From NCBI GenBank assembly GCA_021604665.1, contig BQJK01000002.1, forward strand, positions 558,001 through 622,000: a stretch of DNA of 64,000 bases. Reading direction: 5' to 3'. Of the stretch, positions 1 through 64,000 are shown piece by piece. The notes below the pieces were generated by a model that saw only the letters and a list, made by a program, of their open reading frames with translations, ran no database searches and was not told where the DNA came from. This DNA is from Rhodomicrobium sp. (GTDB taxonomy: Bacteria; Pseudomonadota; Alphaproteobacteria; Rhizobiales; HXMU1428-3). Each line of letters opens with the position of its first letter. Positions within the stretch are counted from its first letter, which is position 1. The translations under genes were made by a program, and so were the position numbers.

Positions 1-1
1 T

Positions 2-1084
2 GTCCATGGATTTATAAACAGCCGCCAGAACCGGGATGAGTTCGCGGTCTTTCAAGGGGCCAGTTATTTTCGTGCGGTGGGCCGCGGGCAAAGTTATGGG
101 CTTTCGGCGCGCGGGCTGGCTATTAACATAGCTGAACCGAAAGGTGAGGAGTTTCCTTATTTCAGGGCGTTCTGGATTGAGAAGTCTGGCCGGCTCTCTC
201 GCACCATTACTGTACATGCGCTTCTGGATAGCCCCTCCCTAACCGGTGCTTACCTTTTTCATATTAAGCCAGGTAAAGACACCGTTGTTGATGTAGAAGC
301 GACGCTATACCCGCGCGGTGATGTGGAGCATCTTGGCCTCGCCCCTTTAACCAGCATGTTTCAGTTTGGACATGGTAATTCGCGCAGCTTTGATGATTTT
401 CGCCCTGCCGTTCATGATTCTGAAGGGTTGCTGATTTTGAATGGGAGCGATGAGTGGTTATGGCGGCCCTTGCGCAATCCTAAAAATTTACAGATCAGCT
501 CGTTCGTTGATGAGAACCCAAAAGGCTTTGGGCTTATCCAACGCAACCGAAATTTTGATAATTACCGCGACCTGGAAGCCAGATATGATAAGCGGCCCAG
601 CCTATGGATTGAGCCCAGGGGTAATTGGGGCAAAGGCGCAGTGACGCTTTATGAGATCCCAACGGAATCTGAGATTAATGACAATATTGTTGCCATGTGG
701 AAGCCCGAGAAAAAGCTGACCCTTGGCCAGGCTTATAGCTTTGGCTATCGCATGTATTGGGGCGTTGGTGCCTTGAACCTGCCGCCCAAGGCAAAAGTCG
801 ATACTTTCATGACGGGAGCCACATTAGATGGCCGCAAGCGTTTCGTGATTGATTTTGTTGGTGGCAGGCTCGGTGTTGAGGCGCTGCCTAAGGTAAGAGC
901 GAATGTGAGCCGGGGGATACTCTCTGACATTGTTGTGCAACGCAATAGCGTTTCCAACGGTTGGCGTGTGACCTACCTGCTCGACCCCAAGAATGCGGAA
1001 AGCATCGACATTCGTTTGAGCCTTACACAAGGGGAGAAAGACATATCTGAAGTTTTCCTTTACCGCTGGACGAAAGACCAATGA
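2..1084 (+). CDS. opgG: Periplasmic glucan biosynthesis protein OpgG (MdoG), 5' end cut off
   Basis: This is the C-terminal 360 residues of an OpgG/MdoG protein, needed for the backbone branching of osmoregulated periplasmic glucans in the periplasm. The frame is open to the window edge and continues upstream (visible residues include DEFAVFQGASYFRAVGRG), so the GTG at position 77 is internal and not a start. Family landmarks include the YFRAVG segment, GLSARGLAI and a C-terminal immunoglobulin-like part. E. coli OpgG has about 511 residues, so roughly 150 residues including the signal peptide lie outside. The stop codon overlaps the start of opgH (ATGA), which indicates one operon with translational coupling. 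Confidence 0.92.
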   Translation, partial: VHGFINSRQNRDEFAVFQGASYFRAVGRGQSYGLSARGLAINIAEPKGEEFPYFRAFWIEKSGRLSRTITVHALLDSPSLTGAYLFHIKPGKDTVVDVEATLYPRGDVEHLGLAPLTSMFQFGHGNSRSFDDFRPAVHDSEGLLILNGSDEWLWRPLRNPKNLQISSFVDENPKGFGLIQRNRNFDNYRDLEARYDKRPSLWIEPRGNWGKGAVTLYEIPTESEINDNIVAMWKPEKKLTLGQAYSFGYRMYWGVGALNLPPKAKVDTFMTGATLDGRKRFVIDFVGGRLGVEALPKVRANVSRGILSDIVVQRNSVSNGWRVTYLLDPKNAESIDIRLSLTQGEKDISEVFLYRWTKDQ

Positions 1085-3153
1085 CCAGACCCATTCAATT
1101 AATTACCTCCGATACTAGTGAAACTGACCCTAAACGGAGCATTCGCAAAAAGCGTAATGCACCGTCTCTGGCTGAGAGTTCAAGTGATAACAGCCTTAAT
1201 GCTGTTAACGGGCTGGTCCCTGCCCTGCCTGAAGCAGCGCCGCTGTCAATGCCTGTGCAGCAAGGGGCGCGGCTCTCTGCGCTTTCAATGCGGTTATCGG
1301 TTAGTCAGTACATCGCACTGATTAGCTGGCGCCTTGTTATGGCGGCTACGACATTTCTGCTGACCGGGCTATTTGCTTATGAGTTTTATATGGTGCTTTC
1401 ATTGAAAAGCATCACTCCAGCGCAGATTGTGTTGCTCACCCTTTGTGTGATCAGCTTTACCTGGGTGGCCTTTGGCACGGCGACATCGCTCTGCGGGTTT
1501 TTAGCCTCCCTGTTTGGGGCATTCCGGCGGGATGAAATGCTAGATATTGAGACTATCCCGAAACAGCTGGCGGGGCGCACGGCGCTTCTATTCCCCATTT
1601 ATCATGAAAATCCAATGCGCATTGCCGCGACCATTCAGGCGATTGCAGAAGAATGTGATGGGCTTGGCTTTAGCCGAAATTTTGATTTCTTTGTTTTGAG
1701 TGACACCCGCACGGAAACCGCCAAAAAGGTTGAGGCCACAACATTCTCAGCTCTTTCGAAGCAGCTTCTAAAACTAATGCCGGTTTATTATCGCTGGCGC
1801 CAGGACAACCATGGCAAAAAAGCCGGCAATATTGCCGAGTGGGTGCGTAACCATGGCGGCGGTTATGATCATTTTGTAATTTTTGATGCTGATAGCATTA
1901 TGTCAGGTGAGACCCTTGCGCGGCTTTCTGCAGCGATGGAGCGCAACCCGAATGCCGGGCTTATTCAGACGGTGCCGCGCTTGGTTGGCGGCACCAGTGT
2001 GATCGCCAGATTGCAACAGTTTGCAGCCCGGGTTTATGGGCCGTTGCTGGCCAAAGGCAGCGCCCTTTGGCATGGGCAGGACAGTAACTATTGGGGGCAT
2101 AATGCCATCATCAGGTGCCGGGCTTTTGCTGCCTCTGCTGGATTGCCAGAGTTAAAAGGCCGCCCGCCTTTTGGCGGCACTATACAAAGCCATGATTTTA
2201 TTGAAGCGGCGTTTATGCGCCGGGCCGGGTGGGGCGTGCATCTTTTGCCGGACCTTGAAGGCTCTTATGAAGGCTGCCCGCCGGGCATTAATGAAATTAT
2301 TGTTCGTGACCGGCGCTGGTGCCAGGGGAATTTGCAGCATGCACGCCTTTTGGCCTGGCCGGACTTAAAGCTGGTGAGCCGCTTACATCTGGTGACGGGG
2401 ATTATGTCTTATATGGCCTCGCTGTTTTGGTTGTTGGCGCTAATGGCTGGCCTTGTAACGGCTTACCAGTGGGCGGGCTATCAACATAGCTATTTTCCGA
2501 ATGAGGTGGTGTTGTTTCCGAATTGGCCGGTGATGGATTCTGAGCGAGCAATGACGTTGATGGTGTTCACGGCAATTGTTGTGCTGCTCCCAAAAATACT
2601 GGGGCTTGTGCATGCGCTGTTCATTGACCGCGCCTGGGCTAGGACGGGCTCGCGGTTAAAGATCATACCAGGTTTCATAACTGAGGTTACGCTCTCAGCT
2701 TTGATTGCGCCTATCTTTATGCTGGCACATGTGGGGGCGTTGTTTAATTTATTTATTGGCCGCGATTCTGGCTGGGGGGCACAGGGCCGTGAGGGTGAGC
2801 GTTTACCGCTTAGCCAGGCGATGGTGCAATTTGCAGGCTATAGCGCCGTTGGCCTTTCATTAATGGCTTATTGTTTCTTTGTCTCCCCGGTCCTTATTGG
2901 CTGGCTGTCACTGGTTTATGCCGGGCTTGTAATGGCGCCGGTGCTTGCCTGGATGATGGGATTGAATTCCAGCACATTATTTTTTGACTGGTTGATGATC
3001 CCGGAAGAGCGGAAACCAAGAGCAGTGCTATTAAAATGCGACGCTATACACAAACGTATGATTGGCCAGGAGACGTCTGATAAGGCGGAGGCGTCTTTGG
3101 CTCTTAGTTTGAGCGGAGCTGGCAAACGACATGAGCATTTGCGCTCTGCTTAA
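1081..3153 (+). CDS. opgH: Glucans biosynthesis glucosyltransferase H, inner membrane
   Basis: OpgH polymerises glucose from UDP-glucose into the linear backbone of periplasmic glucans and passes it across the inner membrane. The 690-residue protein has two N-terminal membrane segments (about residues 80-105 and 115-145), a cytoplasmic GT2 domain beginning near LLFPIYHENP, a DxD-type FDADS motif, an RDRRWCQGN motif matching the Q/RxxRW signature of processive transferases, and a cluster of C-terminal membrane helices. It is shorter than E. coli OpgH (847 residues). The start overlaps the opgG stop by four bases. There is no close alternative reading. Confidence 0.94.
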   Translation: MTRPIQLITSDTSETDPKRSIRKKRNAPSLAESSSDNSLNAVNGLVPALPEAAPLSMPVQQGARLSALSMRLSVSQYIALISWRLVMAATTFLLTGLFAYEFYMVLSLKSITPAQIVLLTLCVISFTWVAFGTATSLCGFLASLFGAFRRDEMLDIETIPKQLAGRTALLFPIYHENPMRIAATIQAIAEECDGLGFSRNFDFFVLSDTRTETAKKVEATTFSALSKQLLKLMPVYYRWRQDNHGKKAGNIAEWVRNHGGGYDHFVIFDADSIMSGETLARLSAAMERNPNAGLIQTVPRLVGGTSVIARLQQFAARVYGPLLAKGSALWHGQDSNYWGHNAIIRCRAFAASAGLPELKGRPPFGGTIQSHDFIEAAFMRRAGWGVHLLPDLEGSYEGCPPGINEIIVRDRRWCQGNLQHARLLAWPDLKLVSRLHLVTGIMSYMASLFWLLALMAGLVTAYQWAGYQHSYFPNEVVLFPNWPVMDSERAMTLMVFTAIVVLLPKILGLVHALFIDRAWARTGSRLKIIPGFITEVTLSALIAPIFMLAHVGALFNLFIGRDSGWGAQGREGERLPLSQAMVQFAGYSAVGLSLMAYCFFVSPVLIGWLSLVYAGLVMAPVLAWMMGLNSSTLFFDWLMIPEERKPRAVLLKCDAIHKRMIGQETSDKAEASLALSLSGAGKRHEHLRSA

Positions 3154-3414
3154 ATGGCTTTAAGGGCTCAATTCACAAGCTGTTATCTCACTGCTGCGGG
3201 CTACCTACCTGCGGGGGCATCACGTTTGTGATCACTAATTCACAATGACTTATCGCCTGCGGCGTTTAACAGACTGGCCCCGTGAGGGCTTAAATGTTAA
3301 GAGAGGCAAAATTTTAAGAGACTGTTTCTTTTGATCTGGGAGCTGCAATCAAGCGCACCAGGTTTTTTAGGAGCCAAGACATGCGCTGCACGAGCTGCAT
3401 ATGGAGAGGGTAAT

Positions 3415-4641
3415 ATGACGGTAAAGAAGGTCGGTATTTTAACAGCGGGTGGATTGGCACCTTGTCTTTCTGCGGCAATTGGTGGGCTTATTCAGCGCTA
3501 CACCGAAACTGACCCGTCGGTTGAAATCATTTGCTATAAAAATGGTTATTATGGCCTCCTAAAGGGCATGAGCATTCAGGTCACACCTGAAATACGTGCT
3601 CGCGCTGAAGACCTGTTGAAGTTTGGTGGCAGCCCCATTGGCAATAGCCGGGTGAAGCTGACGAACATTGAAGACTGCGTGAAGCGCGGCCTGGTAAAAG
3701 AAGGCGAGGATCCGCAAAAGAAAGCCGCTGACCAATTGATTGCCGATGGGGTCGATGTGCTGCACACGATAGGCGGCGATGACACCAACACGGCGGCCGC
3801 TGACCTTGCGAAATATCTAGCTGAGAATGATTACCAGCTCAGGGTGATCGGCATGCCAAAAACTATCGACAATGATGTTTACCCGATTGCTCAATCACTT
3901 GGGGCTTATACGGCGGCTGAACAAGGCGCGCGTTATTTTGAAAATGCTGTTGCTGAACATAACTCAAACCCGCGCATGTTGATTGTGCATGAGGTGATGG
4001 GCCGGCATTGCGGGTGGCTTGCTGCTTACACGGCCAAGCTTTACAGGGAGCGGCTTGAGGGCAAGCCTTTTCTACCTGAGATTGGCTTGACCAAAGAACG
4101 GCATGATGTGCATGCGGTTTATGTGCCTGAGCTGGCGATTGACATTGAAGCAGAAGCCGACCGGTTGAGGGGGCTGCTGGATGAGCATGATGCGGTGAAT
4201 ATCTTCCTTTCTGAAGGCGCGGGGATTGATGATATTGTTGCGCAAAAAGAAGCCGCGGGAGAAGAGGTTTTACGGGATGCCTTTGGCCATTTGCGGTTGG
4301 AGTTGATCAACCCCGGGGACTATTTCGCAAAACAGTTCAAGGATAAGATCGGAGCTGAAAAAGTGCTGGTGCAGAAGAGCGGCTATTATTCAAGAGCGGC
4401 AGCGCCAAATGCCAAAGACCTCAATTTAATTAAGGGCTGTGTTGACACGGCTGTGCAAGCGGCCTTTGCCGGTGAGAGCGGTGTTGTTGGGCATGATGAG
4501 GATAAAGACAATATCATGCGTGCCTGTGAGTTTGAGCGGATCAAGGGCGGTAAGCCGTTTGACACCAGGGTCCCCTGGTTTGATGAGCTGTTGGCCGACA
4601 TTGGGCAACCGAAGGGCGCTGTGGTTGACACCAGCCATTAA
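3415..4641 (+). CDS. pfp: Pyrophosphate-dependent 6-phosphofructokinase
   Basis: The product reversibly phosphorylates fructose 6-phosphate using pyrophosphate. Cofactor preference is read from two motifs: GGDD, where ATP enzymes have GGDG, and PKTIDND, where ATP enzymes have PGTIDND. Both are PPi-type states. MGRHCGWLAAYTA is the substrate-binding helix. I chose ATG 3415 (protein begins MTVKKVGILTAGG), preceded by GGAGAGGG, rather than an upstream in-frame start at 3331 whose 28 extra residues look non-coding. This gives 408 residues, normal for the short proteobacterial class. It is a single gene with its own terminator. The reversible enzyme would serve glycolysis and gluconeogenesis together with the pyruvate kinase encoded further along. 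Confidence 0.93.
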   Translation: MTVKKVGILTAGGLAPCLSAAIGGLIQRYTETDPSVEIICYKNGYYGLLKGMSIQVTPEIRARAEDLLKFGGSPIGNSRVKLTNIEDCVKRGLVKEGEDPQKKAADQLIADGVDVLHTIGGDDTNTAAADLAKYLAENDYQLRVIGMPKTIDNDVYPIAQSLGAYTAAEQGARYFENAVAEHNSNPRMLIVHEVMGRHCGWLAAYTAKLYRERLEGKPFLPEIGLTKERHDVHAVYVPELAIDIEAEADRLRGLLDEHDAVNIFLSEGAGIDDIVAQKEAAGEEVLRDAFGHLRLELINPGDYFAKQFKDKIGAEKVLVQKSGYYSRAAAPNAKDLNLIKGCVDTAVQAAFAGESGVVGHDEDKDNIMRACEFERIKGGKPFDTRVPWFDELLADIGQPKGAVVDTSH

Positions 4642-4712
4642 GCTGACCCCCGCAGATGAGGGCTACCTATTTCAGCTGCTCTATCTGAATGTTTCAGTTT
4701 CACATTTCCTTC

Positions 4713-4744
4713 ATAGGCAGCGCTGTTAAAGCGCTGCCTATTTT
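4713..4744 (+). terminator. Rho-independent terminator after pfp
   Basis: A perfect inverted repeat ATAGGCAGCGCT / AGCGCTGCCTAT with a 5-base loop is followed by a T run. It lies about 70 bp after the phosphofructokinase stop and before the convergent YeeE/YedE gene. Confidence 0.8.
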
Positions 4745-4831
4745 GGTGAAACTGCCCCCGCGCCTTACCTTGAACCAAGCAGATATTAGCTTTGAAACAA
4801 GAAGATGCAGGGTTGCTTTTAAGAGATCTCC

Positions 4832-5404
4832 CTACCCCTTTGAAGCGGGTTTCAGCGGTAAGGTGAATGCAATAGCGATGAAGGCAAGACCCATGACTAT
4901 GCCTATCACATCGCCGCGCATTGCCGGGAAGAGCGCCTGATAATCAGCCCCAGGAATAGCACCCAGCGTGGTTTTACCCCCGAGAACATTGCTGAGCAGC
5001 CCGGTTGATTTGCCCCAATCATACGAGAGCATGAAGGCAAACGCACCGGATAGCCCGCCTAGAATAAAGAGGAGCGCATCAACACGGCCTGTGGCGGCAG
5101 CGGCAAGACCGGTGCCAGGGCAATAGCCTGAAAGCGCCCAGCCAAGCCCCAGGATGAGCCCGCCGGCAAATACACCAGCATAAGCGGCTTTAACGGACAT
5201 ATGCCCCACATCCACAAGCCCTAACATCTGACCGCCGAACATAAGGAGAGAGGCGAAACCGATAGCAAAGAGAATGGTTTTCATCAGATAGAGGTTTTTC
5301 AGGGCCAGCATATTGCCGATAATGGTGGGGTTGGTGGCACCGATGCGGTCAAGAATAAAACCGAAGGCTGCGCCAATCGCGATAGCGAGAAGAATTGTCG
5401 TCAT
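4832..5404 (-). CDS. YeeE/YedE family sulfur transporter, second half (DUF6691-like)
   Basis: A 190-residue membrane protein with about five hydrophobic segments and the conserved GYCPGTG motif, whose cysteine corresponds to the substrate-handling cysteine of YeeE/TsuA thiosulfate transporters. In many alphaproteobacteria the transporter is split into two short proteins like PmpA/PmpB, and this is the downstream partner of the gene at 5408-5959. Its start lies 3 bp past the partner's stop, and its Shine-Dalgarno (AAGGAGGAG) lies inside the end of that gene, so the two should be made in equal amounts. The substrate is inferred (thiosulfate or another reduced sulfur species). Confidence 0.86.
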   Translation of the reverse strand: MTTILLAIAIGAAFGFILDRIGATNPTIIGNMLALKNLYLMKTILFAIGFASLLMFGGQMLGLVDVGHMSVKAAYAGVFAGGLILGLGWALSGYCPGTGLAAAATGRVDALLFILGGLSGAFAFMLSYDWGKSTGLLSNVLGGKTTLGAIPGADYQALFPAMRGDVIGIVMGLAFIAIAFTLPLKPASKG

Positions 5405-5407
5405 GGT

Positions 5408-5959
5408 TTAACTCCTCCTTGTATAGAGAAAGATTGCGGTCGGTATTGCAGCTGCAAAAGCGCCTAAGGCAAAAATATAACCTGATATTGCCGTTTGCAT
5501 CATGCCGCTCATCATGTGACCAGAGGTGCAGCCGCCAGCCAGCCTTGCTCCATAGAGGACAATGAAGCCACCTATAAAGCTTGCAAGCATGCGCTTTGCT
5601 GTTGAATTACCGAGATTGGTGCGCCAGATCTCTGGAATCATGCGCTCCTCTTTCGCGTTGCCACCGCGAAGAATGGCGGATGCGCCTGCACCCAACAGCA
5701 TCGCCAGTACAAAGACGAAACTGTAATTAATAGGATTGGCTGCAGATTTCGCGTATTTGCCTTTGGATTTAGCCAGGTAGGAATTGTTTGAGGTGTAGCC
5801 CGTTTCAGTCTTTGTAATTACGTTCGGATTTATCTGATCCCAGATAATTCCATCAAGGATTACAAACTGAGTTGAAACACCGATTGGTTTTACAAGCAGT
5901 ACTGCCAGGAAAAAGACGAGGCCTAATAACAGGCCACCGCTGCGCCAGGATAGAGGCAT
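5408..5959 (-). CDS. YeeE/YedE family sulfur transporter, first half
   Basis: A 183-residue membrane protein with the motif GGCTSGH, the second conserved cysteine motif of the YeeE/YedE fold. It pairs with the following gene to form the complete transporter. The ATG at 5959 has AAGGAG seven bases upstream. A hydrophilic stretch at about residues 40-75 follows the first membrane segment, as is typical for the N-terminal partner. No rhodanese or ArsR-type regulator lies next to it, which is unusual because such pairs often sit beside a BigR-like repressor. Transport of reduced sulfur is inferred from the family. Confidence 0.86.
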   Translation of the reverse strand: MPLSWRSGGLLLGLVFFLAVLLVKPIGVSTQFVILDGIIWDQINPNVITKTETGYTSNNSYLAKSKGKYAKSAANPINYSFVFVLAMLLGAGASAILRGGNAKEERMIPEIWRTNLGNSTAKRMLASFIGGFIVLYGARLAGGCTSGHMMSGMMQTAISGYIFALGAFAAAIPTAIFLYTRRS

Positions 5960-6117
5960 GAGCCGTCTCCTTATTTTGGGGGTTTGGTTTAGCGGTTAGC
6001 TTATCTTTTAGCGGGATATCAGCTTTGACAAGGATCAAAGATGAGCGGGCTTAGCGGCCCATAGAGGCTCAATTTTCAATGTATTTTCTTATAGCACCAT
6101 CAATAATTAGAGCCGGT

Positions 6118-7362
6118 TTAGCCAACTGGTTTGCCAAAGATAAGGACGATAATGGCGAGGAGTGTTGCCAGGGAGAAGAGCGCCATTTTTGCTGAGAAAC
6201 GGAGACAGCTATGATCCTCCTTCACTTTCATCAGCGCGACCATGGCTGTCAGGCTCTGGAGACCGTAATAAAGGACGAAGGCTTTAGAGGCGAAAGTTAT
6301 GATGTCAAAAATATTAGCTGACCAGGTGATAATGAGGGCGATTAGGGCGGTTGAAAAATAACCCACCCGGACAGAGATTTTATGATTGCTGGCATCCTCG
6401 AGAAGGCCACCAGCGCCGTTCATATCTGCGACGGCGGCAGATAGCTGAGAGGCCAGGGCAGTCAAAATAATTAAGGGCGCGAAAAAACTACCCAGCGGGG
6501 CAAGCATGTCTATGACTTGTGTTTCACCGCCGTTCACCGGCAGATCTGACTTGAAATAAGGTGTGATAAGAATGATGAAAGCCATATAGATGACTGTTGC
6601 TATCAATTGCGCATAGCGCATGGTTTGTATTCGTGTTTTTTCTGGATAGCTGTCACCGAGATAGCGGGACGTCTCAAACCCCTGCACCAGGATGACCAGA
6701 CCCAGCAGAATGCTGATTTCCTCTTTACCGGTGGCATGGTTATGTTCACTAAGCATTACTCCCCCCTCGATCATCTCTAAAATAGCTGTGAGAGCAAGCC
6801 CTGCCAGTAAGCCTGTTATCAATGCGAGCTTTAGGCTTACAGCTGGCATTTCAACATTCTCCAGCGCGTGGAGCCCTTTGAGGCTGCCAATGGCCCCAAG
6901 GGCTATGATGACGAAAGAAGAAATCCAGCTGACGAGCTCGGGATTAATGATACCGGCTGCTTTGAGAGCGAAGGCTGCGAGGAGATTGAGGTAGTAAGCA
7001 ACAGATATAAAATATGCAAAGGCAAGGGCAAAGCTACTGATGCGTTCTAGCCAGGTTATGCTGGCGGGAGGTGCGCCGCTTGCTATTAGCGGCTCGATAT
7101 GACTGATGTTAAAACGCATGACCGCGCCAAAGAGATAGGCCAGAGCGCAGAGCCCCAGCATTGCAAGCCAGGCCCAGTTGCCAGCAACATGGGCGAGTAC
7201 CGGCCCTGCCACCAGAAAGCCAGACCCAATGATGGAAGCGAGCGGCGTGCCTATAGCGCGCCAGGCTGAATGGCGCAACAGCCGGGGTTGAAAGAGGATT
7301 ATTGCGGCGATGACAGCACCGACTAACATGATGAAATCGGTGCTATTTAAGAAAAGTGGCAT
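6118..7362 (-). CDS. APC-superfamily permease
   Basis: A 414-residue integral membrane protein with 11-12 hydrophobic segments. It resembles amino-acid/polyamine permeases: small-residue-rich first helix around GTPLASIIGSGFLVAGP, corresponding to the unwound substrate-binding helix. The substrate cannot be told from the sequence. It stands alone on the minus strand, about 160 bp downstream of which lies the YeeE/YedE pair in the same direction. No strong ribosome-binding site precedes the ATG at 7362. Confidence 0.75.
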   Translation of the reverse strand: MPLFLNSTDFIMLVGAVIAAIILFQPRLLRHSAWRAIGTPLASIIGSGFLVAGPVLAHVAGNWAWLAMLGLCALAYLFGAVMRFNISHIEPLIASGAPPASITWLERISSFALAFAYFISVAYYLNLLAAFALKAAGIINPELVSWISSFVIIALGAIGSLKGLHALENVEMPAVSLKLALITGLLAGLALTAILEMIEGGVMLSEHNHATGKEEISILLGLVILVQGFETSRYLGDSYPEKTRIQTMRYAQLIATVIYMAFIILITPYFKSDLPVNGGETQVIDMLAPLGSFFAPLIILTALASQLSAAVADMNGAGGLLEDASNHKISVRVGYFSTALIALIITWSANIFDIITFASKAFVLYYGLQSLTAMVALMKVKEDHSCLRFSAKMALFSLATLLAIIVLIFGKPVG

Positions 7363-7614
7363 GAATATACCCGGCGTTAAACTACGGTGAGGGTTAAGTC
7401 AGGATTAACTATAAAGCAGGATTAAACATAAATTATAGAAATATTACAGAGACTTAATGAGTGTGTTTTCTTTTTTTAGCTATCCTCCAGGCCGGTAAAC
7501 ATGCCGCATGTTTCATTTACTCCTGCCTCTACCTAGATACTGGGGCGCCATTTTTCAATGGGCAACGAGTGAAGGAGTGCATGATGGCAGCCCGGCATAT
7601 TATGGAGGCCTATC

Positions 7615-8937
7615 TTGTTCACACGCTTAGCACTTGGCATTTTTTTCTTCTTATTCTTTGCGCTGCCACTTGGCGCCGAAAACGCATTTGCAGCAAATGA
7701 CGACACACAGTCTGCGACAGGTTCGGAAAAAAGTATCGCGCTTATTCTTGATGCCTCTGGCAGCATGCAAGCCAGGCTTAAAAATGGTGACCGGCGTATT
7801 GACGCGGCGAAAAATGCTGTTGAACAGTTGGTTCGGGGAACCTCGGGCCGGATGCGGCTGGCACTTCGGGCTTATGGGCACCAATCTCACCGCTCCAAGA
7901 AAAATTGCCGAGACACTGAATTGCTCACGGGATTCTCTCCACTTGGGGAGAACCTTGATGAGGTGATTACTAAGTCACGCGGCCTGAAAGCTCAGGGCTA
8001 TACGCCGATTAGTCTCGTTTTGGAGTTAGCGGCGAAAGACCTTGGCGCTGAAAGTAGTGCAGAGCAGCGGGTTGTGGTGTTGGTGAGCGATGGTAAGGAG
8101 ACCTGTGAAGGCGACCCTTGCGCTGTAGTTAAGGCGCTGGCTGAGGCCGATGCCAGCCTGGTTGTCCACACGATAGGTTTTGCGGTTGATGTTGCCGCGC
8201 GGTATCAGCTGCAATGCATTGCGAAATATGGGCGCGGCACTTATTTTGAGGCTGATGACGCCGATAAGCTGGCTGAAAAGCTTTCCACTGCGGTTAAGAC
8301 AGTTGCCGTGAAGCCTGTTGCTGAAATTAAAGTTGCAAGCAAGAAGCCCGGCAGCCTGCGGCTTTTAAACCCAAGCGCTAGCCGGCATAAAATTTATAAT
8401 TCTGAGACGAAAAAACAAGTGGGCATGCTGAGTGCCGTTTTCCCCTCGGTTGTTTTGCCGGCTGGGTTTTATCAGGTCGAATTTGGCAATGTTTTTTGGC
8501 GCAGTATTGAGGTGAAGGATGGCGAAGAAACAGCCATTGAAACTGCGGTACTGCAACTGCCGAATGCCAGCTATAAAGGCCACCCGGTTGTTGACTGGGA
8601 AACCGGCGAAAGCATTGGCAAGCTTTCCTCAATGGCGAAAACGATGAATGTCATCCCTTCCAGTTTTAATGTGATGTTTGGAGAGATCCCCATTGCTGTT
8701 GTACTTAAACCGGGTGAGGTGAAGGTGATTAAGGCTGGCTCTGTGAAATTTAAAGGGCTGCCCGTGAATAGCCGCAGCATTTTTGATGCCTCTGGCAAAG
8801 AGGTAATGACGGTTTCAGCGTTGCGCTCCTCTGCAACTTTGCCGCCTGGTGACTATGTGTTGGCGCATAATGAGCAAAAATTCCCTTTCACCATTACCGT
8901 TGCTAGTGAGGCGCTGGTGGATATACGCAAAAAATAG
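7615..8937 (+). CDS. Secreted von Willebrand factor A domain protein
   Basis: A 440-residue exported protein. An N-terminal signal peptide (hydrophobic residues 5-20, cleavage near GAENAFA) is followed by a VWA domain at about residues 40-235 with the metal-binding MIDAS motif DASGSM and a second acidic turn (VLVSDGKETCEG). The rest is predicted beta-rich and unrecognised. VWA domains bind protein partners through a divalent metal. The start is TTG 7615, with GGAGG six bases upstream. There is no in-frame ATG between the preceding stop (TGA 7582) and this codon. A separate 40-codon frame with its own ATG at 7581 overlaps the start. A terminator follows. Confidence 0.85.
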   Translation: MFTRLALGIFFFLFFALPLGAENAFAANDDTQSATGSEKSIALILDASGSMQARLKNGDRRIDAAKNAVEQLVRGTSGRMRLALRAYGHQSHRSKKNCRDTELLTGFSPLGENLDEVITKSRGLKAQGYTPISLVLELAAKDLGAESSAEQRVVVLVSDGKETCEGDPCAVVKALAEADASLVVHTIGFAVDVAARYQLQCIAKYGRGTYFEADDADKLAEKLSTAVKTVAVKPVAEIKVASKKPGSLRLLNPSASRHKIYNSETKKQVGMLSAVFPSVVLPAGFYQVEFGNVFWRSIEVKDGEETAIETAVLQLPNASYKGHPVVDWETGESIGKLSSMAKTMNVIPSSFNVMFGEIPIAVVLKPGEVKVIKAGSVKFKGLPVNSRSIFDASGKEVMTVSALRSSATLPPGDYVLAHNEQKFPFTITVASEALVDIRKK

Positions 8938-9008
8938 CTGAAATGGCTGCGCCGTTTGTAGTGTCCACAAAGCCGCAAATTTCTTTGGCTGATCTGCAGT
9001 TTTATTTG

Positions 9009-9044
9009 CCCCGGCCCTCTTGAAAAAGAGGCCGGGGTTATTTT
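9009..9044 (+). terminator. Rho-independent terminator after the VWA gene
   Basis: CCCCGGCC and CTCTT pair with AAGAG and GGCCGGGG around a GAAA loop, with one bulged C, followed by TTATTTT. Confidence 0.8.
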
Positions 9045-9428
9045 GTATCTGCGCTTAGCTGCTTATTTTCACTCACTATTTTATCGCTCAAGCCATGCGC
9101 TGAGCGCAAGGCTGATGCCCGAAATCCAAGACGGTTGTCTGCTTATTTAAATAACAGCCCCAATAAAGTTATTTATCTCAATTTTTTCATTGCCTTATAT
9201 AACTTTTCTCAACAATCTCTTAGAAACCGTTTTCTGCACTATTAAGCGCTCTGTTTAAGAGATTTTTAACGACGATTGTTCAGCATACATACTTAACTGG
9301 ATGAACCAGTCTATTCACAGTTTTACGATGCTGACCACGTCTCCTGCCACGCTCTGATGAAGAGTTGGGCCCTTTAAAATCTGGCGTCTAAAACTCTTTG
9401 AATAAGCCCCTTATGAATGAGGACACCT
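9045..9428. other. Intergenic, AT-rich upstream region of the PAS gene
   Basis: No gene is seen. The stretch is AT-rich and holds a perfect TTATTTAAATAA palindrome near 9144. It is presumably the promoter region for the PAS/chemotaxis pair, but no promoter could be assigned with confidence. Confidence 0.4.
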
Positions 9429-9980
9429 ATGGCTGACGGAGTTTTGACAACTGGCGTTGAACGTTTTTTTGATGATGACCAGATCATCGTTTCCAAGACG
9501 GACCTGAAAGGGCACATCACTTATACCAACAAAGTTTTTCTCGATATAGCTGGCTACGCCGAGGAGGAAGTGCTTGGACAACCGCATAAGCTGATCCGGC
9601 ACCCTGAGATGCCGCGCTGTATTTTCAAATTATTGTGGGAGACGATTGAGAGCGGCAGCGAAGTTTTTGCCTATGTTATAAACCGCTGCAAAAACGGTGA
9701 TCATTATTGGGTCTATGCGCATGTAACGCCTTCATTCGATATGAACGGCACTATCATTGGCTATCACTCCAACCGGCGCGTGCCGCAACGCGACATACTC
9801 ACTGAGGCTGTTATCCCTTTATATAAGCAGCTCAAAGCTACAGAGGATGCTTGCAACAACAGAAAAGATGGGCTTATCGCATCAGACAATATGGTTGCGG
9901 CCCTACTTGCAGAAAAGTCGATGGCCTATGACGAATTTGTCATGACCTTGCATCAGGATAAACGCCGCGGCTTTCGCTAA
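9429..9980 (+). CDS. PAS-domain sensor protein paired with a chemotaxis transducer
   Basis: A 183-residue protein with an Aer-like PAS domain at about residues 15-120 (SKTDLKGHITYTN, GQPHKLIRHPEMP, NGDHYWVYAHVTP), followed by a helical tail. The LIRHPEMP and HSNRRVP segments are characteristic of PAS domains that partner with methyl-accepting proteins. It has no signalling domain of its own and ends 56 bp before a transducer gene, so it is likely the sensory half of a two-piece receptor. ATG 9429, with TGAGGA five bases upstream, is preferred over ATG 9417, which lies within that ribosome-binding site. Ligand or cofactor is unknown. Confidence 0.85.
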   Translation: MADGVLTTGVERFFDDDQIIVSKTDLKGHITYTNKVFLDIAGYAEEEVLGQPHKLIRHPEMPRCIFKLLWETIESGSEVFAYVINRCKNGDHYWVYAHVTPSFDMNGTIIGYHSNRRVPQRDILTEAVIPLYKQLKATEDACNNRKDGLIASDNMVAALLAEKSMAYDEFVMTLHQDKRRGFR

Positions 9981-10036
9981 GAGAGTGGTTGCACTGGCTT
10001 AAATTCAGCTGACTATAATTTTAAGGACCACAAATC

Positions 10037-11197
10037 ATGCTCCCCCGCAGCCAAAAAAAATCAATTTCTCGTGCAGCTGAAATTTGCAGGCGTGCTGCCA
10101 ATGGCGATTTTGAAGCCCGCATATTGAACATAAACGAGACCTGTGAAATGGCTGAGCTGATGCACGCCATTAACGAGATGATTGATAGAACTGATGCATA
10201 TTTGCGCGAGTCAAAAGCCAGCCTGCAGTATGTTAGTCGTAATCAGTATTTCAGGCTTATTATGGAAGAGGGCATGGTGGGCTCTTTCCTGGATTCTGCC
10301 CGGGAGATCAATAAAGCGACTCATTTTATTGAGCAACGGCAGAATGAAACGGTTGATTTGGCCAACAAGTTTGAACAGGAGATGCTTGAGATTGTCAGTG
10401 CGGTATCTTCCGCAGTGAGTGAGCTTGGCGTTGTGTCTGGCACCGTTAATAATGTCTCGGATGTAGCGCGAGATAAATCTGTGAAAGTGTTGAGCGCGGC
10501 TGAAATGGCATCCTCCAACATACAAGGGGTTGCTTCGGCCACTGAAGAGCTAACAGCAGCTATCTCTGAGATCAATCATCAGGTCAGCTCTTCTGCATCG
10601 ATGGCAGATGACGCGGTTGGAAAATCTGACCAGATGACGGTTGAGATTGAAGGTCTTGCTAAAGCCTCGAAACAGATTAGTGAAGTGATTGAGCTAATTA
10701 ACCAGATCGCAGCCCAAACCAACCTGTTGGCCCTGAACGCCACGATTGAAGCGGCTAGGGCTGGTGATGCGGGCAAGGGGTTTGCGGTTGTTGCACAAGA
10801 GGTGAAGGCACTTGCTGAGCAAACGGCAAAAGCAACGGAAGACACTGAAAAGCAGATTGCCAGCATTCAACAAGCCACAAGCGAGGCGGTGACTGCGAAC
10901 TAGGAAATTGGCGCGACGATTAATCAGATTAAAGAGATTTCAACGGCCATTGCCGGGGCGGTGGAGGAGCAGAGCGCTGCAACCAGAGAGATTTCCAAGA
11001 ATGTGAATGATGTGGCGGGCAGCACTCAAGAGGTAACAGAGAGCATCGTGACGGTTAGGGATGCAACTGACGACACGCAGAAAGCCTCTCAACAAATTAC
11101 TGAGGCGTCGTCTCAATTATCTTCGCAGGAACAAGCCTTGCAAAGTTTGCGCGATAATATGCATAGCTTCCTTGAGTCTATAAAAAAGGTTGGCTAA
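10037..11197 (+). pseudogene. Methyl-accepting chemotaxis protein interrupted by an in-frame TAG
   Basis: A soluble transducer without membrane segments. The reading frame of 386 codons is continuous except for TAG at 10901-10903. Before the stop it has a coiled-coil region and the signalling hairpin tip ([20 protein letters not shown]). After it, in the same frame, the return helix continues (EIGATINQIKEIS, then AVEEQSAATREISKNV). Family members usually have a charged or polar residue at the stop, so CAG, GAG or AAG to TAG fits a single-base change. The upstream part keeps the CheA/CheW-binding tip but loses the antiparallel partner helix, so the truncated product is unlikely to signal. AAGGA precedes ATG 10037. 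Read-through or a sequencing error are the alternatives. Confidence 0.78.
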
Positions 11198-11832
11198 CGT
11201 TTCTCTAAGGTATCCGGGCTGATGGTGACACTGAAGGCACCGCGCAAATCGCCGGCGAGAAACCCAGTCGCTTCATCCATCGGATAGAGGCTCTTGATTT
11301 TTGTAAGCAGCGCGGGTTTTACACTGGAGCCATGGCATTTTAGACAAAGACCGCTTGTGGGGATGGCTTTCAGAAACCGGAACTCCCCCTCTTCCATTTT
11401 ATAGGCAGCCATGGGGGTGAGGGGCTCACCCTTTTTATGGCGGGCTTTGAATTGCGCCATCATTTCTTCTTCCCAGTCATCAGCTTTATTCGCTGGATTA
11501 CGAAGGCGCAAAGCGGTGCGGCTGATTTTCAGATCTTTTTGCTGAGACAGCTCGGCGGCGATGGCCGGGGCTTTAACATTACATACACTGATGGCGCCTT
11601 CTAACCCTTGCTCTTTAATTGCTGTTTTCAACGCCGACTGCAGGGCGGTTTTAAACGTACCAATGGCCGCTTTGGCGCGCTCGATTTTAGCTGCAACTTC
11701 AGGGGTGGGTTTGGCGGCGCTTGTTTTTTCTGCGGCGCTTACGGCACTTGGCTGACCGGTTAGAACGAACAAGAGTGCCATCATCACAGGCAAGTTCATG
11801 CGGCGTTTCAGACTGGTAAAGTGGCACATCAT
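11194..11832 (-). CDS. Secreted c-type haem protein, DUF3365 (Tll0287-like)
   Basis: A 212-residue exported protein with a signal peptide (MNLPVMMALLFVLTGQPSA...) and a DUF3365 domain. Near the C-terminus the CLKCHG segment gives a CxxCH haem-binding site, and an upstream ISVCNVKAPAIA segment is typical of this family. These proteins are periplasmic haem sensors or redox proteins, often found as the input of signalling systems. The stop overlaps that of the convergent chemotaxis gene by two bases. The start could be ATG 11832 (after AGGGAAAAGAA) or the later ATG 11799. Confidence 0.82.
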   Translation of the reverse strand: MMCHFTSLKRRMNLPVMMALLFVLTGQPSAVSAAEKTSAAKPTPEVAAKIERAKAAIGTFKTALQSALKTAIKEQGLEGAISVCNVKAPAIAAELSQQKDLKISRTALRLRNPANKADDWEEEMMAQFKARHKKGEPLTPMAAYKMEEGEFRFLKAIPTSGLCLKCHGSSVKPALLTKIKSLYPMDEATGFLAGDLRGAFSVTISPDTLEKR

Positions 11833-11924
11833 TTCTTTTCCCTAATATTGATTGGCAGCTGTTGGCTTCTCTCTTAATTCTAGCGACTAAAGGGCGGTTG
11901 ATCATTGATTTAATTCACCGCAAT

Positions 11925-12155
11925 TTATTCTGTTTGATAAAACTCGGCATCAAGGTCTTCGAGCTTATCACTGATAAATTTATGCGCGTCGGCAATACCC
12001 TTATTATATTGGGCGGGGCCGATCTCCTTTATGAGAAACTCAACAATTTCATTGGCTCGAAACTCACTTAGTTGCTCTTCAAATTCTGAGAGGAAAAACC
12101 CGGAGAGGGCGGCGGCCAGAGCCGCGCGTTTTTCTGTTGAAAGTGTGTGTTTCAT
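11925..12155 (-). CDS. DUF2164 family small protein
   Basis: A 76-residue soluble protein with the DUF2164 pattern: an FFLSEFEEQLSEFRANEIVE segment then IGPAQYNKGIADA. The molecular role of the family is unknown. It lies 36 bp downstream of cysG on the same strand and may be the last gene of the nitrate-assimilation transcript, though a separate promoter is possible. Confidence 0.8.
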   Translation of the reverse strand: MKHTLSTEKRAALAAALSGFFLSEFEEQLSEFRANEIVEFLIKEIGPAQYNKGIADAHKFISDKLEDLDAEFYQTE

Positions 12156-12191
12156 ACAGGTCGCTTCCTTGTGGCATCTCAGTGACGGCGA

Positions 12192-13601
12192 TTAACTTTC
12201 CACTTTATTGGTTTGTGCCTGTTCGCTATCACTGCTCTCTTCATCTATCGAGGTATCGCGCTCCAAGATTATATAGATCATAGCAGGATTGATGACCTTA
12301 TGGCGCTGCAGGTCATGGCTGAGATTGGCAAGTGTGGTTTCAAAGCTGCGCATTTCAGGCGAACAGCCTTTTTCAACGATACGCACCGGGGTGGCTTCAT
12401 TCACACCGACAGCCAGTAAGTTCTCTTGAATTTTCGGTGCCATTTTAACCGCCATATAAAGCGCGATGACGGTGCCAGGCAAGGCGATGTTGGCCCAATC
12501 ATACGGGGTGGCACCGCGCATGGAATGACCGGTGAGAAAAGTGATGGCGCGGACTTTATCACGGTAGGTGAGGGTATCGCCAACTTCTGCGGCGCAGGCT
12601 GTGGCGGCGGTTACACCGGGGACAACATCTATTGTGATGCCATGCTTGCGCATAAAATCTAATTCTTCTCCGGCTCTGCCGAAAACCAGCGGGTCACCGG
12701 ATTTGAGACGAACAACATGAAGCCCTTTCCTGGCCTCTTCTAGCAGCAGATCGTTGATTTCTTCCTGGCGGACAGAATGGTTGTTTGGCTCTTTGCCAAC
12801 ATAAAGGCGCTTGGCATCGCGGCGGCAGCATTCAAGCACTGAGGGGTCGATGAGCCGATCGTAGACAATGACATCAGCCGCTTGCAAATTGCGTAAGGCA
12901 CGAAAGGTGAGTAGATCCGCAGGGCCAGGGCCGGCACCCACAAGCGTGACATGGCCTGTGGTTTTTTTCTCGGTGATTGTCTCATCCAAGATGCGGTCAA
13001 TCTCGGCTTTCAGTTTTTTCTTTTCACCTCGGTAGAACAGATCTGCAAGCTTGCCTGAGAAAAAACTTTCCCAGAAAGCGCGGCGCCTCGGCTCGCTGAG
13101 GTTTTTGGCGACGCGGTTACGCAAAGTGCCAGCCATAAAAGCAAGCGCGCCAAGGCGCGTTGGCAACTCTGTCTCTAATTTTGATTTTATTTTGCGCGCC
13201 ATAACGGGGGCGGCCCCTTCAGTGCCGATGGCAATGACGATGGGGTCTCTATCTACGATGGCCGGGGTAATAAAGCTGCACATATCCGGTTCATCAACCA
13301 CATTGACGGGAATGCCCAACTGATTGGCCAGCAGCATGACGCGTTCATTTATTTCTGGCTTACTGGCGGCATATACAAGCTGGCAATCACTGATGTGATC
13401 TTCATTGAATTTATCTGTTTCCCAGCTGATGGCGCCTTTATCAATCAGTGCTTTAAGCTCATCATTTGGCTCTTTTGAGATAAGACGGATGTGGGCTGTT
13501 GTTTTCAGTAGCAGGCGGATTTTTTGCGCAGCTTGTTCCCCACTGCCAATGACGGCAATGGTTTTGTTTTTAAGGTCTATGAAAACCGGAAAGTAGCGCA
13601 T
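12192..13601 (-). CDS. cysG: Sirohaem synthase CysG (methyltransferase + precorrin-2 dehydrogenase/ferrochelatase)
   Basis: A 469-residue fusion. The N-terminal half is the precorrin-2 dehydrogenase/sirohydrochlorin ferrochelatase (Rossmann motif AVIGSGEQAAQKIRLLL at about 15-30). The C-terminal half is the SAM-dependent uroporphyrinogen-III methyltransferase (VTLVGAGPGPADLLT, YDRLIDPSVLECC, GRAGEE, VVPGVTAATACAA). It makes sirohaem, the prosthetic group of NirB encoded in the same block. It lies 96 bp after the TrpD-like gene on the same strand. A hydrophilic 20-residue tail follows the catalytic core. Confidence 0.94.
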   Translation of the reverse strand: MRYFPVFIDLKNKTIAVIGSGEQAAQKIRLLLKTTAHIRLISKEPNDELKALIDKGAISWETDKFNEDHISDCQLVYAASKPEINERVMLLANQLGIPVNVVDEPDMCSFITPAIVDRDPIVIAIGTEGAAPVMARKIKSKLETELPTRLGALAFMAGTLRNRVAKNLSEPRRRAFWESFFSGKLADLFYRGEKKKLKAEIDRILDETITEKKTTGHVTLVGAGPGPADLLTFRALRNLQAADVIVYDRLIDPSVLECCRRDAKRLYVGKEPNNHSVRQEEINDLLLEEARKGLHVVRLKSGDPLVFGRAGEELDFMRKHGITIDVVPGVTAATACAAEVGDTLTYRDKVRAITFLTGHSMRGATPYDWANIALPGTVIALYMAVKMAPKIQENLLAVGVNEATPVRIVEKGCSPEMRSFETTLANLSHDLQRHKVINPAMIYIILERDTSIDEESSDSEQAQTNKVES

Positions 13602-13697
13602 GTATGCCCGTTCTTAATTTTTATCTATTTATGGTTCGTGTTGAAATGTAGTTTATCCAGCGGCTCAATTGTTCTTATTGGTGGCGTACGCCTCAGA

Positions 13698-14711
13698 TCA
13701 TGCCGCGGTACCGCTGAGGCGGCTTGCCCGGCGGCGTTGCCACATAGTGCGGGCCATCTGGTCTGCCTCTTGGCTGTTGGCGGCCCTATTCAATATAAAA
13801 AGAGCCGCAGCGGCGGTGCCAATGATTGTTGCCTCAGCCTTTTCATCACTTAGCTCGCCGGCCCACAGGGCTTGTAGCTTTTCTGGGTCCGGGTCTTCTG
13901 GTTTGCTATCAAATTCGGCCTTATCTACCAAGGGCGGGAATGTTAGCTCTTCCATCTCACCATCGCGGGCATAAGCCATTTTAACGGGTTTTAGGGGCGT
14001 GCGTTCTGCCTCACCGCCGCCGCCCTTAAAAATGATGGCGCTGCCATTGTTCATTTTATTGGCGGTTTCTAACTGTAAAGGCACATATGGCGGGTGGAAG
14101 ACCCCTATGATAGAGGCGGTTGCAGAGGTTGGATTTAAACCGCGCAGCAACGTGTTTACGGGGGAGCGTAAGCCAAGAACATCACGTAGATTGATCAGCT
14201 CAAAATGAGCTGGGCACATATCGCGTAAGGGCATGTAGGCAAAGTTATGCTGGTCAAGGCAGCTGCGCACATCCTCCTCGTTTGAGCAGGTAGGGAGGCC
14301 CAAAGCTTTAAGCGCGGTTTCAGTGCTGCTCTGGCGCTGCATGTGATGGCTATTAAAGCCATGCATGAAAATACGGATGTTATTTTCAGCCAATAACAGC
14401 CCCGACAGCAGGAAGAAAGGCAAGCCCCGTGTGCGGCCTGCAGCATAGGATGGCCAATCAAGAGCCGTGTTGAGGCTTTTCATCCAGGATGGCAGGGCGG
14501 CATTTGTGGCGCGGATGAAGCCTGTCATCTCGCTGGCATTTTCACCGCGAAACCGCATCAACATCATGATGGCACCGATGGCTTCTGGCGGGGCATCCCC
14601 TTTCAGAATGAGGGTCATTGCCTCATAGGCTTCCTCTTCTGTTAGGTTGCGGGAGCGACCCGGGCCGCGCGCCAATGTGCGCACAAAGGAGCTGAGGGCC
14701 GTTCTGTCCAT
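13698..14711 (-). CDS. TrpD-like glycosyltransferase-family protein of nitrate clusters
   Basis: A 337-residue protein of the nucleoside phosphorylase/anthranilate phosphoribosyltransferase fold, in the TrpD2/YbiB-like branch. The N-terminal helical domain is clear (RNLTEEEAYEAMTLILKGD, then AIGAIMMLMRFRGE). The glycine-rich GTGGD motif and KHGN loop of true TrpD are absent and are replaced by a divergent HGFNSHHMQR segment, so tryptophan synthesis is unlikely. YbiB-type relatives bind nucleic acid. It lies between the reductase anchor subunit and cysG on the same strand, a position I recall for this family in other alphaproteobacterial nitrate clusters. Its exact role is not known. Confidence 0.78.
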   Translation of the reverse strand: MDRTALSSFVRTLARGPGRSRNLTEEEAYEAMTLILKGDAPPEAIGAIMMLMRFRGENASEMTGFIRATNAALPSWMKSLNTALDWPSYAAGRTRGLPFFLLSGLLLAENNIRIFMHGFNSHHMQRQSSTETALKALGLPTCSNEEDVRSCLDQHNFAYMPLRDMCPAHFELINLRDVLGLRSPVNTLLRGLNPTSATASIIGVFHPPYVPLQLETANKMNNGSAIIFKGGGGEAERTPLKPVKMAYARDGEMEELTFPPLVDKAEFDSKPEDPDPEKLQALWAGELSDEKAEATIIGTAAAALFILNRAANSQEADQMARTMWQRRRASRLSGTAA

Positions 14712-14748
14712 TGGGAGTTTACCTTTTCATTGGGCAACGCTTATGACA

Positions 14749-14795
14749 CCGATATTTAGCTGGCAACGTTCAAGAGTGCCAGCTTTTAATATCGG
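14749..14795 (-). other. Intercistronic hairpin between the anchor subunit and TrpD-like genes
   Basis: CCGATATT and AGCTGGCA pair with TGCCAGCT and AATATCGG across an 11-base loop, with a small internal loop of T against TTT. There is no T run on either side, so it is more likely an mRNA-stabilising or processing hairpin than a terminator. Confidence 0.6.
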
Positions 14796-14839
14796 CCTGC
14801 TTAATGGGCTTTTAAATAGCTGCCTAACCTGGTGGCCGG

Positions 14840-16675
14840 TTAATGGTGATCTGGCACAACACCAACCTGTGGCATCTCTGCCAGGCCAGAGCTGCGGGCG
14901 ATCTCCTCAAAGCCTTTATTCTTCCAGAAGAAGGCACCAGGCATTGTTGTCGGGATTACCAGCACATAAAACAGCGCGCGGCCAATAACAGCCATAGCGA
15001 TGAGAGACAGTAGTAACCCTGCACCGAGATACCCTGCCAAGGCGTTTTCTGGCAAGCCATAAGCTGCAATTAATAATGTCACTACCAGATTAATAGCCAG
15101 CAGCCCATTACGCAACAGATAGGCCAAACCAAAGGTGGTTTTTTGCTGGTAATGAGAGACAGCGCCTTCATTCTGGCCATTGGTCATATGGCGATCATGA
15201 GCGATGAGACCAAGGCCTTCGATGATCAGGCCGAAGGCTGCAAATTGCGCTAACTGGCGGATTAGGGTTGAGGAAGCCTCAAGGCCGGTGGTAAGTGCCG
15301 TGACAAGTGCCACGAGCCCTGCCCCCAGGGTGAGACCGGTGCCAACAAAGCTGGTGGCGGTTTGCGGGTGGTTCCAGAAGGGGCGCGCCGGGATCAGGTA
15401 AAGCTTGATCATATAATAAAGGCCAACGCTGCCGCCGATCAGGCCAATGGCTGCGGCCAAGCTAGCAAGTGGTGCAGTGATGAGCGCAAGATTGGGGAGA
15501 AATACCCCGGCTAGACTCATGACAGCATAACCACAAAAGCCCATGAAAAATAAGGTGACGCCGGCGATCTCGCGGCTGACCGGCGACCAGCGCAGATTGT
15601 TAAAGCCGCGATAGAAACGGTGCGGTTTGCCGAGATGGAGGTTCAAACGGACCATGCCGTAAGTCATGATCGCAAACATTGCTGCAACAAGAGGGAGAAA
15701 GCTTGTCTCTACAGCGAAGCTCATTTCACTCAGGCCGATGGTTGTACCCGCGATGAGATAGAGAAATGCACCCATGACAGTTTGGCTTGCCAGTGTAAAA
15801 GCGATATGCGCATTCTCATGGGAGGTGAGCAGCTTTTTCCAATTGGCTTCAATCTTATCAGTGGCCCTGGTGAAATCGATGCCGGGAATATAGCGGCCTG
15901 TTTCATCATCTCGTTTATATTGAATGGCGGCGCTATCGCCGCGGGTGAAAACGCGGGCCAGGCTTTTGGTCAGCTGGAACCGGATGTTGGGGTTGCTGAT
16001 CTCAGCTGTTGGGAAGCCGGGGATTTCTGTTTGGATATGCTCTCTTCCCTCGGGCACATTTTCAATGACACCAAAATTCAAGGCGTTGCCTAAACAGGCA
16101 GAGACACAAGCTGGTTTGAGCCCAACTTCAAGACGGTCAACGCACATATTACATTTTTGCACCTGGCCTTCGATGGGGTCGAGCTGTGGGGCGTTATAGG
16201 GGCAGACCCAGGTGCAATAGCCACAGCCAAAGCAGATATCCGGGTCTTGTAGCACGGCGCCATATTCAGCGAATTTGGTATAGGCCCTGGTGGGGCAGCC
16301 CTTTAGGCAAACCGGGTCATCGCAATGGTTGCAGGCCATGGAGATATTGATGCGGGAAAAATCTGGATATGAGCCGCCTTCAACAAAGCCAACAGAGCGG
16401 AAGCTTAAATGAGGGGGGAGGTTATTCTTCTCTGAGCAGGCGGCTTCGCAGGCATGGCAACCGATGCAATTATCTGCTGTGAAATGAAAGCCATGTTGCT
16501 TATAGCGGTTGGGGTTGTCGCCAACCTCTTCATCGCCATTGATGCAGAAGCTCACGCCCTCGGGCTGGTCGCTGCGCTCTAGTAGGTCTATTTCTAGCCC
16601 GTAGCGGTTTACGTCCTTGATGGCCGGGTCCTTCAGGAGGGCGTAGTCCGGTTCATTCTCGCGGCGTGGAAACAT
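14840..16675 (-). CDS. Fused 4Fe-4S electron-transfer / DmsC-type membrane anchor subunit of the nitrate reductase
   Basis: A 611-residue fusion. Residues about 60-230 form a DmsB-like ferredoxin domain with repeated cysteine clusters (CIGCHACEAAC, CNHCDDPVCLKGCP, CFGCGYCTWVCP, CNMCVDR..CVSAC). Residues about 285-590 are hydrophobic with about eight helices and match the DmsC quinol-oxidising anchor. The gene starts 5 bp past the stop of the molybdoenzyme gene, with its ribosome-binding site inside that gene's end, so the products should form a complex. The arrangement suggests that electrons come from the quinol pool rather than from a soluble NADH flavoprotein. That is inferred from subunit architecture and position. 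Confidence 0.85.
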   Translation of the reverse strand: MFPRRENEPDYALLKDPAIKDVNRYGLEIDLLERSDQPEGVSFCINGDEEVGDNPNRYKQHGFHFTADNCIGCHACEAACSEKNNLPPHLSFRSVGFVEGGSYPDFSRINISMACNHCDDPVCLKGCPTRAYTKFAEYGAVLQDPDICFGCGYCTWVCPYNAPQLDPIEGQVQKCNMCVDRLEVGLKPACVSACLGNALNFGVIENVPEGREHIQTEIPGFPTAEISNPNIRFQLTKSLARVFTRGDSAAIQYKRDDETGRYIPGIDFTRATDKIEANWKKLLTSHENAHIAFTLASQTVMGAFLYLIAGTTIGLSEMSFAVETSFLPLVAAMFAIMTYGMVRLNLHLGKPHRFYRGFNNLRWSPVSREIAGVTLFFMGFCGYAVMSLAGVFLPNLALITAPLASLAAAIGLIGGSVGLYYMIKLYLIPARPFWNHPQTATSFVGTGLTLGAGLVALVTALTTGLEASSTLIRQLAQFAAFGLIIEGLGLIAHDRHMTNGQNEGAVSHYQQKTTFGLAYLLRNGLLAINLVVTLLIAAYGLPENALAGYLGAGLLLSLIAMAVIGRALFYVLVIPTTMPGAFFWKNKGFEEIARSSGLAEMPQVGVVPDHH

Positions 16676-16680
16676 TGCGA

Positions 16681-18858
16681 TTAAAACTCCCGCATTTCTG
16701 CATTTAGCTTGGCGGCCTGTTTCTGGTCTGTTTTTTCGATGCGTACCGAGGCTTGCTTAAAAGCGGGCTGGCGTGAATAGGGGTCTAACAGGCCAAGAGT
16801 AAGGCGGTTGACGCACTCGTGGAAATGGAAGGGAATAAATACCATGTTGCGCGGCACCCTGTGGGTGAGCTGCGCCAGCACAACCGCATCACCCCGCTTT
16901 GAGACAAGGCGCACAAACTCACCATGGGCAACGCCGAGCTCATGGGCCGCATCTGGATTGATTTCCATAAATGGGGTGGGGTGAAATTTATTCATATTGC
17001 CGATTTTGCCCGTTTTGGTACGAGAGTGGAAATGCTCTACCAATCGGCCGGAGTTAAGCCAGAAGGGGTAATCATCATCTGGCAACTCATTATTATTGAT
17101 GAAAGGCAGCGCCAGGATTTTGGCTTTGCCGTTGCCATGACAAAATGCGCCATCGCTATAGAGGCGCTGATCGCCCAGCTCTTCGCCCTCACGGCAGGGC
17201 CATTGCAGCCCGGCATTCTCGACAATTTTTTCGTGGTTCATACCAGAGATGTCACACAGGCGGCCGCGTGATAGCTCGCGCATTTCATCGAAAATTTCAC
17301 TGGTTGTGTCAGGGAAATTAATCTTGCTGCCATTCTCAAAGCGCTTGGCCATTTCTGAAAAAATCCAGAAGTCTGGTTTCGCTTCTCCCGGAGGCTCGGT
17401 GATTTTGGAGACGTAATTGACACGGCGCTCTGTGTTAGTGAAGACGCCGGCTTTTTCTGCCCATATGGCACCGGGGAGGAAGATATGGGCGTAGTCTGTG
17501 GTTTCCACATCCTGATAGCAATCCTGCACCACAAGACATTCCAGCTTCTCAAGGGTTTTGCGGATGCGCGGCGTGTTGGGCATCGAGGTCATTGGGTTGG
17601 TTGCAACCAGCCACAGCCCTTTAATGGCCCCTGTTTCAATGGCGGGGAATATATCCGTTTCGCTGAGGCCGCGCGCTTCAGGGAAGAAGTCTTCTTCAAT
17701 GCCCCAGAAGTCTGCGATTTCTTTGCGATCCTGATCATTTTCAAGATAGCGGTAGCCTGGCAGGCCAGAACAAGAGGACCACTCTCTTGTGCCCATGGCG
17801 TTACACTGGCCGGTGATTGAAAGGCTTGTGCCGCCTTTTATCCCGATATTGCCTGTGATCAGGTTGAGGTTGTTGATGGCCGCGACACCATCAGAGCCAT
17901 GGGTGCTTTGGTTGATGCCCATGGTCCAGATCGACATGGCAGCACCGGCTTTGGCATAGGTTCTGGCGACAAGGCGGATGGTATCAGAATCAATGCCGCA
18001 GATTTTGGCGGCGGCTTCTGGTGCATATTGCTCTATGACTTCCATGAACTCATTGGCTTGCTCACAATTGGCGTTGATATAATCGCGGTCCTCGAGCTCT
18101 TCTTTGAAGATGACATGCGCCATTGAATTCAGGAGAACGAGATCTGTGCCCGGTGTGATGGGGAGATGAATATCTGCCATCTGCGCAAACATGGTGACGC
18201 GCGGGTCGACGACAATGAGCGGGAAGTTGCGTTTCTCGCGGGCTTCTTTCAGCCGCCAATAGATGATGGGATGCTGCTCTGGCAGGTTTGAGCCAAAGGC
18301 CATGAGGCAATTGGTATGGTCAAAATCATCATAGCAGCCGGGGGGGCCATCGGAGCCGAAAGAGCGTTTATAACCTGAGACAGCAGAGGCCATGCATAGG
18401 GTTGTGTTGCCATCATAATTGTTGGTGCCGATGCAGCCTCTTGTTAGCTTACCAAGGGTGTAGAACTCCTCAGTTAAAAGCTGCCCGGTTGAGACAATGG
18501 CGAAGCTGTCGCGGCCATAGGTTTCCTGGATACGCTTAATCTCATTCGCGGTTTTATCCAGCGCCTCATCCCAGTTGGCGGTTTGCCATTCTTCAACGCG
18601 GTTGGGGCGAAGAAGCGGTTTGGTGCCGCGCCCAGCTGAACGGAACAGCTCATGCTCATATATGCCTTTTATGCAGGCTTTGCCGCGGTTTACATCTGCT
18701 CCGGCGGCGCCTCTGGTTGAAACGGGTGTGCCGGTTTCATCCAGGCCAATTTCAAGCGAGCAGCCTGTCGAGCAATAGCCGCATGTGGCGTATTTCCATT
18801 CTTTAACGCCTTTGTCGGCGATTTTAACAGGATTACGTACAGCGCGGCCGAACAGCAT
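16681..18858 (-). CDS. nasA: Assimilatory nitrate reductase, molybdopterin catalytic subunit
   Basis: A 725-residue molybdopterin oxidoreductase (bis-MGD family). The N-terminal cluster CGYCSTGCSLEIG binds 4Fe-4S, followed by GKACIKG, and the C-terminal molydopterin-dinucleotide domain contains NSGRLVEHFHSRTKTG. No Tat signal is present, so the enzyme is cytoplasmic, as expected for assimilation. It lacks the C-terminal BFD-like 2Fe-2S extension of Klebsiella-type NasA (about 860-900 residues). The start is ATG 18858, with AGGGAG nine bases upstream, rather than an upstream TTG at 18882 inside nirD. It lies one base after the nirD stop. Formate dehydrogenase is excluded mainly by context (nirBD, transporter, cysG). 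Confidence 0.9.
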   Translation of the reverse strand: MLFGRAVRNPVKIADKGVKEWKYATCGYCSTGCSLEIGLDETGTPVSTRGAAGADVNRGKACIKGIYEHELFRSAGRGTKPLLRPNRVEEWQTANWDEALDKTANEIKRIQETYGRDSFAIVSTGQLLTEEFYTLGKLTRGCIGTNNYDGNTTLCMASAVSGYKRSFGSDGPPGCYDDFDHTNCLMAFGSNLPEQHPIIYWRLKEAREKRNFPLIVVDPRVTMFAQMADIHLPITPGTDLVLLNSMAHVIFKEELEDRDYINANCEQANEFMEVIEQYAPEAAAKICGIDSDTIRLVARTYAKAGAAMSIWTMGINQSTHGSDGVAAINNLNLITGNIGIKGGTSLSITGQCNAMGTREWSSCSGLPGYRYLENDQDRKEIADFWGIEEDFFPEARGLSETDIFPAIETGAIKGLWLVATNPMTSMPNTPRIRKTLEKLECLVVQDCYQDVETTDYAHIFLPGAIWAEKAGVFTNTERRVNYVSKITEPPGEAKPDFWIFSEMAKRFENGSKINFPDTTSEIFDEMRELSRGRLCDISGMNHEKIVENAGLQWPCREGEELGDQRLYSDGAFCHGNGKAKILALPFINNNELPDDDYPFWLNSGRLVEHFHSRTKTGKIGNMNKFHPTPFMEINPDAAHELGVAHGEFVRLVSKRGDAVVLAQLTHRVPRNMVFIPFHFHECVNRLTLGLLDPYSRQPAFKQASVRIEKTDQKQAAKLNAEMREF

Positions 18859-18859
18859 A

Positions 18860-19201
18860 TTATGCAGCTCCCTTTTGCTCAATATCAGCGGAATTTATAG
18901 AGAGGAATACGATGCCATCCCGCAATTCAACTGCGTGAGATCTAACGCGGCCTTCATCAGGCGCGACGGCTTCACCAGTTTTTAGCTCCAGTACCCAGTT
19001 ATGCAACGGGCAGGTGACGCGGCAATCATGTACAATGCCCTGGCTCAATGGGCCGCCTTTATGAGGGCAGCTATCATCCAGTGCAAAAATCTCATCCTCA
19101 CTGGTGCGGAAGATGGCGATGTCACCGCCTTCACGGCGGATAATACGAGCGCCCAACTGCGGTATTTCACTTATCGGGCCTATTTCAATCCATTCGCTCA
19201 T
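18860..19201 (-). CDS. nirD: Nitrite reductase small subunit, Rieske-type
   Basis: A 113-residue NirD protein. The Rieske cluster motifs are present: CPHKGGPL and CPLHNW, that is Cx1H and CxxH. NirD partners with NirB in NADH-dependent reduction of nitrite to ammonium. The reading frame stays open for another 71 codons upstream through the 54-bp repeats. The protein should begin at ATG 19201 (MSEWIEIGPI), with AAGGAG thirteen bases upstream, because the family starts there and the upstream part is repeat sequence. The next gene begins one base after its stop. Confidence 0.93.
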   Translation of the reverse strand: MSEWIEIGPISEIPQLGARIIRREGGDIAIFRTSEDEIFALDDSCPHKGGPLSQGIVHDCRVTCPLHNWVLELKTGEAVAPDEGRVRSHAVELRDGIVFLSINSADIEQKGAA

Positions 19202-19252
19202 AGTTTGTATTTTACTCCTTAGAGCATTGCTTATTGTTCGTTCAGTCGCGCG

Positions 19253-19440
19253 CTTTTGGGCGGAGCGTTTTACCTCGCGTTCCTTTATCCCAAAACCGGT
19301 GCCCACTTTTGGGCGGAGCGCTTTTTCCTCGCATTCCTTTACCCCAAAACCGGTACCCACTTTTGGGCGGAGCGCTTTTTCCTCGCGTTCCTTTACCCCA
19401 AAACCGGTACCCACTTTTGGGCGGAGCGCTTTTTATCTGC
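19253..19440. repeat. Three-copy 54-bp tandem repeat in the nirB-nirD spacer
   Basis: Units begin at 19253, 19306 and 19360, and a fourth partial unit starts at 19414 (periods 53, 54 and 54). Each unit carries CCAAAACCGGTACC followed by CACTTTTGGGCGG, so CCCAAAA can pair with TTTTGGG around a GGTACC core. The core resembles palindromic repeats common between genes in rhizobia. The period is a multiple of three, so the frame upstream of nirD stays open by chance. Confidence 0.85.
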
Positions 19441-19464
19441 GATTCAGTTGCCCAAATTTTTATT

Positions 19465-19509
19465 GCGCCTTCAGGTTGCCCACAAGCAACCGGCGCGACG
19501 ACCGCGCTA
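19465..19509. repeat. Short dispersed palindromic repeat at the nirB 3' end
   Basis: A GGTTGCCCACAAGCAACC hairpin flanked by GCGCC..GGCGCG, ending in ACCGCGCTA, whose last three bases on the minus strand are the nirB TAG stop. It is related to the 38-bp repeats at 36543-36655 and the insert at 53140-53173. Confidence 0.7.
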
Positions 19510-21960
19510 AACAGGGCTCAGTTCCTTCATTGGTTTGAACTCAGTGAATTCGTCTGTTTTTTCGACGCGCTCGGCCCATGGGTCGTCTTGCATAAATTGT
19601 TGCGAATAGACGAAGCGGTCATAAAGTTCCTTGCGGCCTTTCGGGTCATCATTGATGCGCTCTTTCACGTATTTCAGGCCGACGCGCTCAATCCACGGTG
19701 CCGTGCGCTCTAGGTAATGGCCTTGCTCTCTGTAAAGCTGCAGGAAGGCGCCGCAATATTCGAAGACTTCTTCTTCGGTTTGGACCTTGGTGAGAAGGTC
19801 TGTACTGCGAATTTTGATGCCGCCATTTCCGCCGACATGCAGCTCATAGCCGCTATCGACACAGACAACGCCAAAGTCTTTAATGCTGGCCTCAGCGCAG
19901 TTGCGCGGACAGCCAGAGACGGCCATTTTGAATTTATGCGGGGTCCAGGTGCCCCAGGTGAATTTTTCCAACTCAACGCCGAGGCTCATGGAAAGCTGGG
20001 TGCCGAAGCGGCACCATTCCTGGCCGACGCAGGTTTTAACGGTGCGGAGTGACTTGCCATAAGCATGGCCCGAGACCATGCCAGCGTTATTTAGATCACG
20101 CCAAACATCTTGCAGGTCTTCTTTTTTAACACCGAGAAGATCTATCCGCTGGCCGCCAGTGACCTTAACGGTTGGGATGCTGTATTTATCGGCAACATCA
20201 GCAATAGCGCGCAGCTCATTGGGGTTGGTGAGGCCGCCCCACATGCGCGGCACAACAGAATATGTGCCATCGCGCTGGATGTTGGCGTGGCTGCGTTCAT
20301 TGATGAAGCGGGATTGGCTATCATCTTTATATTCCTCAGGCCAGGCGCAAATCATATAGTAGTTCAACGCTGGACGGCAGGAATGGCAACCGTCTTTGGT
20401 GGTCCAGTCCATTGCCTTCATAGCTTCAGGAATGGTTTTAATTCCCTGGCTGGTAATGGTATGGCGGATGGCATCATGGGAGAAAGATGTGCAGCCGCAT
20501 AATGGTTTCTCGGATGGGCTGGCAGAATAATCAGAACCCAGAGTAGCAGCCAAAAGCTGCTCTACAAGGCCGGTACATGTGCCGCAGGATGATGACGCCT
20601 TGGTGTGGGCCCGCACATCATCCAGCGTGAATAAACCTTTTTCTGAGATGGCTTTAATTACATCGCCTTTGCAAACGCCGTTGCAACCACAAATTTCAGC
20701 GCTGTCATCAAGATGTGAGACCATATCAACACCGGCTGTGCCTGTGTCACCAATATGGTTTTGCCCCATGAGGAGGCTGCGCCGAATTTCAGAAATATCC
20801 GAGCCATCGCGCATCAGCTGGAATAGCCAAGTGCCGTCAGCTGTATCGCCATAGAAAACAGCGCCCTGGATTTTGTCATCTTTCAGCACGATCTTTTTGT
20901 AAACACCGGCTTTGGCATCCTGCAAGACCAGCTCTTCCGTGTCATCATTACCGTGGAAATCACCGGCGGAGAAAAGGTCAATGCCAGTTACCTTAAGCTT
21001 GGTGGACGTCATTGAGCCTTTGTAATGAAAGACCGAGGCTTTCGCTAAATGCTGGGCGCAAATTTTGGCTTGCTCAAACAATGGCGCAACAAGGCCATAG
21101 CAGATTTTACGGTGCTCGACGCATTCGCCAACAGCATAAATCTTTGGATCGAAAGTCTGCATCGTGTCATCAACAACTATGCCCTTCTCGCAATGGAGGT
21201 TGGTTTTTTTCGCCAGATCTATATTAGGCCGAATACCGACAGCCATAACGATAAGGTCAGCTTTTATATCTCGGCCATCCTGGAAGCGGATGCCCTCTAC
21301 CTTGCCATCACCGTAAATTTCTTTGGTGGCCGTTTGCATGAGAAACTTCATGCCGCGCTCTTCAAGGGATTTTTGCAGCATCTGGCCGCCGACTTCATCG
21401 AGCTGGCGCTCCATCAGCGTATCAAGGAGATGGACGACCGTAACATCCATGCCATTTTTCATGAGCCCGTTAGCAGCTTCTAACCCCAAAAGTCCGCCGC
21501 CGATAACCACGGCGCTGTCTTTCGTTTTGGATACCTCAAGCATGGTGTGAACATCGTGAATATCACGAAAGCCAATCACACCATCAAGGTCTGCGCCGGG
21601 AACTGGCAGGATGAAGGGGTTGGACCCTGTTGCTAACAGCAGGCGATCGTAAGGGACGATGGTGCCATCTGCGGCCTCTACCTGGTTGCGGTAGCGGTCA
21701 ATTTTAGTGACCTCAACGCCTTTATGCAGGGTGATGCCATGCTCTTCATACCAGTCTTCAGTGTTGAGCATGATCTCGCCAACGGTCTTTTCGCCGGCCA
21801 GCACCGGTGAGAGCATGATACGATTATAATTGCCATAAGGCTCTGATCCGAAAACGGTAATATTGTAGTGGTCAGGGTCGATTTTCAGAAGCTCTTCAAC
21901 GGTTCTGATGCCCGCCATACCATTGCCAATGACGACTAAATTCTGTTTCACGTTTTGCAT
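19507..21960 (-). CDS. nirB: NADH-dependent nitrite reductase large subunit
   Basis: An 817-residue assimilatory nitrite reductase. The N-terminal half is an FAD/NADH pyridine nucleotide oxidoreductase (VVIGNGMAGIRTVEELL, ATGSNPF, AVVIGGGLLGLEAA). The middle has BFD-like 2Fe-2S cysteines (CGCNGVCKGDVI, CGTCTGLVEQLL). The C-terminal half is the sirohaem/4Fe-4S domain with TCVGQEWCRFG and GCPRNCAEA supplying the four cluster cysteines. It reduces nitrite to ammonium in the cytoplasm with NirD. A candidate sigma-54 promoter lies about 190 bp upstream, and a hairpin-rich leader lies between the two. Confidence 0.95.
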   Translation of the reverse strand: MQNVKQNLVVIGNGMAGIRTVEELLKIDPDHYNITVFGSEPYGNYNRIMLSPVLAGEKTVGEIMLNTEDWYEEHGITLHKGVEVTKIDRYRNQVEAADGTIVPYDRLLLATGSNPFILPVPGADLDGVIGFRDIHDVHTMLEVSKTKDSAVVIGGGLLGLEAANGLMKNGMDVTVVHLLDTLMERQLDEVGGQMLQKSLEERGMKFLMQTATKEIYGDGKVEGIRFQDGRDIKADLIVMAVGIRPNIDLAKKTNLHCEKGIVVDDTMQTFDPKIYAVGECVEHRKICYGLVAPLFEQAKICAQHLAKASVFHYKGSMTSTKLKVTGIDLFSAGDFHGNDDTEELVLQDAKAGVYKKIVLKDDKIQGAVFYGDTADGTWLFQLMRDGSDISEIRRSLLMGQNHIGDTGTAGVDMVSHLDDSAEICGCNGVCKGDVIKAISEKGLFTLDDVRAHTKASSSCGTCTGLVEQLLAATLGSDYSASPSEKPLCGCTSFSHDAIRHTITSQGIKTIPEAMKAMDWTTKDGCHSCRPALNYYMICAWPEEYKDDSQSRFINERSHANIQRDGTYSVVPRMWGGLTNPNELRAIADVADKYSIPTVKVTGGQRIDLLGVKKEDLQDVWRDLNNAGMVSGHAYGKSLRTVKTCVGQEWCRFGTQLSMSLGVELEKFTWGTWTPHKFKMAVSGCPRNCAEASIKDFGVVCVDSGYELHVGGNGGIKIRSTDLLTKVQTEEEVFEYCGAFLQLYREQGHYLERTAPWIERVGLKYVKERINDDPKGRKELYDRFVYSQQFMQDDPWAERVEKTDEFTEFKPMKELSPV

Positions 21961-22140
21961 TCCCGGTGATTGGGGCTTCTCCCGAAGCCTCGTTAAGCAG
22001 ACTGTGCCGTTAGACGTTTATAGAGCGGAGACGCGCTAGCTGGCATGAGCCCCCTCAGCTAGTTCAATAAATCCCGATATCTCGCCATATCTGTTTTGGT
22101 GCAGATATTTCTATTTTCGTCACTTACGGCCGCAATTTCA
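21961..22140 (-). other. Structured 5' leader of nirB
   Basis: Between the predicted sigma-54 start site and the nirB ATG are three hairpins: ATATCTG/CAGATAT (22087-22108), CTAGCTG/CAGCTAG (22036-22062) and GGCTTC/GAAGCC with a 4-base loop (21974-21989). No T run follows the last hairpin, so classical attenuation is not evident. Confidence 0.45.
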
Positions 22141-22150
22141 GATTAAATGT

Positions 22151-22166
22151 CGCAAATCATATGCCA
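22151..22166 (-). promoter_or_regulatory. Candidate sigma-54 promoter for nirB
   Basis: On the minus strand, TGGCAT-N5-TTGCG matches the -24/-12 consensus TGGCAC-N5-TTGCW, with the invariant GG and GC at the right spacing. Nitrogen-limitation control through NtrC is implied by the family of genes. No clear NtrC site was identified. Confidence 0.65.
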
Positions 22167-22388
22167 GTTTTAATCGCCTGCCTGTTTTTTATTTTTCGTA
22201 AGTTTTTTCAGTGGCTTACCAAGATTTCACTTTCTGCACTTCCCCCCATTAAGCGGTTAAATTTTATGCGGCACATTGAATGAATGTATATTTTTTGTGC
22301 ATAATTTTATTCGCCCAAGAATTAATCATAAGGGTGTTTGCCGTGCAAAGTCAGATTTTACAAGCAGTTAGCTTTGCTAAACGAGGCT

Positions 22389-22404
22389 TGGCACAAGGAT
22401 TGCT
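22389..22404 (+). promoter_or_regulatory. Sigma-54 promoter for the nitrate transporter
   Basis: TGGCAC-AAGGA-TTGCT is an exact match to the -24/-12 consensus. It lies about 90 bp before the transporter ATG and points away from the nirB promoter. The 220 bp between the two promoters, AT-rich and with scattered GTGCA/TGCAC half-sites, is where activator sites would be expected. Confidence 0.78.
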
Positions 22405-22492
22405 CATTAGCTGCACATTGCTTAGTCAACCTGGCCCTCGCGCTTAAATTTTAGTCGCAAGGCTCAACCACACATACATACGGGGAATTTAC

Positions 22493-23968
22493 ATGTCTGC
22501 ATCGTCAGAGCGGTTGAACTTGTTCTCAACGGAACCCAAGATTCGTACGCTTCATTTCACCTGGATTGCTTTTTTCATCAGCTTCTTCGTTTGGTTTAAC
22601 CATGCGCCGTTGCTCTCTTCCATCCGTGATACGTTTGGGCTTTCTGACCAGGAGGTGAAAGCACTGCTGATCATGAATGTTGCTCTTACCATTCCGGCGA
22701 GGATTGCTATTGGCATCGCAGTTGATCGGTTTGGGCCGCGCCTGACTTATTCGGGTCTTTTAATTGCGTCATCTTTGATCTGCCTGTTCTTTGCAACAGC
22801 GCAAGATTTCCAGACGCTGGCTGTTGCTCGCTTTCTACTTGGCTTTGTTGGGGCTGGCTTTGTTATCGGCATCCGCATGGTTGGGGAATGGTTCCCCGCG
22901 AAGCAAGTTGGTGTTGCTGAAGGTATTTACGGCGGCTGGGGCAACTTTGGCTCTGCCGCTGCCGCTATGAGTATTCCGACGATCGCCCTGATGTTTGGCG
23001 GCGATGATGGGTGGCGCTATGCCATTGGTGCCACTGGCATTGTGGCGTTTATCTATGGTGTCCTATATCTGTTTTTGGTCACTGACACACCGAAAGGGGC
23101 CACCTATTTTAAGCCAAAGAAATCTGGCGCTTTAGAAGTAACCAGCAAGGGTGACTTTTTCCTTTATATTTTAATGCAGGCGCCGCTGCTATTGGCGCTG
23201 GCCGTGCTGACCTGGAAACTTGGCCCCGATAATCTGAATATGCTTGGCGCTGGCAGCTGCTATATTATCTATGCAGTTTTATTATTGCTTTATGTCTATC
23301 AGATTTTTCAGGCCTACCGGATCAACAAAGCGATTTTCCATACACCTGTCGATGAATTACACCGCTATGAGTTTCGTCAGGTGGCTGTTTTGAACCTGGC
23401 ATATCTCGTCACCTTCGGGTCTGAGTTGGCGGTTGTTTCTATGTTGCCTTTGTTCTTCAAAGACACATTTGGCTTATCACAGGTTTTGGCGGGGCTTTTA
23501 GCCTCTGGTTATGCGTTTATGAATTTGGCAGCGCGGCCGGGCGGTGGCTTGCTCTCTGATAAATTTGGCCGGCGGAAAACGCTTTTAATTCTGCTTGGAG
23601 GGTTGACCATTGGCTACATTGGTATGTCTCAGATATCTTCTGAATTCTGGTTGCCAGCTGCCGTAGCGCTGACTATGTGCTGCTCGTTCTTTGTGCAAGC
23701 TGGTGAAGGCGCGGTGTTTGCGATGGTGCCAATTATTAAGCGGCGAATGACCGGGCAGATTGCCGGTATGGTTGGCGCTTATGGTAATGTTGGCGCTGTT
23801 TGCTTTTTGACTGTGCTGTCCTTTGTTGAGCCTCGCATCTTCTTTCTTGTTATTGCAAGCGCAGCCCTTTTGACACTTGTGCTGACCTTCTTCCTACTGA
23901 AGGAGCCAAAAGGGCATATGGCGGAAGTGATGCCTGATGGCTCGGTGCAGATGATTGAAGTGACCTGA
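22493..23968 (+). CDS. narK: Nitrate/nitrite MFS transporter, NNP family (NarK/NasA type)
   Basis: A 491-residue major facilitator protein with 12 predicted helices. It has MFS signatures ([11 protein letters not shown] after helix 2, [10 protein letters not shown] between helices 8 and 9) and the nitrate-signature glycine-rich stretches of NNP transporters ([12 protein letters not shown] and [11 protein letters not shown]). It imports nitrate and perhaps exchanges nitrite. It lies divergent from nirB and is driven from its own sigma-54 promoter. GGGGAA precedes the ATG. The terminal tail ([12 protein letters not shown]) is hydrophilic. Confidence 0.92.
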
Positions 23969-24012
23969 GGTTATGAGCACTCATATCATTCTATTAACTC
24001 TATAGATTAATG

Positions 24013-24048
24013 AGCGGGGCAGCCAGAGATGGCGGCCCCGCTTTTTTT
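24013..24048 (+). terminator. Rho-independent terminator after the nitrate transporter
   Basis: AGCGGGGC pairs with GCCCCGCT across a 14-base loop and is followed by seven Ts. It lies inside an apparent upstream extension of the kinase frame, which argues for the later kinase start. Confidence 0.85.
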
Positions 24049-24102
24049 GCGGTAGGACATGTCTGCTATATGGCTTGCTCTTTGGAGCGGAAAGGCAACT
24101 TA

Positions 24103-25815
24103 ATGGCTGAATTATCAGTGTCTGTCGGACAATATTCTGACAAGGGCCGGAAAGACAGAAATGACGATTCTTATGGGGTGGTGACCCCTGATGGGCTGCT
24201 ACTTAAGCGCAAGGGCATTGCCATGGCCATTGCTGATGGGATGAGCACCAGCGAGGCGGCGAAAGAGGCAAGTGAAAGCTGCGTTAAAAGTTTTCTGACC
24301 GACTATTATGCAACTCATGAATCCTGGACCGTAAAGACCTCTGTTGCACGTGTGCTTTCTGCGACCAATCGCTGGCTTTATGGCCAGGGGCAAACGCAAT
24401 ATCTATCTGACCGGGGCATGGTTAGCACTTTTTCAGGCCTGGTGGTGAAGGGGGCTGTTGGTTATGTCTTTCATGCTGGCGATTCTCGCATCACACTTAT
24501 TCGCGGGGAGACTTTGGAACCCTTGACCAAAGACCACCGCACCCGGCTGTCTCGCAATGAGGATGTGCTGTCTCGAGCCTTCGGAATTGACCCAGAGCTT
24601 GATGTCGATTACCGCTCACTGCGCCTTTTTAAAGATGATATCTTGTTGTTTACCACTGATGGCGTGCATGATTTTCTCAGTACCGCTGAGCTTGCGGAAC
24701 TTGCCTCGGACCAGAAGCTGACACTGAATGAGAGGGCTGAAAAACTGGCAGCGGCGGCCTTTGCAAATGGTAGTCACGATAACCTCACCGTGCAAATTGT
24801 AACCATAGAAGAACTTGGCATGCCGGATGGGGTGGATGGCCCGGCGGCGCAAGCCAGCCTCCCCTTCCCGCCGGACTTGGAAACGGGCATGACGCTTGAG
24901 GGGTATGAAATAGTTCGCTTGTTGCATGCCAGTAATAAAACGCAAATTTATCTGGCTCGTTGCCTTACTACTGGGCAACAGGTGACATTGAAAACACCTT
25001 CCGTCACGTTTGAGGATGACCCTGACTATATTGAACATTTTACCCGCGAGGAATGGATTGGCCGCTCGTTGAATTCACCGCATGTGGTGAAGGTGATTGA
25101 CCCGCCAGAGGCGCGTCATTTCCTTTACTACACCACTGAATATATTGAGGGCATTACCCTGCAGGAATGGATGGACACGCACCCGGAGCCGTCGCTGAAA
25201 GAGGTGAGAGATATTATCAACCAAATTGCCAAGGGATTGCGGGCATTTCACCGCAAGGAAATGCTGCATCAAGATCTCAAGCCTGACAATATTATGATTG
25301 ATAAAAAGGGTGTGGTTAAGCTGGTAGATTTTGGCTCCACTTATGTAGCGGGGCTGGAGGAACTTTCAACAAATGAAGCGCTCGCCATGCGGGGGACGGT
25401 TGATTACACTGCGCCAGAATATCATTTTGGGGCAAAGCCCGGGCGGCAGGCGGATATTTATTCCCTTGGCACACTTGCCTATCAAATGCTGACTGGCAAG
25501 CTGCCTTATGGCAAGGGGTTTGCCACACCAGCATTGGCGAAAAAGCTCACCCATATACCAGCACATCATGTGATAGAGGGCTTACCATATTGGGCCTCCG
25601 CAGCGCTTCGCAAGGCGGTGCATAAAGATCCGGCCTATCGCTATCACACGCTTTCTGCCTTTGAGCAGGACCTTAGAAAGCCAAACCCAAAATTTGAAAG
25701 CGAGCAGGTCATTCCGCTGATAGAGCGGAATCCAAAACAGTTTTGGCAGGTGCTGGCGCTTTTGCTTGGGGTGATAAATATAATGTTGATTTTAAAATTA
25801 TTTGGCCAGATATAA
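24103..25815 (+). CDS. Bifunctional PP2C phosphatase / serine-threonine kinase with C-terminal membrane anchor
   Basis: A 570-residue fusion. Residues 1-240 form a PP2C phosphatase with metal-binding acids (RKDRNDDSYG, AIADGMS, HAGDSR, TDGVHDF, SHDNLTV). Residues about 265-540 form a Hanks-type kinase with catalytic HQDLKPDNIM, VDFGS (DFG) and a TAPEY activation-loop end. The final 20 residues are a single membrane segment. ATG 24103 after GGAAAGG is preferred because a terminator fills the upstream extension. Opposing activities in one protein suggest a self-contained switch. Its position behind the nitrate transporter suggests a role in controlling nitrate uptake or reduction, but no target is visible. 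Confidence 0.88.
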   Translation: MAELSVSVGQYSDKGRKDRNDDSYGVVTPDGLLLKRKGIAMAIADGMSTSEAAKEASESCVKSFLTDYYATHESWTVKTSVARVLSATNRWLYGQGQTQYLSDRGMVSTFSGLVVKGAVGYVFHAGDSRITLIRGETLEPLTKDHRTRLSRNEDVLSRAFGIDPELDVDYRSLRLFKDDILLFTTDGVHDFLSTAELAELASDQKLTLNERAEKLAAAAFANGSHDNLTVQIVTIEELGMPDGVDGPAAQASLPFPPDLETGMTLEGYEIVRLLHASNKTQIYLARCLTTGQQVTLKTPSVTFEDDPDYIEHFTREEWIGRSLNSPHVVKVIDPPEARHFLYYTTEYIEGITLQEWMDTHPEPSLKEVRDIINQIAKGLRAFHRKEMLHQDLKPDNIMIDKKGVVKLVDFGSTYVAGLEELSTNEALAMRGTVDYTAPEYHFGAKPGRQADIYSLGTLAYQMLTGKLPYGKGFATPALAKKLTHIPAHHVIEGLPYWASAALRKAVHKDPAYRYHTLSAFEQDLRKPNPKFESEQVIPLIERNPKQFWQVLALLLGVINIMLILKLFGQI

Positions 25816-25838
25816 ACAAACAACTGATAGCACTGAAT

Positions 25839-25869
25839 AAAAAGGCAGGCCATTTATGGCCTGCCTTTT
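25839..25869. terminator. Bidirectional terminator between kinase and pyk genes
   Basis: AAAAGGCAGGCCAT / ATGGCCTGCCTTTT with a short loop lies between convergent genes. A and T runs on both sides let it work in both directions. Confidence 0.85.
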
Positions 25870-25896
25870 AGTTAGATAACCTATCCAGAGCGCGGC

Positions 25897-27333
25897 CTAT
25901 ACACCTATTTGACCATCATCGCCAACGAAGGCGATACGTAGCATGTTTGTGGCGCCCGGCGTGCCAAGGGGCACACCTGCTGTAATGATGACCCTTTGGC
26001 CGGGGTTTGCGAAACCTTCCTGGTACGCAATGCGGCAGGCTTTATCGACCATATCATCGAGATTTTCAGGGTCTTTGGTAAGCACGCAATGGAGCCCCCA
26101 GGTGAGGGCCAAACGGCGACCTGTTGCGACAATGGGTGTTAGCCCCAAAATCGGTTGGTTTGGCCGCTCCCGTGCTACACGCATGGCTGTTGAGCCGGAG
26201 GCGGTGTAGCAGATGATGGCAGATAGATTTACCGTTTCTGAAACCGTATTGGCAGCCGCAGCGATGGCGTCCGAGCCGGTTGGCTCTGGTGGTGTATGGA
26301 AGGTGTGGACGGCGTCTTTATATAACGCATCTGTTTCCACTTCCTGGGCGATGCGATCCATACAGGCGATGGCCTCTACCGGATAGTCACCAGCGGCAGA
26401 TTCTGCTGACAACATCACAGCATCTGCGCCATCATAAACGGCGCTGGCAACGTCTGAAACTTCGGCGCGTGTGGGCACCGGTGATGTAATCATTGATTCC
26501 AGCATTTGTGTTGCGATCACCACCGGCTTGCCAGCTTTTCGCGAGGCTTGGGTGATACGCTTTTGTATCCCTGGCACTTGCTCCACTGGCATTTCAACGC
26601 CCAGGTCACCGCGCGCCACCATGATGCCATCAGAGACTTCAATTATTTCTTCAAGGCAGGTGATGGCTGAAGGCTTCTCCAGTTTCGCCAGGATGGCAGC
26701 ACGGCCACGGGCGAGTTTTCTGGCCTGAGCCACATCCTCGACCCGCTGCACAAAAGACAAGGCGATCCAGTCAACGCCCTGATTAACGGCGAAGTCAAGA
26801 TCAGCAAAGTCTTTATCTGTCATGGCGCCCATGGGTAGGACGCTATCTGGCAGGCTAACGCCTTTGCGGGAGGAGAGCTTACCGGCGACCATGGCTTTTG
26901 CTGTGATTTTACTACCGGTATTGGCGGTGACCTCAAGGGTCATTTTGCCATCATCGATCAATAAGCGGTGGCCAACCTTGGCCCCTTTAAAAATTTCAGG
27001 GTGGGGGAGTGGGATGCGTTTTTTGGACCCTGGCTGATCTTTTTGATCAAGGGTGATTTTATCGCCAATTTCGAGATTAATTTTATCGTTCTCGATTGGC
27101 CCAAGGCGGAGTTTCGGGCCCTGCAGATCTACCAGAATGCCGATTGGCCTGCCTGCTTCTGCTTCAACTTTGCGGATGTGGCCATGAAGCTCTTTCATTT
27201 TTTCATGGCTGGCATGGCTCATATTGATGCGAAAAACATCAGCGCCTGCGTGAAACAGGCGATCTATCATCTCTGGTGTATCAGAGCTAGGGCCGAGGGT
27301 TGCTAGTATTTTAACCCTGCGGTTGCGTCTCAT
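25897..27333 (-). CDS. pyk: Pyruvate kinase
   Basis: A 478-residue pyruvate kinase that converts phosphoenolpyruvate and ADP to pyruvate and ATP. The N-terminus RRVKILATLGPSSDTPEMI, the active-site IMVARGDLGVEMP and the KPVVIATQMLESM helix are all present, followed by a complete C-terminal allosteric-type domain. Its ATG overlaps the stop of the DUF1036 gene by one base (TAATG), so the two are translationally coupled. This gene pair is widespread in alphaproteobacteria. Confidence 0.96.
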   Translation of the reverse strand: MRRNRRVKILATLGPSSDTPEMIDRLFHAGADVFRINMSHASHEKMKELHGHIRKVEAEAGRPIGILVDLQGPKLRLGPIENDKINLEIGDKITLDQKDQPGSKKRIPLPHPEIFKGAKVGHRLLIDDGKMTLEVTANTGSKITAKAMVAGKLSSRKGVSLPDSVLPMGAMTDKDFADLDFAVNQGVDWIALSFVQRVEDVAQARKLARGRAAILAKLEKPSAITCLEEIIEVSDGIMVARGDLGVEMPVEQVPGIQKRITQASRKAGKPVVIATQMLESMITSPVPTRAEVSDVASAVYDGADAVMLSAESAAGDYPVEAIACMDRIAQEVETDALYKDAVHTFHTPPEPTGSDAIAAAANTVSETVNLSAIICYTASGSTAMRVARERPNQPILGLTPIVATGRRLALTWGLHCVLTKDPENLDDMVDKACRIAYQEGFANPGQRVIITAGVPLGTPGATNMLRIAFVGDDGQIGV

Positions 27334-27827
27334 TATTTTTTTCCATTCTCATCGGGATATTTGAGTCTAACTGTCCAGTCATGCTCATTCTTCGTATCTA
27401 TCTCAAAAAATCCAGTGCGCTTATAGCCGCGCTTTACGCAGTCCTTCACGCCAAATACGGTGAAGGCCTTATCTGTGGTGCACATGGTGTCTTTGCCGGA
27501 CCATTCGCCGCCTTTGTCATAATCTACTGCGTGGATGTAATAGAAACGTGCAATCAGCTTGCCTTTTAGCAAGACTTCACAGGTATTCGAGGCGACATTC
27601 CACCAGCCTTCTGTGGCCCAGCGCTCTTTTTCGCGGTAGCCAATGGCAACACCAACACGGCTAGACGTGGTGTTACAGAGCTTTAATTCAGCTTTTGAGG
27701 CTGTGGTGGTTGCCATGAGGCCCATGGTCGCAAGGGCCAGAACCGCTAATAGAGTGAGGCTACTCAGTTTGCGGCGGCTCGGCCGGGTGAGGGGATCAAA
27801 GCTTACATTCTGCCTTAACATACTCAT
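27333..27827 (-). CDS. DUF1036 secreted protein
   Basis: A protein of about 164 residues with an N-terminal hydrophobic segment (LTLLAVLALATMGLMATTT) that acts as a signal peptide or anchor, then a DUF1036 domain starting at LKLCNTTSSRVGVAIGY, with KERWATEGWW and a pair of later cysteines. The family is periplasmic with unknown function. I prefer ATG 27827 to the preceding TTG at 27836. The stop overlaps the pyk start. Confidence 0.84.
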   Translation of the reverse strand: MSMLRQNVSFDPLTRPSRRKLSSLTLLAVLALATMGLMATTTASKAELKLCNTTSSRVGVAIGYREKERWATEGWWNVASNTCEVLLKGKLIARFYYIHAVDYDKGGEWSGKDTMCTTDKAFTVFGVKDCVKRGYKRTGFFEIDTKNEHDWTVRLKYPDENGKK

Positions 27828-28275
27828 TGGTGACAATTTCCGCTCTCTCTCATAACAGTCTGGTTTGGTGCAAAACGCGTTAGGTTCGCGCCAGTTATAT
27901 ATCTCAGTTTATACGTTTCATCAGATGCTAACAGGGATGGTAGAGATTTATTTTAGTGAATTGAAGCAGCTATCGGTTGATGATTTTGCTTCCGAAAGCT
28001 GATAACAGATTATTTTAGGCTGTACCCTTCTTAAGCTTATGGCTTAGATGATTGGTAGATCAGCCCAACATAACTCTCTATTTATCCCATATGAAATTTC
28101 TTCTTGAAAATTCTGTATGTTAGCAATTTCTCTTTTATCTAGCATGCCATTTGGTGATGTGCATGCATAAATTTGGATTTAAGGCTAACGTGGCCGCTCA
28201 GACACTTTTATTAGCTGCGTTGTAATTGCGGCGTATTTTTGCTCTCTTTGAAGCTCAACCAGGTTTTATTGCTCT
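27828..28275. other. Intergenic promoter region between DUF1036 and N-formylglutamate amidohydrolase genes
   Basis: The 448-bp gap between divergent genes is AT-rich. No gene, terminator or clear operator was recognised. Confidence 0.4.
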
Positions 28276-29106
28276 ATGCCCTCATTTTCTCAAGCTCTCA
28301 CTAAGACAGATACCAGCTTTCAACCGTTTCATTTGCTTGAGGGGCAGCTTGAGCCGGGCATTTTGGTGATTGCAGACCATGCCATGGCGGCTTTGCCTGA
28401 GGGGTATGATGCCCTTGGTCTTTCACCTGAGCAGTATGAGCGGCACATAGCTTATGATATTGGCATTGAAGGAACAGCACGCAAGCTGCATGAGGCATTA
28501 TCCTTGCCGACTGTGATGGCAGGTTTTTCGCGGCTGCTGATTGACCCCAACCGCGGTGAGGAAGACCCGACGCTGGTGATGCAACTCTCTGACGGGGCAG
28601 TGGTGCCGGGGAATGCCAATATCAGCCCTGAAGAGGTTGAACGGCGCAAGGCGCTTTATTATCGCCCCTATCACCAAGCCATCACCTCGGCTATAGACGC
28701 TTTTCTTGCTCAGGGCATTACCCCTATTCTGTTATCTCTCCACTCCTTTACTCATGTGTGGCGCGGTGAGGCACGGCCTTGGCATGCGGGTGTGTTGTGG
28801 GATCAGGATGACCGATTTGTTACACCGCTGCTCTCTGCCCTTGAAGCGGATACGAAGCTAGTGGTTGGTGATAACGAGCCTTATACCGGCAAGCTTAAGG
28901 GGGATTGTATGTATCGGCATGGTACTTTGCGCGGCCTGGCACATGCGCTTTTGGAGATACGCCAGGATCTTATCGCCAGCGAAGAGGGGCAAGAGGCATG
29001 GGCGGCGCGATTGGCAGCGCTTCTCTCAAAGCTCGTTAGCGACGAGGCGTCTCTTGCGCCTTGCCGGGAGCTTAAATATTTTGGAAGCTATATAGATGAG
29101 CGATGA
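28276..29106 (+). CDS. N-formylglutamate amidohydrolase family protein
   Basis: A 276-residue protein of the HutG-like N-formylglutamate amidohydrolase family. Characteristic segments are IVIADHAM near residue 32, HRxYxxY-like YYRPYHQAI, LLSLHSFTHVW and YTGKLKGDCMYRHG. These supply the metal ligands. The enzyme hydrolyses N-formyl-glutamate, or a related acyl amino acid, to the free amino acid. No hut genes are nearby, so its place in histidine breakdown is not supported by context. The link to the following DUF1244 gene, 60 bp away, is common in rhizobia. Confidence 0.85.
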   Translation: MPSFSQALTKTDTSFQPFHLLEGQLEPGILVIADHAMAALPEGYDALGLSPEQYERHIAYDIGIEGTARKLHEALSLPTVMAGFSRLLIDPNRGEEDPTLVMQLSDGAVVPGNANISPEEVERRKALYYRPYHQAITSAIDAFLAQGITPILLSLHSFTHVWRGEARPWHAGVLWDQDDRFVTPLLSALEADTKLVVGDNEPYTGKLKGDCMYRHGTLRGLAHALLEIRQDLIASEEGQEAWAARLAALLSKLVSDEASLAPCRELKYFGSYIDER

Positions 29107-29165
29107 TGTAACACTTTGATATGACGAAGTCCTAAGCTAACTCATATTTCTAAAAGGGAGAACCT

Positions 29166-29471
29166 ATGACTGAGATTGATAAAGAGACGCAGGTTGAACT
29201 TGAAGCGGCGGCGTTTCGGCGGCTCGTGCAGCATTTGCGGGACCGGCCTGATGTGCAGAATATTGACCTGATGAACCTTGCCAACTTTTGCCGCAACTGC
29301 CTCTCCAATTGGTACAAGGATGCAGCTGATGAAAAAGGGCTTTCACTCAGCAAGGAAGAGGCGCGGGAAATTGTTTACGGCATGCCTTATGATGAGTGGA
29401 AAGACAAATACCAAACAGAGGCGACCCCAGAACAGTTGGCTAAAATGAAAGCGCGGATGGACGAGCACTAG
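29166..29471 (+). CDS. DUF1244 family protein
   Basis: A 101-residue soluble protein. The segments FRRLVQHLRDRPDVQNIDL and NLANFCRNCLSNWY match DUF1244, a small helical family with two conserved cysteines and unknown function. GGGAG precedes the ATG. It probably shares a transcript with the upstream amidohydrolase gene. Confidence 0.88.
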   Translation: MTEIDKETQVELEAAAFRRLVQHLRDRPDVQNIDLMNLANFCRNCLSNWYKDAADEKGLSLSKEEAREIVYGMPYDEWKDKYQTEATPEQLAKMKARMDEH

Positions 29472-29583
29472 CTTGTCCGCTCTGCGGTCTTACCAGATAG
29501 ACAGACGCGCTTTGAAGCTGGGCCTTAAAAGTTCAAGCGCCGCCCACTTTGGCATAGGCTACCTCCTGGGCGTAGGTAACCTA

Positions 29584-30342
29584 TTAGGCATAAGTAACCA
29601 GGGCCTTGCGCACCTCATCAACAGTTGTGCAAGGGGCTTTAAATGCCAGGCGGGCGGCGGCCTCTCCGCGCATTAAATCGACACCTTCCGGGTCGCAGCC
29701 TGTTAGCCGCCATTTGCCGCCCTCTTCATTACAATGGGCTTGGGCGTAATGATCTATGGCATCGGCATGATCCTCATTCATATGGCCAAGAATGCCTGGT
29801 TCTGCGTCTTTCAACTTTTCGGTCAGCCCTTCATTCAAGATCAGGTCATCTCGTGTGAGGGTATAGGCCTTGCCGAAACCGGCATTAAAAAGGGCGCGTT
29901 CAACCTTCATGCGATATAGGTGAAAATCCGGCAGCTGATTATAAAGCTCTGCTTTCGGGTGACGGTTCAGATAACGCTGTCGTTGTGCGGCCTCGTTTTT
30001 TTGCTCGCTTTTCGTCAAGGTGTTAACGCGGGTGGTGTTGCCGATAAGCGTGAGGCGCGGATGGGCCAGCGGATCGCCTTTTCCGGGCTCACCCAGCATC
30101 AGTGATGAGCGGGCATCTTGCTTGAGGCCTTTGGTGTGGGCGGCCAGATCTGACATCAGAAAGATTGGGTCACCTTCCATTGTTAATGCGCAGTTGGTGC
30201 GGGTGACGATGGGGTGGCTCGTGCCCTCTTCCAATACCGCTATCGCTCCATAGCGCGCCTCACGCATGATTGTTTTAGCGGCCAATATAGCATCAGCTGT
30301 TGTTTCCAAAATGGGGGAGGCGGGCTTGGGTGAGTTTGTCAT
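29584..30342 (-). CDS. HugZ-like haem-utilisation / pyridoxamine-phosphate-oxidase-fold protein
   Basis: A 252-residue protein with an N-terminal split-barrel flavin/haem-binding domain (TIMREARYGAIAVLEEGTSHPIV, SDLAAHTKGLKQDARSSLML) and a C-terminal DUF2470 domain (LGHMNEDHADAIDHYAQ). Proteins with this architecture include HugZ, which opens haem to release iron, and many members of unproven activity. The gene is convergent with DUF1244 and divergent from the DUF411 gene. Haem use would fit the nearby MbfA exporter only loosely. Confidence 0.82.
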   Translation of the reverse strand: MTNSPKPASPILETTADAILAAKTIMREARYGAIAVLEEGTSHPIVTRTNCALTMEGDPIFLMSDLAAHTKGLKQDARSSLMLGEPGKGDPLAHPRLTLIGNTTRVNTLTKSEQKNEAAQRQRYLNRHPKAELYNQLPDFHLYRMKVERALFNAGFGKAYTLTRDDLILNEGLTEKLKDAEPGILGHMNEDHADAIDHYAQAHCNEEGGKWRLTGCDPEGVDLMRGEAAARLAFKAPCTTVDEVRKALVTYA

Positions 30343-30450
30343 TAAATGGCCTTTCTATGGACGTTTATAGCTGCCTTACTGCTAGAGGTGCTAAAATGGC
30401 CGGGCGCCTGTTATGCTGTTAGCTTCGCTTCTAACCTTAAAACGGATCAA

Positions 30451-30978
30451 ATGATTATGCCTTTGAAATTGTTATTGTCCATCTGCCTTATTGCTGCTGG
30501 GCTTGTTTCCCTAGCACCCGGCGGTTCTTTTTCAACGGCATATGCCGGGCAACAGGATGAGGCGGTTTCTAAAAAACCGCTTAGCCAGATTACCATGTTT
30601 AAAAGCCCGACCTGTGGGTGCTGCGCAAAGTGGGCGCAACATCTGCGAGACAATGGATTTTCTGTAAAAGAAATTGGCGCTCGTTCAATGGCTGAGGTGA
30701 AACGTGGTGCTGGTATCTCCTCTAAGCTTCGCTCTTGCCACACGGCTTTTTTGAAAGTTGAAGATGGGGCAGGGGAGAAAACTTATGTGATTGAGGGCCA
30801 TGTACCTGCGAAAGAGGTCAAGCGGCTGCTTACCGAAAAACCTGACATTAAAGGGCTGACCGTGCCGGGCATGCCTATTGGCTCACCGGGCATGGAAGCG
30901 CCGGATGGGCGCACGGAAAAATATGATGTGCTGAGCTTTGATGATGAGGGCGATACGGCGGTTTTTGAGAGCTATTGA
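30451..30978 (+). CDS. DUF411 secreted protein, probable metal binding
   Basis: A 175-residue exported protein with a signal peptide (MIMPLKLLLSICLIAAGLVS...). The DUF411 core follows: SPTCGCCAKWAQHL has a thioredoxin-like CxxCC cluster, and a later SCHTAF and GHVPAKEV are conserved. Family members are associated with copper or other metal handling. The start is ATG 30451 or 30457. An upstream in-frame ATG at 30346 would remove the signal peptide from the N-terminus and lies four bases from the divergent gene, so it is rejected. Confidence 0.82.
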   Translation: MIMPLKLLLSICLIAAGLVSLAPGGSFSTAYAGQQDEAVSKKPLSQITMFKSPTCGCCAKWAQHLRDNGFSVKEIGARSMAEVKRGAGISSKLRSCHTAFLKVEDGAGEKTYVIEGHVPAKEVKRLLTEKPDIKGLTVPGMPIGSPGMEAPDGRTEKYDVLSFDDEGDTAVFESY

Positions 30979-31328
30979 GCCTCGTGAGGCTTCGGCCGCA
31001 TGGCCTCTAACATATCAAATTTCAGGCTCTTGGTTTTAATTTGGCAGCTTGTTTCATCATCTTTAAGCGGGCAATGCACCATGATGCCATCAGGATAAAA
31101 AGAGCTGTTATCGCAGCTGCCTTTGTAAATATAGCCTTGTGCCTTATCCGTCTTTCGCACCAGTTTCAGTATTATGCAGCTGCTATGTAACAAGATAAGT
31201 CGACGGATTTGATACTCTAATATTTCAGCATATGCGGCAGTTGGTTTGAGCGCTATACCGGTGAGTATGAGCCCAGCGAGTAACAGCCTGCATGACATTA
31301 CTCTGAGCTCAAAACTTTTAAGCCGCAT
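30972..31328 (-). CDS. Small secreted protein of unknown function next to the PQQ locus
   Basis: A 118-residue protein with a signal peptide (MSCRLLLAGLILTGIALKP..AYA) and four cysteines in the mature part. No family recognised. The frame is open far upstream across the pedF 3' region, but codon content there looks antisense-like and no family match is seen, so I start at ATG 31328. ATG 31298 is also possible. It is the last gene on the minus strand of the PQQ dehydrogenase locus and its end overlaps the convergent DUF411 gene by 7 bp. Confidence 0.6.
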   Translation of the reverse strand: MRLKSFELRVMSCRLLLAGLILTGIALKPTAAYAEILEYQIRRLILLHSSCIILKLVRKTDKAQGYIYKGSCDNSSFYPDGIMVHCPLKDDETSCQIKTKSLKFDMLEAMRPKPHEAQ

Positions 31329-31539
31329 AGCTTTCGCAGCCCTGGCTCTGGCAGGCCAAGTCATTAAATTTGTCGATGGGCGCAGCCTTTGGGTGGCCTT
31401 TCGAAATCTTACTAGAAAATGGGTCATGGGGTGCGCGGCCAGGGCCGCTCTCAGCCCAGCCTGAGCTGAGCTGAAGCACTTATTTAGCCTTGGGGCGCTT
31501 GGCATTTCGACCTTTCTGGACGAGCCTATGCTGCACCGC

Positions 31540-31959
31540 CTATTCAGGTTGTGCATTGATATAGCTACGGATGGCCCACATGGCTTCCTGACTGATGAGC
31601 CCTTCAAACTTTGGCATTTTTGTAACCCCGTTCTGGTGGTAGCCTTTACGAACGCGATTGATGTACCAGCTGTCTCCATCGGCGTTCTTTTCCAGATCAC
31701 GAAGATCTGGGGCGATGCCACCTGATTTAGCTTCCAACCCGTGGCAGCGGGCACAATTGGAGTTATAACCGCGGGAGCCAATAGAGATGGCCAATTTATT
31801 ACCCTTATATGGATTTTCTTTCAGCCAGGTTTCGCCAAGTTCCTTCAAGCCTTCGGTATCTACTGGTTGGGGGGCACCATCACCATGAGCGCGGCCTGGC
31901 AATATAGCTGCCAGGCTGATTGCAGCAGCCAGTAATAGTGTTTTAAAGGTTTGTTTCAT
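31540..31959 (-). CDS. pedF: Periplasmic cytochrome c-550, PedF type
   Basis: A 139-residue single-haem cytochrome: signal peptide (TLLLAAAISLAAILPGRAHG), haem motif CARCHG, and a distal methionine in VTKMPKFEG. It closely fits PedF, the electron acceptor encoded beside quinoprotein ethanol dehydrogenases, and would carry electrons from the dehydrogenase encoded upstream to the terminal oxidase. It lies 32 bp after the preceding gene's stop on the same strand. Confidence 0.88.
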   Translation of the reverse strand: MKQTFKTLLLAAAISLAAILPGRAHGDGAPQPVDTEGLKELGETWLKENPYKGNKLAISIGSRGYNSNCARCHGLEAKSGGIAPDLRDLEKNADGDSWYINRVRKGYHQNGVTKMPKFEGLISQEAMWAIRSYINAQPE

Positions 31960-31991
31960 CTGGTTAATTGCTCCTTTAGATGATCGTTTAA

Positions 31992-32462
31992 TTAGTGATT
32001 GTTTGGCGCCAGCTCTAAAGGCTCTAGCCAGATGGCCCAGGCCGCACTGCCGTGAATTTTTAAGGAATAGGTGCCGGGTTTTTTAATTTCGTAACTGTCT
32101 TCACCACCACCACCCAAATGCAGATTTTGCAGCACCTGCCCCTTATCACCGCGCAGGTAAAGAACAAAAATAGCACCGTAGCTTTTGAATCTCAGCCGAT
32201 GAGGGCTGGTCAATTTAAATGGTTCAGTGATGTGACCTAAGCGACCTTGAAAACGGGGCGGAGCTAATTGCTTCGCGGCGTCATCAAAACAAGCCAGGCG
32301 GGCTTTATCTCCAGCTATCATTTGGCATTGCTGTATTAGCTTGCGCTCATCAGCAGCGCGCCGTGGATCGCCTGCAGTGTGGGCCATATTTGACGGCTGT
32401 ATAATCGAGACAAGCAACAATGAAAGCCATAACAAAGCTGCATGGCATGTTTTTTGTTTCAT
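31992..32462 (-). CDS. Secreted protein with RLACFD motif, unknown function
   Basis: A 156-residue protein with a signal peptide (LLWLSLLLVSIIQ) and the motif CQMIAGDKARLACFD, a short helical cap found in several exported protein families. The C-terminal part looks like a beta-sandwich. It lies 4 bp downstream of the pentapeptide gene and 32 bp upstream of pedF, so it belongs to the PQQ dehydrogenase transcript. No precise family could be named. Confidence 0.65.
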   Translation of the reverse strand: MKQKTCHAALLWLSLLLVSIIQPSNMAHTAGDPRRAADERKLIQQCQMIAGDKARLACFDDAAKQLAPPRFQGRLGHITEPFKLTSPHRLRFKSYGAIFVLYLRGDKGQVLQNLHLGGGGEDSYEIKKPGTYSLKIHGSAAWAIWLEPLELAPNNH

Positions 32463-32466
32463 CTGG

Positions 32467-33078
32467 CTACCAATTGAATGGGCAACCTGTGCAACCCTCC
32501 ATAAATGCCCCTTGCCATATGGCGTAGGTCATCTTGGAATTTGCAATATGCGCGTATGAGAGATTGGCATCATAAAATTTGGCTTCCTGGAGGTTGGCAT
32601 TGATTATTTTTGCCCCAACAAACTGGGTGTAATAAGCGCGCACCATTTCAAAATTCACAGCGGTTAGATCTGCATGGCTCATATCTGCATGCATCGCGCG
32701 GGAAAATTCCAGATTAGCCCCGCGAAGGGAGGCGCCGATAAATTTAGTTCGTATCAGTTTTGAAATACGCATGTCTGCCGATTCCAGATCAGCGCCGGAG
32801 AGATCCGCACCAATTAGATTAATGCCGCGCATATCTGCTCTTGCGAATTTTGCGCCTCTTAAATCTGCCCCAGACAAGTCAGCTTGTTTCAAATCTGCAA
32901 ATCGAAAATCTATATTTGGGCAAATAGTTTTCGGTTTAATTTCGCAGCCATTGATAACCCAGGGGTTTGGTCTCTCTTTTGCGTTTACATTTTTTTCATA
33001 GGCTTTTGCTGTTGCGGCCATGCCAACTGCAATCATGGTCACTAAAGCGCTTAATTTTGCGACGGTTTTAAAATTCAT
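32467..33078 (-). CDS. Secreted pentapeptide-repeat protein
   Basis: A 203-residue exported protein. After a signal-like N-terminus (KLSALVTMIAVGMAATAKA) come about twenty A(D/N)LxX pentapeptides (ADLKQ ADLSG ADLRG AKFAR ADMRG and so on), which form a right-handed square beta-helix. Its placement between the alcohol dehydrogenase and its cytochrome suggests a structural or assembly role in the periplasm. That is an inference from position only. Confidence 0.83.
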   Translation of the reverse strand: MNFKTVAKLSALVTMIAVGMAATAKAYEKNVNAKERPNPWVINGCEIKPKTICPNIDFRFADLKQADLSGADLRGAKFARADMRGINLIGADLSGADLESADMRISKLIRTKFIGASLRGANLEFSRAMHADMSHADLTAVNFEMVRAYYTQFVGAKIINANLQEAKFYDANLSYAHIANSKMTYAIWQGAFMEGCTGCPFNW

Positions 33079-33258
33079 CTCTCTTGCCTTTCACCTAAAT
33101 ATTAAGAGCGGGAGACCGATTGGCATCAGATGGAGAGTTGAGCCGCGGTGCTGTTGCTTTGCCTCTCAACATTCCACACGCTCCCAAACATCGCTCGCCA
33201 GCTATAGCGGATAATATCCAGTGTGGTCCTATCCTTGGGGGTAAGTCTTGGTGGTAGC

Positions 33259-33324
33259 ACCCGGCAGTGCTTAGTTGCACTGCCGGGTACGTCTTCATAA
33301 AACCCTGGGAAGGGATAGGGTTTT
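33259..33324 (-). terminator. Twin hairpins after the PQQ dehydrogenase gene
   Basis: AAAACCCT/AGGGTTTT (33299-33324) overlaps the stop codon, and a 12-bp perfect stem ACCCGGCAGTGC/GCACTGCCGGGT (33259-33288) follows. The first has a TTTT side and may act as a terminator. The second lacks a T run and may be an mRNA stabiliser, which would keep the abundant dehydrogenase message above its downstream genes. Confidence 0.5.
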
Positions 33325-35233
33325 AGTTAGAGGCTAGTTCTTTTGGGATCTCAAAGACCCAGAATGAGCCACCTTGTGAGATCGGTTTTGTCAGGTCAGC
33401 AATATCGCCACCCCAAAGTGGAACCGCACCGCCATAACCAGAGCCAATGCCGACATATTGTTTGCCGTCTATTTCCCAAGTTACAGGGATGGAAACAACG
33501 CCAGATCCTGTTTGGAATTTCCAGAGTTCTTTACCATTTTCGGCATCAAACGCTTTCAGGTAACCATCGCTGGTGCCAGTGAAGACGAGACCACCTTTGG
33601 TTGTTAGCGTACCCGCCCATAGTGGTAGCTTCTCTTTGGCTTCCCAAACAATCTTACCTGTCAGAGGATCCATAGCCCGTAGCACACCGATATGATCGTC
33701 GAACTGTTTATGGATACGGAAACCCTGCCCTAGATATGCAGCACCTTTTTTATAGGTGATGTTTTCTGTCCAGTAATCTTCTGACCAGTCATTTGACGGG
33801 ATATAGAAGAGACCTGTTTCAGGGCTATATGACATTGGGTTCCAGTTTTTACCCCCAAGGAAGTTAGGCGTTACCTTGATAACTTTGCCCCTTTTCTCAC
33901 CTGGTGCTGGAGGTGGCGGACGCTGGCCTTCCACCTCAATTGGCCGACCGGTTTTAAGGTCAAATCCTTTGGCCCAGCTGATATCTGGAACAAATGGGTA
34001 AGCTGCGAGGAGTGATGTTGGCTTATTGATCTTTTTGTCACCACGCTTAGTCAGTTTTGTGCGATCAGTGACAAAGAAGAAACCGTTACGGTCAGCATGA
34101 GCGCCGGCTTTCACGAGTTTGCCTGTTTTTGGATCTTTATATTCAAACAGGATAATTTCGTTATTGCCGGAGAAATCCCAAGCGTCATTTGGTGTGTGTT
34201 GATAAAAGCCGACCATTTCACCTGTTGTTGGATCAACATAAGCTTGACCTGAGGTGTAAAGGCTATCCCATTCTTTTGGATCGCCGCCTTTTGGTGTCCG
34301 TTTCCATGTATTCCAGGGGGCAGGGTTACCGGCACCAATGATAATGGTGTTTGTTTCGATATCGAAACTTGCTGTTTGCCAGGGAGCGCCGCCGCCATGG
34401 CTCCAGGATTCGACTTTACCAGTGTTTTTGTAGGCTCCATCAGGCCAAGATGGGGCTTTAGGATCACCCGTTGGACCAGCATCCTTACCAGCAATACGGC
34501 CTTTATGACCTTCAACGAAGGGACGCATCCATAGCTCTTCACCTGTTTCAGGGTCACGCGCGTAGAGCTTGCCGACAACACCGAATTCATCACCTGATGT
34601 GCCGTGGATCAGCATCATCTTGCCAGTTTTTTGGTCTTTAATGATGAAAGGTGCACCGGTCATTGTGTAACCGGCTGTGTGATCATCGAATTTCTTTTTC
34701 CAGACCACTTTACCTGTGTCTTTGTTGAGCGCCACGATAGAGGCGTCCAGCAGACCCATGTAAACTTTGTCACCATATATGGCGGCGCCGCGGTTCACAA
34801 CGTCACAGCAAGGGCGAATATCTTCAGGTAGGCGTGCTGTATATTGCCATAGTTTCTTGCCGGTTTTTGCGTCCAGCGCAAACATCCGTGAGTAAGAGGC
34901 TGTCATGTAGATGACGCCATCATGAACTATGGCCTGGCCTTCCTGGCCACGTTGCTTCTCATCACCGAAAGAGAATGACCATTTCGGGCGCATTTTAGCG
35001 ACGTTTTTTTTGTTGATTTGACTAAGTGCACTGTGGCGCTGCGCTTTAAGACCAAGGCCGTAAGTCAGAATATCGCCGGGTGTTTTTGCGTCATTGACTA
35101 TATCATCCCATGACACTTTTTTGCCTTCTGCCAGCGCGGGGCTAGCCACAGCTGCTGTCAGCATTAAACCCGCAACACCTGCACTTAAGGCTAGCCTCGA
35201 GATTTTTGAGTTTCGATTTATATTGTATTTCAC
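33323..35233 (-). CDS. exaA: PQQ-dependent alcohol dehydrogenase, calcium type (ExaA/PedE-like)
   Basis: A 636-residue periplasmic quinoprotein with eight beta-propeller W motifs. Seen in sequence: signal peptide (ALSAGVAGLMLTAAVASPALA), the adjacent-cysteine disulfide in IRPCCDVVNRG, GNPAPWNTW, and the catalytic WDFSGNNE. Lanthanide enzymes carry Asp two residues after the catalytic Asp, but here it is Ser, as in calcium-dependent ExaA/PedE. It oxidises ethanol and other short alcohols and reduces cytochrome c550. I use GTG 35233, with GGGAGG six bases upstream, instead of ATG 35254, which lacks such a site. An 11-bp repeat array lies upstream. Confidence 0.9.
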   Translation of the reverse strand: MKYNINRNSKISRLALSAGVAGLMLTAAVASPALAEGKKVSWDDIVNDAKTPGDILTYGLGLKAQRHSALSQINKKNVAKMRPKWSFSFGDEKQRGQEGQAIVHDGVIYMTASYSRMFALDAKTGKKLWQYTARLPEDIRPCCDVVNRGAAIYGDKVYMGLLDASIVALNKDTGKVVWKKKFDDHTAGYTMTGAPFIIKDQKTGKMMLIHGTSGDEFGVVGKLYARDPETGEELWMRPFVEGHKGRIAGKDAGPTGDPKAPSWPDGAYKNTGKVESWSHGGGAPWQTASFDIETNTIIIGAGNPAPWNTWKRTPKGGDPKEWDSLYTSGQAYVDPTTGEMVGFYQHTPNDAWDFSGNNEIILFEYKDPKTGKLVKAGAHADRNGFFFVTDRTKLTKRGDKKINKPTSLLAAYPFVPDISWAKGFDLKTGRPIEVEGQRPPPPAPGEKRGKVIKVTPNFLGGKNWNPMSYSPETGLFYIPSNDWSEDYWTENITYKKGAAYLGQGFRIHKQFDDHIGVLRAMDPLTGKIVWEAKEKLPLWAGTLTTKGGLVFTGTSDGYLKAFDAENGKELWKFQTGSGVVSIPVTWEIDGKQYVGIGSGYGGAVPLWGGDIADLTKPISQGGSFWVFEIPKELASN

Positions 35234-35355
35234 TTTTTTCCTCCCACTCTTCATTGAGTTGAGAGGAGAGATTAGGAATATATATTTGATAAAGTAATGA
35301 TTTAATACTGATAGCTTATTGAGTTTTTAGAATCATTAGTGCCATGTAATTGCAA

Positions 35356-35410
35356 TTTTCATTAGCTTTTCCTGAGCTTTTCATGATATTTTCTTGAGCT
35401 TTGCTTACAA
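35356..35410 (-). promoter_or_regulatory. Tandem 11-bp operator-like array upstream of the PQQ dehydrogenase
   Basis: Read toward the gene, four contiguous 11-bp units occupy 35399-35356: GCTCAAG-AAAA, TATCATG-AAAA, GCTCAGG-AAAA and GCTAATG-AAAA. A decayed fifth unit lies upstream. Seven variable bases plus a four-A spacer at exact 11-bp period is the geometry of OmpR/PhoB-family binding sites. It lies 120-165 bp before the GTG start. Confidence 0.6.
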
Positions 35411-35578
35411 AAGCCTTCCCATTGCTATGGTGCCTTTCAGTGACTGGTTTTATAAGTAGGCTGGCATTTTTCTGGGGGGGGCATTTAGGTAAACTGGTGA
35501 GTAAGAGGCAGGGGGAGCCAGGGCTTTATGGCTGACAGCTGCTCTCTTACAGCGGACCTCTTACAACTATGAGCGCTT

Positions 35579-36373
35579 TTACAGCAGGCAGGTCGCTGCT
35601 TGTTGGGTGGGGGTGGATTTCAGGTCTTTAAGCAGGTCTGAGATACGCAAATTGACGGCGCGGATGCCGTCTGCCCAGAGGGCTTCAGGGAATTCAGCAA
35701 TTTTCATATAGATCTTATATTGCTCAGCCTCTGTCAGCCCTTTGTGAGCTGTGCCATCAAGTAGTGACTGGTACCAGTTAAACCAAAAGGCAGAGTTCGG
35801 ATCTTTGCTCAGGGATATTTCGCGGTAGGCTGTAAATTCCAGATAGAAGGGGTTGTCCACACTTGGCCGCCAGAGCGGGAGGGTTGCGATCTTATCTGGT
35901 TGGACATTTTCTAATAGGGAGTTGGCATCTACTTCATTTTCCTGAGTGAGGATGCCATTGATATGAGATGCGATACTGCCATGCTCTGAGCAGGATTCCA
36001 GCAGCTGCATCAACAGATCAAAGGATCGTGTCTCAATGCCGTTTGCTGAAGTGAAATTCAGAATATCCTGATGCAGTTTCACATTTACTTCGCCTGCCCC
36101 AGCGCCAGTACCTGGGCCTGGGCCTGGGCCAGCGCTTACGCCCGGTGGTCTAAAGTGTTTAACGAAATAATTGGCTTTAATGCCCAGCTGGCTGAAAAAG
36201 ATTATCCGCATCATCAGCCAAGCCTGGCTACGGTGCCCTTCGGACATGATGTAATAAGGCAGCGACCGCGCTGCTGTTCTCACTGCTAGCAGCAGCGCCC
36301 ACATTGGGTCTTTATCTTGAAGCCATGCTTTCACGTCTCTGCAATCAGAGAATTCCACCATCCAGGGCACCAC
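35579..36373 (-). CDS. Hypothetical protein with a GP-rich insertion
   Basis: A 264-residue protein with no signal peptide or clear domain. The N-terminus (VPWMVEFSDCRDVKAWL) and middle resemble a family of alphaproteobacterial hypothetical proteins, which I cannot assign. Residues about 78-93 are a low-complexity GPGPGPGTGAGAG stretch, encoded by a GGCCCA hexamer repeated in tandem (35-40 bp around 36110), likely a linker of variable length. It sits between the regulator pair and the dehydrogenase on the same strand. Confidence 0.6.
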   Translation of the reverse strand: MVPWMVEFSDCRDVKAWLQDKDPMWALLLAVRTAARSLPYYIMSEGHRSQAWLMMRIIFFSQLGIKANYFVKHFRPPGVSAGPGPGPGTGAGAGEVNVKLHQDILNFTSANGIETRSFDLLMQLLESCSEHGSIASHINGILTQENEVDANSLLENVQPDKIATLPLWRPSVDNPFYLEFTAYREISLSKDPNSAFWFNWYQSLLDGTAHKGLTEAEQYKIYMKIAEFPEALWADGIRAVNLRISDLLKDLKSTPTQQAATCLL

Positions 36374-36542
36374 TTCTGTCTAAGTTCAATTAACTTTAGT
36401 ATGATGACTTTATCTGCCCCCTTCGTCAATTGTTTCTGGATTGTTACAGATTGCAAGTTGCAAAAAATCATTGTGGCGGTGGGGCAATGCTTCCATCACT
36501 CTCACGGCTCTTTCGGCAGCTTTGCGCCCGAGGCATTTTAGT

Positions 36543-36655
36543 GGCGCTTTAGGTTAGCCTCCAGCAACCGATTCTTTGCTGGCGCTTTAGGTTGCCCACT
36601 AGCAACCGATTCTTTGCTGGCGCTTTAGGTTGCCCACTAGCAACCGCGCTAGTTA
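36543..36655. repeat. Three tandem 38-bp repeats at the 3' end of the response-regulator gene
   Basis: Units begin at 36543, 36581 and 36619, each GGCGCTTTAGGTTGCCCACT followed by AGCAACCG. The inner GGTTGC/GCAACC arms pair. The last unit ends in ACCGCGCTA and supplies the TAG stop of the regulator on the minus strand, as at the nirB 3' end. Confidence 0.8.
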
Positions 36656-37329
36656 TCTCTGGTTACCAGCTTAAAGCCAATGCCGCGCACAGTGCGGATT
36701 TCGAGCTGATCGGTGGCCGTGTCGATTTTTTTCCGGAGGTAGCCGACATAAACATCCACGGCATTTGAAGTGATGTCTGAAGCCGGGCCCCAGGCGTTTT
36801 CGATAATGCGCTCACGGCTAACTGTTTTGCCTGCATAGCGCATCAGATATTCCAACAGCGCGAATTCTCTCTGGGTTAGGTCCAGAGCCGTGTCATCTAT
36901 GGTCGCTTCATGAGCGGCCAGGTTGAGCATAAGCGGCCCCACACTCATTTCTTCGCCATCCATATTGATGTTGCTGCGGCGCTGCATCACCTTAATGCGG
37001 GCCAGCAATTCTTCAAAAGCAAAAGGCTTGGTGAGATAATCATCTGCCCCAACCTCAAACCCTGAGAGCTTTTCCTCGATGCTGTCTTTGGCTGTCAGCA
37101 TGCAGATAGGGGTGCTGATGCCCTGACCGCGCAGGGTTTTGCAAACATCGCGCCCATCCATATCTGGCAGCATTAAATCCAGGATGATGGCGTCATATTG
37201 ATATGAGCGCAGATAGGCCAGCGCTTCCTCGCCTGTGGCTGTCCACTGGACCCGCATGCCCTCAAGTGTGAGGCCGCGTTCTACAAAGCGGGCGATGCCG
37301 ATATCATCTTCAACAAGCAGTACATTCAT
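36649..37329 (-). CDS. OmpR/PhoB-family response regulator
   Basis: A 226-residue two-domain regulator. The receiver domain has the acidic pocket EDD at 7-9, phosphoacceptor Asp51 (ILDLMLPDMDG) and Lys in TKPF. The winged-helix output (about residues 130-224) has RVRTV-like ETRTVRGIGFKL near its end. Its ATG overlaps the stop of the sensor kinase gene (TAATG), so the pair is coupled. The target is not known. The 11-bp repeat array upstream of the nearby dehydrogenase is a candidate. Confidence 0.92.
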   Translation of the reverse strand: MNVLLVEDDIGIARFVERGLTLEGMRVQWTATGEEALAYLRSYQYDAIILDLMLPDMDGRDVCKTLRGQGISTPICMLTAKDSIEEKLSGFEVGADDYLTKPFAFEELLARIKVMQRRSNINMDGEEMSVGPLMLNLAAHEATIDDTALDLTQREFALLEYLMRYAGKTVSRERIIENAWGPASDITSNAVDVYVGYLRKKIDTATDQLEIRTVRGIGFKLVTRDN

Positions 37330-38954
37330 TAAATCAACCTAACCTTTATATGTATTATAGCGCCTTTTTCATCACCGTTTTCAGCCCAGATTTGCCCCTC
37401 ATGGCCCTCAACGATCCAATGGGCAATGGCAAGCCCCAGGCCCGTGCCCTCTCTTTTTTGCCCCTCAACAGATTGATAGAAACGCTCAAAGAGATGGGGC
37501 AAGGCCTCCGCCTCTATGCCGGGGCCTTCATCTATCACGCGGATATGGGCATAGCTCTGTTTGCGGCCCGTTTCAGGGTCCTCTGTGCCGGCTTCCTCGC
37601 AAACCGATACTGTGACCAGATCTGACGGTTTGGAAAATTTAACCGCATTATCAATCAATACTAAAATGCATTGCTTGAACCAGCTTGGGTCTAACATGGC
37701 GATAAAATCTTCATTCTCTGCGGAGAATTTCAATTTCACGTCGTTCGCTTCTGCGTAAGCTGCTGCGGTTTCTACGGCCTCTTCAACCAGTTCATTTAAA
37801 ACGGCTTCTTCCATATTCAGCCTAATCTCACCGTCATCTGACCGGGCAAGATTTAGGAGATCATTTAACCTGCGGCGGAGAAAGCCGCCATTTGCCACAA
37901 CCCGGCCCATTGCTTCTTTCATGTCGGCAAGGGTGGCCTTGGAGGAGCGCAACGCAACCTCCGCTTCGCCGAGCAAAACTGTTACCGGGGTTCTTAGCTC
38001 ATGGCTTACATTGGAGAAGAATTTGCGCCTGGTTTCATCTATCTGTGTGAGGCGTTCATTGCTCTCTTTTAACTGAGATGTGCGCTTGCTCACCGCTTGC
38101 TCCAGCCGTTCATTATGGGAACGTAGCAGGTTCTGCTGCTCTTCTAGCTGTCTGGCCATTTTATTGAATCTATTGGCGACAAGGCCAAACTCATCTTCTC
38201 TTGGCAGCTCAATGCGATGGGCCAGGTTACCGCTGCCAATTTGCTCTGCCCCGAGGGCCAGGCTTTCAACCGGGCCAACAATGGACCTTGTGAGAAAGAA
38301 GGCAAGACTGATTATGCCGAGCGTTGTGATGAAGGCCAGTGTGGCTGATGCCCAGGTGATGGTGGTTGTTAGCGTTTCGATCTCTTGTTTAATCTCATTT
38401 ACTTCTTCCTGTTCGCCTTCTGCTATGTCTCTCACAACCTGGCTTAGCTGCTTGTCATTGCCTTCAACCACATTAGCGTAAAAGGCGCGCACGGCGTCAA
38501 CACGGTCCATATTAGCGCGGCGTTTACCTTCATATCTGGCGGCCAGATGCATTCTTATAAACACTGAAGCGATATTCACCGCTGTACCAAGCTCTTCGCC
38601 GATATCATCCCTGCCGCCGCGTTTTTTGATAAAGTCCATCTCTAGCTCGATGGAGGATTGCAGCTCCCCCAGAGCTTGTGTGATCAGGGCGGGGTTTGCC
38701 TTTATCAGCTGGTCTCTGTTTTGGAAATTGACGGTCGTTGCAATCTCTGAAAGCAGGTACTGATTAATCTTGGCTTCGATGGATGAAACTTTTGCCAGCT
38801 GGCCATATGAGTAGTTTGCCCGCTCCAGAAAATGAGCGGAACGTTTGAGCCCCCAGATGGAGGAGATAACAGAGAGCACGAGTATAGTGAGGATAATAAG
38901 AAGACCCGCATAGAGGCTGTAGCGAATTGTTGAGGGAAATTCGTTTTCTTTCAT
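37329..38954 (-). CDS. Sensor histidine kinase
   Basis: A 541-residue membrane kinase. TM1 at about 14-36 and TM2 at about 200-222 flank a 165-residue helical periplasmic sensor. HAMP spans about 223-275 followed by a coiled coil. HisKA has His318 (FFSNVSHELRTPV), and the ATPase domain has N (DNAVKF), G1 (DEGPGIE), F (FERFYQ) and G2 (GTGLGLAIAHWI) boxes. It is the partner of the response regulator downstream. The signal is unknown. The periplasmic domain is rich in charged heptads, so a four-helix bundle is likely. Confidence 0.92.
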   Translation of the reverse strand: MKENEFPSTIRYSLYAGLLIILTILVLSVISSIWGLKRSAHFLERANYSYGQLAKVSSIEAKINQYLLSEIATTVNFQNRDQLIKANPALITQALGELQSSIELEMDFIKKRGGRDDIGEELGTAVNIASVFIRMHLAARYEGKRRANMDRVDAVRAFYANVVEGNDKQLSQVVRDIAEGEQEEVNEIKQEIETLTTTITWASATLAFITTLGIISLAFFLTRSIVGPVESLALGAEQIGSGNLAHRIELPREDEFGLVANRFNKMARQLEEQQNLLRSHNERLEQAVSKRTSQLKESNERLTQIDETRRKFFSNVSHELRTPVTVLLGEAEVALRSSKATLADMKEAMGRVVANGGFLRRRLNDLLNLARSDDGEIRLNMEEAVLNELVEEAVETAAAYAEANDVKLKFSAENEDFIAMLDPSWFKQCILVLIDNAVKFSKPSDLVTVSVCEEAGTEDPETGRKQSYAHIRVIDEGPGIEAEALPHLFERFYQSVEGQKREGTGLGLAIAHWIVEGHEGQIWAENGDEKGAIIHIKVRLI

Positions 38955-39826
38955 GCCTGTCCCTGACTGATCTCTTGTTCGCTGCTTGCCATACTTGCCA
39001 GTGCAGCTGATCTGCTGAATTACCGGTATGGAGCTAAATTTGGACCGGTTTGTTTAAGTGTATCAGTTTACCTAACTCTCAGTTGCCTCATCCGTGGCTG
39101 CTTTGGTAATGGCCCCTTAAAGTGGGGCCGACTAACATGCGCGCTCGGTTTGAGACTATAGTCTCCGCAGGTCATTTGTTTGCGGCTGAGGTCAATCCTG
39201 CTAAAAAATTGAATTGGACAAGTGAATGCCGGTACGGTTGGCCATGATTGTCTATAAATTTATCAGCAAATTCAGCTTCTTCCATAGATGCTGTTTAACT
39301 TGTGAAAGTCCTGAGAAAACTCATTATTTTGCGTTACTATACCACCCAGAGTATAAATCTTACATGATCTGATATGGTATCTGCAGCGGAATGGCGGCAT
39401 TTCTCTAAAAGTTTTGCACGGCCCATCCACATTTATTGCCGCCTTTTCCCCTTAATTTGTTGATATTCTGCCGCTTAATGGCCAAATCCTATAGATTGAT
39501 AACATGTTTGGGTGGCAAGAGCGGCGGCGCTTCACTAAAATTTGAGTTATTATCAAACCGCTTTTACGGTCGGACTAAAGTAGCGCTTGTTTGATCTTGT
39601 GGTTTTATAAACGGCTCATCCGTCCTATAAGAGCATCTAAACATTAGGGAGTGCCTGCATTTGAGGGTATAGACCTAAATCTTATCAGGGCAGAGATGGG
39701 TAAAGATTGCTGACTTTAATTAGCGACTTGACGTCTTGTAATAACTTGCTTGGTTTTAAGCGACGTATGATTAAAATATAACTCACTCTTCTATTGAGTT
39801 TAACTGTTTAGCTTCAGGTTTTTGAA
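38955..39826. other. Long intergenic region between the sensor kinase and the AsmA gene
   Basis: About 870 bp with no supported gene. It holds a perfect 14-bp palindrome GAGACTATAGTCTC (39152-39165) and an inverted repeat GGCCCC..GGGGCC (39111-39129). Both lie nearer to the kinase start and could be operators or a transcript end. The rest is AT-rich without recognisable motifs. Confidence 0.4.
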
Positions 39827-42800
39827 ATGCAAAACCAATGGTATATCGCCCGCGACGGCAAACAATATGGCCCCATGTCTGATGAGGAGTTGGCAACGCT
39901 GGTGCGTACACGCGATTTGCTGGATGGCGATTACCTTTGGCGGCAAGGCTTTGAAAACTGGTTGCCTGCTGGGCAAGTGCCTGAAGTGCGCGGTTTTGCC
40001 AACTTCGCGGCCGGAGCGCCGGTTATGCAACCTGAGCAAACCATAGCACGGGACCAGCAAGCCGCGCTGGCGCATGAGCTTTCACAACAGAACACGCCGC
40101 AAGACGCACGACACCAAACACAACAAGATCCTGCAGCGAGGCAGATGGCTGAGGGTGCCCGCACTATGGCAGAGGGTGTTCACCAGCGGCTGGGCGGCAT
40201 GATGAATGCAGCCTTTAACCAAGGTGACGGCCGCGCCCAAAATGGCGATAGCCGCATGAATGGTGAAATGCGGGGCCCTGAAGACCAACGAGCGCAGCGG
40301 AGCCAAGGATTTTCTGGCCAGCCGGGCTATGCCGCTTCTGACTATTCGCCTGCTGAAGCTGATGCCGCGCATGGGGCAGACCACCTGCAGGCTCATACTC
40401 AGCATAACCCCGAGACAGCTTATGGAACCAACCAGCCTGAGCGCGGGGAAGAGCAGCATCATTTGCCAGCTCACCACGCCTTGCATGAAGACGACCCGTC
40501 ATTAGATGACAGGGGCGAAGATATTCATGATCTTGTAGAAGATGATGACGCTGCGTTAATTGACCCTTACAGCGCACAGTTAGATGCCAGCGCGCAGATG
40601 GATGCTTCCTATGCGGGCAATGCAATTGTACAGGAAGATTACGGCCGCGCCTCTGACGGTTTTAACGGCAGCTTGGGCGGCATTGGTCATCGCCATGGCA
40701 ATGATGACCTTTCCTCAATTGAAGGCGGCGCTTTTGCAGCCTATGGCAGAAACCGGCCCACAGCCAGCCTTGAGACAAGTGAAGAGGCTAGCGCTGGTCG
40801 TGGCCGCATATCATGGCCGCTGGCCGCTGGTATTGGCATTGCCGCGCTATTTATCTTGATTGTTGGTGCCACCTTCGCGCTGCCGTTCATTGTGCCGCCA
40901 GAGACCATTAAACGGCAGATCTCTGCGGCGTTGAAAGAGCAGACAGGGCGCGATGTGTCATTTAAAGGGAAGATGTCTTACCGCTTTTTCCCGAGTTTTG
41001 GTCTTGACCTCAATAATATCATTATTCACAACCCGCCTGAAATTAAAGGCCCTGACTTTCTCTCGATTGGCCGGCTACAAGCGGATTTGAGCTTGTTTCC
41101 TTTATTGAGCAAACGGGTCGAAATTGAACGGGTTGCGTTGCACCGCCCTGAGATTATGCTGATCAATGCGGGTAATGGCCGCACAAATTATGATTTTAAG
41201 ACCGCAGCTTATCAGCGCTTGATACCGCTTTCTAAAGGGGTGCGCGTTGCGCAAGCTGGCACCATTGACACTGGCGATATTATAGCGCGCACGCTTGAAA
41301 AGCTTGAGCGCGAAGAAGCTGAAAAGAACAAAGCTAAAAATGGCGGTGATAAAGCGACCTCTGATGCAGATCTGAAACCTGATAACTCAGCCAGTGGCCC
41401 TGACGTGAACGAGAAGATCGTTAAAACCAGCACTGGCAAAGGTGATGCTATTCAGGTTGGTGAAGTGGAGATTGTGAATGGGTTGGTCAAATTTATTGAC
41501 CAGAAGGCAAATAGTGAAACTGAGCTTTCAGCAATTAACCTGACCCTCACGGCCCCTGCTGCTGATAAGGATGTTACTGCTGTTGGCACAGTGCGCTTCA
41601 AGGAAGACCGCATCAACATTAATGCCCAACTCTCAACGTTAGGGCCGCTGCTTGAGGGGGAAGTGTTTGATTCTGCCATTCAGATGAATTCTGATCGGTT
41701 TGAAGGCAAGTTCACCGGCAAGATGAAGCTTGGCGACCGCCTGCAATATAAGGGTGATGCTGACATCCAGACATTCTCAATGAAAAACCTTTTGAGCTGG
41801 TTTGGTGTTGATGTGCCAAAACAAGGCTATGGCGGGGCTTATATTCGCGGCTTACTCGCAGGCCAGACAGATGAATTCACCTTAAAGAATGCGACAATTA
41901 AATTTGACCAAACAACCCTCATCGGCACATTGCGCCTACGCCAGGAGGCTATGCGACCTCGGTTGGATGCCATACTGAGTACCGACAGCTTGAATTTATC
42001 ACCCTACCTATCACAGCCAAATGAGATACGCCGCGGGGCGCTTGATAATGGCCGCCGCACTGCAGTTGCTGCCTGGAGCTCTGACCGGTTGGATGTGTCA
42101 TTCCTTAACTCATTTGATGGTGATGTTAAGCTGACCGCTGGTCGGTTAACTGCGCTTGGCCATCCGATTGAAAAAGGCACCGTACAAGTCAAAGTGAATA
42201 GTGGGCTGATGACGGCAAGCATCCCAAGCTTCCAACTTTATTCGGGCACTGGTTCATTAAATGTGACCCTTAATGGCGCCAAGCCAAGGGCCGGTTTAAA
42301 AGGCCGCGTTGCTTTGAATAAAGTCAATATCAAACCGTTGCTTGTGAATGCTGCCGGTCTTGACTGGATCTCTGGTAATGCGGATGTGGTATTTGATGTT
42401 ACCTCTGCTGGTAGCTCGGAGCGTGAGATTATCGCTGGCTTGAATGGTACCGGTAAATTCATTGTGGTCGATGGTGCTCTTGAAGGGGTCAACATCCCCG
42501 GAATGGTGCGCAACCTCCAAAGCGGCAACCTGCTTGCCTCATCTGGTAAGCCGAGTGAAAAAACCGATTTCAGCGAGTTAAGCGCCACCTTTAATATAGA
42601 GCGCGGTATTGTTAGCAATAAAGATCTTTTGATGAAGGGGCCGTTGCTGCGTCTTTCAGGTGAGGGCACAATTAACCTCCCCACGGAACAAATTGATTAT
42701 GGGCTAAAGCCTAAGCTTGTTAGCTCACTTGATGGGCAGGGCGGTGCGAGTGATCTAAGCGGTATTAATATTCCGCTACGCGTCAAAGGCCCGCTTGCCA

Positions 42801-42997
42801 ACCCGAAAATTACGCCAGATGCCAAGGGCCTGCTGGAGAACAACCCAGAGGCTATCAAAAACACGGTCGATAACGTCAAGAAAGTTGTGAAAGACCTCAA
42901 GAAGAAGAAGATCTCCAGCGAGGAGATGAAGGGCCTTCTAAACGGCATGCTTGGCGGTGATGGCGACACGAAAAATCTTGAAAAGATTTTCCAGTAA
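39827..42997 (+). CDS. AsmA-family protein with N-terminal GYF-like domain
   Basis: A 1056-residue protein. Residues 1-55 form a GYF_2 domain (WYIARDGKQYGPMSDEELATLV, LWRQGFENWLPAG). Residues about 60-310 are a disordered, Gln/His/Asp-rich linker. A single membrane segment follows at about 329-351. The remaining 700 residues are an AsmA-type periplasmic beta-groove (FKGKMSYRFFPSFGLDLNNI near the membrane, C-terminal LNGTGKFIVVDGALEGVNI). AsmA-like proteins carry phospholipids to the outer membrane. The GYF domain would face the cytoplasm. Just after the stop codon begins the tandem structured repeat. Confidence 0.88.
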   Translation: MQNQWYIARDGKQYGPMSDEELATLVRTRDLLDGDYLWRQGFENWLPAGQVPEVRGFANFAAGAPVMQPEQTIARDQQAALAHELSQQNTPQDARHQTQQDPAARQMAEGARTMAEGVHQRLGGMMNAAFNQGDGRAQNGDSRMNGEMRGPEDQRAQRSQGFSGQPGYAASDYSPAEADAAHGADHLQAHTQHNPETAYGTNQPERGEEQHHLPAHHALHEDDPSLDDRGEDIHDLVEDDDAALIDPYSAQLDASAQMDASYAGNAIVQEDYGRASDGFNGSLGGIGHRHGNDDLSSIEGGAFAAYGRNRPTASLETSEEASAGRGRISWPLAAGIGIAALFILIVGATFALPFIVPPETIKRQISAALKEQTGRDVSFKGKMSYRFFPSFGLDLNNIIIHNPPEIKGPDFLSIGRLQADLSLFPLLSKRVEIERVALHRPEIMLINAGNGRTNYDFKTAAYQRLIPLSKGVRVAQAGTIDTGDIIARTLEKLEREEAEKNKAKNGGDKATSDADLKPDNSASGPDVNEKIVKTSTGKGDAIQVGEVEIVNGLVKFIDQKANSETELSAINLTLTAPAADKDVTAVGTVRFKEDRININAQLSTLGPLLEGEVFDSAIQMNSDRFEGKFTGKMKLGDRLQYKGDADIQTFSMKNLLSWFGVDVPKQGYGGAYIRGLLAGQTDEFTLKNATIKFDQTTLIGTLRLRQEAMRPRLDAILSTDSLNLSPYLSQPNEIRRGALDNGRRTAVAAWSSDRLDVSFLNSFDGDVKLTAGRLTALGHPIEKGTVQVKVNSGLMTASIPSFQLYSGTGSLNVTLNGAKPRAGLKGRVALNKVNIKPLLVNAAGLDWISGNADVVFDVTSAGSSEREIIAGLNGTGKFIVVDGALEGVNIPGMVRNLQSGNLLASSGKPSEKTDFSELSATFNIERGIVSNKDLLMKGPLLRLSGEGTINLPTEQIDYGLKPKLVSSLDGQGGASDLSGINIPLRVKGPLANPKITPDAKGLLENNPEAIKNTVDNVKKVVKDLKKKKISSEEMKGLLNGMLGGDGDTKNLEKIFQ

Positions 42998-42999
42998 TA

Positions 43000-43137
43000 T
43001 CTCTCACGGCTATTACAGGCGCAGGGCGCCTGTGCCTCCGAGGGGCGGCGCTAGGCGCCGGGCGCGCTTGCGCTTGCCATGTTCGCAAGCCTATCGGCTT
43101 GCTGCCTTCTTCGGTAGGTAAGATTTGGGAGTCTATT
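43000..43137 (+). repeat. Structured dispersed repeat, copy A
   Basis: The backbone order is TCTCTCACGGC, hairpin 1 (CAGGCGC/GCGCCTG, 43016-43032), GCCTCCGAGGGG, hairpin 2 (CGGCGC/GCGCCG, 43046-43060), a GC-rich hairpin 3, GCCATGT, hairpin 4 (GCAAGCC/GGCTTGC, 43085-43102) and CCTTCTTCGG. It starts within 3 bp of the AsmA stop. See copies at 43138, 47613, 52925 and 53079. Confidence 0.9.
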
Positions 43138-43275
43138 TCTCTCACGGCTATTACAGACGCAGGGCGTCTGTGCCTCCGAGGGGCGGCGCTAAGCGCCGGG
43201 CGCGCTTGCGCTTGCCATGTTCGCAAGCCTATCGGCTTGCTGCCTTCTTCGGTAGGTGAGATTTGGGAGTCTATC
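43138..43275 (+). repeat. Structured dispersed repeat, copy B (tandem)
   Basis: It is 138 bp after copy A and nearly identical. Hairpin 1 differs at one position in each arm (CAGACGC/GCGTCTG), a compensatory change that keeps the pair. Confidence 0.9.
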
Positions 43276-43320
43276 TCTCTCACGGCCATTACAGTCACAG
43301 GATGCCTGTGCTGAGGGGTT
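43276..43320 (+). repeat. Structured dispersed repeat, truncated third copy
   Basis: It begins in phase with the 138-bp period, keeps TCTCTCACGGC and a decayed hairpin 1 (CACAGG/CCTGTG), then loses the rest after GAGGGG. Confidence 0.75.
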
Positions 43321-43430
43321 ATTATGGCTTTTGGCTTGCGTGTTGCTGTCAGAATCTATAGCGATATCTTTAAAATGGGTTTTGCTAGATATTATCCCTC
43401 CCTATTCAATCAATTAGATCAGGTTCATTC

Positions 43431-44756
43431 ATGTCTCAGGTGCATCCTCCTAAGGTCGGTTTTGTCAGTCTCGGTTGCCCTAAGGCGCTGGTGGACAGTG
43501 AGCGCATTCTAACGAAGCTACGCAGCACCGGCTATGAGGTGGCGCCGAGCTATGATGGAGCAGATGTTGTGGTGGTGAACACTTGCGGCTTTATTGATAG
43601 CGCCCGAGAAGAAAGCTTCGCGGCCATTCAGGAAGCGATGAACGAGAATGGCCGGGTGATTGTGACCGGTTGCCTTGTTGGTGAAGCGGCACAAATTCGG
43701 GAAGAGCATCCGAATATTCTGGCTGTTACCGGGCCGCAGCAATATGAGGCGGTGGTAAGTGAAGTGCAAAAGGCAGCACCGATTGACCATAACCCGCTGC
43801 TCGACCTTGTCCCGGCTGAGGGTGTGAAGTTAACTCCGCGCCATTATGCCTATTTGAAAATTTCTGAAGGATGCAATCATAAATGCCAGTTTTGTATCAT
43901 CCCTTCTATTCGCGGGCCTTTACAAAGCCGGCCAATTCATAAGGTCTTACGAGAGGCTGAGCGGCTGGTTGAAGCCGGGTGCGAGGAGCTGCTGGTAATC
44001 GCCCAAGACACCAGCGCTTATGGGCTTGATGTAAAGTATAAGCCAGAGCCCTGGAAAAATGAAATGGTCGCGACGCGGTTTCGTGAGCTTTGCGACGGGC
44101 TTGGTTCCATGGGGGCCTGGGTGCGGCTGCATTATGTTTACCCCTACCCGCATGTTGATGAGGTCATCCCGATGATGGCGGATGGCAAAATCCTCCCTTA
44201 CTTGGATATCCCCTTCCAGCATGCGAGCCCTACTGTGCTGAAAGCGATGCGCCGCCCGGCTCATGGTGAAAAAGTGCTCGATCGCCTGGAGACATGGCGA
44301 AATATCTGCCCGGACATTGCTGTCCGCTCTACCTTTATAGTTGGCTTCCCCGGTGAGACCGATGCTGATTTCGAGATGCTGCTTAACTGGCTTGATAAAG
44401 CTGAACTAAACCGGGTTGGGTGCTTTAAATATGAAAATGTTGAGGGCGCGCGCTCGAATGATTTGCCGGGGCATGTTGATGAGGCGGTTAAAGAAGAGCG
44501 CTGGCATCGCTTTATGGCTAAGGCGCAAGAGGTAAGCCAGCGTGTGCTTGCCAAGCGTGTTGGCCGTGACATTGAAGTTGTGGTGGATGAAGTTGACGAG
44601 GAAGGGGCCATTGCCCGCTCGCAATGGGATGCCCCTGATATTGATGGCTGTGTCTTTTTAAACGGCGAAACCGACCTTGCACCCGGAGACCGGCTGCAAG
44701 TGACCGTTACCCATTCTGATGAATATGATCTCTGGGCCGAGCCGGTTAGAAATTAG
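43431..44756 (+). CDS. rimO: Ribosomal protein S12 methylthiotransferase RimO
   Basis: A 441-residue radical-SAM enzyme that adds a methylthio group to the conserved Asp of ribosomal protein S12. The UPF0004 domain has [15 protein letters not shown] and cysteines in VVNTCGF and TGCLVGE. The radical SAM cluster is [12 protein letters not shown] (CxxxCxxC). A TRAM domain closes the C-terminus. The length matches the family. It lies about 110 bp after the repeats on the same strand as the AsmA gene. Confidence 0.96.
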
Positions 44757-44805
44757 TCAACTCCTCTAAAGGGGTGAGCTATACGCCTGTTTCAATGTTT
44801 CCAGC

Positions 44806-46107
44806 TCACTTCTTTTCAGGTTCGATATTTTCTTCAATCAGATCACCGATCTCATCTTTGGCCACAACCTTGTCTGCAATCGCTTTTCTAATCGGTTGCT
44901 CAATGGTTTCATCTAAATTGCGGGCTTTCCATAAAGGCGGTGCGCCTTTATCCAGCACTGTGTGGCAGGCTTTTGGCATCCAGGCGAGGTTCTTGCGCAC
45001 GACTTTTGGCTTCGGCAGTGTGCCATCCTCATTCACACATTTGGCACCCCCTTTTTTGCCAATGGCCACTCTTTTGAGAGATTTCGGACATTCACACCGC
45101 CAAGATTTGCCCTTGCGTTGCAAGGAGCCGTAGTGGCATGGCGGTTTCGGTGTGCGCTTTAACAAAGCAAACCAATAATCCAGCTGCTTATCACAGCCAT
45201 GGGCGCGGGGAGGAGCTGGCTGATCCTTACAGCCCTTATTCTGACACTTCAGGCGGATGTGCATATGATAATGGTGGCCATACCAAGGGCGGATTTTATA
45301 AAGCCAATCTTTATCGTCGCCAGACGCAATGCATAGCGCTTTCTTGATTGCCGGGTGCACCAGGACGCGGGCAACCTCAGGGTAAGAGGCGGCGCGCCGG
45401 ATAACCTTCACATGCTGGTCTGTCCAAACTCTAGGGTTGACCTTTAGCCTTGATCTATCAAGCATGCTGATGGCAGATGTCTCTTCACGCTCTTTATAAC
45501 TTAAGCGGCGATCTGGCATTGGGTTGAGCCATACATCTGCATCAATGCCGATTTGGTGGCTGCGGTGCCCGGTGAGCATGGGGCCGCCGCGCGGCTGAGA
45601 CAGATCCCCCACCAGGATGCCGGGCCAGCCATCCTTCTCTTTAACGGCTTTGGCGAACTTTTCGAGATAGGAGATTAGTTTCGGGTGGCCCCAATTGCGG
45701 TTTCGTGAGAGACGCATAGCCTGCCAGGCCGGGCCATCAACTGCTAGCGGCTCTCCGCCTGCTAGGCAGCCTCTTGTGAAATAGCCAATGGACTTGGCTT
45801 TCATATCTGCCGGGCCAAGTACAAAACCAAACAAACGCTTCGCCGGGATAGAGGGATCTTTTTTATTCGGTGCTTTCTTTTCAGCTTCTTTGCTTGCAGC
45901 TTCTGCTTTCTTCGCTTCGCCAGCTTGCATAGCCACTGAGCTAATGAGTAGCGTTGCTGCGAAAAGAAGCAGTGCTTTTACACTCACCTTGCAAACGCTT
46001 TTACAAATACCTGCGCTTTTACAAATGACGGCGCCTTTCCAGATGGCGGCGCTATCATTGTCGGGATTTTGCAAATGTTGTAGCTGGTTTTGTATAATCT
46101 GTTTCAT
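44806..46107 (-). CDS. mepA: Penicillin-insensitive murein endopeptidase, MepA-like
   Basis: A 433-residue exported protein. The M74 signature is present: GHRSHQIGIDADVWL supplies His/Asp metal ligands and WYGHHYHMHI the catalytic pair. It cleaves D-alanyl-meso-DAP crosslinks in peptidoglycan. It is longer than E. coli MepA (274 residues) because of an N-terminal repeat-like, Lys-rich linker (KAEAASKEAEKKA) and a C-terminal Cys-rich extension (GSLQRKGKSWRCECPKSLK). The membrane-targeting segment is ALLLFAATLLISSVA at about residues 46-60, so a later start is possible. The GAVICKSAGICKSVCK stretch before it is repetitive. Confidence 0.88.
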   Translation of the reverse strand: MKQIIQNQLQHLQNPDNDSAAIWKGAVICKSAGICKSVCKVSVKALLLFAATLLISSVAMQAGEAKKAEAASKEAEKKAPNKKDPSIPAKRLFGFVLGPADMKAKSIGYFTRGCLAGGEPLAVDGPAWQAMRLSRNRNWGHPKLISYLEKFAKAVKEKDGWPGILVGDLSQPRGGPMLTGHRSHQIGIDADVWLNPMPDRRLSYKEREETSAISMLDRSRLKVNPRVWTDQHVKVIRRAASYPEVARVLVHPAIKKALCIASGDDKDWLYKIRPWYGHHYHMHIRLKCQNKGCKDQPAPPRAHGCDKQLDYWFALLKRTPKPPCHYGSLQRKGKSWRCECPKSLKRVAIGKKGGAKCVNEDGTLPKPKVVRKNLAWMPKACHTVLDKGAPPLWKARNLDETIEQPIRKAIADKVVAKDEIGDLIEENIEPEKK

Positions 46108-46403
46108 CTCTCATCAGAGCCTTAATCGGCACGGGGCAGTCGGTGCCCCTGCGCATATGTGTGACTTAGTTATAGCAAACTGATGCCGCTCGCACCATAT
46201 GGCGGTGTTCTCCGCCCTAAGCTCTCTTGACTTCTGCGGCGCTTTCATCACAGCCATGAGTTCAAGACACCCTGCCCTGTCTCTATAGTAATATTAAAGC
46301 TACTTTGGACCGGTTGCTAAGTGACGCATTTGCTTACAAATTCTTAGCCTTACGGCTGCTCATTCGTTGGAATGAGGATTTGAACTAGATATAGCGCTTA
46401 AAT
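46108..46403. other. Intergenic region upstream of mepA
   Basis: No gene seen. It presumably holds the mepA promoter on the minus strand. No operator was recognised. Confidence 0.35.
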
Positions 46404-46493
46404 TATGTTACAGTAACTTATCAATAAGGTGGCGCGCCAGGTTTCAATCGCTAAGATGATTTAAAGAGTGAGCTTGCGGCGCCCACCTTTTTG
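46404..46493 (+). ncRNA. Candidate small RNA gene
   Basis: TTGAAC (46380) and TATGTT (46404) are spaced 18 bp apart as a possible promoter. About 20 bp further, AAGGTGG-C-GC (46426) can pair with GCGCCCACCTT (46480-46490) around a loop of about 45 bases, ending in TTTTT. A palindrome GTTACAGTAAC overlaps the promoter. No known RNA family was recognised. Confidence 0.28.
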
Positions 46494-46603
46494 CGTGTAA
46501 ATATTTCACGTTTACTTGCCCCATAACCACCTACCTACTTTTAATCACCCTTACTTTCTGTCTATACGGCTGTCAATACCTTAAAAACTACTGATCACGG
46601 TGG

Positions 46604-47524
46604 TTATAGCTGGTCTTTTTCTTGCCGCACCTTGATATCACACAATATTTTATCTATCAGCAGGCATGTGCGTTTGTGCAGGTCTGAGCCCTCTGTATAA
46701 TCAGCCTCGGCGTAAAAATCGACCCGGCCAACGGAAAAGAGCTCTTTGCAGATGTTTGAGTTTTTCTCTTTTGGGTAAACCGCGATGGCGAAGCCGTTAT
46801 TCTGGCGGGTCACAGCCATGGAGGGCACATCTGTTTCGCCATCTCCAAAATAAATCATCTGTTGGAAGGGGATGGGGCGGTCATTTTCTGGCATATGGGA
46901 GTTGATGGATTGATTAACATCCTCAACGCCTTTGTTGATGCGGAAGAGATATTGAGTTTTGGATGTGTCTGTAATGACCCGCTTTGGGTAAGGGAGCTGG
47001 TAAGCTTCAAAGAAATATTCTGAGGCGAAGACATTATAGAATTGATCATAAATGCTGGTGCCTTCGATAATTTCTTTCAAGCCCGATGAGATGAGATAAT
47101 GGCGGACCGTAACATCGCCGCCTGAACGCTGTTTCACATAGCCCTCAATCAGCTCGAACCACCCCTCAACACCCGGGCAGAAGGCCACATCACGCCCCTG
47201 CGCCACAAGGTCCTCACGCAGGATCTGAACGCCCTTCTCCTGAGCTTTTTGATACATCAAATGCATGTAGGTAATAAGCGGTTCGGCCTGCCGCTCTATG
47301 GAGAGCCTGGCGACCTCTGTCCAGAATTTTTTCGGGTCCAGCCCGATTTTGGGGAGGAAGGCATATTCCTGCATATTCTTCGGGCTGAGCGTGCCATCAA
47401 AATCGTAAATCAGGGCGATGGTGTTTTGCACGGCAGGCGCTGCGCTGGCCGCTGACTTTTTTGCGGCTTTATTGCCTGGTTTTGCTTTTGTCGATTTTGC
47501 CGGTTTTTTGACTGCTGTGGCCAT
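46604..47524 (-). CDS. HAD-family hydrolase, phosphoserine-phosphatase-like
   Basis: A 306-residue protein. A Lys/Ala-rich N-terminal 30 residues precede a HAD core with nucleophile motif DFDGT (41-45), motif II serine (YLISSGLKEI) and the metal-binding acids FGDGETDVPSM. A helical cap lies between the first two motifs. The substrate is unknown. No neighbour gives a clue, since lepA is 260 bp downstream on the same strand with a repeat between. Confidence 0.82.
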   Translation of the reverse strand: MATAVKKPAKSTKAKPGNKAAKKSAASAAPAVQNTIALIYDFDGTLSPKNMQEYAFLPKIGLDPKKFWTEVARLSIERQAEPLITYMHLMYQKAQEKGVQILREDLVAQGRDVAFCPGVEGWFELIEGYVKQRSGGDVTVRHYLISSGLKEIIEGTSIYDQFYNVFASEYFFEAYQLPYPKRVITDTSKTQYLFRINKGVEDVNQSINSHMPENDRPIPFQQMIYFGDGETDVPSMAVTRQNNGFAIAVYPKEKNSNICKELFSVGRVDFYAEADYTEGSDLHKRTCLLIDKILCDIKVRQEKDQL

Positions 47525-47612
47525 AACTGCCCCCTTCTCGAATCATAGGGGCATAATAGCAGAGCCTTTCTGGCGCTAAGGAGGCCGCTGCTAGAAGACT
47601 AACATGTTTTTA

Positions 47613-47746
47613 TCTCTCACGGCTTTTCCAAGTGCTAAGCACTTGGGCCTCCGAGGGGCGGGCCAACGGCCCGGGCGCCGCTGGCGCGGGACGCCATGTC
47701 TCTCACATCACACACTCGCATGTGTGATGTTCGTTCCTTCTTCGGG
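47613..47746 (+). repeat. Structured dispersed repeat, copy C
   Basis: Same backbone as copy A, opposite to the flanking genes' direction. Hairpin 1 is CCAAGTGC/GCACTTGG (47628-47646). Hairpin 2 is CGGGCC/GGCCCG (47659-47673). Hairpin 4 is unique, ACATCACACA/TGTGTGATGT (47705-47730). It ends TCCTTCTTCG. Confidence 0.88.
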
Positions 47747-47786
47747 TGGAGCGTTCTCGGTTACTAGGAATCGAGATATGGCTTGT

Positions 47787-49607
47787 TTAGTCATCGTCCA
47801 TTTTGAGGGCCTGGATGAATGCATCCTGCGGGATTTCGACTTTGCCAAACTGGCGCATTTTCTTCTTGCCGGCTTTTTGCTTTTCCAGGAGTTTGCGCTT
47901 TCTTGTTATGTCGCCGCCATAGCATTTGGCGGTCACATCTTTACGCAGTGCTGCAATTGTTTCCCTGGCGATCACCTTGCCGCCTATGGCCGCCTGGATT
48001 GGCACCTTGAAGAGATGGCGCGGTATCAACTCTTTCAGTTTCTCGCACATGCCGCGGCCTCTGGCCTCTGCCCGGTCGCGGTGTACCATGATGGATAATG
48101 CATCTACCGGTTCAGCATTCACCAGCACGGACATTTTTACAAGGTTGCCCGCTTCATAGCCCAGTATCTGATAGTCAAATGAGGCATAGCCTCTGGTGAC
48201 TGATTTCAGCCGGTCGTAAAAGTCGAAGACCACTTCTGAGAGCGGCAATTGATAAACCACCATGGCGCGGCTGCCGGCGTAGGTAAGGTCTTGTTGGCGG
48301 CCGCGGCGGTCTTCACATAATTTCAATACGGCGCCCAAATATTCATCTGGGACCAGAATGGTGGCGGTGATCCAGGGTTCTTCAATGCGCTCAATCTTGA
48401 CAATATCCGGCATGTCAGCTGGGTTATGCAGCGTCTGCATTGTGCCGTCATTCATATAGATATGATAAATCACTGATGGGGCGGTGGTGATGAGGTCGAT
48501 ATCGAACTCGCGCTCGATACGCTCGCGAATAATCTCCAGGTGCAACAGCCCCAAGAAGCCACAACGGAAGCCAAAACCGAGCGCGGCGGAGGTTTCCATC
48601 TCAAACTCAAAGCTCGCGTCATTCAGGCGCAGCTTGCCCATGGCTTCGCGTAAATTTTCAAACTCTGAACTATCAACCGGGAACAGACCACAAAAGACAA
48701 CAGGCTGTGAGGGCTTAAAGCCGGCCAGCATTGTCTCGCATGGTTTTTTATCATCGGTGACTGTGTCACCCACTCTGGTGTCGGCCACTTCTTTAATGGC
48801 AGCGGTGAAAAAGCCGATTTCGCCAGGGCCAAGCTCACCAGTCAGATCCTGTTTAGGGCGGAAGACACCAACGCGCTCAATAAGATAGCTGGCACCGGTG
48901 GACATCAGCTTGACCTTTTGCCCTTTTTTCAGCTGGCCATCAATAATGCGCACCAGAACAACAACACCCAGATAGGCATCATACCAGCTATCGATCAACA
49001 GAGCTTTTAACGGGGCGTCTCTCTCGCCTTTTGGCGCGGGCAGACGGGTGACGATGGCTTCAAGAACATCTTCAATGCCTAAACCTGTTTTGGCGGAAAT
49101 CTCGACAGCTTCGGAGGCATCCAGCCCGATAACATCTTCAATTTGGGTTTTAACGCGCTCTGGCTCAGCGGCGGGGAGATCAACTTTATTGAGAACAGTG
49201 ACAATCTCATGATCGTTCTCAATGGCCTGATAAACATTAGCCAATGTTTGTGCCTCAACCCCTTGGGAGGCATCCACCACAAGCAAAGAGCCTTCAACCG
49301 CTGATAATGAGCGGGAGACTTCATAAGCGAAATCCACATGGCCGGGGGTGTCGATGAGGTTTAGCTGGTAGGTCTCACCATTCTCAGCCTGATAATCGAG
49401 CCGCACTGTCTGGGCCTTGATGGTGATGCCGCGCTCTTTCTCGATTTCCATATTATCAAGCACCTGCTCACTCATCTCGCGTAGAGTTAGCCCGCCGCAA
49501 AGTTGGATTAAGCGGTCGGCAAGGGTAGATTTCCCGTGGTCGATATGGGCCACGATGGAAAAATTGCGGATGTTTTCAAGAGGTGTGTTGGATTTCTTAT
49601 CACTCAT
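47787..49607 (-). CDS. lepA: Elongation factor 4 (LepA)
   Basis: A 606-residue translational GTPase that back-translocates or remodels stalled ribosomes. G1 is [15 protein letters not shown]3 DTPGHVDF, G4 NKVD, followed by the LepA-specific C-terminal domain ([15 protein letters not shown]). The start is ATG 49607 (MSDKKSNTP); an upstream GTG frame adds only a six-residue extension. No clear ribosome-binding site was found. It is on the same strand as the YiiX-like gene upstream. Confidence 0.96.
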
Positions 49608-49808
49608 GGCGGGGAGACATATCACCCTTTCAACATTGCGCCAAGCATTTGATACATGGTTTGGCTGCTATTTCTCGCTATTTTGTCTTTCGGGTCAGGC
49701 TTAAGTGATTTTAGCTGTTTTTTGCCGGGTTCGGAGCGCGTTTTATCTCCTCGCTCACAGCTGGGTGGGTGGAGGCATATTGCTGTGTTTTGGGGGGATA
49801 ATGGCGAT

Positions 49809-50732
49809 CTATTCGCTCTCTTTTTTGGCGTCGTCCCCTCCCACCTGTTCAGGAACCTTAACCGGGGTGGTTTCTTTGGCAATATCTGGCAATTTTTGCG
49901 GGGTTTCGGCCTCTTCTTGCTCCACCTCGATTTTGGCATCGCCGTCAGGTTTAGCCCAGACAACACGCTTATAATCAAAGCCATATTCAATGGTGGGTTT
50001 GATGATTGTGAAGTATGGCGATAGGTCAAAGTCGCGCGGGGTGAAGAGGCTGTGATGGCGTATATGCAAGATTTCCTGGCGGCTATAGGTGCTGGAGGCG
50101 CGGCGATGGCCTTTGTCATAGGTTATGCGCGGCAGGATCGGGTAGTTGACCTTTTGAAAAGCCTTGGCAATGAGCGTTGAGCATATGGCGCGGGTTGGCT
50201 CGCCTGAGCCCAGATACAAAAGCCGCCGCCGCCAGCGCACCGGTACCGGCGGCGTGGGGAACAGATAGCGGGCCAGGTCGAGGATGTTGCGAGTGTCATA
50301 TTTGATGCCGATATGGTCTACCATGAACTTTACAACGGCGGCGCGGTCATCTGGTGTGAGATTTACCGGGCGGCAAATGCGGGTATTATAGGTCTGGTAT
50401 TTTGACAAGGGAACGGCGATGCACCCAATGCCTAGCTCAACTTCGACCAGGTTTTTCTGCTCCAGGGTGGGGACACCCCTTTCGCCATTTTCAGTATGGA
50501 GGGCATCTCCGATAAAGAGGGCGGCATGTGACCAGGTGGATTGAGTGAGATATTTAATCGCGGCTGAGACTTTCTGGTTCCCCTCCACTAGTAAAATATC
50601 ACCCGGCTGAAGCAGCCGCAGCAGGATTTCAGGGTCTGAGGGGGTGAACGGTTCATAGCCGCTTGATTCAGTCTCCAGCCGATTAGAGATCCAATTTCCC
50701 AGTTTGTCGAGCAGGGTATTCATTATGCCCAT
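49809..50732 (-). CDS. YiiX/YebB-like NlpC/P60-fold protein
   Basis: A 307-residue protein. Residues about 35-215 match the circularly permuted NlpC/P60 family represented by YiiX/YebB: LQPGDILLVEG, then STWSHAALFIGD with a likely catalytic His, and a later Cys in TRAICSTLIAKAF. Members are thought to act on amide bonds in peptidoglycan or lipids. The C-terminal tail is acidic. AAAGGAG precedes ATG 50732 by seven bases. A second frame overlapping the 3' half on the same strand is rejected. Confidence 0.78.
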   Translation of the reverse strand: MGIMNTLLDKLGNWISNRLETESSGYEPFTPSDPEILLRLLQPGDILLVEGNQKVSAAIKYLTQSTWSHAALFIGDALHTENGERGVPTLEQKNLVEVELGIGCIAVPLSKYQTYNTRICRPVNLTPDDRAAVVKFMVDHIGIKYDTRNILDLARYLFPTPPVPVRWRRRLLYLGSGEPTRAICSTLIAKAFQKVNYPILPRITYDKGHRRASSTYSRQEILHIRHHSLFTPRDFDLSPYFTIIKPTIEYGFDYKRVVWAKPDGDAKIEVEQEEAETPQKLPDIAKETTPVKVPEQVGGDDAKKESE

Positions 50733-50864
50733 GCGGCGGCGCTCCTTTTAGCTGCAGCAATCACTTTTGAGTATAAGGCCTTAGATGTAAAGGTGGGATA
50801 AGATTATAGTGAAGAAAGGTGAAGGCATGATCCGGTGATAGAACCGGGTTGAAACCAGCTAAAA

Positions 50865-50878
50865 TTGAACTATTCTAA
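50865..50878 (+). promoter_or_regulatory. Candidate Irr/ICE-like box upstream of mbfA
   Basis: TTGAACTATTCTAA has a perfect TTCTAA right half and a weaker left half of the rhizobial iron-control palindrome TTAGAA-N2-TTCTAA. It is 128 bp from the mbfA start. MbfA genes are controlled by Irr in rhizobia. Confidence 0.35.
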
Positions 50879-51005
50879 TTTAAAAACATGATGCTGCAAA
50901 AAGTGATGAATTGAGCTGGCTTGACGGGCTCTTTTCAGTGAATAGCGCGCTCGCTAGTCTAGCGATTATGATCAGCAGCGTGAGACGAAACAGGAGACAC
51001 CCATT

Positions 51006-51962
51006 GTGAAGAGCTTTGCTGATTTAACAGAGAAAGAAATTCTGGCGTTGGCGATTTCAATGGAGGAGGAGCATGGGCGGCTTTATCTCGATTACGCGGA
51101 AGAGCTTAGGGAAGACTTTCCTGGGTCTGCCAGGATTTTTGAGGAGATGGCAGCCGAAGAAAGTGAGCACCGCCGCTCACTGATTGATATTTATGAACAA
51201 AGATTTGGCGCGCATATTCCGCTTTTGCGCTCTGGAGATGTGAAGGGATTTGTCCACCATAAGCCATTATGGCTGATCGGCCCTTTGCGGCTGGAGGCTG
51301 TTCGGGAGCAGGTTGAACAGATCGAATCTGAATCTGCGCGTTTTTATGAGCTTGCAGCACAGCGCAGCACTGACACTGGCGCTCGCAAATTGCTTGGTGA
51401 TCTGGCTACTGCTGAGCGCGACCATGAAAGCCTGGCAACCCGGCTCAAGGCCGAACATCTCACTGATGAAACCCTGACTGAGGAAGAAGCCACCAAGCAG
51501 CGGATGTTTGTCTTGCAATATGTGCAACCGGGGCTGGCTGGCTTAATGGATGGCTCTGTCTCCACCTTAGCGCCGGTGTTTGCCGCGGCCTTTGCAACCG
51601 GCAGCACATGGGAGACATTTTTGGTTGGCTCTGCGGCCTCAGTGGGTGCGGGTATTTCTATGGGCTTTACTGAGGCACTTTCTGATGACGGCATTATTTC
51701 TGGCCGCGGCAGCCCTGTTCTGCGCGGTTGGATAACGGGTATCATGACGATGATTGGCGGGCTTGGTCATACCTTGCCATACCTCATCCCTGATTTTTAC
51801 TGGGCAACTTTTGTGGCGATTGTGATTGTTGTCATTGAGCTATGGGTGATTGCCTGGATCCGCGCGAAATATATGGATACTAAATTTCTGCGTGCCGTAT
51901 TTGAGGTTGTGGTCGGCGGGCTAATCGTTTTTGCGGCCGGAGTGCTGATCGGGCAAGCTTAG
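51006..51962 (+). CDS. mbfA: Ferritin-like/VIT1 iron exporter MbfA
   Basis: A 318-residue fusion. Residues about 5-150 are a rubrerythrin/ferritin-like helical domain with Glu/His metal ligands (EEEHGRLYLDYAE, AAEESEHRRSL, ATAERDHESL). Residues about 165-318 are VIT1/CCC1-type membrane helices (GLAGLMDGSVSTLAP, GAGISMGFTEALSDDG). This is MbfA, which exports iron from the cytoplasm and protects against iron and peroxide stress. The start is GTG 51006 with AGGAGA ten bases upstream. No downstream partner gene is evident. Confidence 0.93.
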   Translation: MKSFADLTEKEILALAISMEEEHGRLYLDYAEELREDFPGSARIFEEMAAEESEHRRSLIDIYEQRFGAHIPLLRSGDVKGFVHHKPLWLIGPLRLEAVREQVEQIESESARFYELAAQRSTDTGARKLLGDLATAERDHESLATRLKAEHLTDETLTEEEATKQRMFVLQYVQPGLAGLMDGSVSTLAPVFAAAFATGSTWETFLVGSAASVGAGISMGFTEALSDDGIISGRGSPVLRGWITGIMTMIGGLGHTLPYLIPDFYWATFVAIVIVVIELWVIAWIRAKYMDTKFLRAVFEVVVGGLIVFAAGVLIGQA

Positions 51963-52158
51963 CGGTGAGATATCTATAAATTAGCAGCCGTTATTTTGTC
52001 ACTGTCTTATGCTGACATCCACTCTTCTGTTTGACCGCTTACCCATAAATTGAACATAATTTAATTAAATGAAGGAGGGCTAACAGAGCCACTCATCTGC
52101 TGTTCAGATTTAAAATCTTAAAGTGGGTCAACTCGATTGCATCAGGGAGCAAAAAAAA

Positions 52159-52899
52159 ATGAAACGCACTAGCGATAAAAAATCTCGATCAAGCTTCAAA
52201 AAATTACTCATGGCTGCTGGCGCCCTTGCCGTCACGGCTACGGTTGCAGAAGCTAAAGACCTGCCGAACCTCTTTATTATTGAAGAAGAATCCTCCATTA
52301 ATTTTGTTGGCTGCTCAAAGAATGAACCGCTGTTTAAAGGTATTATCGCGGTTAAAAATGACGGTGGTGGCCGGGCTAAGCGGCTGGTCGTTACCCCCTT
52401 GCTTGCGGTTTACGTACCAACGGCGCTGGACCTTAAGGATGAGCGGCGCTGGCTAAACTCATTTGCGCCGGGTGAAATTCAATCTAAAGACTTTGAAATT
52501 GGCAAAGGCACGGTGAAAAGCGGGCGCAACTTTACGCCGCAAACCACACGGGTGACTAATTTTGACGCGCGCTCAGTGAGCTTTCAGCAAAAAGCGCTGT
52601 TTGTGCTTGGCTATGGCCCACGGGATTTTGATGGCATAAAAGGCCCAATTACCCGGCGCGCAATTCGCCGTTTTCAAAGTGATATCGGCAACAAGCAAAC
52701 AGGCACCCTTAGCCGCGAAGAGCGCTACACCTTATTGCGCCGGGCCTCTAAGGGCTTGATTGATGCGGGCATTTTCAAAACCGAATCCCGCGATACACCG
52801 GTAACCGTTTACGCGATTGTGGACCCATATAACAAGATCGCCGAGCTAGATGAGACGGATAATATTATGGTCCGAAAATTCAATGTAGATTGCAGATAG
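52159..52899 (+). CDS. Secreted protein with peptidoglycan-binding and CARDB-like segments
   Basis: A 246-residue exported protein. Signal peptide (KKLLMAAGALAVTATVAEA), a CARDB-like beta-domain (about 25-130), a PG_binding_1-like helix segment (IKGPITRRAIRRFQ near 175), and a C-terminal repeat of the CARDB pattern (YAIVDPYNKIAELDETDN). These point to a cell-wall-associated adhesin or scaffold. ATG 52159 after an A-rich stretch is preferred to the ATG at 52123, whose 12 extra residues would precede the signal peptide. A structured repeat begins 25 bp after its stop. Confidence 0.72.
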   Translation: MKRTSDKKSRSSFKKLLMAAGALAVTATVAEAKDLPNLFIIEEESSINFVGCSKNEPLFKGIIAVKNDGGGRAKRLVVTPLLAVYVPTALDLKDERRWLNSFAPGEIQSKDFEIGKGTVKSGRNFTPQTTRVTNFDARSVSFQQKALFVLGYGPRDFDGIKGPITRRAIRRFQSDIGNKQTGTLSREERYTLLRRASKGLIDAGIFKTESRDTPVTVYAIVDPYNKIAELDETDNIMVRKFNVDCR

Positions 52900-52924
52900 G
52901 TTAGTCTAGATATCTCTTAAGATA

Positions 52925-53056
52925 TCTCTCACGGCTATTCCAAGCGCTAGGCGCTTGGGCCTCCGAGGGGCGGCGTAAAACGCCGGGCGCCGCTCGCGCG
53001 GGACGCCATGTCACCCTATACTAACGCACTCGCGTCAGTATAGGGTTCCTTCTTCG
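52925..53056 (+). repeat. Structured dispersed repeat, copy D
   Basis: The same backbone as copies A-C. Hairpin 1 is CCAAGCGC/GCGCTTGG (52940-52958), hairpin 2 CGGCGT/ACGCCG (52971-52985), and the unique hairpin 4 is ACCCTATACT/AGTATAGGGT with an inner ACGC/GCGT (53013-53046). It ends TCCTTCTTCG. Confidence 0.88.
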
Positions 53057-53078
53057 TGTTGGGCCATATCATCCCTTA

Positions 53079-53250
53079 TCTCTCACGGCTATTCCAAGCG
53101 CTAGGCGCTTGGGCCTCCGAGGGGTCGGAAATGTTTCTTGGCGCTTTAGGTTGCCCAGCTTGCAACCGCGCTAACCCCTTGCGCCGCTCGCGCGGGACGC
53201 CATGTCACAACATCAGCTTGCGATGCCAAGCTGGTGTTGTTCCTTCTTCG
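53079..53250 (+). repeat. Structured dispersed repeat, copy E, carrying an insertion
   Basis: Hairpin 1 is identical to that of copy D. Hairpin 2 is missing, replaced by a segment at about 53125-53178 that includes the palindromic repeat at 53140-53173. Hairpin 4 is unique: ACAACATCAGCTTG/CAAGCTGGTGTTGT (53207-53240, one T-G pair). The end is TCCTTCTTCG. Confidence 0.85.
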
Positions 53251-53301
53251 CATAGCGAAGCTCCTTAGCTTTTGGCTAATCTCCGTTTGTGGGCTTCGTG
53301 G

Positions 53302-55125
53302 CTAATCGCTGATGCGGGTTTTTACATAGGAGCCTGGGGCGTCTTCAATGGCTTTGAGGCCGCCTGCGCCAGGTATACGGGCTGGCACGCGCTTGCCGCT
53401 ACGACGCTTCAACCATTTGCCCCAATCTTCCCACCAGGAACCATCATGCTCTTTCGAGGTCTCTAGCCATTCTTCTGCTGTGGTGTATTTTTTATGGTTG
53501 GTTGAGTAACCGTATTTCTTCTTGCGAGGATGATTGACGACACCGGCGATGTGACCGGAACCACCAAGCACAAAGCGAACCGGGCCTTTAAATTTTTGGG
53601 TTGCCGGATAGCAAGATTGCCACGGGGCTATATGATCTTCTTTTGTTGAGAGAAAATAGCTGGTGGTTTTGATTTTCTCGATATCGATTGGCACGCCGTT
53701 TAGCTCCAGCACGTCATTTTTCATCAGACCGTTCTTTTTATAGAAGTTCCTTAGATAATAGATCAGCATGGTGGCTGGCAGGCGGGTGGAATCTGAGTTC
53801 CAATATAGCAAATCAAACGGCAGCGGCTCTTTGCCGAGCAGGTAATTATTCACCACGAATGACCAAATGAGATCATTCTCTCGCATCAACGAGAACATGT
53901 TCGACATGTGATGGCCCTCAAGATACCCCTTCTGGTCGATGTATTTTTCCATGTTTTTTAATTGGGCATCATCAATGAAGACCGAAGCTTCACCTATGTC
54001 TTTGAGATCTACCATAGTTGTGAGGAATGTTGCCGCTTTAACGCGGTTATCTTTCTTGGCAGCCATATAGGCAAGTGTGGCAACGCTGAGAATGCCGCCA
54101 ATGCAGAAGCCAAGTAAGTTCAGCTCTTTCTCACCCGTGGCTTCCTGTATCGCATCCATAGCCGCGAGGGGGCCTTCCAGCATATAGCTTTCAAAGCCTT
54201 TATTGGCCAGATCGCGGCGCGGGTTAACCCAGGATATGACAAAGACGGTATAGCCTTGATCAACTGTCCATTTAATCAGACTATTCTTTTCCTGCAGATC
54301 AAGCACATAAAATTTATTAATCCAGGGCGGCACAAACAGGATGGGGCGCTTGTGAACAGTTTTGGTGGTTGGGGAATATTGGATCAGCTGGATCAAGTCA
54401 TTCTGATAAATGACCTTGCCTTTGGTGGTGGCGATATTTTTGCCAACCTCAAATGCTTTTTCATCGCATATGCTGATTTTTAATTTGCCCTGGCCGCGCT
54501 CCAGGTCGCGCAACAAATTCTCCATACCGCTGATCAGGTTTTCGCCACCGGTTTCCTGCACCTTTTTCAACACAAGCGGGTTGGTGGACGCAAAGTTAGA
54601 TGGCGAGATGGCATTGATATATTGGCGGGTATAAAATTTGACCTTGGCGTGGCTTTCGGCATCTATGTTTTCAATGCCATGGACCATTTCTCGCATATAT
54701 TTTGAGGTGATCAGATAAGACTGCTTGATGAAATCTGACATCATATTCTCTGACCAGGTTTCGTCAGAAAAGCGCTTGTCTCCCGGCTCTGGCTGGATCA
54801 CCGGCATTACGTCCTGGCCCTGCAGGCGCTCGAATGTGGTGCGCATCAACTTGAAATTCTGCATCGCCATATCGCGGAACAGATCTTCATATTTGGCCGG
54901 GTTGGTCATCATTTGGGCGCCAAGCTGCATAAACGCCTGGCCGGCAGCGAAGGGGTCAAAAAACTGAAAATCTGAGCCAGCAACCGCACGCATCTGCTTT
55001 GACCAAAAGTCATGCACCATGCGCTGGCTGTGATCCATTACGGATGCAAACCTGGCCACGGCTTCTTCCGATTTTAGATTCGGAGGAACGACCAGTGGTG
55101 TAGCCGGCTTTTTCTTAGACGTCAT
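53302..55125 (-). CDS. phaC: Class I poly(R)-hydroxyalkanoate synthase
   Basis: A 607-residue PHA synthase that polymerises 3-hydroxyacyl-CoA on granules. The N-terminal domain (DPFAAGQAFMQL) precedes an alpha/beta hydrolase core with the lipase-like box GFCIGGIL containing the catalytic Cys, Asp in TKEDHIAP and His in GSGHIAG. FVPPWINKFYVLDL is also conserved. The length fits class I. It is divergent from phaZ, sharing a 700-bp intergenic region. The 3' side is dense with repeats. Confidence 0.95.
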   Translation of the reverse strand: MTSKKKPATPLVVPPNLKSEEAVARFASVMDHSQRMVHDFWSKQMRAVAGSDFQFFDPFAAGQAFMQLGAQMMTNPAKYEDLFRDMAMQNFKLMRTTFERLQGQDVMPVIQPEPGDKRFSDETWSENMMSDFIKQSYLITSKYMREMVHGIENIDAESHAKVKFYTRQYINAISPSNFASTNPLVLKKVQETGGENLISGMENLLRDLERGQGKLKISICDEKAFEVGKNIATTKGKVIYQNDLIQLIQYSPTTKTVHKRPILFVPPWINKFYVLDLQEKNSLIKWTVDQGYTVFVISWVNPRRDLANKGFESYMLEGPLAAMDAIQEATGEKELNLLGFCIGGILSVATLAYMAAKKDNRVKAATFLTTMVDLKDIGEASVFIDDAQLKNMEKYIDQKGYLEGHHMSNMFSLMRENDLIWSFVVNNYLLGKEPLPFDLLYWNSDSTRLPATMLIYYLRNFYKKNGLMKNDVLELNGVPIDIEKIKTTSYFLSTKEDHIAPWQSCYPATQKFKGPVRFVLGGSGHIAGVVNHPRKKKYGYSTNHKKYTTAEEWLETSKEHDGSWWEDWGKWLKRRSGKRVPARIPGAGGLKAIEDAPGSYVKTRISD

Positions 55126-55825
55126 TGTAATGTTAACCTGATTAAAACTGCCCTATTAATGTTTTGCTAATGATTCCTTAAATATTTGATAACCAAGACT
55201 GGTAAGGCCTTATTTTTCATATAAATTATAGATCAACGAAGTTAATCATAACCTACGAAGGCATTCCGACAAAGACCTGCTGATGAGAACTCCATTGCCC
55301 GTCAGGATACCTCTATCCACGCTTCTACGACTATAGTTCGATGAAATGAGGTTAATTTTGGAGAGCCGCGTTTTTAGCGCTCTCAGCCCCCTCCTGCGTC
55401 ACTTGAGCGCTTAAAATTGAATTTCTTCAATCATACCAGTGGGAAGGTGGACACGGATTTTCTTATAACGAAGGGATTGGACTATTTTTTGATTTATATC
55501 AAAATCTTAAAGTGCTAGTTTCATCTTTGGCGATAAGCTTCGTTACCGGATGTTTTAATTAATTACATTATGATGACTGAATCAGGTAAATTGAAGTTCA
55601 CCAATTGTTTTTTTGTATGCACTTAGTGTCTGGGTTACCCACTTAATACCCAATAGTTAAAAGTGCTTGACGCTTATGCAGCTTTTGTTTGTGATCAGAA
55701 ATCTGATTATGAACAGGTCGTTAACAACATTATATTGTTGGAGTTAGCTGAAATTTTGCCTTTGGCACCTATATATAGAGATAGGGAGCGGAAGTCGGTA
55801 CTAACTATTTAGGAAGGTCCAAGAT
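55126..55825. other. Intergenic region between phaC and phaZ
   Basis: The 700-bp gap between divergent PHA genes. It is AT-rich, with no gene recognised and no tRNA. It presumably contains both promoters. No PhaR-type CTGC..GCAG site could be assigned with confidence. Confidence 0.4.
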
Positions 55826-57118
55826 ATGCTCTACAATTGGGTTGAATTTAACCGCGCACTTGCTCACCCGGCGAGGATGGCGGCTAAGTCTGGTAGCTTC
55901 ATCTTTAGTTATCCGATGAACCCTATCTCTCATACAGCAGCGGGCCGCAGTGTTGCAGCGCTTTGCGAAGTTTTCGAGCGCGCAACGCGCCCTTACGGCA
56001 AACCTCAATTTGACCTTGAAACCACTGTTGTGGACGGCAAAACTGTTGAGGTGCAAGAGCATACTGTATGGCGTCGGCCTTTCTGTAACATTGTGCATTT
56101 CTCTCGCGATATTCCTTTTAAGACTAAGCAGGCTTCGCCTCGTATTCTTCTGGTTGCGCCGATGTCTGGCCATTATGCCACTTTGCTGCGCGGCACTGTA
56201 GAAGCGCTACTGCCCCATGCTGAGGTTTATATTACGGACTGGGTAGATGCCCGTATGGTCCCTGTTAGCTCTGGTATGTTTCATCTTGATGACTATATCG
56301 AGTATCTCATCGAAATGATGGAGCTGTTTGATGGTGATGTGCATGCCGTGGCGGTTTGCCAACCTTCTGTAGCGTTGATGGCTGCTGTTTCTCATATGGA
56401 GGAGCAGGGCTCTCGCAATGTACCAAACAGCATGACCTTGATGGGCGGCCCGATTGATACCCGGGTAAACCCAACGGCTGTTAATGACATTGCCCAGGAA
56501 AAAGATATCGACTGGTTCCGCAAAAATGTACTTTCAACCGTTCCCTGGATTTATCCGGGTGGTGGCCGCCGGGTTTATCCTGGCTTCCTACAGCTGAGCA
56601 GCTTTATGGCCATGAACTTTGATACCCATGCGCAATCTCACCGCGATCACTTCTTTGATCTTATTAAGGGTGATGATGAATCAGCTGAGAAACATCAGAG
56701 CTTCTATGATGAGTATCTTGCTGTGATGGATCTAACCGCCGAATTTTATCTCGAAACGGTTGAGAAGGTCTTCATTAAGAAATTACTGCCGCAAGGTAAG
56801 CTCACCTATAGAAACCATAAGATTGACCCGAGCCAAATTCGTAACGTGCCCCTGATGACCATTGAGGGCGAGCTTGATGATATTACGGGTGTTGGCCAGT
56901 GTAAGGCTGCCCATGACCTTTGCTCAAAATTACCCGCTTCTAAACGGGCGCATTATGAGCAGAAAGGCGTTGGCCATTATGGTATTTTCAACGGCTCTCG
57001 GTTCCGTAAATTCGTATTGCCAGAGATTTTGAAATTTGTGGCTAAGCAAGAGCCTTCAAGGCGCAGCGTTATGCGCCGGATGGGGCTTGATGTGCTCGAA
57101 GATGAGAGCAGTAGCTAA
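55826..57118 (+). CDS. phaZ: Intracellular polyhydroxyalkanoate depolymerase
   Basis: A 430-residue PhaZ that breaks down native PHA inside the cell. The catalytic Cys sits in AVCQPSVALMAA, in place of the Ser of extracellular enzymes, and Asp and His lie near EGELDDITG and GVGHYGIFNG. The N-terminus (LYNWVEFNRALAHPARMAA) is typical. AGGAAGG precedes the ATG by eight bases. A terminator follows. It is divergent from phaC, so synthesis and mobilisation of the polymer are encoded together. Confidence 0.94.
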   Translation: MLYNWVEFNRALAHPARMAAKSGSFIFSYPMNPISHTAAGRSVAALCEVFERATRPYGKPQFDLETTVVDGKTVEVQEHTVWRRPFCNIVHFSRDIPFKTKQASPRILLVAPMSGHYATLLRGTVEALLPHAEVYITDWVDARMVPVSSGMFHLDDYIEYLIEMMELFDGDVHAVAVCQPSVALMAAVSHMEEQGSRNVPNSMTLMGGPIDTRVNPTAVNDIAQEKDIDWFRKNVLSTVPWIYPGGGRRVYPGFLQLSSFMAMNFDTHAQSHRDHFFDLIKGDDESAEKHQSFYDEYLAVMDLTAEFYLETVEKVFIKKLLPQGKLTYRNHKIDPSQIRNVPLMTIEGELDDITGVGQCKAAHDLCSKLPASKRAHYEQKGVGHYGIFNGSRFRKFVLPEILKFVAKQEPSRRSVMRRMGLDVLEDESSS

Positions 57119-57180
57119 AATCTAAAACCGGGTTGTTTATGACTAAGCGCCTGGATTTACTATCACTACTAATTTTACTA

Positions 57181-57213
57181 ACAGCGGCTGGCTTTCTCAG
57201 CCGCTGTTTTTTT
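57181..57213 (+). terminator. Rho-independent terminator after phaZ
   Basis: ACAGCGGCTG/CAGCCGCTGT with a 7-base loop, followed by seven Ts. Confidence 0.9.
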
Positions 57214-57264
57214 GTCCGCTAGTGATTTAAGGCGGGAATTTTGGCTGAGGACAGCAGTTGGCAT

Positions 57265-57300
57265 AAAAACAGGCACCCCATTGCTATGGGGCGCCTGTTT
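57265..57300 (-). terminator. Rho-independent terminator after the phasin gene
   Basis: AAACAGGC-CCCCAT pairs with ATGGGG-GCCTGTTT, with one mismatch, and has T runs toward the minus-strand 3' side. Confidence 0.8.
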
Positions 57301-57372
57301 GATTGTCTTTCTAAAGCTGGCCCAGCACGAAGTGTGGGGGCTGATACTCATCTCACTGAGGGATTATGAGTT

Positions 57373-57744
57373 TTACTTATGATCTTTCGTCACCATGCTT
57401 GAGAGCTCCTGGGCTTGCTCTGTGTAGGCTTCGATTTGCTTGCGAACATATTCTGATTGCAGTTCCATGGCCTGTGACATGTCGGTTGCATCGACCAGCT
57501 TGGTTGCAAGTTCGTAACTGGAATTAATATTCTCGCGGACATAATCCAGAGTTTTCTGGTTCAGATCGCTCACATCGTCGTTACCGACCATAGCGGTTGA
57601 TTTGATAAACATGGCTTGTGCTTGTGTCATGGCGCTCAGGAATTGCTCCTGTGCATCCTTCACGCGAGTGATATTTTGTTTGGCGTATTCACGTGCTGAT
57701 TCAACAGCATGATCATCAATTTTACCTTTTTTGCCTGTCGTCAT
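57373..57744 (-). CDS. phaP: Phasin family protein
   Basis: A 123-residue amphipathic all-helical protein that matches the phasin_2 family (YAKQNITRVKDAQEQFLSAM, LDYVRENINSSYELATKLV, YVRKQIEAYTEQAQELS). Phasins coat PHA granules and control their number and size. AGGAAAAAAAG precedes the ATG. Its position beside phaZ and phaC supports granule function. A terminator lies about 70 bp after the stop. Confidence 0.88.
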   Translation of the reverse strand: MTTGKKGKIDDHAVESAREYAKQNITRVKDAQEQFLSAMTQAQAMFIKSTAMVGNDDVSDLNQKTLDYVRENINSSYELATKLVDATDMSQAMELQSEYVRKQIEAYTEQAQELSSMVTKDHK

Positions 57745-58198
57745 CTTTTTTTCCTAAACATCAATTTGTTATTTACAAAAATAGGAAGGGCTTTTTTAAA
57801 ATTTTTCTACGCCTAAAAGGTCTCCGCTGTATTTGAAATTTTCCGGTTGGAAAACTTCAGATCAAGACCTTTAATGCGGTAGACTTCAATGCAGAGATCT
57901 TCGACAAAAAAATCAGTGCGAAGGCACCGCAAAGCCTGAAAATCAGCCGGATAGCTTTAAAGACTTTCCCTAGTGGTTTCTCGCGGTTGTGTTGCGATTA
58001 CCTATAATACCTAAAAACATAGTTTCATGCAATTTGCAAGACCGCCGGATATTAAAATAAAGCTATAAAGTTTTCTTTGTTTTCCAAATGATTAACAGCG
58101 CCAATTACAATGATACCTTCACGGCATTCTGCAACGGCCGGGCCGGGCCCAAACAGGCAACTGATGACACATTCACGGCGATTAATTGAGCCCTTACC
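57745..58198. other. Intergenic region upstream of the phasin gene
   Basis: No gene. A perfect 11-bp palindrome TGCAATTTGCA lies at 58028-58038, about 285 bp from the phasin start. PHA regulators of the PhaR type bind TGCA-rich palindromes, so it is a candidate operator. Confidence 0.35.
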
Positions 58199-59830
58199 TT
58201 ACTCTGCCTTGGCTAGTTGCTCTCTAATCCGGAATTTTTGGATTTTTCCTGTCGAGGTTTTTGGCAACTCACCAAAGACAATTTTGGTTGGGCATTTATA
58301 GCGGGCCATATTCTCTCGGCAAAAGTTGATTAATTCCTCTTCACAAACGGTTGCGCCGTCTTTGATTTCAACCACGGCATAAGGGGTCTCCCCCCATTTT
58401 TCATGAGGCATGCCAACGACAGCGGCAGCCTGGATAGCCGGGTGCTTAAAGAGCGTGTTCTCTACCTCGATTGATGAGATATTCTCACCGCCTGAAATGA
58501 TCACATCTTTCGAGCGGTCTTTTAACTGTATGTAGCCATCAGGGTGAAGAACGCCTAAATCACCGGAATGAAACCACCCGCCTTCAAAGGCTTTGGCTGA
58601 GGCTTCCGGATTTTTCAGATAGCCTTTCATCACGCAGTTCCCGCGGAACATCACCTCACCCATGGTTTCGCCGTCCATGGCTACCGTTTCCATAGTTTCA
58701 GGGTTCATCACTGTTAGCCCTTCAAGGCCAGGATAGCGCACACCTTGGCGGGCTTGTTTTTTGGTGCGCTCTTCTGAGGGGAGCTGGTCCCACTCTTCTT
58801 TCCAGGCGTTTATGACACCGGGGCCGTAAACTTCAGTTAAGCCATAAACATGCACAACCCTGAAGCCGGCTTCTGTCATCGCTTTCAGTACAGATTCTGG
58901 CGGCGGGGCGGCAGAGGCAATGAAGGCGATCTGATGGTCAAAACTGCGCTTCTCTTCAGCAGGGGCATTCAGGAGCGTCGACATAACGATTGGCGCGCCG
59001 CAAAGATGCGTCACTTTATAGTCTGCAATGGCTTCATAGATCGGTTTCGAGCGGACCCAGCGCAGGCATATATGGGTGCCTGCCGCAGCTGATATTGTCC
59101 AGGCGAAGCACCAGCCATTGCAATGAAACATTGGCAGGGTCCAGAGATAGACCGGATGAGTGCCAAGACCCGCTGTGATATTATTGGTGTAGCACATAAG
59201 CGCGGCACCGCGGTGGTGATAGACCACGCCCTTCGGGTTACCTGTTGTGCCTGAGGTGTAGTTGACGGAGATGGCGTCCCACTCATCATTCGGTAATTTC
59301 CATGAAAAATTCTCATCACCTGTGCTGAGGAATTGCTCATACTCGATCTCACCAAGGCGCTGACCGGCAATATCATGCACCGGGTCAACATAATCTATGA
59401 CGAGCGGGGTAACCCCGACTAGCTCCAGTGCTTTTTTTATTGTGTCTGAAAATTCAAGATCTGTGATCAGAACTTTGGTTTCAGCGTGATCCATCTGGAA
59501 TGCGATGGTTTCTGCATCGAGGCGTGTGTTCATTGTGTGCAGGACAGCACCTGCCATGGGCACGGCCATATGAGCCTCCAGCATGGCGGGGGTGTTAGAG
59601 AGCATGACGGAGACTGTATCGCCGGTAGAGATATTACGCGCCGCTAGCGCGCTGGCCAGCATGAGGCTGCGTTTATAATATTCTGAATAGGTGAATTGCT
59701 GGCTGCCATGGATTATGGCTGTCTTATCGGGGTAGATGGCTGCCGTGCGGGCAAATTGCGTTATGGGAGTGAGGGGCTGGTGGTTTGCGTCGTTTTTATC
59801 CAAGTCAGTTAAGAAGATGTTGTCTGTCAT
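58199..59830 (-). CDS. Acyl-CoA synthetase (AMP-forming)
   Basis: A 543-residue AMP-dependent ligase. It has the P-loop YTSGTTGNPKG, A5 YGLTEVYGP, A7 GWFHSGDLG and A8 DRSKDVIISGGENIS. Substrate is a carboxylic acid, probably a medium or long fatty acid. The overall pattern also resembles DmdB-type methylmercaptopropionate-CoA ligases, but no dmd genes are nearby. Neighbouring PHA genes could make use of its CoA thioesters. The ribosome-binding site is weak. Confidence 0.87.
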   Translation of the reverse strand: MTDNIFLTDLDKNDANHQPLTPITQFARTAAIYPDKTAIIHGSQQFTYSEYYKRSLMLASALAARNISTGDTVSVMLSNTPAMLEAHMAVPMAGAVLHTMNTRLDAETIAFQMDHAETKVLITDLEFSDTIKKALELVGVTPLVIDYVDPVHDIAGQRLGEIEYEQFLSTGDENFSWKLPNDEWDAISVNYTSGTTGNPKGVVYHHRGAALMCYTNNITAGLGTHPVYLWTLPMFHCNGWCFAWTISAAAGTHICLRWVRSKPIYEAIADYKVTHLCGAPIVMSTLLNAPAEEKRSFDHQIAFIASAAPPPESVLKAMTEAGFRVVHVYGLTEVYGPGVINAWKEEWDQLPSEERTKKQARQGVRYPGLEGLTVMNPETMETVAMDGETMGEVMFRGNCVMKGYLKNPEASAKAFEGGWFHSGDLGVLHPDGYIQLKDRSKDVIISGGENISSIEVENTLFKHPAIQAAAVVGMPHEKWGETPYAVVEIKDGATVCEEELINFCRENMARYKCPTKIVFGELPKTSTGKIQKFRIREQLAKAE

Positions 59831-60283
59831 GATGATCTGTCTTGTTCTTTTTCTGCTGGTTCTTTTCGGCGGCGGCGAGTGGTTTAATATTGTGGCATAT
59901 CAAAGCTTTTTGCTATCTATGGGCATTCAGACAGCCTGGCTTTGTACGGCCCTTTAAAACTAGTATAGCGTGCTGCTTTGTCTTGTCCTGTCATCAATAT
60001 GTACGAAAGCAGGCGCAACTTCATGTAATTTATGACATTAAGCGGTAATTTCTGGAGGTGAAAGTGTTTCTTGCTGGTTGAAGGCAGGTTTCTGACAGCT
60101 TGTATGAGGTGAGGCTGCGGGGATTTGCAGCTTTGTTTGCTCTTATATAATGCTCTATTATTGGCGGCATTGCTTGTATTGGCAGCATTGCAGGGCCTTC
60201 ATCGGCTTAGATGTGGTCTGATAAAGTCTCGTCGCAGCAATCAGTCCATCCACTTGTCTTGAAATAAACATTGCGGAGCATTT
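59831..60283. other. Intergenic region upstream of yjbQ
   Basis: A 453-bp gap between divergent genes. A short hydrophobic frame at 59832-59957 lacks family support and is not called. No motif was recognised. Confidence 0.35.
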
Positions 60284-60721
60284 ATGGAACGGCCTTTTTT
60301 TCAGAGTACCACCCTCATTCAGGTTAAGACACAGGCCAAAGGCTTCCATATGATAACCGGTGAGGCTGAACAGTGGTTGCGTGAAATCGGGGCGGAAATG
60401 GGTACCTTGACGCTTTTTGTGCGCCATACCTCCGCTTCGCTGACGGTTCAGGAAAATGCGGACCCGACGGTGCGCGAAGATTTGACCATGGCAATGGATG
60501 AGCTGGCCCCGGAAGACCGGCCCTACCAGCATTGCAATGAGGGGCCGGATGATATGCCCGCCCATATTAAAACCATGCTGACTGATGTGAGTTTAACCCT
60601 ACCGGTGATTGAAGGGCGGCTTGACCTTGGCATGTGGCAAGGGATTTACCTGATTGAGCATCGTGCCCAACGCCACCAGCGCGCTGTGCGGTTACTGTTT
60701 CAAGGTACGGCGCTTAACTGA
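60284..60721 (+). CDS. yjbQ: YjbQ family secondary thiamine-phosphate synthase
   Basis: A 145-residue single-domain protein with the UPF0047/YjbQ motifs: FVRHTSASLTVQENADP, GPDDMPAHIK and HQRAVRLLFQG. It is a trimeric metal-binding protein with weak thiamine-phosphate synthase activity in some species; its main role is unclear. Convergent with tlyA, six bases between the stops. Confidence 0.92.
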   Translation: MERPFFQSTTLIQVKTQAKGFHMITGEAEQWLREIGAEMGTLTLFVRHTSASLTVQENADPTVREDLTMAMDELAPEDRPYQHCNEGPDDMPAHIKTMLTDVSLTLPVIEGRLDLGMWQGIYLIEHRAQRHQRAVRLLFQGTALN

Positions 60722-60727
60722 CCCTGT

Positions 60728-61567
60728 TTAGCCGTTTTTAACTGCAGCTATCAGCATTTCCTGATTGCCGGCATGGCCCTTTATGGGCGATGGGGTGAGA
60801 CCGATAAGTGACCAGCCTTGCTGGGCCTCCAACCAGAGTTTCATTCGCTCAATGGACTGCGCGCCCAACTCTTCATTTTTAACAACACCTTTTTTGTTTA
60901 GCCCTTCTGGCCCAACTTCAAATTGCGGTTTTATCAACGCCACCAGCCAGCTTTGGTCAGCCATTAATGTGAGAGGGTGGGAGAGGGCTTTTTCTAAAGA
61001 GATAAAACTGACATCTATAGTCAGCGCTGTTGGTGCTGCGGCGAACTCCTCAGCATGAAGGCTGCGCGCATCGCGGCCTTCAAGTGAAGTGACACGTTCA
61101 TCTGCCTGTAGTTTTTCATGCAATTGGCCGTGGCCTACATCTACCGCGTAAACATGGGCTGCGCCCTGCTCTAGTAAAACCTCAGTGAAGCCGCCGGTGG
61201 AGGCGCCAATATCAAGCACCAGCTTGCCTTTAGCATTCAGATCAAAAACCTCCAGCGCATGGCGGAGTTTTAAAGCCCCCCTCGAGACATGGACCAAAGC
61301 CTGATCGCTGAGGGTGATGACGGCGGAGGCAGTAACGGTTTGGGCCGGTTTTTCAATTTTGTTGCCATTCACGAAGACATGGCCAGATTTAATGATTTCG
61401 CGCGCGCGGGAGCGGGTCGGTGCCAGCCCGCGTCTGGTTAATTCTGTGTCGAGACGCGTCAAGGTCTTAGTCTCAGGCTCACCGCTATTGTGAGTTTCAT
61501 GACCTTGAAGGTTTACTTCTTCATTGCCGCACTCTTCAGTCTGCTGTTTTTTTCTTTTACGGCCCAT
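60728..61567 (-). CDS. tlyA: TlyA-type rRNA 2'-O-methyltransferase
   Basis: A 279-residue protein. An N-terminal Lys-rich tail precedes an S4 RNA-binding domain (LTRRGLAPTRSRAREIIKSGHVFVNG) and an FtsJ-like methyltransferase domain (LVLDIGASTGGFTEVLLEQG, VYAVDVGHGQL, ALTIDVSFISLEKAL). TlyA methylates ribosomal RNA at cytidine ribose. The family was also annotated as hemolysin A. No neighbouring dxs gene is present, although the two are often linked in other bacteria. Confidence 0.93.
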   Translation of the reverse strand: MGRKRKKQQTEECGNEEVNLQGHETHNSGEPETKTLTRLDTELTRRGLAPTRSRAREIIKSGHVFVNGNKIEKPAQTVTASAVITLSDQALVHVSRGALKLRHALEVFDLNAKGKLVLDIGASTGGFTEVLLEQGAAHVYAVDVGHGQLHEKLQADERVTSLEGRDARSLHAEEFAAAPTALTIDVSFISLEKALSHPLTLMADQSWLVALIKPQFEVGPEGLNKKGVVKNEELGAQSIERMKLWLEAQQGWSLIGLTPSPIKGHAGNQEMLIAAVKNG

Positions 61568-61846
61568 TTGCTTTTCTGCTCATTTTGCTCTTAACGCCAG
61601 GCTTGGAGGAGTTGGCGGTAGCATACAACCTTGTTCAGTCGCGTGATGGCTATTCATGGGGCTTAGCATGCAGAATTAGACTTGTGAAAGTCTAAACTGT
61701 GGCAGCTTTCTGTCGAATGCGGAGAGATTTTATCTCCCGGGCTATCCGGCCATATCGTGTGTTTATACAGGCTTGCCTACACTCACAATCATCAGCTCCG
61801 CAACAGACGGAGAGCTATTCAGATAGATGTGAAAGGAAGTTTGATT

Positions 61847-62113
61847 ATGAAAACGTTTTTTAAAGCGACAGGTTTAACTCTTATTCTGATTTCAACACCC
61901 GCCCTGGCGGACAATCATACGAATATTAATGAGCACCCGGGTATGAAGGCTAAAGCTGATGAGGCCGTGCGTGTTGTTGGCTGTAAAGGCGGTGAAGCTG
62001 CAGTGGATGGCGATCTTACCATCGTCAAAGGTGCATCATGTGAAGATGGTACGTATGATCTCACTTTTGATTCCAAGTTCAAGATGAAAAATAAAACCAA
62101 GATCAGTAAATAA
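61847..62113 (+). CDS. Small secreted protein of unknown function
   Basis: An 88-residue protein with a signal peptide (FFKATGLTLILISTPALA) and two cysteines in the mature part (GCKGGE, SCEDG), which could make a disulfide. No family recognised. AAGGAAG precedes ATG 61847. A longer frame upstream at 61757 has no signal at its start and is rejected. A strong terminator follows, so it is an independent unit. Confidence 0.7.
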   Translation: MKTFFKATGLTLILISTPALADNHTNINEHPGMKAKADEAVRVVGCKGGEAAVDGDLTIVKGASCEDGTYDLTFDSKFKMKNKTKISK

Positions 62114-62136
62114 TTCCACTAGCTGATTGATACAAG

Positions 62137-62162
62137 AGGACGCGCATTGCGCGTCCTTTTTT
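62137..62162 (+). terminator. Rho-independent terminator
   Basis: AGGACGCGC/GCGCGTCCT with a 3-base loop, then six Ts. Confidence 0.92.
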
Positions 62163-62378
62163 AATGGGGCCGAGGGTGTTTGTACTCACCACATAGAAGC
62201 TTATCCAACGCAGCGTTAAGCTTTGGCTGGTATTGGCTATGCTAGGATTATCAGATGATTCTTTTATGTGGGGCTGGGGGCACTGCAGCGGGTTGGCCCA
62301 GGCTTCGCACATGTGAAGGGGCCGGGCTGGCTTTTCAGCACAAGAGAAGAGACATCTTGATCCATTGGAGCTGGCTTG

Positions 62379-63428
62379 ATGACTGATATACCGACACATC
62401 CCTATAAATTACAGACTGACGGGTCGTTTGCTGATCAAAACGGCGCTGGCGAGAACGGCACAGATGAGAGCCCTCTTACGACCGCCTTTGACACCTGGCC
62501 GGTGAACGCTTCACTCGAAGATGCGCTTGAGCGCTGGCATTTATATATCTCTATTGACCGGGCGCTAGCGCCAAAAACAGTTGAAAGTTATCTGCGTGAT
62601 ATACGCCAATTTGTCGGCTTTTTTTATCGGCGGCAGGGAGAGGCGCTTCGTGTTGAAGATCTGGCAGCATTTGCGGCCCGTGATTTCCGGGCCTTTCTGG
62701 CTTTTCGCCGTGAGGCGGGTGCCTCTGACAGATCGGTTGCTCGTGCGCTTTCTGCATTACGCATGTTTTATCGCTTTTTGGAGCGAGAGGATGGTGTGAG
62801 CAATGCCGGTCTTTTATTGATTAAATCACCCAAAACTGCCCATGCTATTCCGAAACCTCTTTCAGTTGAAAAAGCCATGGAAAGTATTGATCAGGCGGTG
62901 CTTGGTCAACGGGCCGGTAGCGCCTCCTGGATTATCGACCGGGACACTAGCGTGCTCTTGTTGCTTTATGGGGCTGGCTTGCGGATTTCCGAGGCGTTAG
63001 GGCTTCTTGTTTCTGACGCGCCGGGGGCCGGGGTTGAATTGCTGCGCATTACTGGTAAGGGTGGCCGGGAGCGGGCAGTGCCTATTTTGCCGCTCATTAA
63101 TGAAGCGGTGGAGCGGTACTTATTATCTTGCCCCTTTGCGCTTGATGACGGGGATGTGCTATTTCGCGGGGAAAAGGGGGGGCCGCTTTCTCCGCGGATT
63201 ATACAAAAGCTAATGAGCCGGCTCCGGGAGGCTTTAAAACTTCCCCCCAGCGCCACGCCCCATGCGCTGCGCCATTCATTTGCAACTCATCTTTTAGGCT
63301 CTGGTGCAGACTTGCGGCAAATTCAAGAGTTGCTTGGCCATGCCAGCCTTTCGACAACGCAGATCTATACCGAGGTGGACAGGACGCAGCTTTTGAAAGT
63401 CTATGATGCCGCTCATCCGCGCAAGTAG
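62379..63428 (+). CDS. xerC: Tyrosine recombinase, XerC/XerD-like
   Basis: A 349-residue tyrosine recombinase. The N-terminal SAM-like DNA-binding domain (HLYISIDRALAPKTVESYLRDIRQF) is followed by the catalytic domain with Arg in GAGLRISEAL, Lys in ITGKGGRERAVP, HALRHSFATHLL and HASLSTTQIYTE supplying the catalytic His/Arg/Tyr. Length and context (no integrase, no mobile genes) favour the chromosome-dimer resolvase. XerC versus XerD cannot be fixed from sequence alone. ATG 62379 follows GGAG by nine bases. Confidence 0.88.
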   Translation: MTDIPTHPYKLQTDGSFADQNGAGENGTDESPLTTAFDTWPVNASLEDALERWHLYISIDRALAPKTVESYLRDIRQFVGFFYRRQGEALRVEDLAAFAARDFRAFLAFRREAGASDRSVARALSALRMFYRFLEREDGVSNAGLLLIKSPKTAHAIPKPLSVEKAMESIDQAVLGQRAGSASWIIDRDTSVLLLLYGAGLRISEALGLLVSDAPGAGVELLRITGKGGRERAVPILPLINEAVERYLLSCPFALDDGDVLFRGEKGGPLSPRIIQKLMSRLREALKLPPSATPHALRHSFATHLLGSGADLRQIQELLGHASLSTTQIYTEVDRTQLLKVYDAAHPRK

Positions 63429-63467
63429 CTATCTTGTTGGCTAATTTATATTGGGTGTGGGAGGTTC

Positions 63468-63941
63468 TTAGTCAGCTGGTTGGAGATAATGTGTGCTGCG
63501 TTTTGTTGGGCGGTTATCTCTGTAATCAATCATCACATCGACCTTCAACAAGCTGCCCTCATCACTGATCAAGATTTTTCTTATCGCCGAAAATGTGTTG
63601 TAAGTGGCAAGCAGATCGCCATTCCTTTGGGTGATGCCCTCAGCGCGGCCCCAGATACAATCTGCCCTGGCACAGCGGGCATGGGCCTTCACCAACCAGA
63701 GCGCATTTCGTAGCGGATCGTAGCTCTTTTTATTGTTTTTGCCGCAATTATAATCAATTTCAAGTCGTGAGAGATCCTGATTGGCTGGTTCCGGATTTAT
63801 CCAGCTGCGGGCAATGGTTGGGCGCTGGCAGCTGGTACCAGCGGTTTGCAGTATCGCGATGATGATGGCGAGACCGAGGGGCAAGCGCGTTTTTGGACGC
63901 TGCTTTTTTGGGGCCCTGGAGGTTCTATTTATAAAGATCAT
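63468..63941 (-). CDS. Secreted hypothetical protein
   Basis: A 157-residue protein with an N-terminal Lys/Arg-rich cap and membrane-targeting segment (LPLGLAIIIAILQTAGTSC). The mature part has several cysteines (YNCGK, HARCARADCIWG) and the pattern WGRAEGI..YNTFSAIRKI..VMIDYRD, which I associate with conserved alphaproteobacterial hypothetical proteins. No function assigned. GAGGA precedes ATG 63941. It is convergent with the recombinase gene. Confidence 0.65.
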   Translation of the reverse strand: MIFINRTSRAPKKQRPKTRLPLGLAIIIAILQTAGTSCQRPTIARSWINPEPANQDLSRLEIDYNCGKNNKKSYDPLRNALWLVKAHARCARADCIWGRAEGITQRNGDLLATYNTFSAIRKILISDEGSLLKVDVMIDYRDNRPTKRSTHYLQPAD

Positions 63942-64000
63942 TAAAACCCATCCTCGCCAAACTCATGAAGGTCGATAGCTAAACCCTGTTAGTTTACGTC

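What the first reader, a model, noticed from the sequence alone, without database searches (positions are those of the whole stretch)
43000..43275. A dispersed element of four covarying hairpins on a fixed backbone
Five full copies occur in this window (43000, 43138, 47613, 52925, 53079). Outside the hairpins they are nearly identical: TCTCTCACGGC, GCCTCCGAGGGG, GCCATGT and CCTTCTTCG keep their order. Within hairpins the arms differ but stay paired: hairpin 1 is CAGGCGC/GCGCCTG, CAGACGC/GCGTCTG, CCAAGTGC/GCACTTGG or CCAAGCGC/GCGCTTGG, always with a 3-base loop; hairpin 2 is CGGCGC/GCGCCG, CGGGCC/GGCCCG or CGGCGT/ACGCCG, again with a 3-base loop. Paired changes across copies indicate selection for an RNA or single-stranded-DNA fold. 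All copies are intergenic. I know of no named family with this architecture.
Basis: seen in the sequence. Interest (0 to 1): 0.85.

Follow-up and report, generated by a model that had tools for sequence, protein, structure and literature searches.

The report
Replication-oriented hairpin-mosaic DNA repeats
A ~115-170 bp DNA repeat made of four swappable hairpins on a fixed backbone is scattered between genes of a group of Alphaproteobacteria, almost always pointing the same way relative to DNA replication, which suggests it spreads as folded single-stranded DNA at the replication fork by an unidentified machinery.

Summary
In detail: five copies plus a truncated sixth at 43276. Arms vary but stay paired (115 copies: 95.4% of cells paired, covariation score 0.465 against 0.128 shuffled). 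This genome holds about 55 copies, a congener at least 150; no Rfam match. The reading 'selection for an RNA or ssDNA fold' needs changing. (1) Wobble is almost absent (19 G-T against 1965 Watson-Crick cells), favouring DNA palindromes over a selected RNA. (2) At orthologous sites in two relatives stems are mostly identical or swapped whole, so much of the covariation is exchange of hairpin modules. (3) New: copies lie on the leading-strand-identical strand (the lagging-strand template) whatever the neighbouring genes do: 26 to 0 single-orientation clusters here, 105 to 2 in a congener, the same in another family. Other small hairpin families, some nested in these loops, share the polarity. 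No IS200/REP-type (Y1) transposase is encoded here. Best reading: a non-autonomous interspersed hairpin-mosaic element spread as single-stranded DNA at the fork; mobiliser unknown. It works like REP/BIME and IS200-type elements but fails their defining tests.

The parts
43000..43113 (+). full copy 1: H1 43015-43033 (ACAGGCGC/GCGCCTGT, loop AGG), backbone GCCTCCGAGGGG 43034-43045, H2 43046-43060, H3 43061-43078, H4 43085-43102, CCTTCTTCG 43105-43113
   Evidence: sequence; R1 102.1 bits
43138..43251 (+). full copy 2, tandem to copy 1 (138-bp period), H1 ACAGACGC/GCGTCTGT
   Evidence: 101.3 bits
43276..43318 (+). truncated third tandem copy (5' end, degenerate H1, GAGGGG)
   Evidence: 18.8 bits
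47613..47745 (+). full copy 3, long H3 variant, H4 ACATCACACA/TGTGTGATGT; not seen at this place (lepA 3' end) in the relatives where the site could be read
   Evidence: (90.2 bits)
52925..53056 (+). full copy 4
   Evidence: 92.8 bits
53079..53250 (+). copy 5 with H2 interrupted by a nested secondary hairpin repeat
   Evidence: (57 bits)
53138..53173 (+). secondary hairpin repeat ('family 2', TTGGCGCTTTAGGTTGCCCAGCTTGCAACCGCGCTA) nested in H2 of copy 5

Best explanation
A non-autonomous, interspersed hairpin-mosaic DNA element. Each copy is a T-rich leader plus four palindromic modules joined by short fixed linkers. Shown: copies are on the lagging-strand-template strand regardless of genes; they expand and contract as tandem arrays; hairpins are exchanged as whole modules; smaller hairpin repeats of the same polarity sit inside their loops. 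Inferred: the active form is the element's + strand folded as single-stranded DNA in the lagging-strand template, where it is copied or inserted at T-rich sites and recombined between copies, by a factor not encoded with the element and not identified here. Retention is mainly selfish or neutral, with loss where it would sit in front of a co-oriented downstream gene.
For: Covariation. Polarity: 109 of 115 sampled copies on the T/G-rich strand; single-orientation clusters 26:0 in G000 and 105:2 in G002; third-codon-position skews balanced for gene strand confirm the leading strand in every contig group; the same in another family, G032, 10 of 10 stretches. Gene independence: upstream gene co-oriented/opposed 60/54. 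Other families share it: family 2 177:11, families 3 and 4 15:0 together; shuffled words do not (median leading fraction 0.45). Module exchange at orthologous sites: only H4 swapped at G002 C7:129915; H1 swapped with H2-H4 kept at 111086. 34 of 35 copies in G002 have different module combinations. Array length changes 3 against 2 and 4 against 1. Presence/absence between relatives. T-run at the 5' edge of families 1, 2 and 4. DNA rather than RNA.
Against: No mobilising enzyme was found. No clean empty site with a defined target or duplication was seen for the main element; most copies in G002 and G004 occupy the same sites, so insertion is not frequent now. In G018 (another family) units occur as inverted pairs without single polarity. 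Polarity could also arise by selection after unbiased insertion. The skew argument uses G- and T-richness as the leading-strand sign; ori and ter were not mapped.
Confidence: 0.6

Rival explanations
1. A structured RNA family (cis-regulatory or sRNA) transcribed from each copy, with stems held by selection on the RNA.
For: Strong covariation, stable folds, intergenic position.
Against: Wobble pairs almost absent (19 of about 1984 paired cells); orientation independent of flanking genes but locked to replication; hairpins replaced wholesale; no Rfam hit at gathering scores.
Confidence: 0.1
2. A REP/BIME- or IS200/IS605-derived element mobilised by a Y1 (HUH) transposase that has since been lost or acts from outside.
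For: Subterminal hairpins and lagging-template polarity are what IS608 and ISDra2 show (PMC6006769); mosaic arrays resemble BIMEs; low-copy relatives in the order.
Against: No Y1_Tnp in G000, G001, G002, G003, G005, G006 or G007; the two in G004 have no copy of the element within 1.5 kb, and the one inspected is flanked by its own ATTACGGTGACAG repeats; no GTAG/GTGG foot at the element ends.
Confidence: 0.2
3. No dedicated mobility: copies multiply and exchange modules by template switching of lagging-strand synthesis at hairpins and T/A-run microhomology; arm complementarity is kept by hairpin-templated correction. (A sub-version of the best explanation, without an enzyme.)
For: Explains polarity, tandem arrays, module swaps through short shared linkers, T-run edges, the lack of wobble intermediates and the lack of a transposase.
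Against: Long-range dispersal of full 115-170 bp units needs two junctions; no such event was caught in full.
Confidence: 0.3
4. A polar chromosomal signal under selection (segregation, replication restart or lagging-strand priming, in the manner of KOPS or phage G4-type ssi hairpins): orientation is functional, not mutational.
For: Near-complete polarity and up to hundreds of copies; polarity conserved in two families.
Against: Copy number varies from about 20 to over 150 within the genus and most genomes of the order show none at the cut-off; nested insertions break the hairpins; unrelated families have the same polarity; inverted pairs are tolerated.
Confidence: 0.15

Closest known systems
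REP / BIME / REPIN elements (PMC3733652, PMC3116915, PMC6006769)
   Same: Small intergenic palindromes, mosaic arrays, strand folding, preference for 3' ends of genes.
   Different: 115-170 bp with four different hairpins on fixed linkers; no GTAG/GTGG foot; no RAYT in most carriers; direct rather than inverted arrays in the genus; replication-strand polarity, which I did not find reported in the passages read.
IS200/IS605 elements and their non-autonomous derivatives (PMC6006769)
   Same: Hairpins at the element, preference for the lagging-strand template.
   Different: No tnpA in most carrier genomes, no identified target tetranucleotide or ORF.
Rhizobium-specific intergenic mosaic elements (RIME; cited in PMC2873474)
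   Same: Palindromic mosaic repeats in intergenic regions of the same order (from memory and the citation).
   Different: Sequence not compared directly; most other genomes of the order sampled here had no R1 match at E<=1e-7.
E. coli intrastrand-triplex / BoxC motif (PMC4666352)
   Same: Dispersed folded GC-rich intergenic repeats linked to rearrangement.
   Different: A single motif of about 35 nt, with no bias of strand orientation according to that paper.
Bacillus cereus bcr1 repeats (from memory)
   Same: Dispersed repeat of similar length said to have conserved secondary structure.
   Different: Different phylum; replication polarity not known to me; sequence not compared.

Membership tests
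REP/BIME | GTAG or GTGG tetranucleotide at the foot of the hairpin | tested here: not met
   Element edges are T-rich TCTCTCACGG and CTTCTTCG
REP/BIME | Cognate RAYT (Y1_Tnp) in the genome | tested here: not met
   PF01797 absent from G000 and six congeners; the search rings in control genomes
REP/BIME | Mosaic arrays of palindromic units | tested here: met
   Tandem arrays, module shuffling
IS200/IS605 derivative | Lagging-strand-template polarity | tested here: met
   (from skew; ori not mapped)
IS200/IS605 derivative | Y1 transposase gene present to act in trans | tested here: not met
IS200/IS605 derivative | Fixed target tetra/pentanucleotide 5' of the left end | tested here: inconclusive
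   Strong T preference (T at -5 in 95-97%, T at -3 in 88-93%) but no clean empty site
MITE with terminal inverted repeats | TIRs | tested here: not met
   5' TCTCTCACGG and 3' CCTTCTTCG are not inverted complements
MITE with terminal inverted repeats | Target-site duplication | tested here: inconclusive
   Presence/absence cases are complex or tandem
Structured RNA family (Rfam) | Match to a curated family | tested here: not met
   No gathering-score hit in the window; three sub-threshold hits in other stretches, far below their gathering scores
Structured RNA family (Rfam) | RNA-type covariation including G-U wobble | tested here: not met
   19 G-T against 1965 Watson-Crick cells
Structured RNA family (Rfam) | Transcription | not testable with these tools
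   No RNA data
RIME | Sequence identity to RIME1/RIME2 | not tested
   RIME sequence not at hand; only cited

The most novel reading that the evidence does not exclude
Several unrelated families of 35-170 nt hairpin repeats in Hyphomicrobiales are moved and reshuffled by one replication-coupled single-stranded-DNA process that uses no known transposase or reverse transcriptase and writes only into the lagging-strand template.
Probability: 0.3. Interest if true: 0.87.

Novelty: new variant of a known kind. Interest (0 to 1): 0.64.

Why it matters
It offers a natural record of single-stranded DNA folding at replication forks: elements with known polarity, swappable hairpins and orthologous before/after pairs. 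It cautions that strong covariation in a dispersed repeat can come from DNA module exchange rather than from RNA selection. If the missing machinery exists, it would be a new route for small elements to multiply.

Tried and rejected
Rfam at gathering scores and at permissive E-values: no match to the element. Viral contigs, phage and plasmid collections: no match. Y1, Y2 and reverse-transcriptase families as mobiliser: not shared by the carriers; the reverse transcriptases of G000 and G006 have no counterpart in G002, which has at least 150 copies. Loci of the Y1 transposases and reverse transcriptases inspected for neighbouring copies: only one weak hit, in G013 (L125, E=0.023). Clean empty sites for the main element: only tandem or complex cases. 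Artefacts recognised: a 133-aa minus-strand ORF through 42897-43298 is only the tandem array read through; a GTG start inside CCGTGAGAG probably produces the repeated -7 distances to opposed genes. Mini-triplex reading of GGC/GCC/GGGGC (three-strand repeats) considered from the sequence, not pursued.

Full report
OBSERVATION. The window is G000:C2:558001-622000, in a 2.9 Mb genome. The same-genus genome G004 has a contig of 205641 bp, the length of BQJJ01000006.1, titled MAG Methyloligella sp. DHS20C07, so the genus lies in or near the Hyphomicrobiales. One correction: hairpin 2 of the 53079 copy is interrupted by another repeat.

ANATOMY. From the aligned copies: T-rich leader; CTCTCACG; an outer stem GGC/GCC (or GAGC/GCTC, GTGC/GCAC) closing hairpin 1 with a TATT bulge; CCTCCGAGGGG; hairpin 2 (mostly 5-6 bp, 3-4-nt loop); hairpin 3 (outer GGC/GCC, inner stem short or long); ATGT; hairpin 4 (variable); CTCCTTCTTCG. 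Covariation is far above both controls: 15 of 24 pairs with two-sided changes, score 0.459 against 0.128; on 115 copies 95.4% of cells paired, 19 of 20 pairs with two-sided changes, 0.465 against 0.128, and at most 0.052 for slid structures. That second alignment was fitted to the model and so leans towards it.

DNA OR RNA. In the 115-copy alignment, leaving out one pair at the base of hairpin 1 (34 G-T cells), there are 1965 Watson-Crick, 19 G-T and 47 A-C cells. RNA helices under selection normally tolerate wobble (established knowledge); its near absence favours palindromes kept at DNA level.

SPREAD. R1 finds 55 copies at E<=0.01 in the own genome, at least 150 in G002 (the number scored), 22 to at least 112 in other congeners. 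At E<=1e-7 it finds all 8 genus members and 14 others among 249 genomes of the order, and only the own genome among 150 of the phylum, some of them of the same order (few candidates are scored per genome in such wide searches, so these are lower bounds). No phage, plasmid or viral-contig match. Units in G032 (45 hits) and G018 (65 hits), other families of the order, keep H1-CCTCCG-H2-H3-TTGTC or TTGCC-H4 but have their own 3' halves.

POLARITY. Hits share one strand within a contig. Of 115 copies in 61 sampled stretches, 109 lie on the T/G-rich strand; all six exceptions lie within about 400 bp of a co-oriented copy as inverted pairs. Third-codon-position skews averaged over plus and minus genes, which cancels coding bias, give the same leading strand for every contig group. 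Cluster counts: G000 26 same, 0 opposite, 3 mixed, 1 on an unmeasured contig; G002 105 same, 2 opposite, 3 mixed, 16 clusters on contigs without measured skew. G032: all copies in 10 stretches agree. G018 differs: inverted pairs dominate. Flanking genes do not explain it: the upstream gene is co-oriented in 60 and opposed in 54 cases; the downstream gene is opposed in 79 of 114, as expected if copies in front of a promoter are lost. The + strand of the element is therefore the strand exposed as lagging-strand template (inference from skew; ori not mapped).

OTHER FAMILIES. A second repeat, CTTYAG-GTTGC-CCAC(N)-GCAAC-CGC with GATGC/GCATC versions, is on the leading strand 177 times against 11; two further families 15 to 0 together. 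Shuffled words of the same composition show no such bias (medians 0.45 and 0.43; the high outliers of the second set include the word itself and pieces of the repeat). Families 1, 2 and 4 have a T-run just 5'. Families 2 and 4 occur inside the loops of the main element.

EVOLUTION AT ORTHOLOGOUS SITES. G002:C7 and G004:C6 align at 80-95% identity over most of their length. Most copies are at the same sites. Differences are: array length (three copies against two, four against one); hairpin 4 alone replaced at G002 C7:129915; hairpin 1 and its backbone replaced with the rest kept at 111086; hairpins 1, 3 and 4 replaced at 22400; nested hairpin repeats present in one species only at 105946, 124589 and 152447. 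In the seven pairs scored automatically, modules were mostly identical, changed in the loop only, or replaced. In G002, 34 of 35 copies carry different H1/H2/H4 combinations. At the lepA 3' end only the window genome showed a copy among the relatives whose site could be read. Other presence/absence cases are tandem or complex.

MOBILISER. Y1_Tnp is absent from the own genome and from G001-G003 and G005-G007; G004 has two, neither near a copy of the element, one inspected and flanked by its own repeats. RVT_1 occurs once each in G000 and G006 only; Y2_Tnp only as a partial match in G004.

MECHANISM. Shown: mosaic structure, polarity, array change, module exchange, nesting. Inferred: the folded + strand in the lagging-strand template is the substrate. 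Two concrete versions remain: a trans-acting ssDNA enzyme not recognised here, or template switching of lagging-strand synthesis at hairpins and T/A runs. The second needs no enzyme and explains wholesale swaps, the lack of wobble intermediates and T-run edges, but long-range dispersal was not caught.

COMPARISON. REP and BIME repeats and IS200/IS605 derivatives are the closest models (PMC3733652, PMC3116915, PMC6006769); the latter insert into and excise from the lagging-strand template. Their defining foot sequence and transposase were tested and not met, so this is filed as working like them, not as a member. The E. coli triplex repeat has no strand bias (PMC4666352). Paper searches for a described replication-oriented hairpin repeat in this order gave nothing, which is weak evidence since most subscription journals are missing.

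Noticed in passing
window 19469, 36585, 36623, 53144 (+): Second small hairpin repeat (CTTYAGGTTGCCCAC..GCAACCG); all window copies on the + strand; 177:11 on the leading strand over the sampled stretches.
   Followed up: partly
window 19274-19440 (+): Tandem array of a third repeat, CCAAAACCGGTRCCCACTTTTGGGCGGAGCGCTTTTT, also on the leading strand only (7:0 in sampled stretches).
   Followed up: partly
L132, L166, L173, L184, L243, L244: Fourth repeat GCGATCAGCTTWTCCGTRCTCGC..GGGCTGATC after a T-run, often nested in hairpin 2; one clean ~63-bp presence/absence between G002 C5 and G004 C15.
   Followed up: partly
G018 (L200, L202, L214, L218): In another family of the order the same kind of unit is arranged as head-to-head inverted pairs and loses single polarity.
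   Followed up: partly
L119 (G004:C1 about 15 kb): RAYT-like Y1 transposase flanked by ATTACGGTGACAG repeats, apparently a separate REP system.
   Followed up: no
G000:C2:542686-543117 (L130), just outside the window: A 530-aa ORF with a reverse-transcriptase domain, not shared by most congeners.
   Followed up: no
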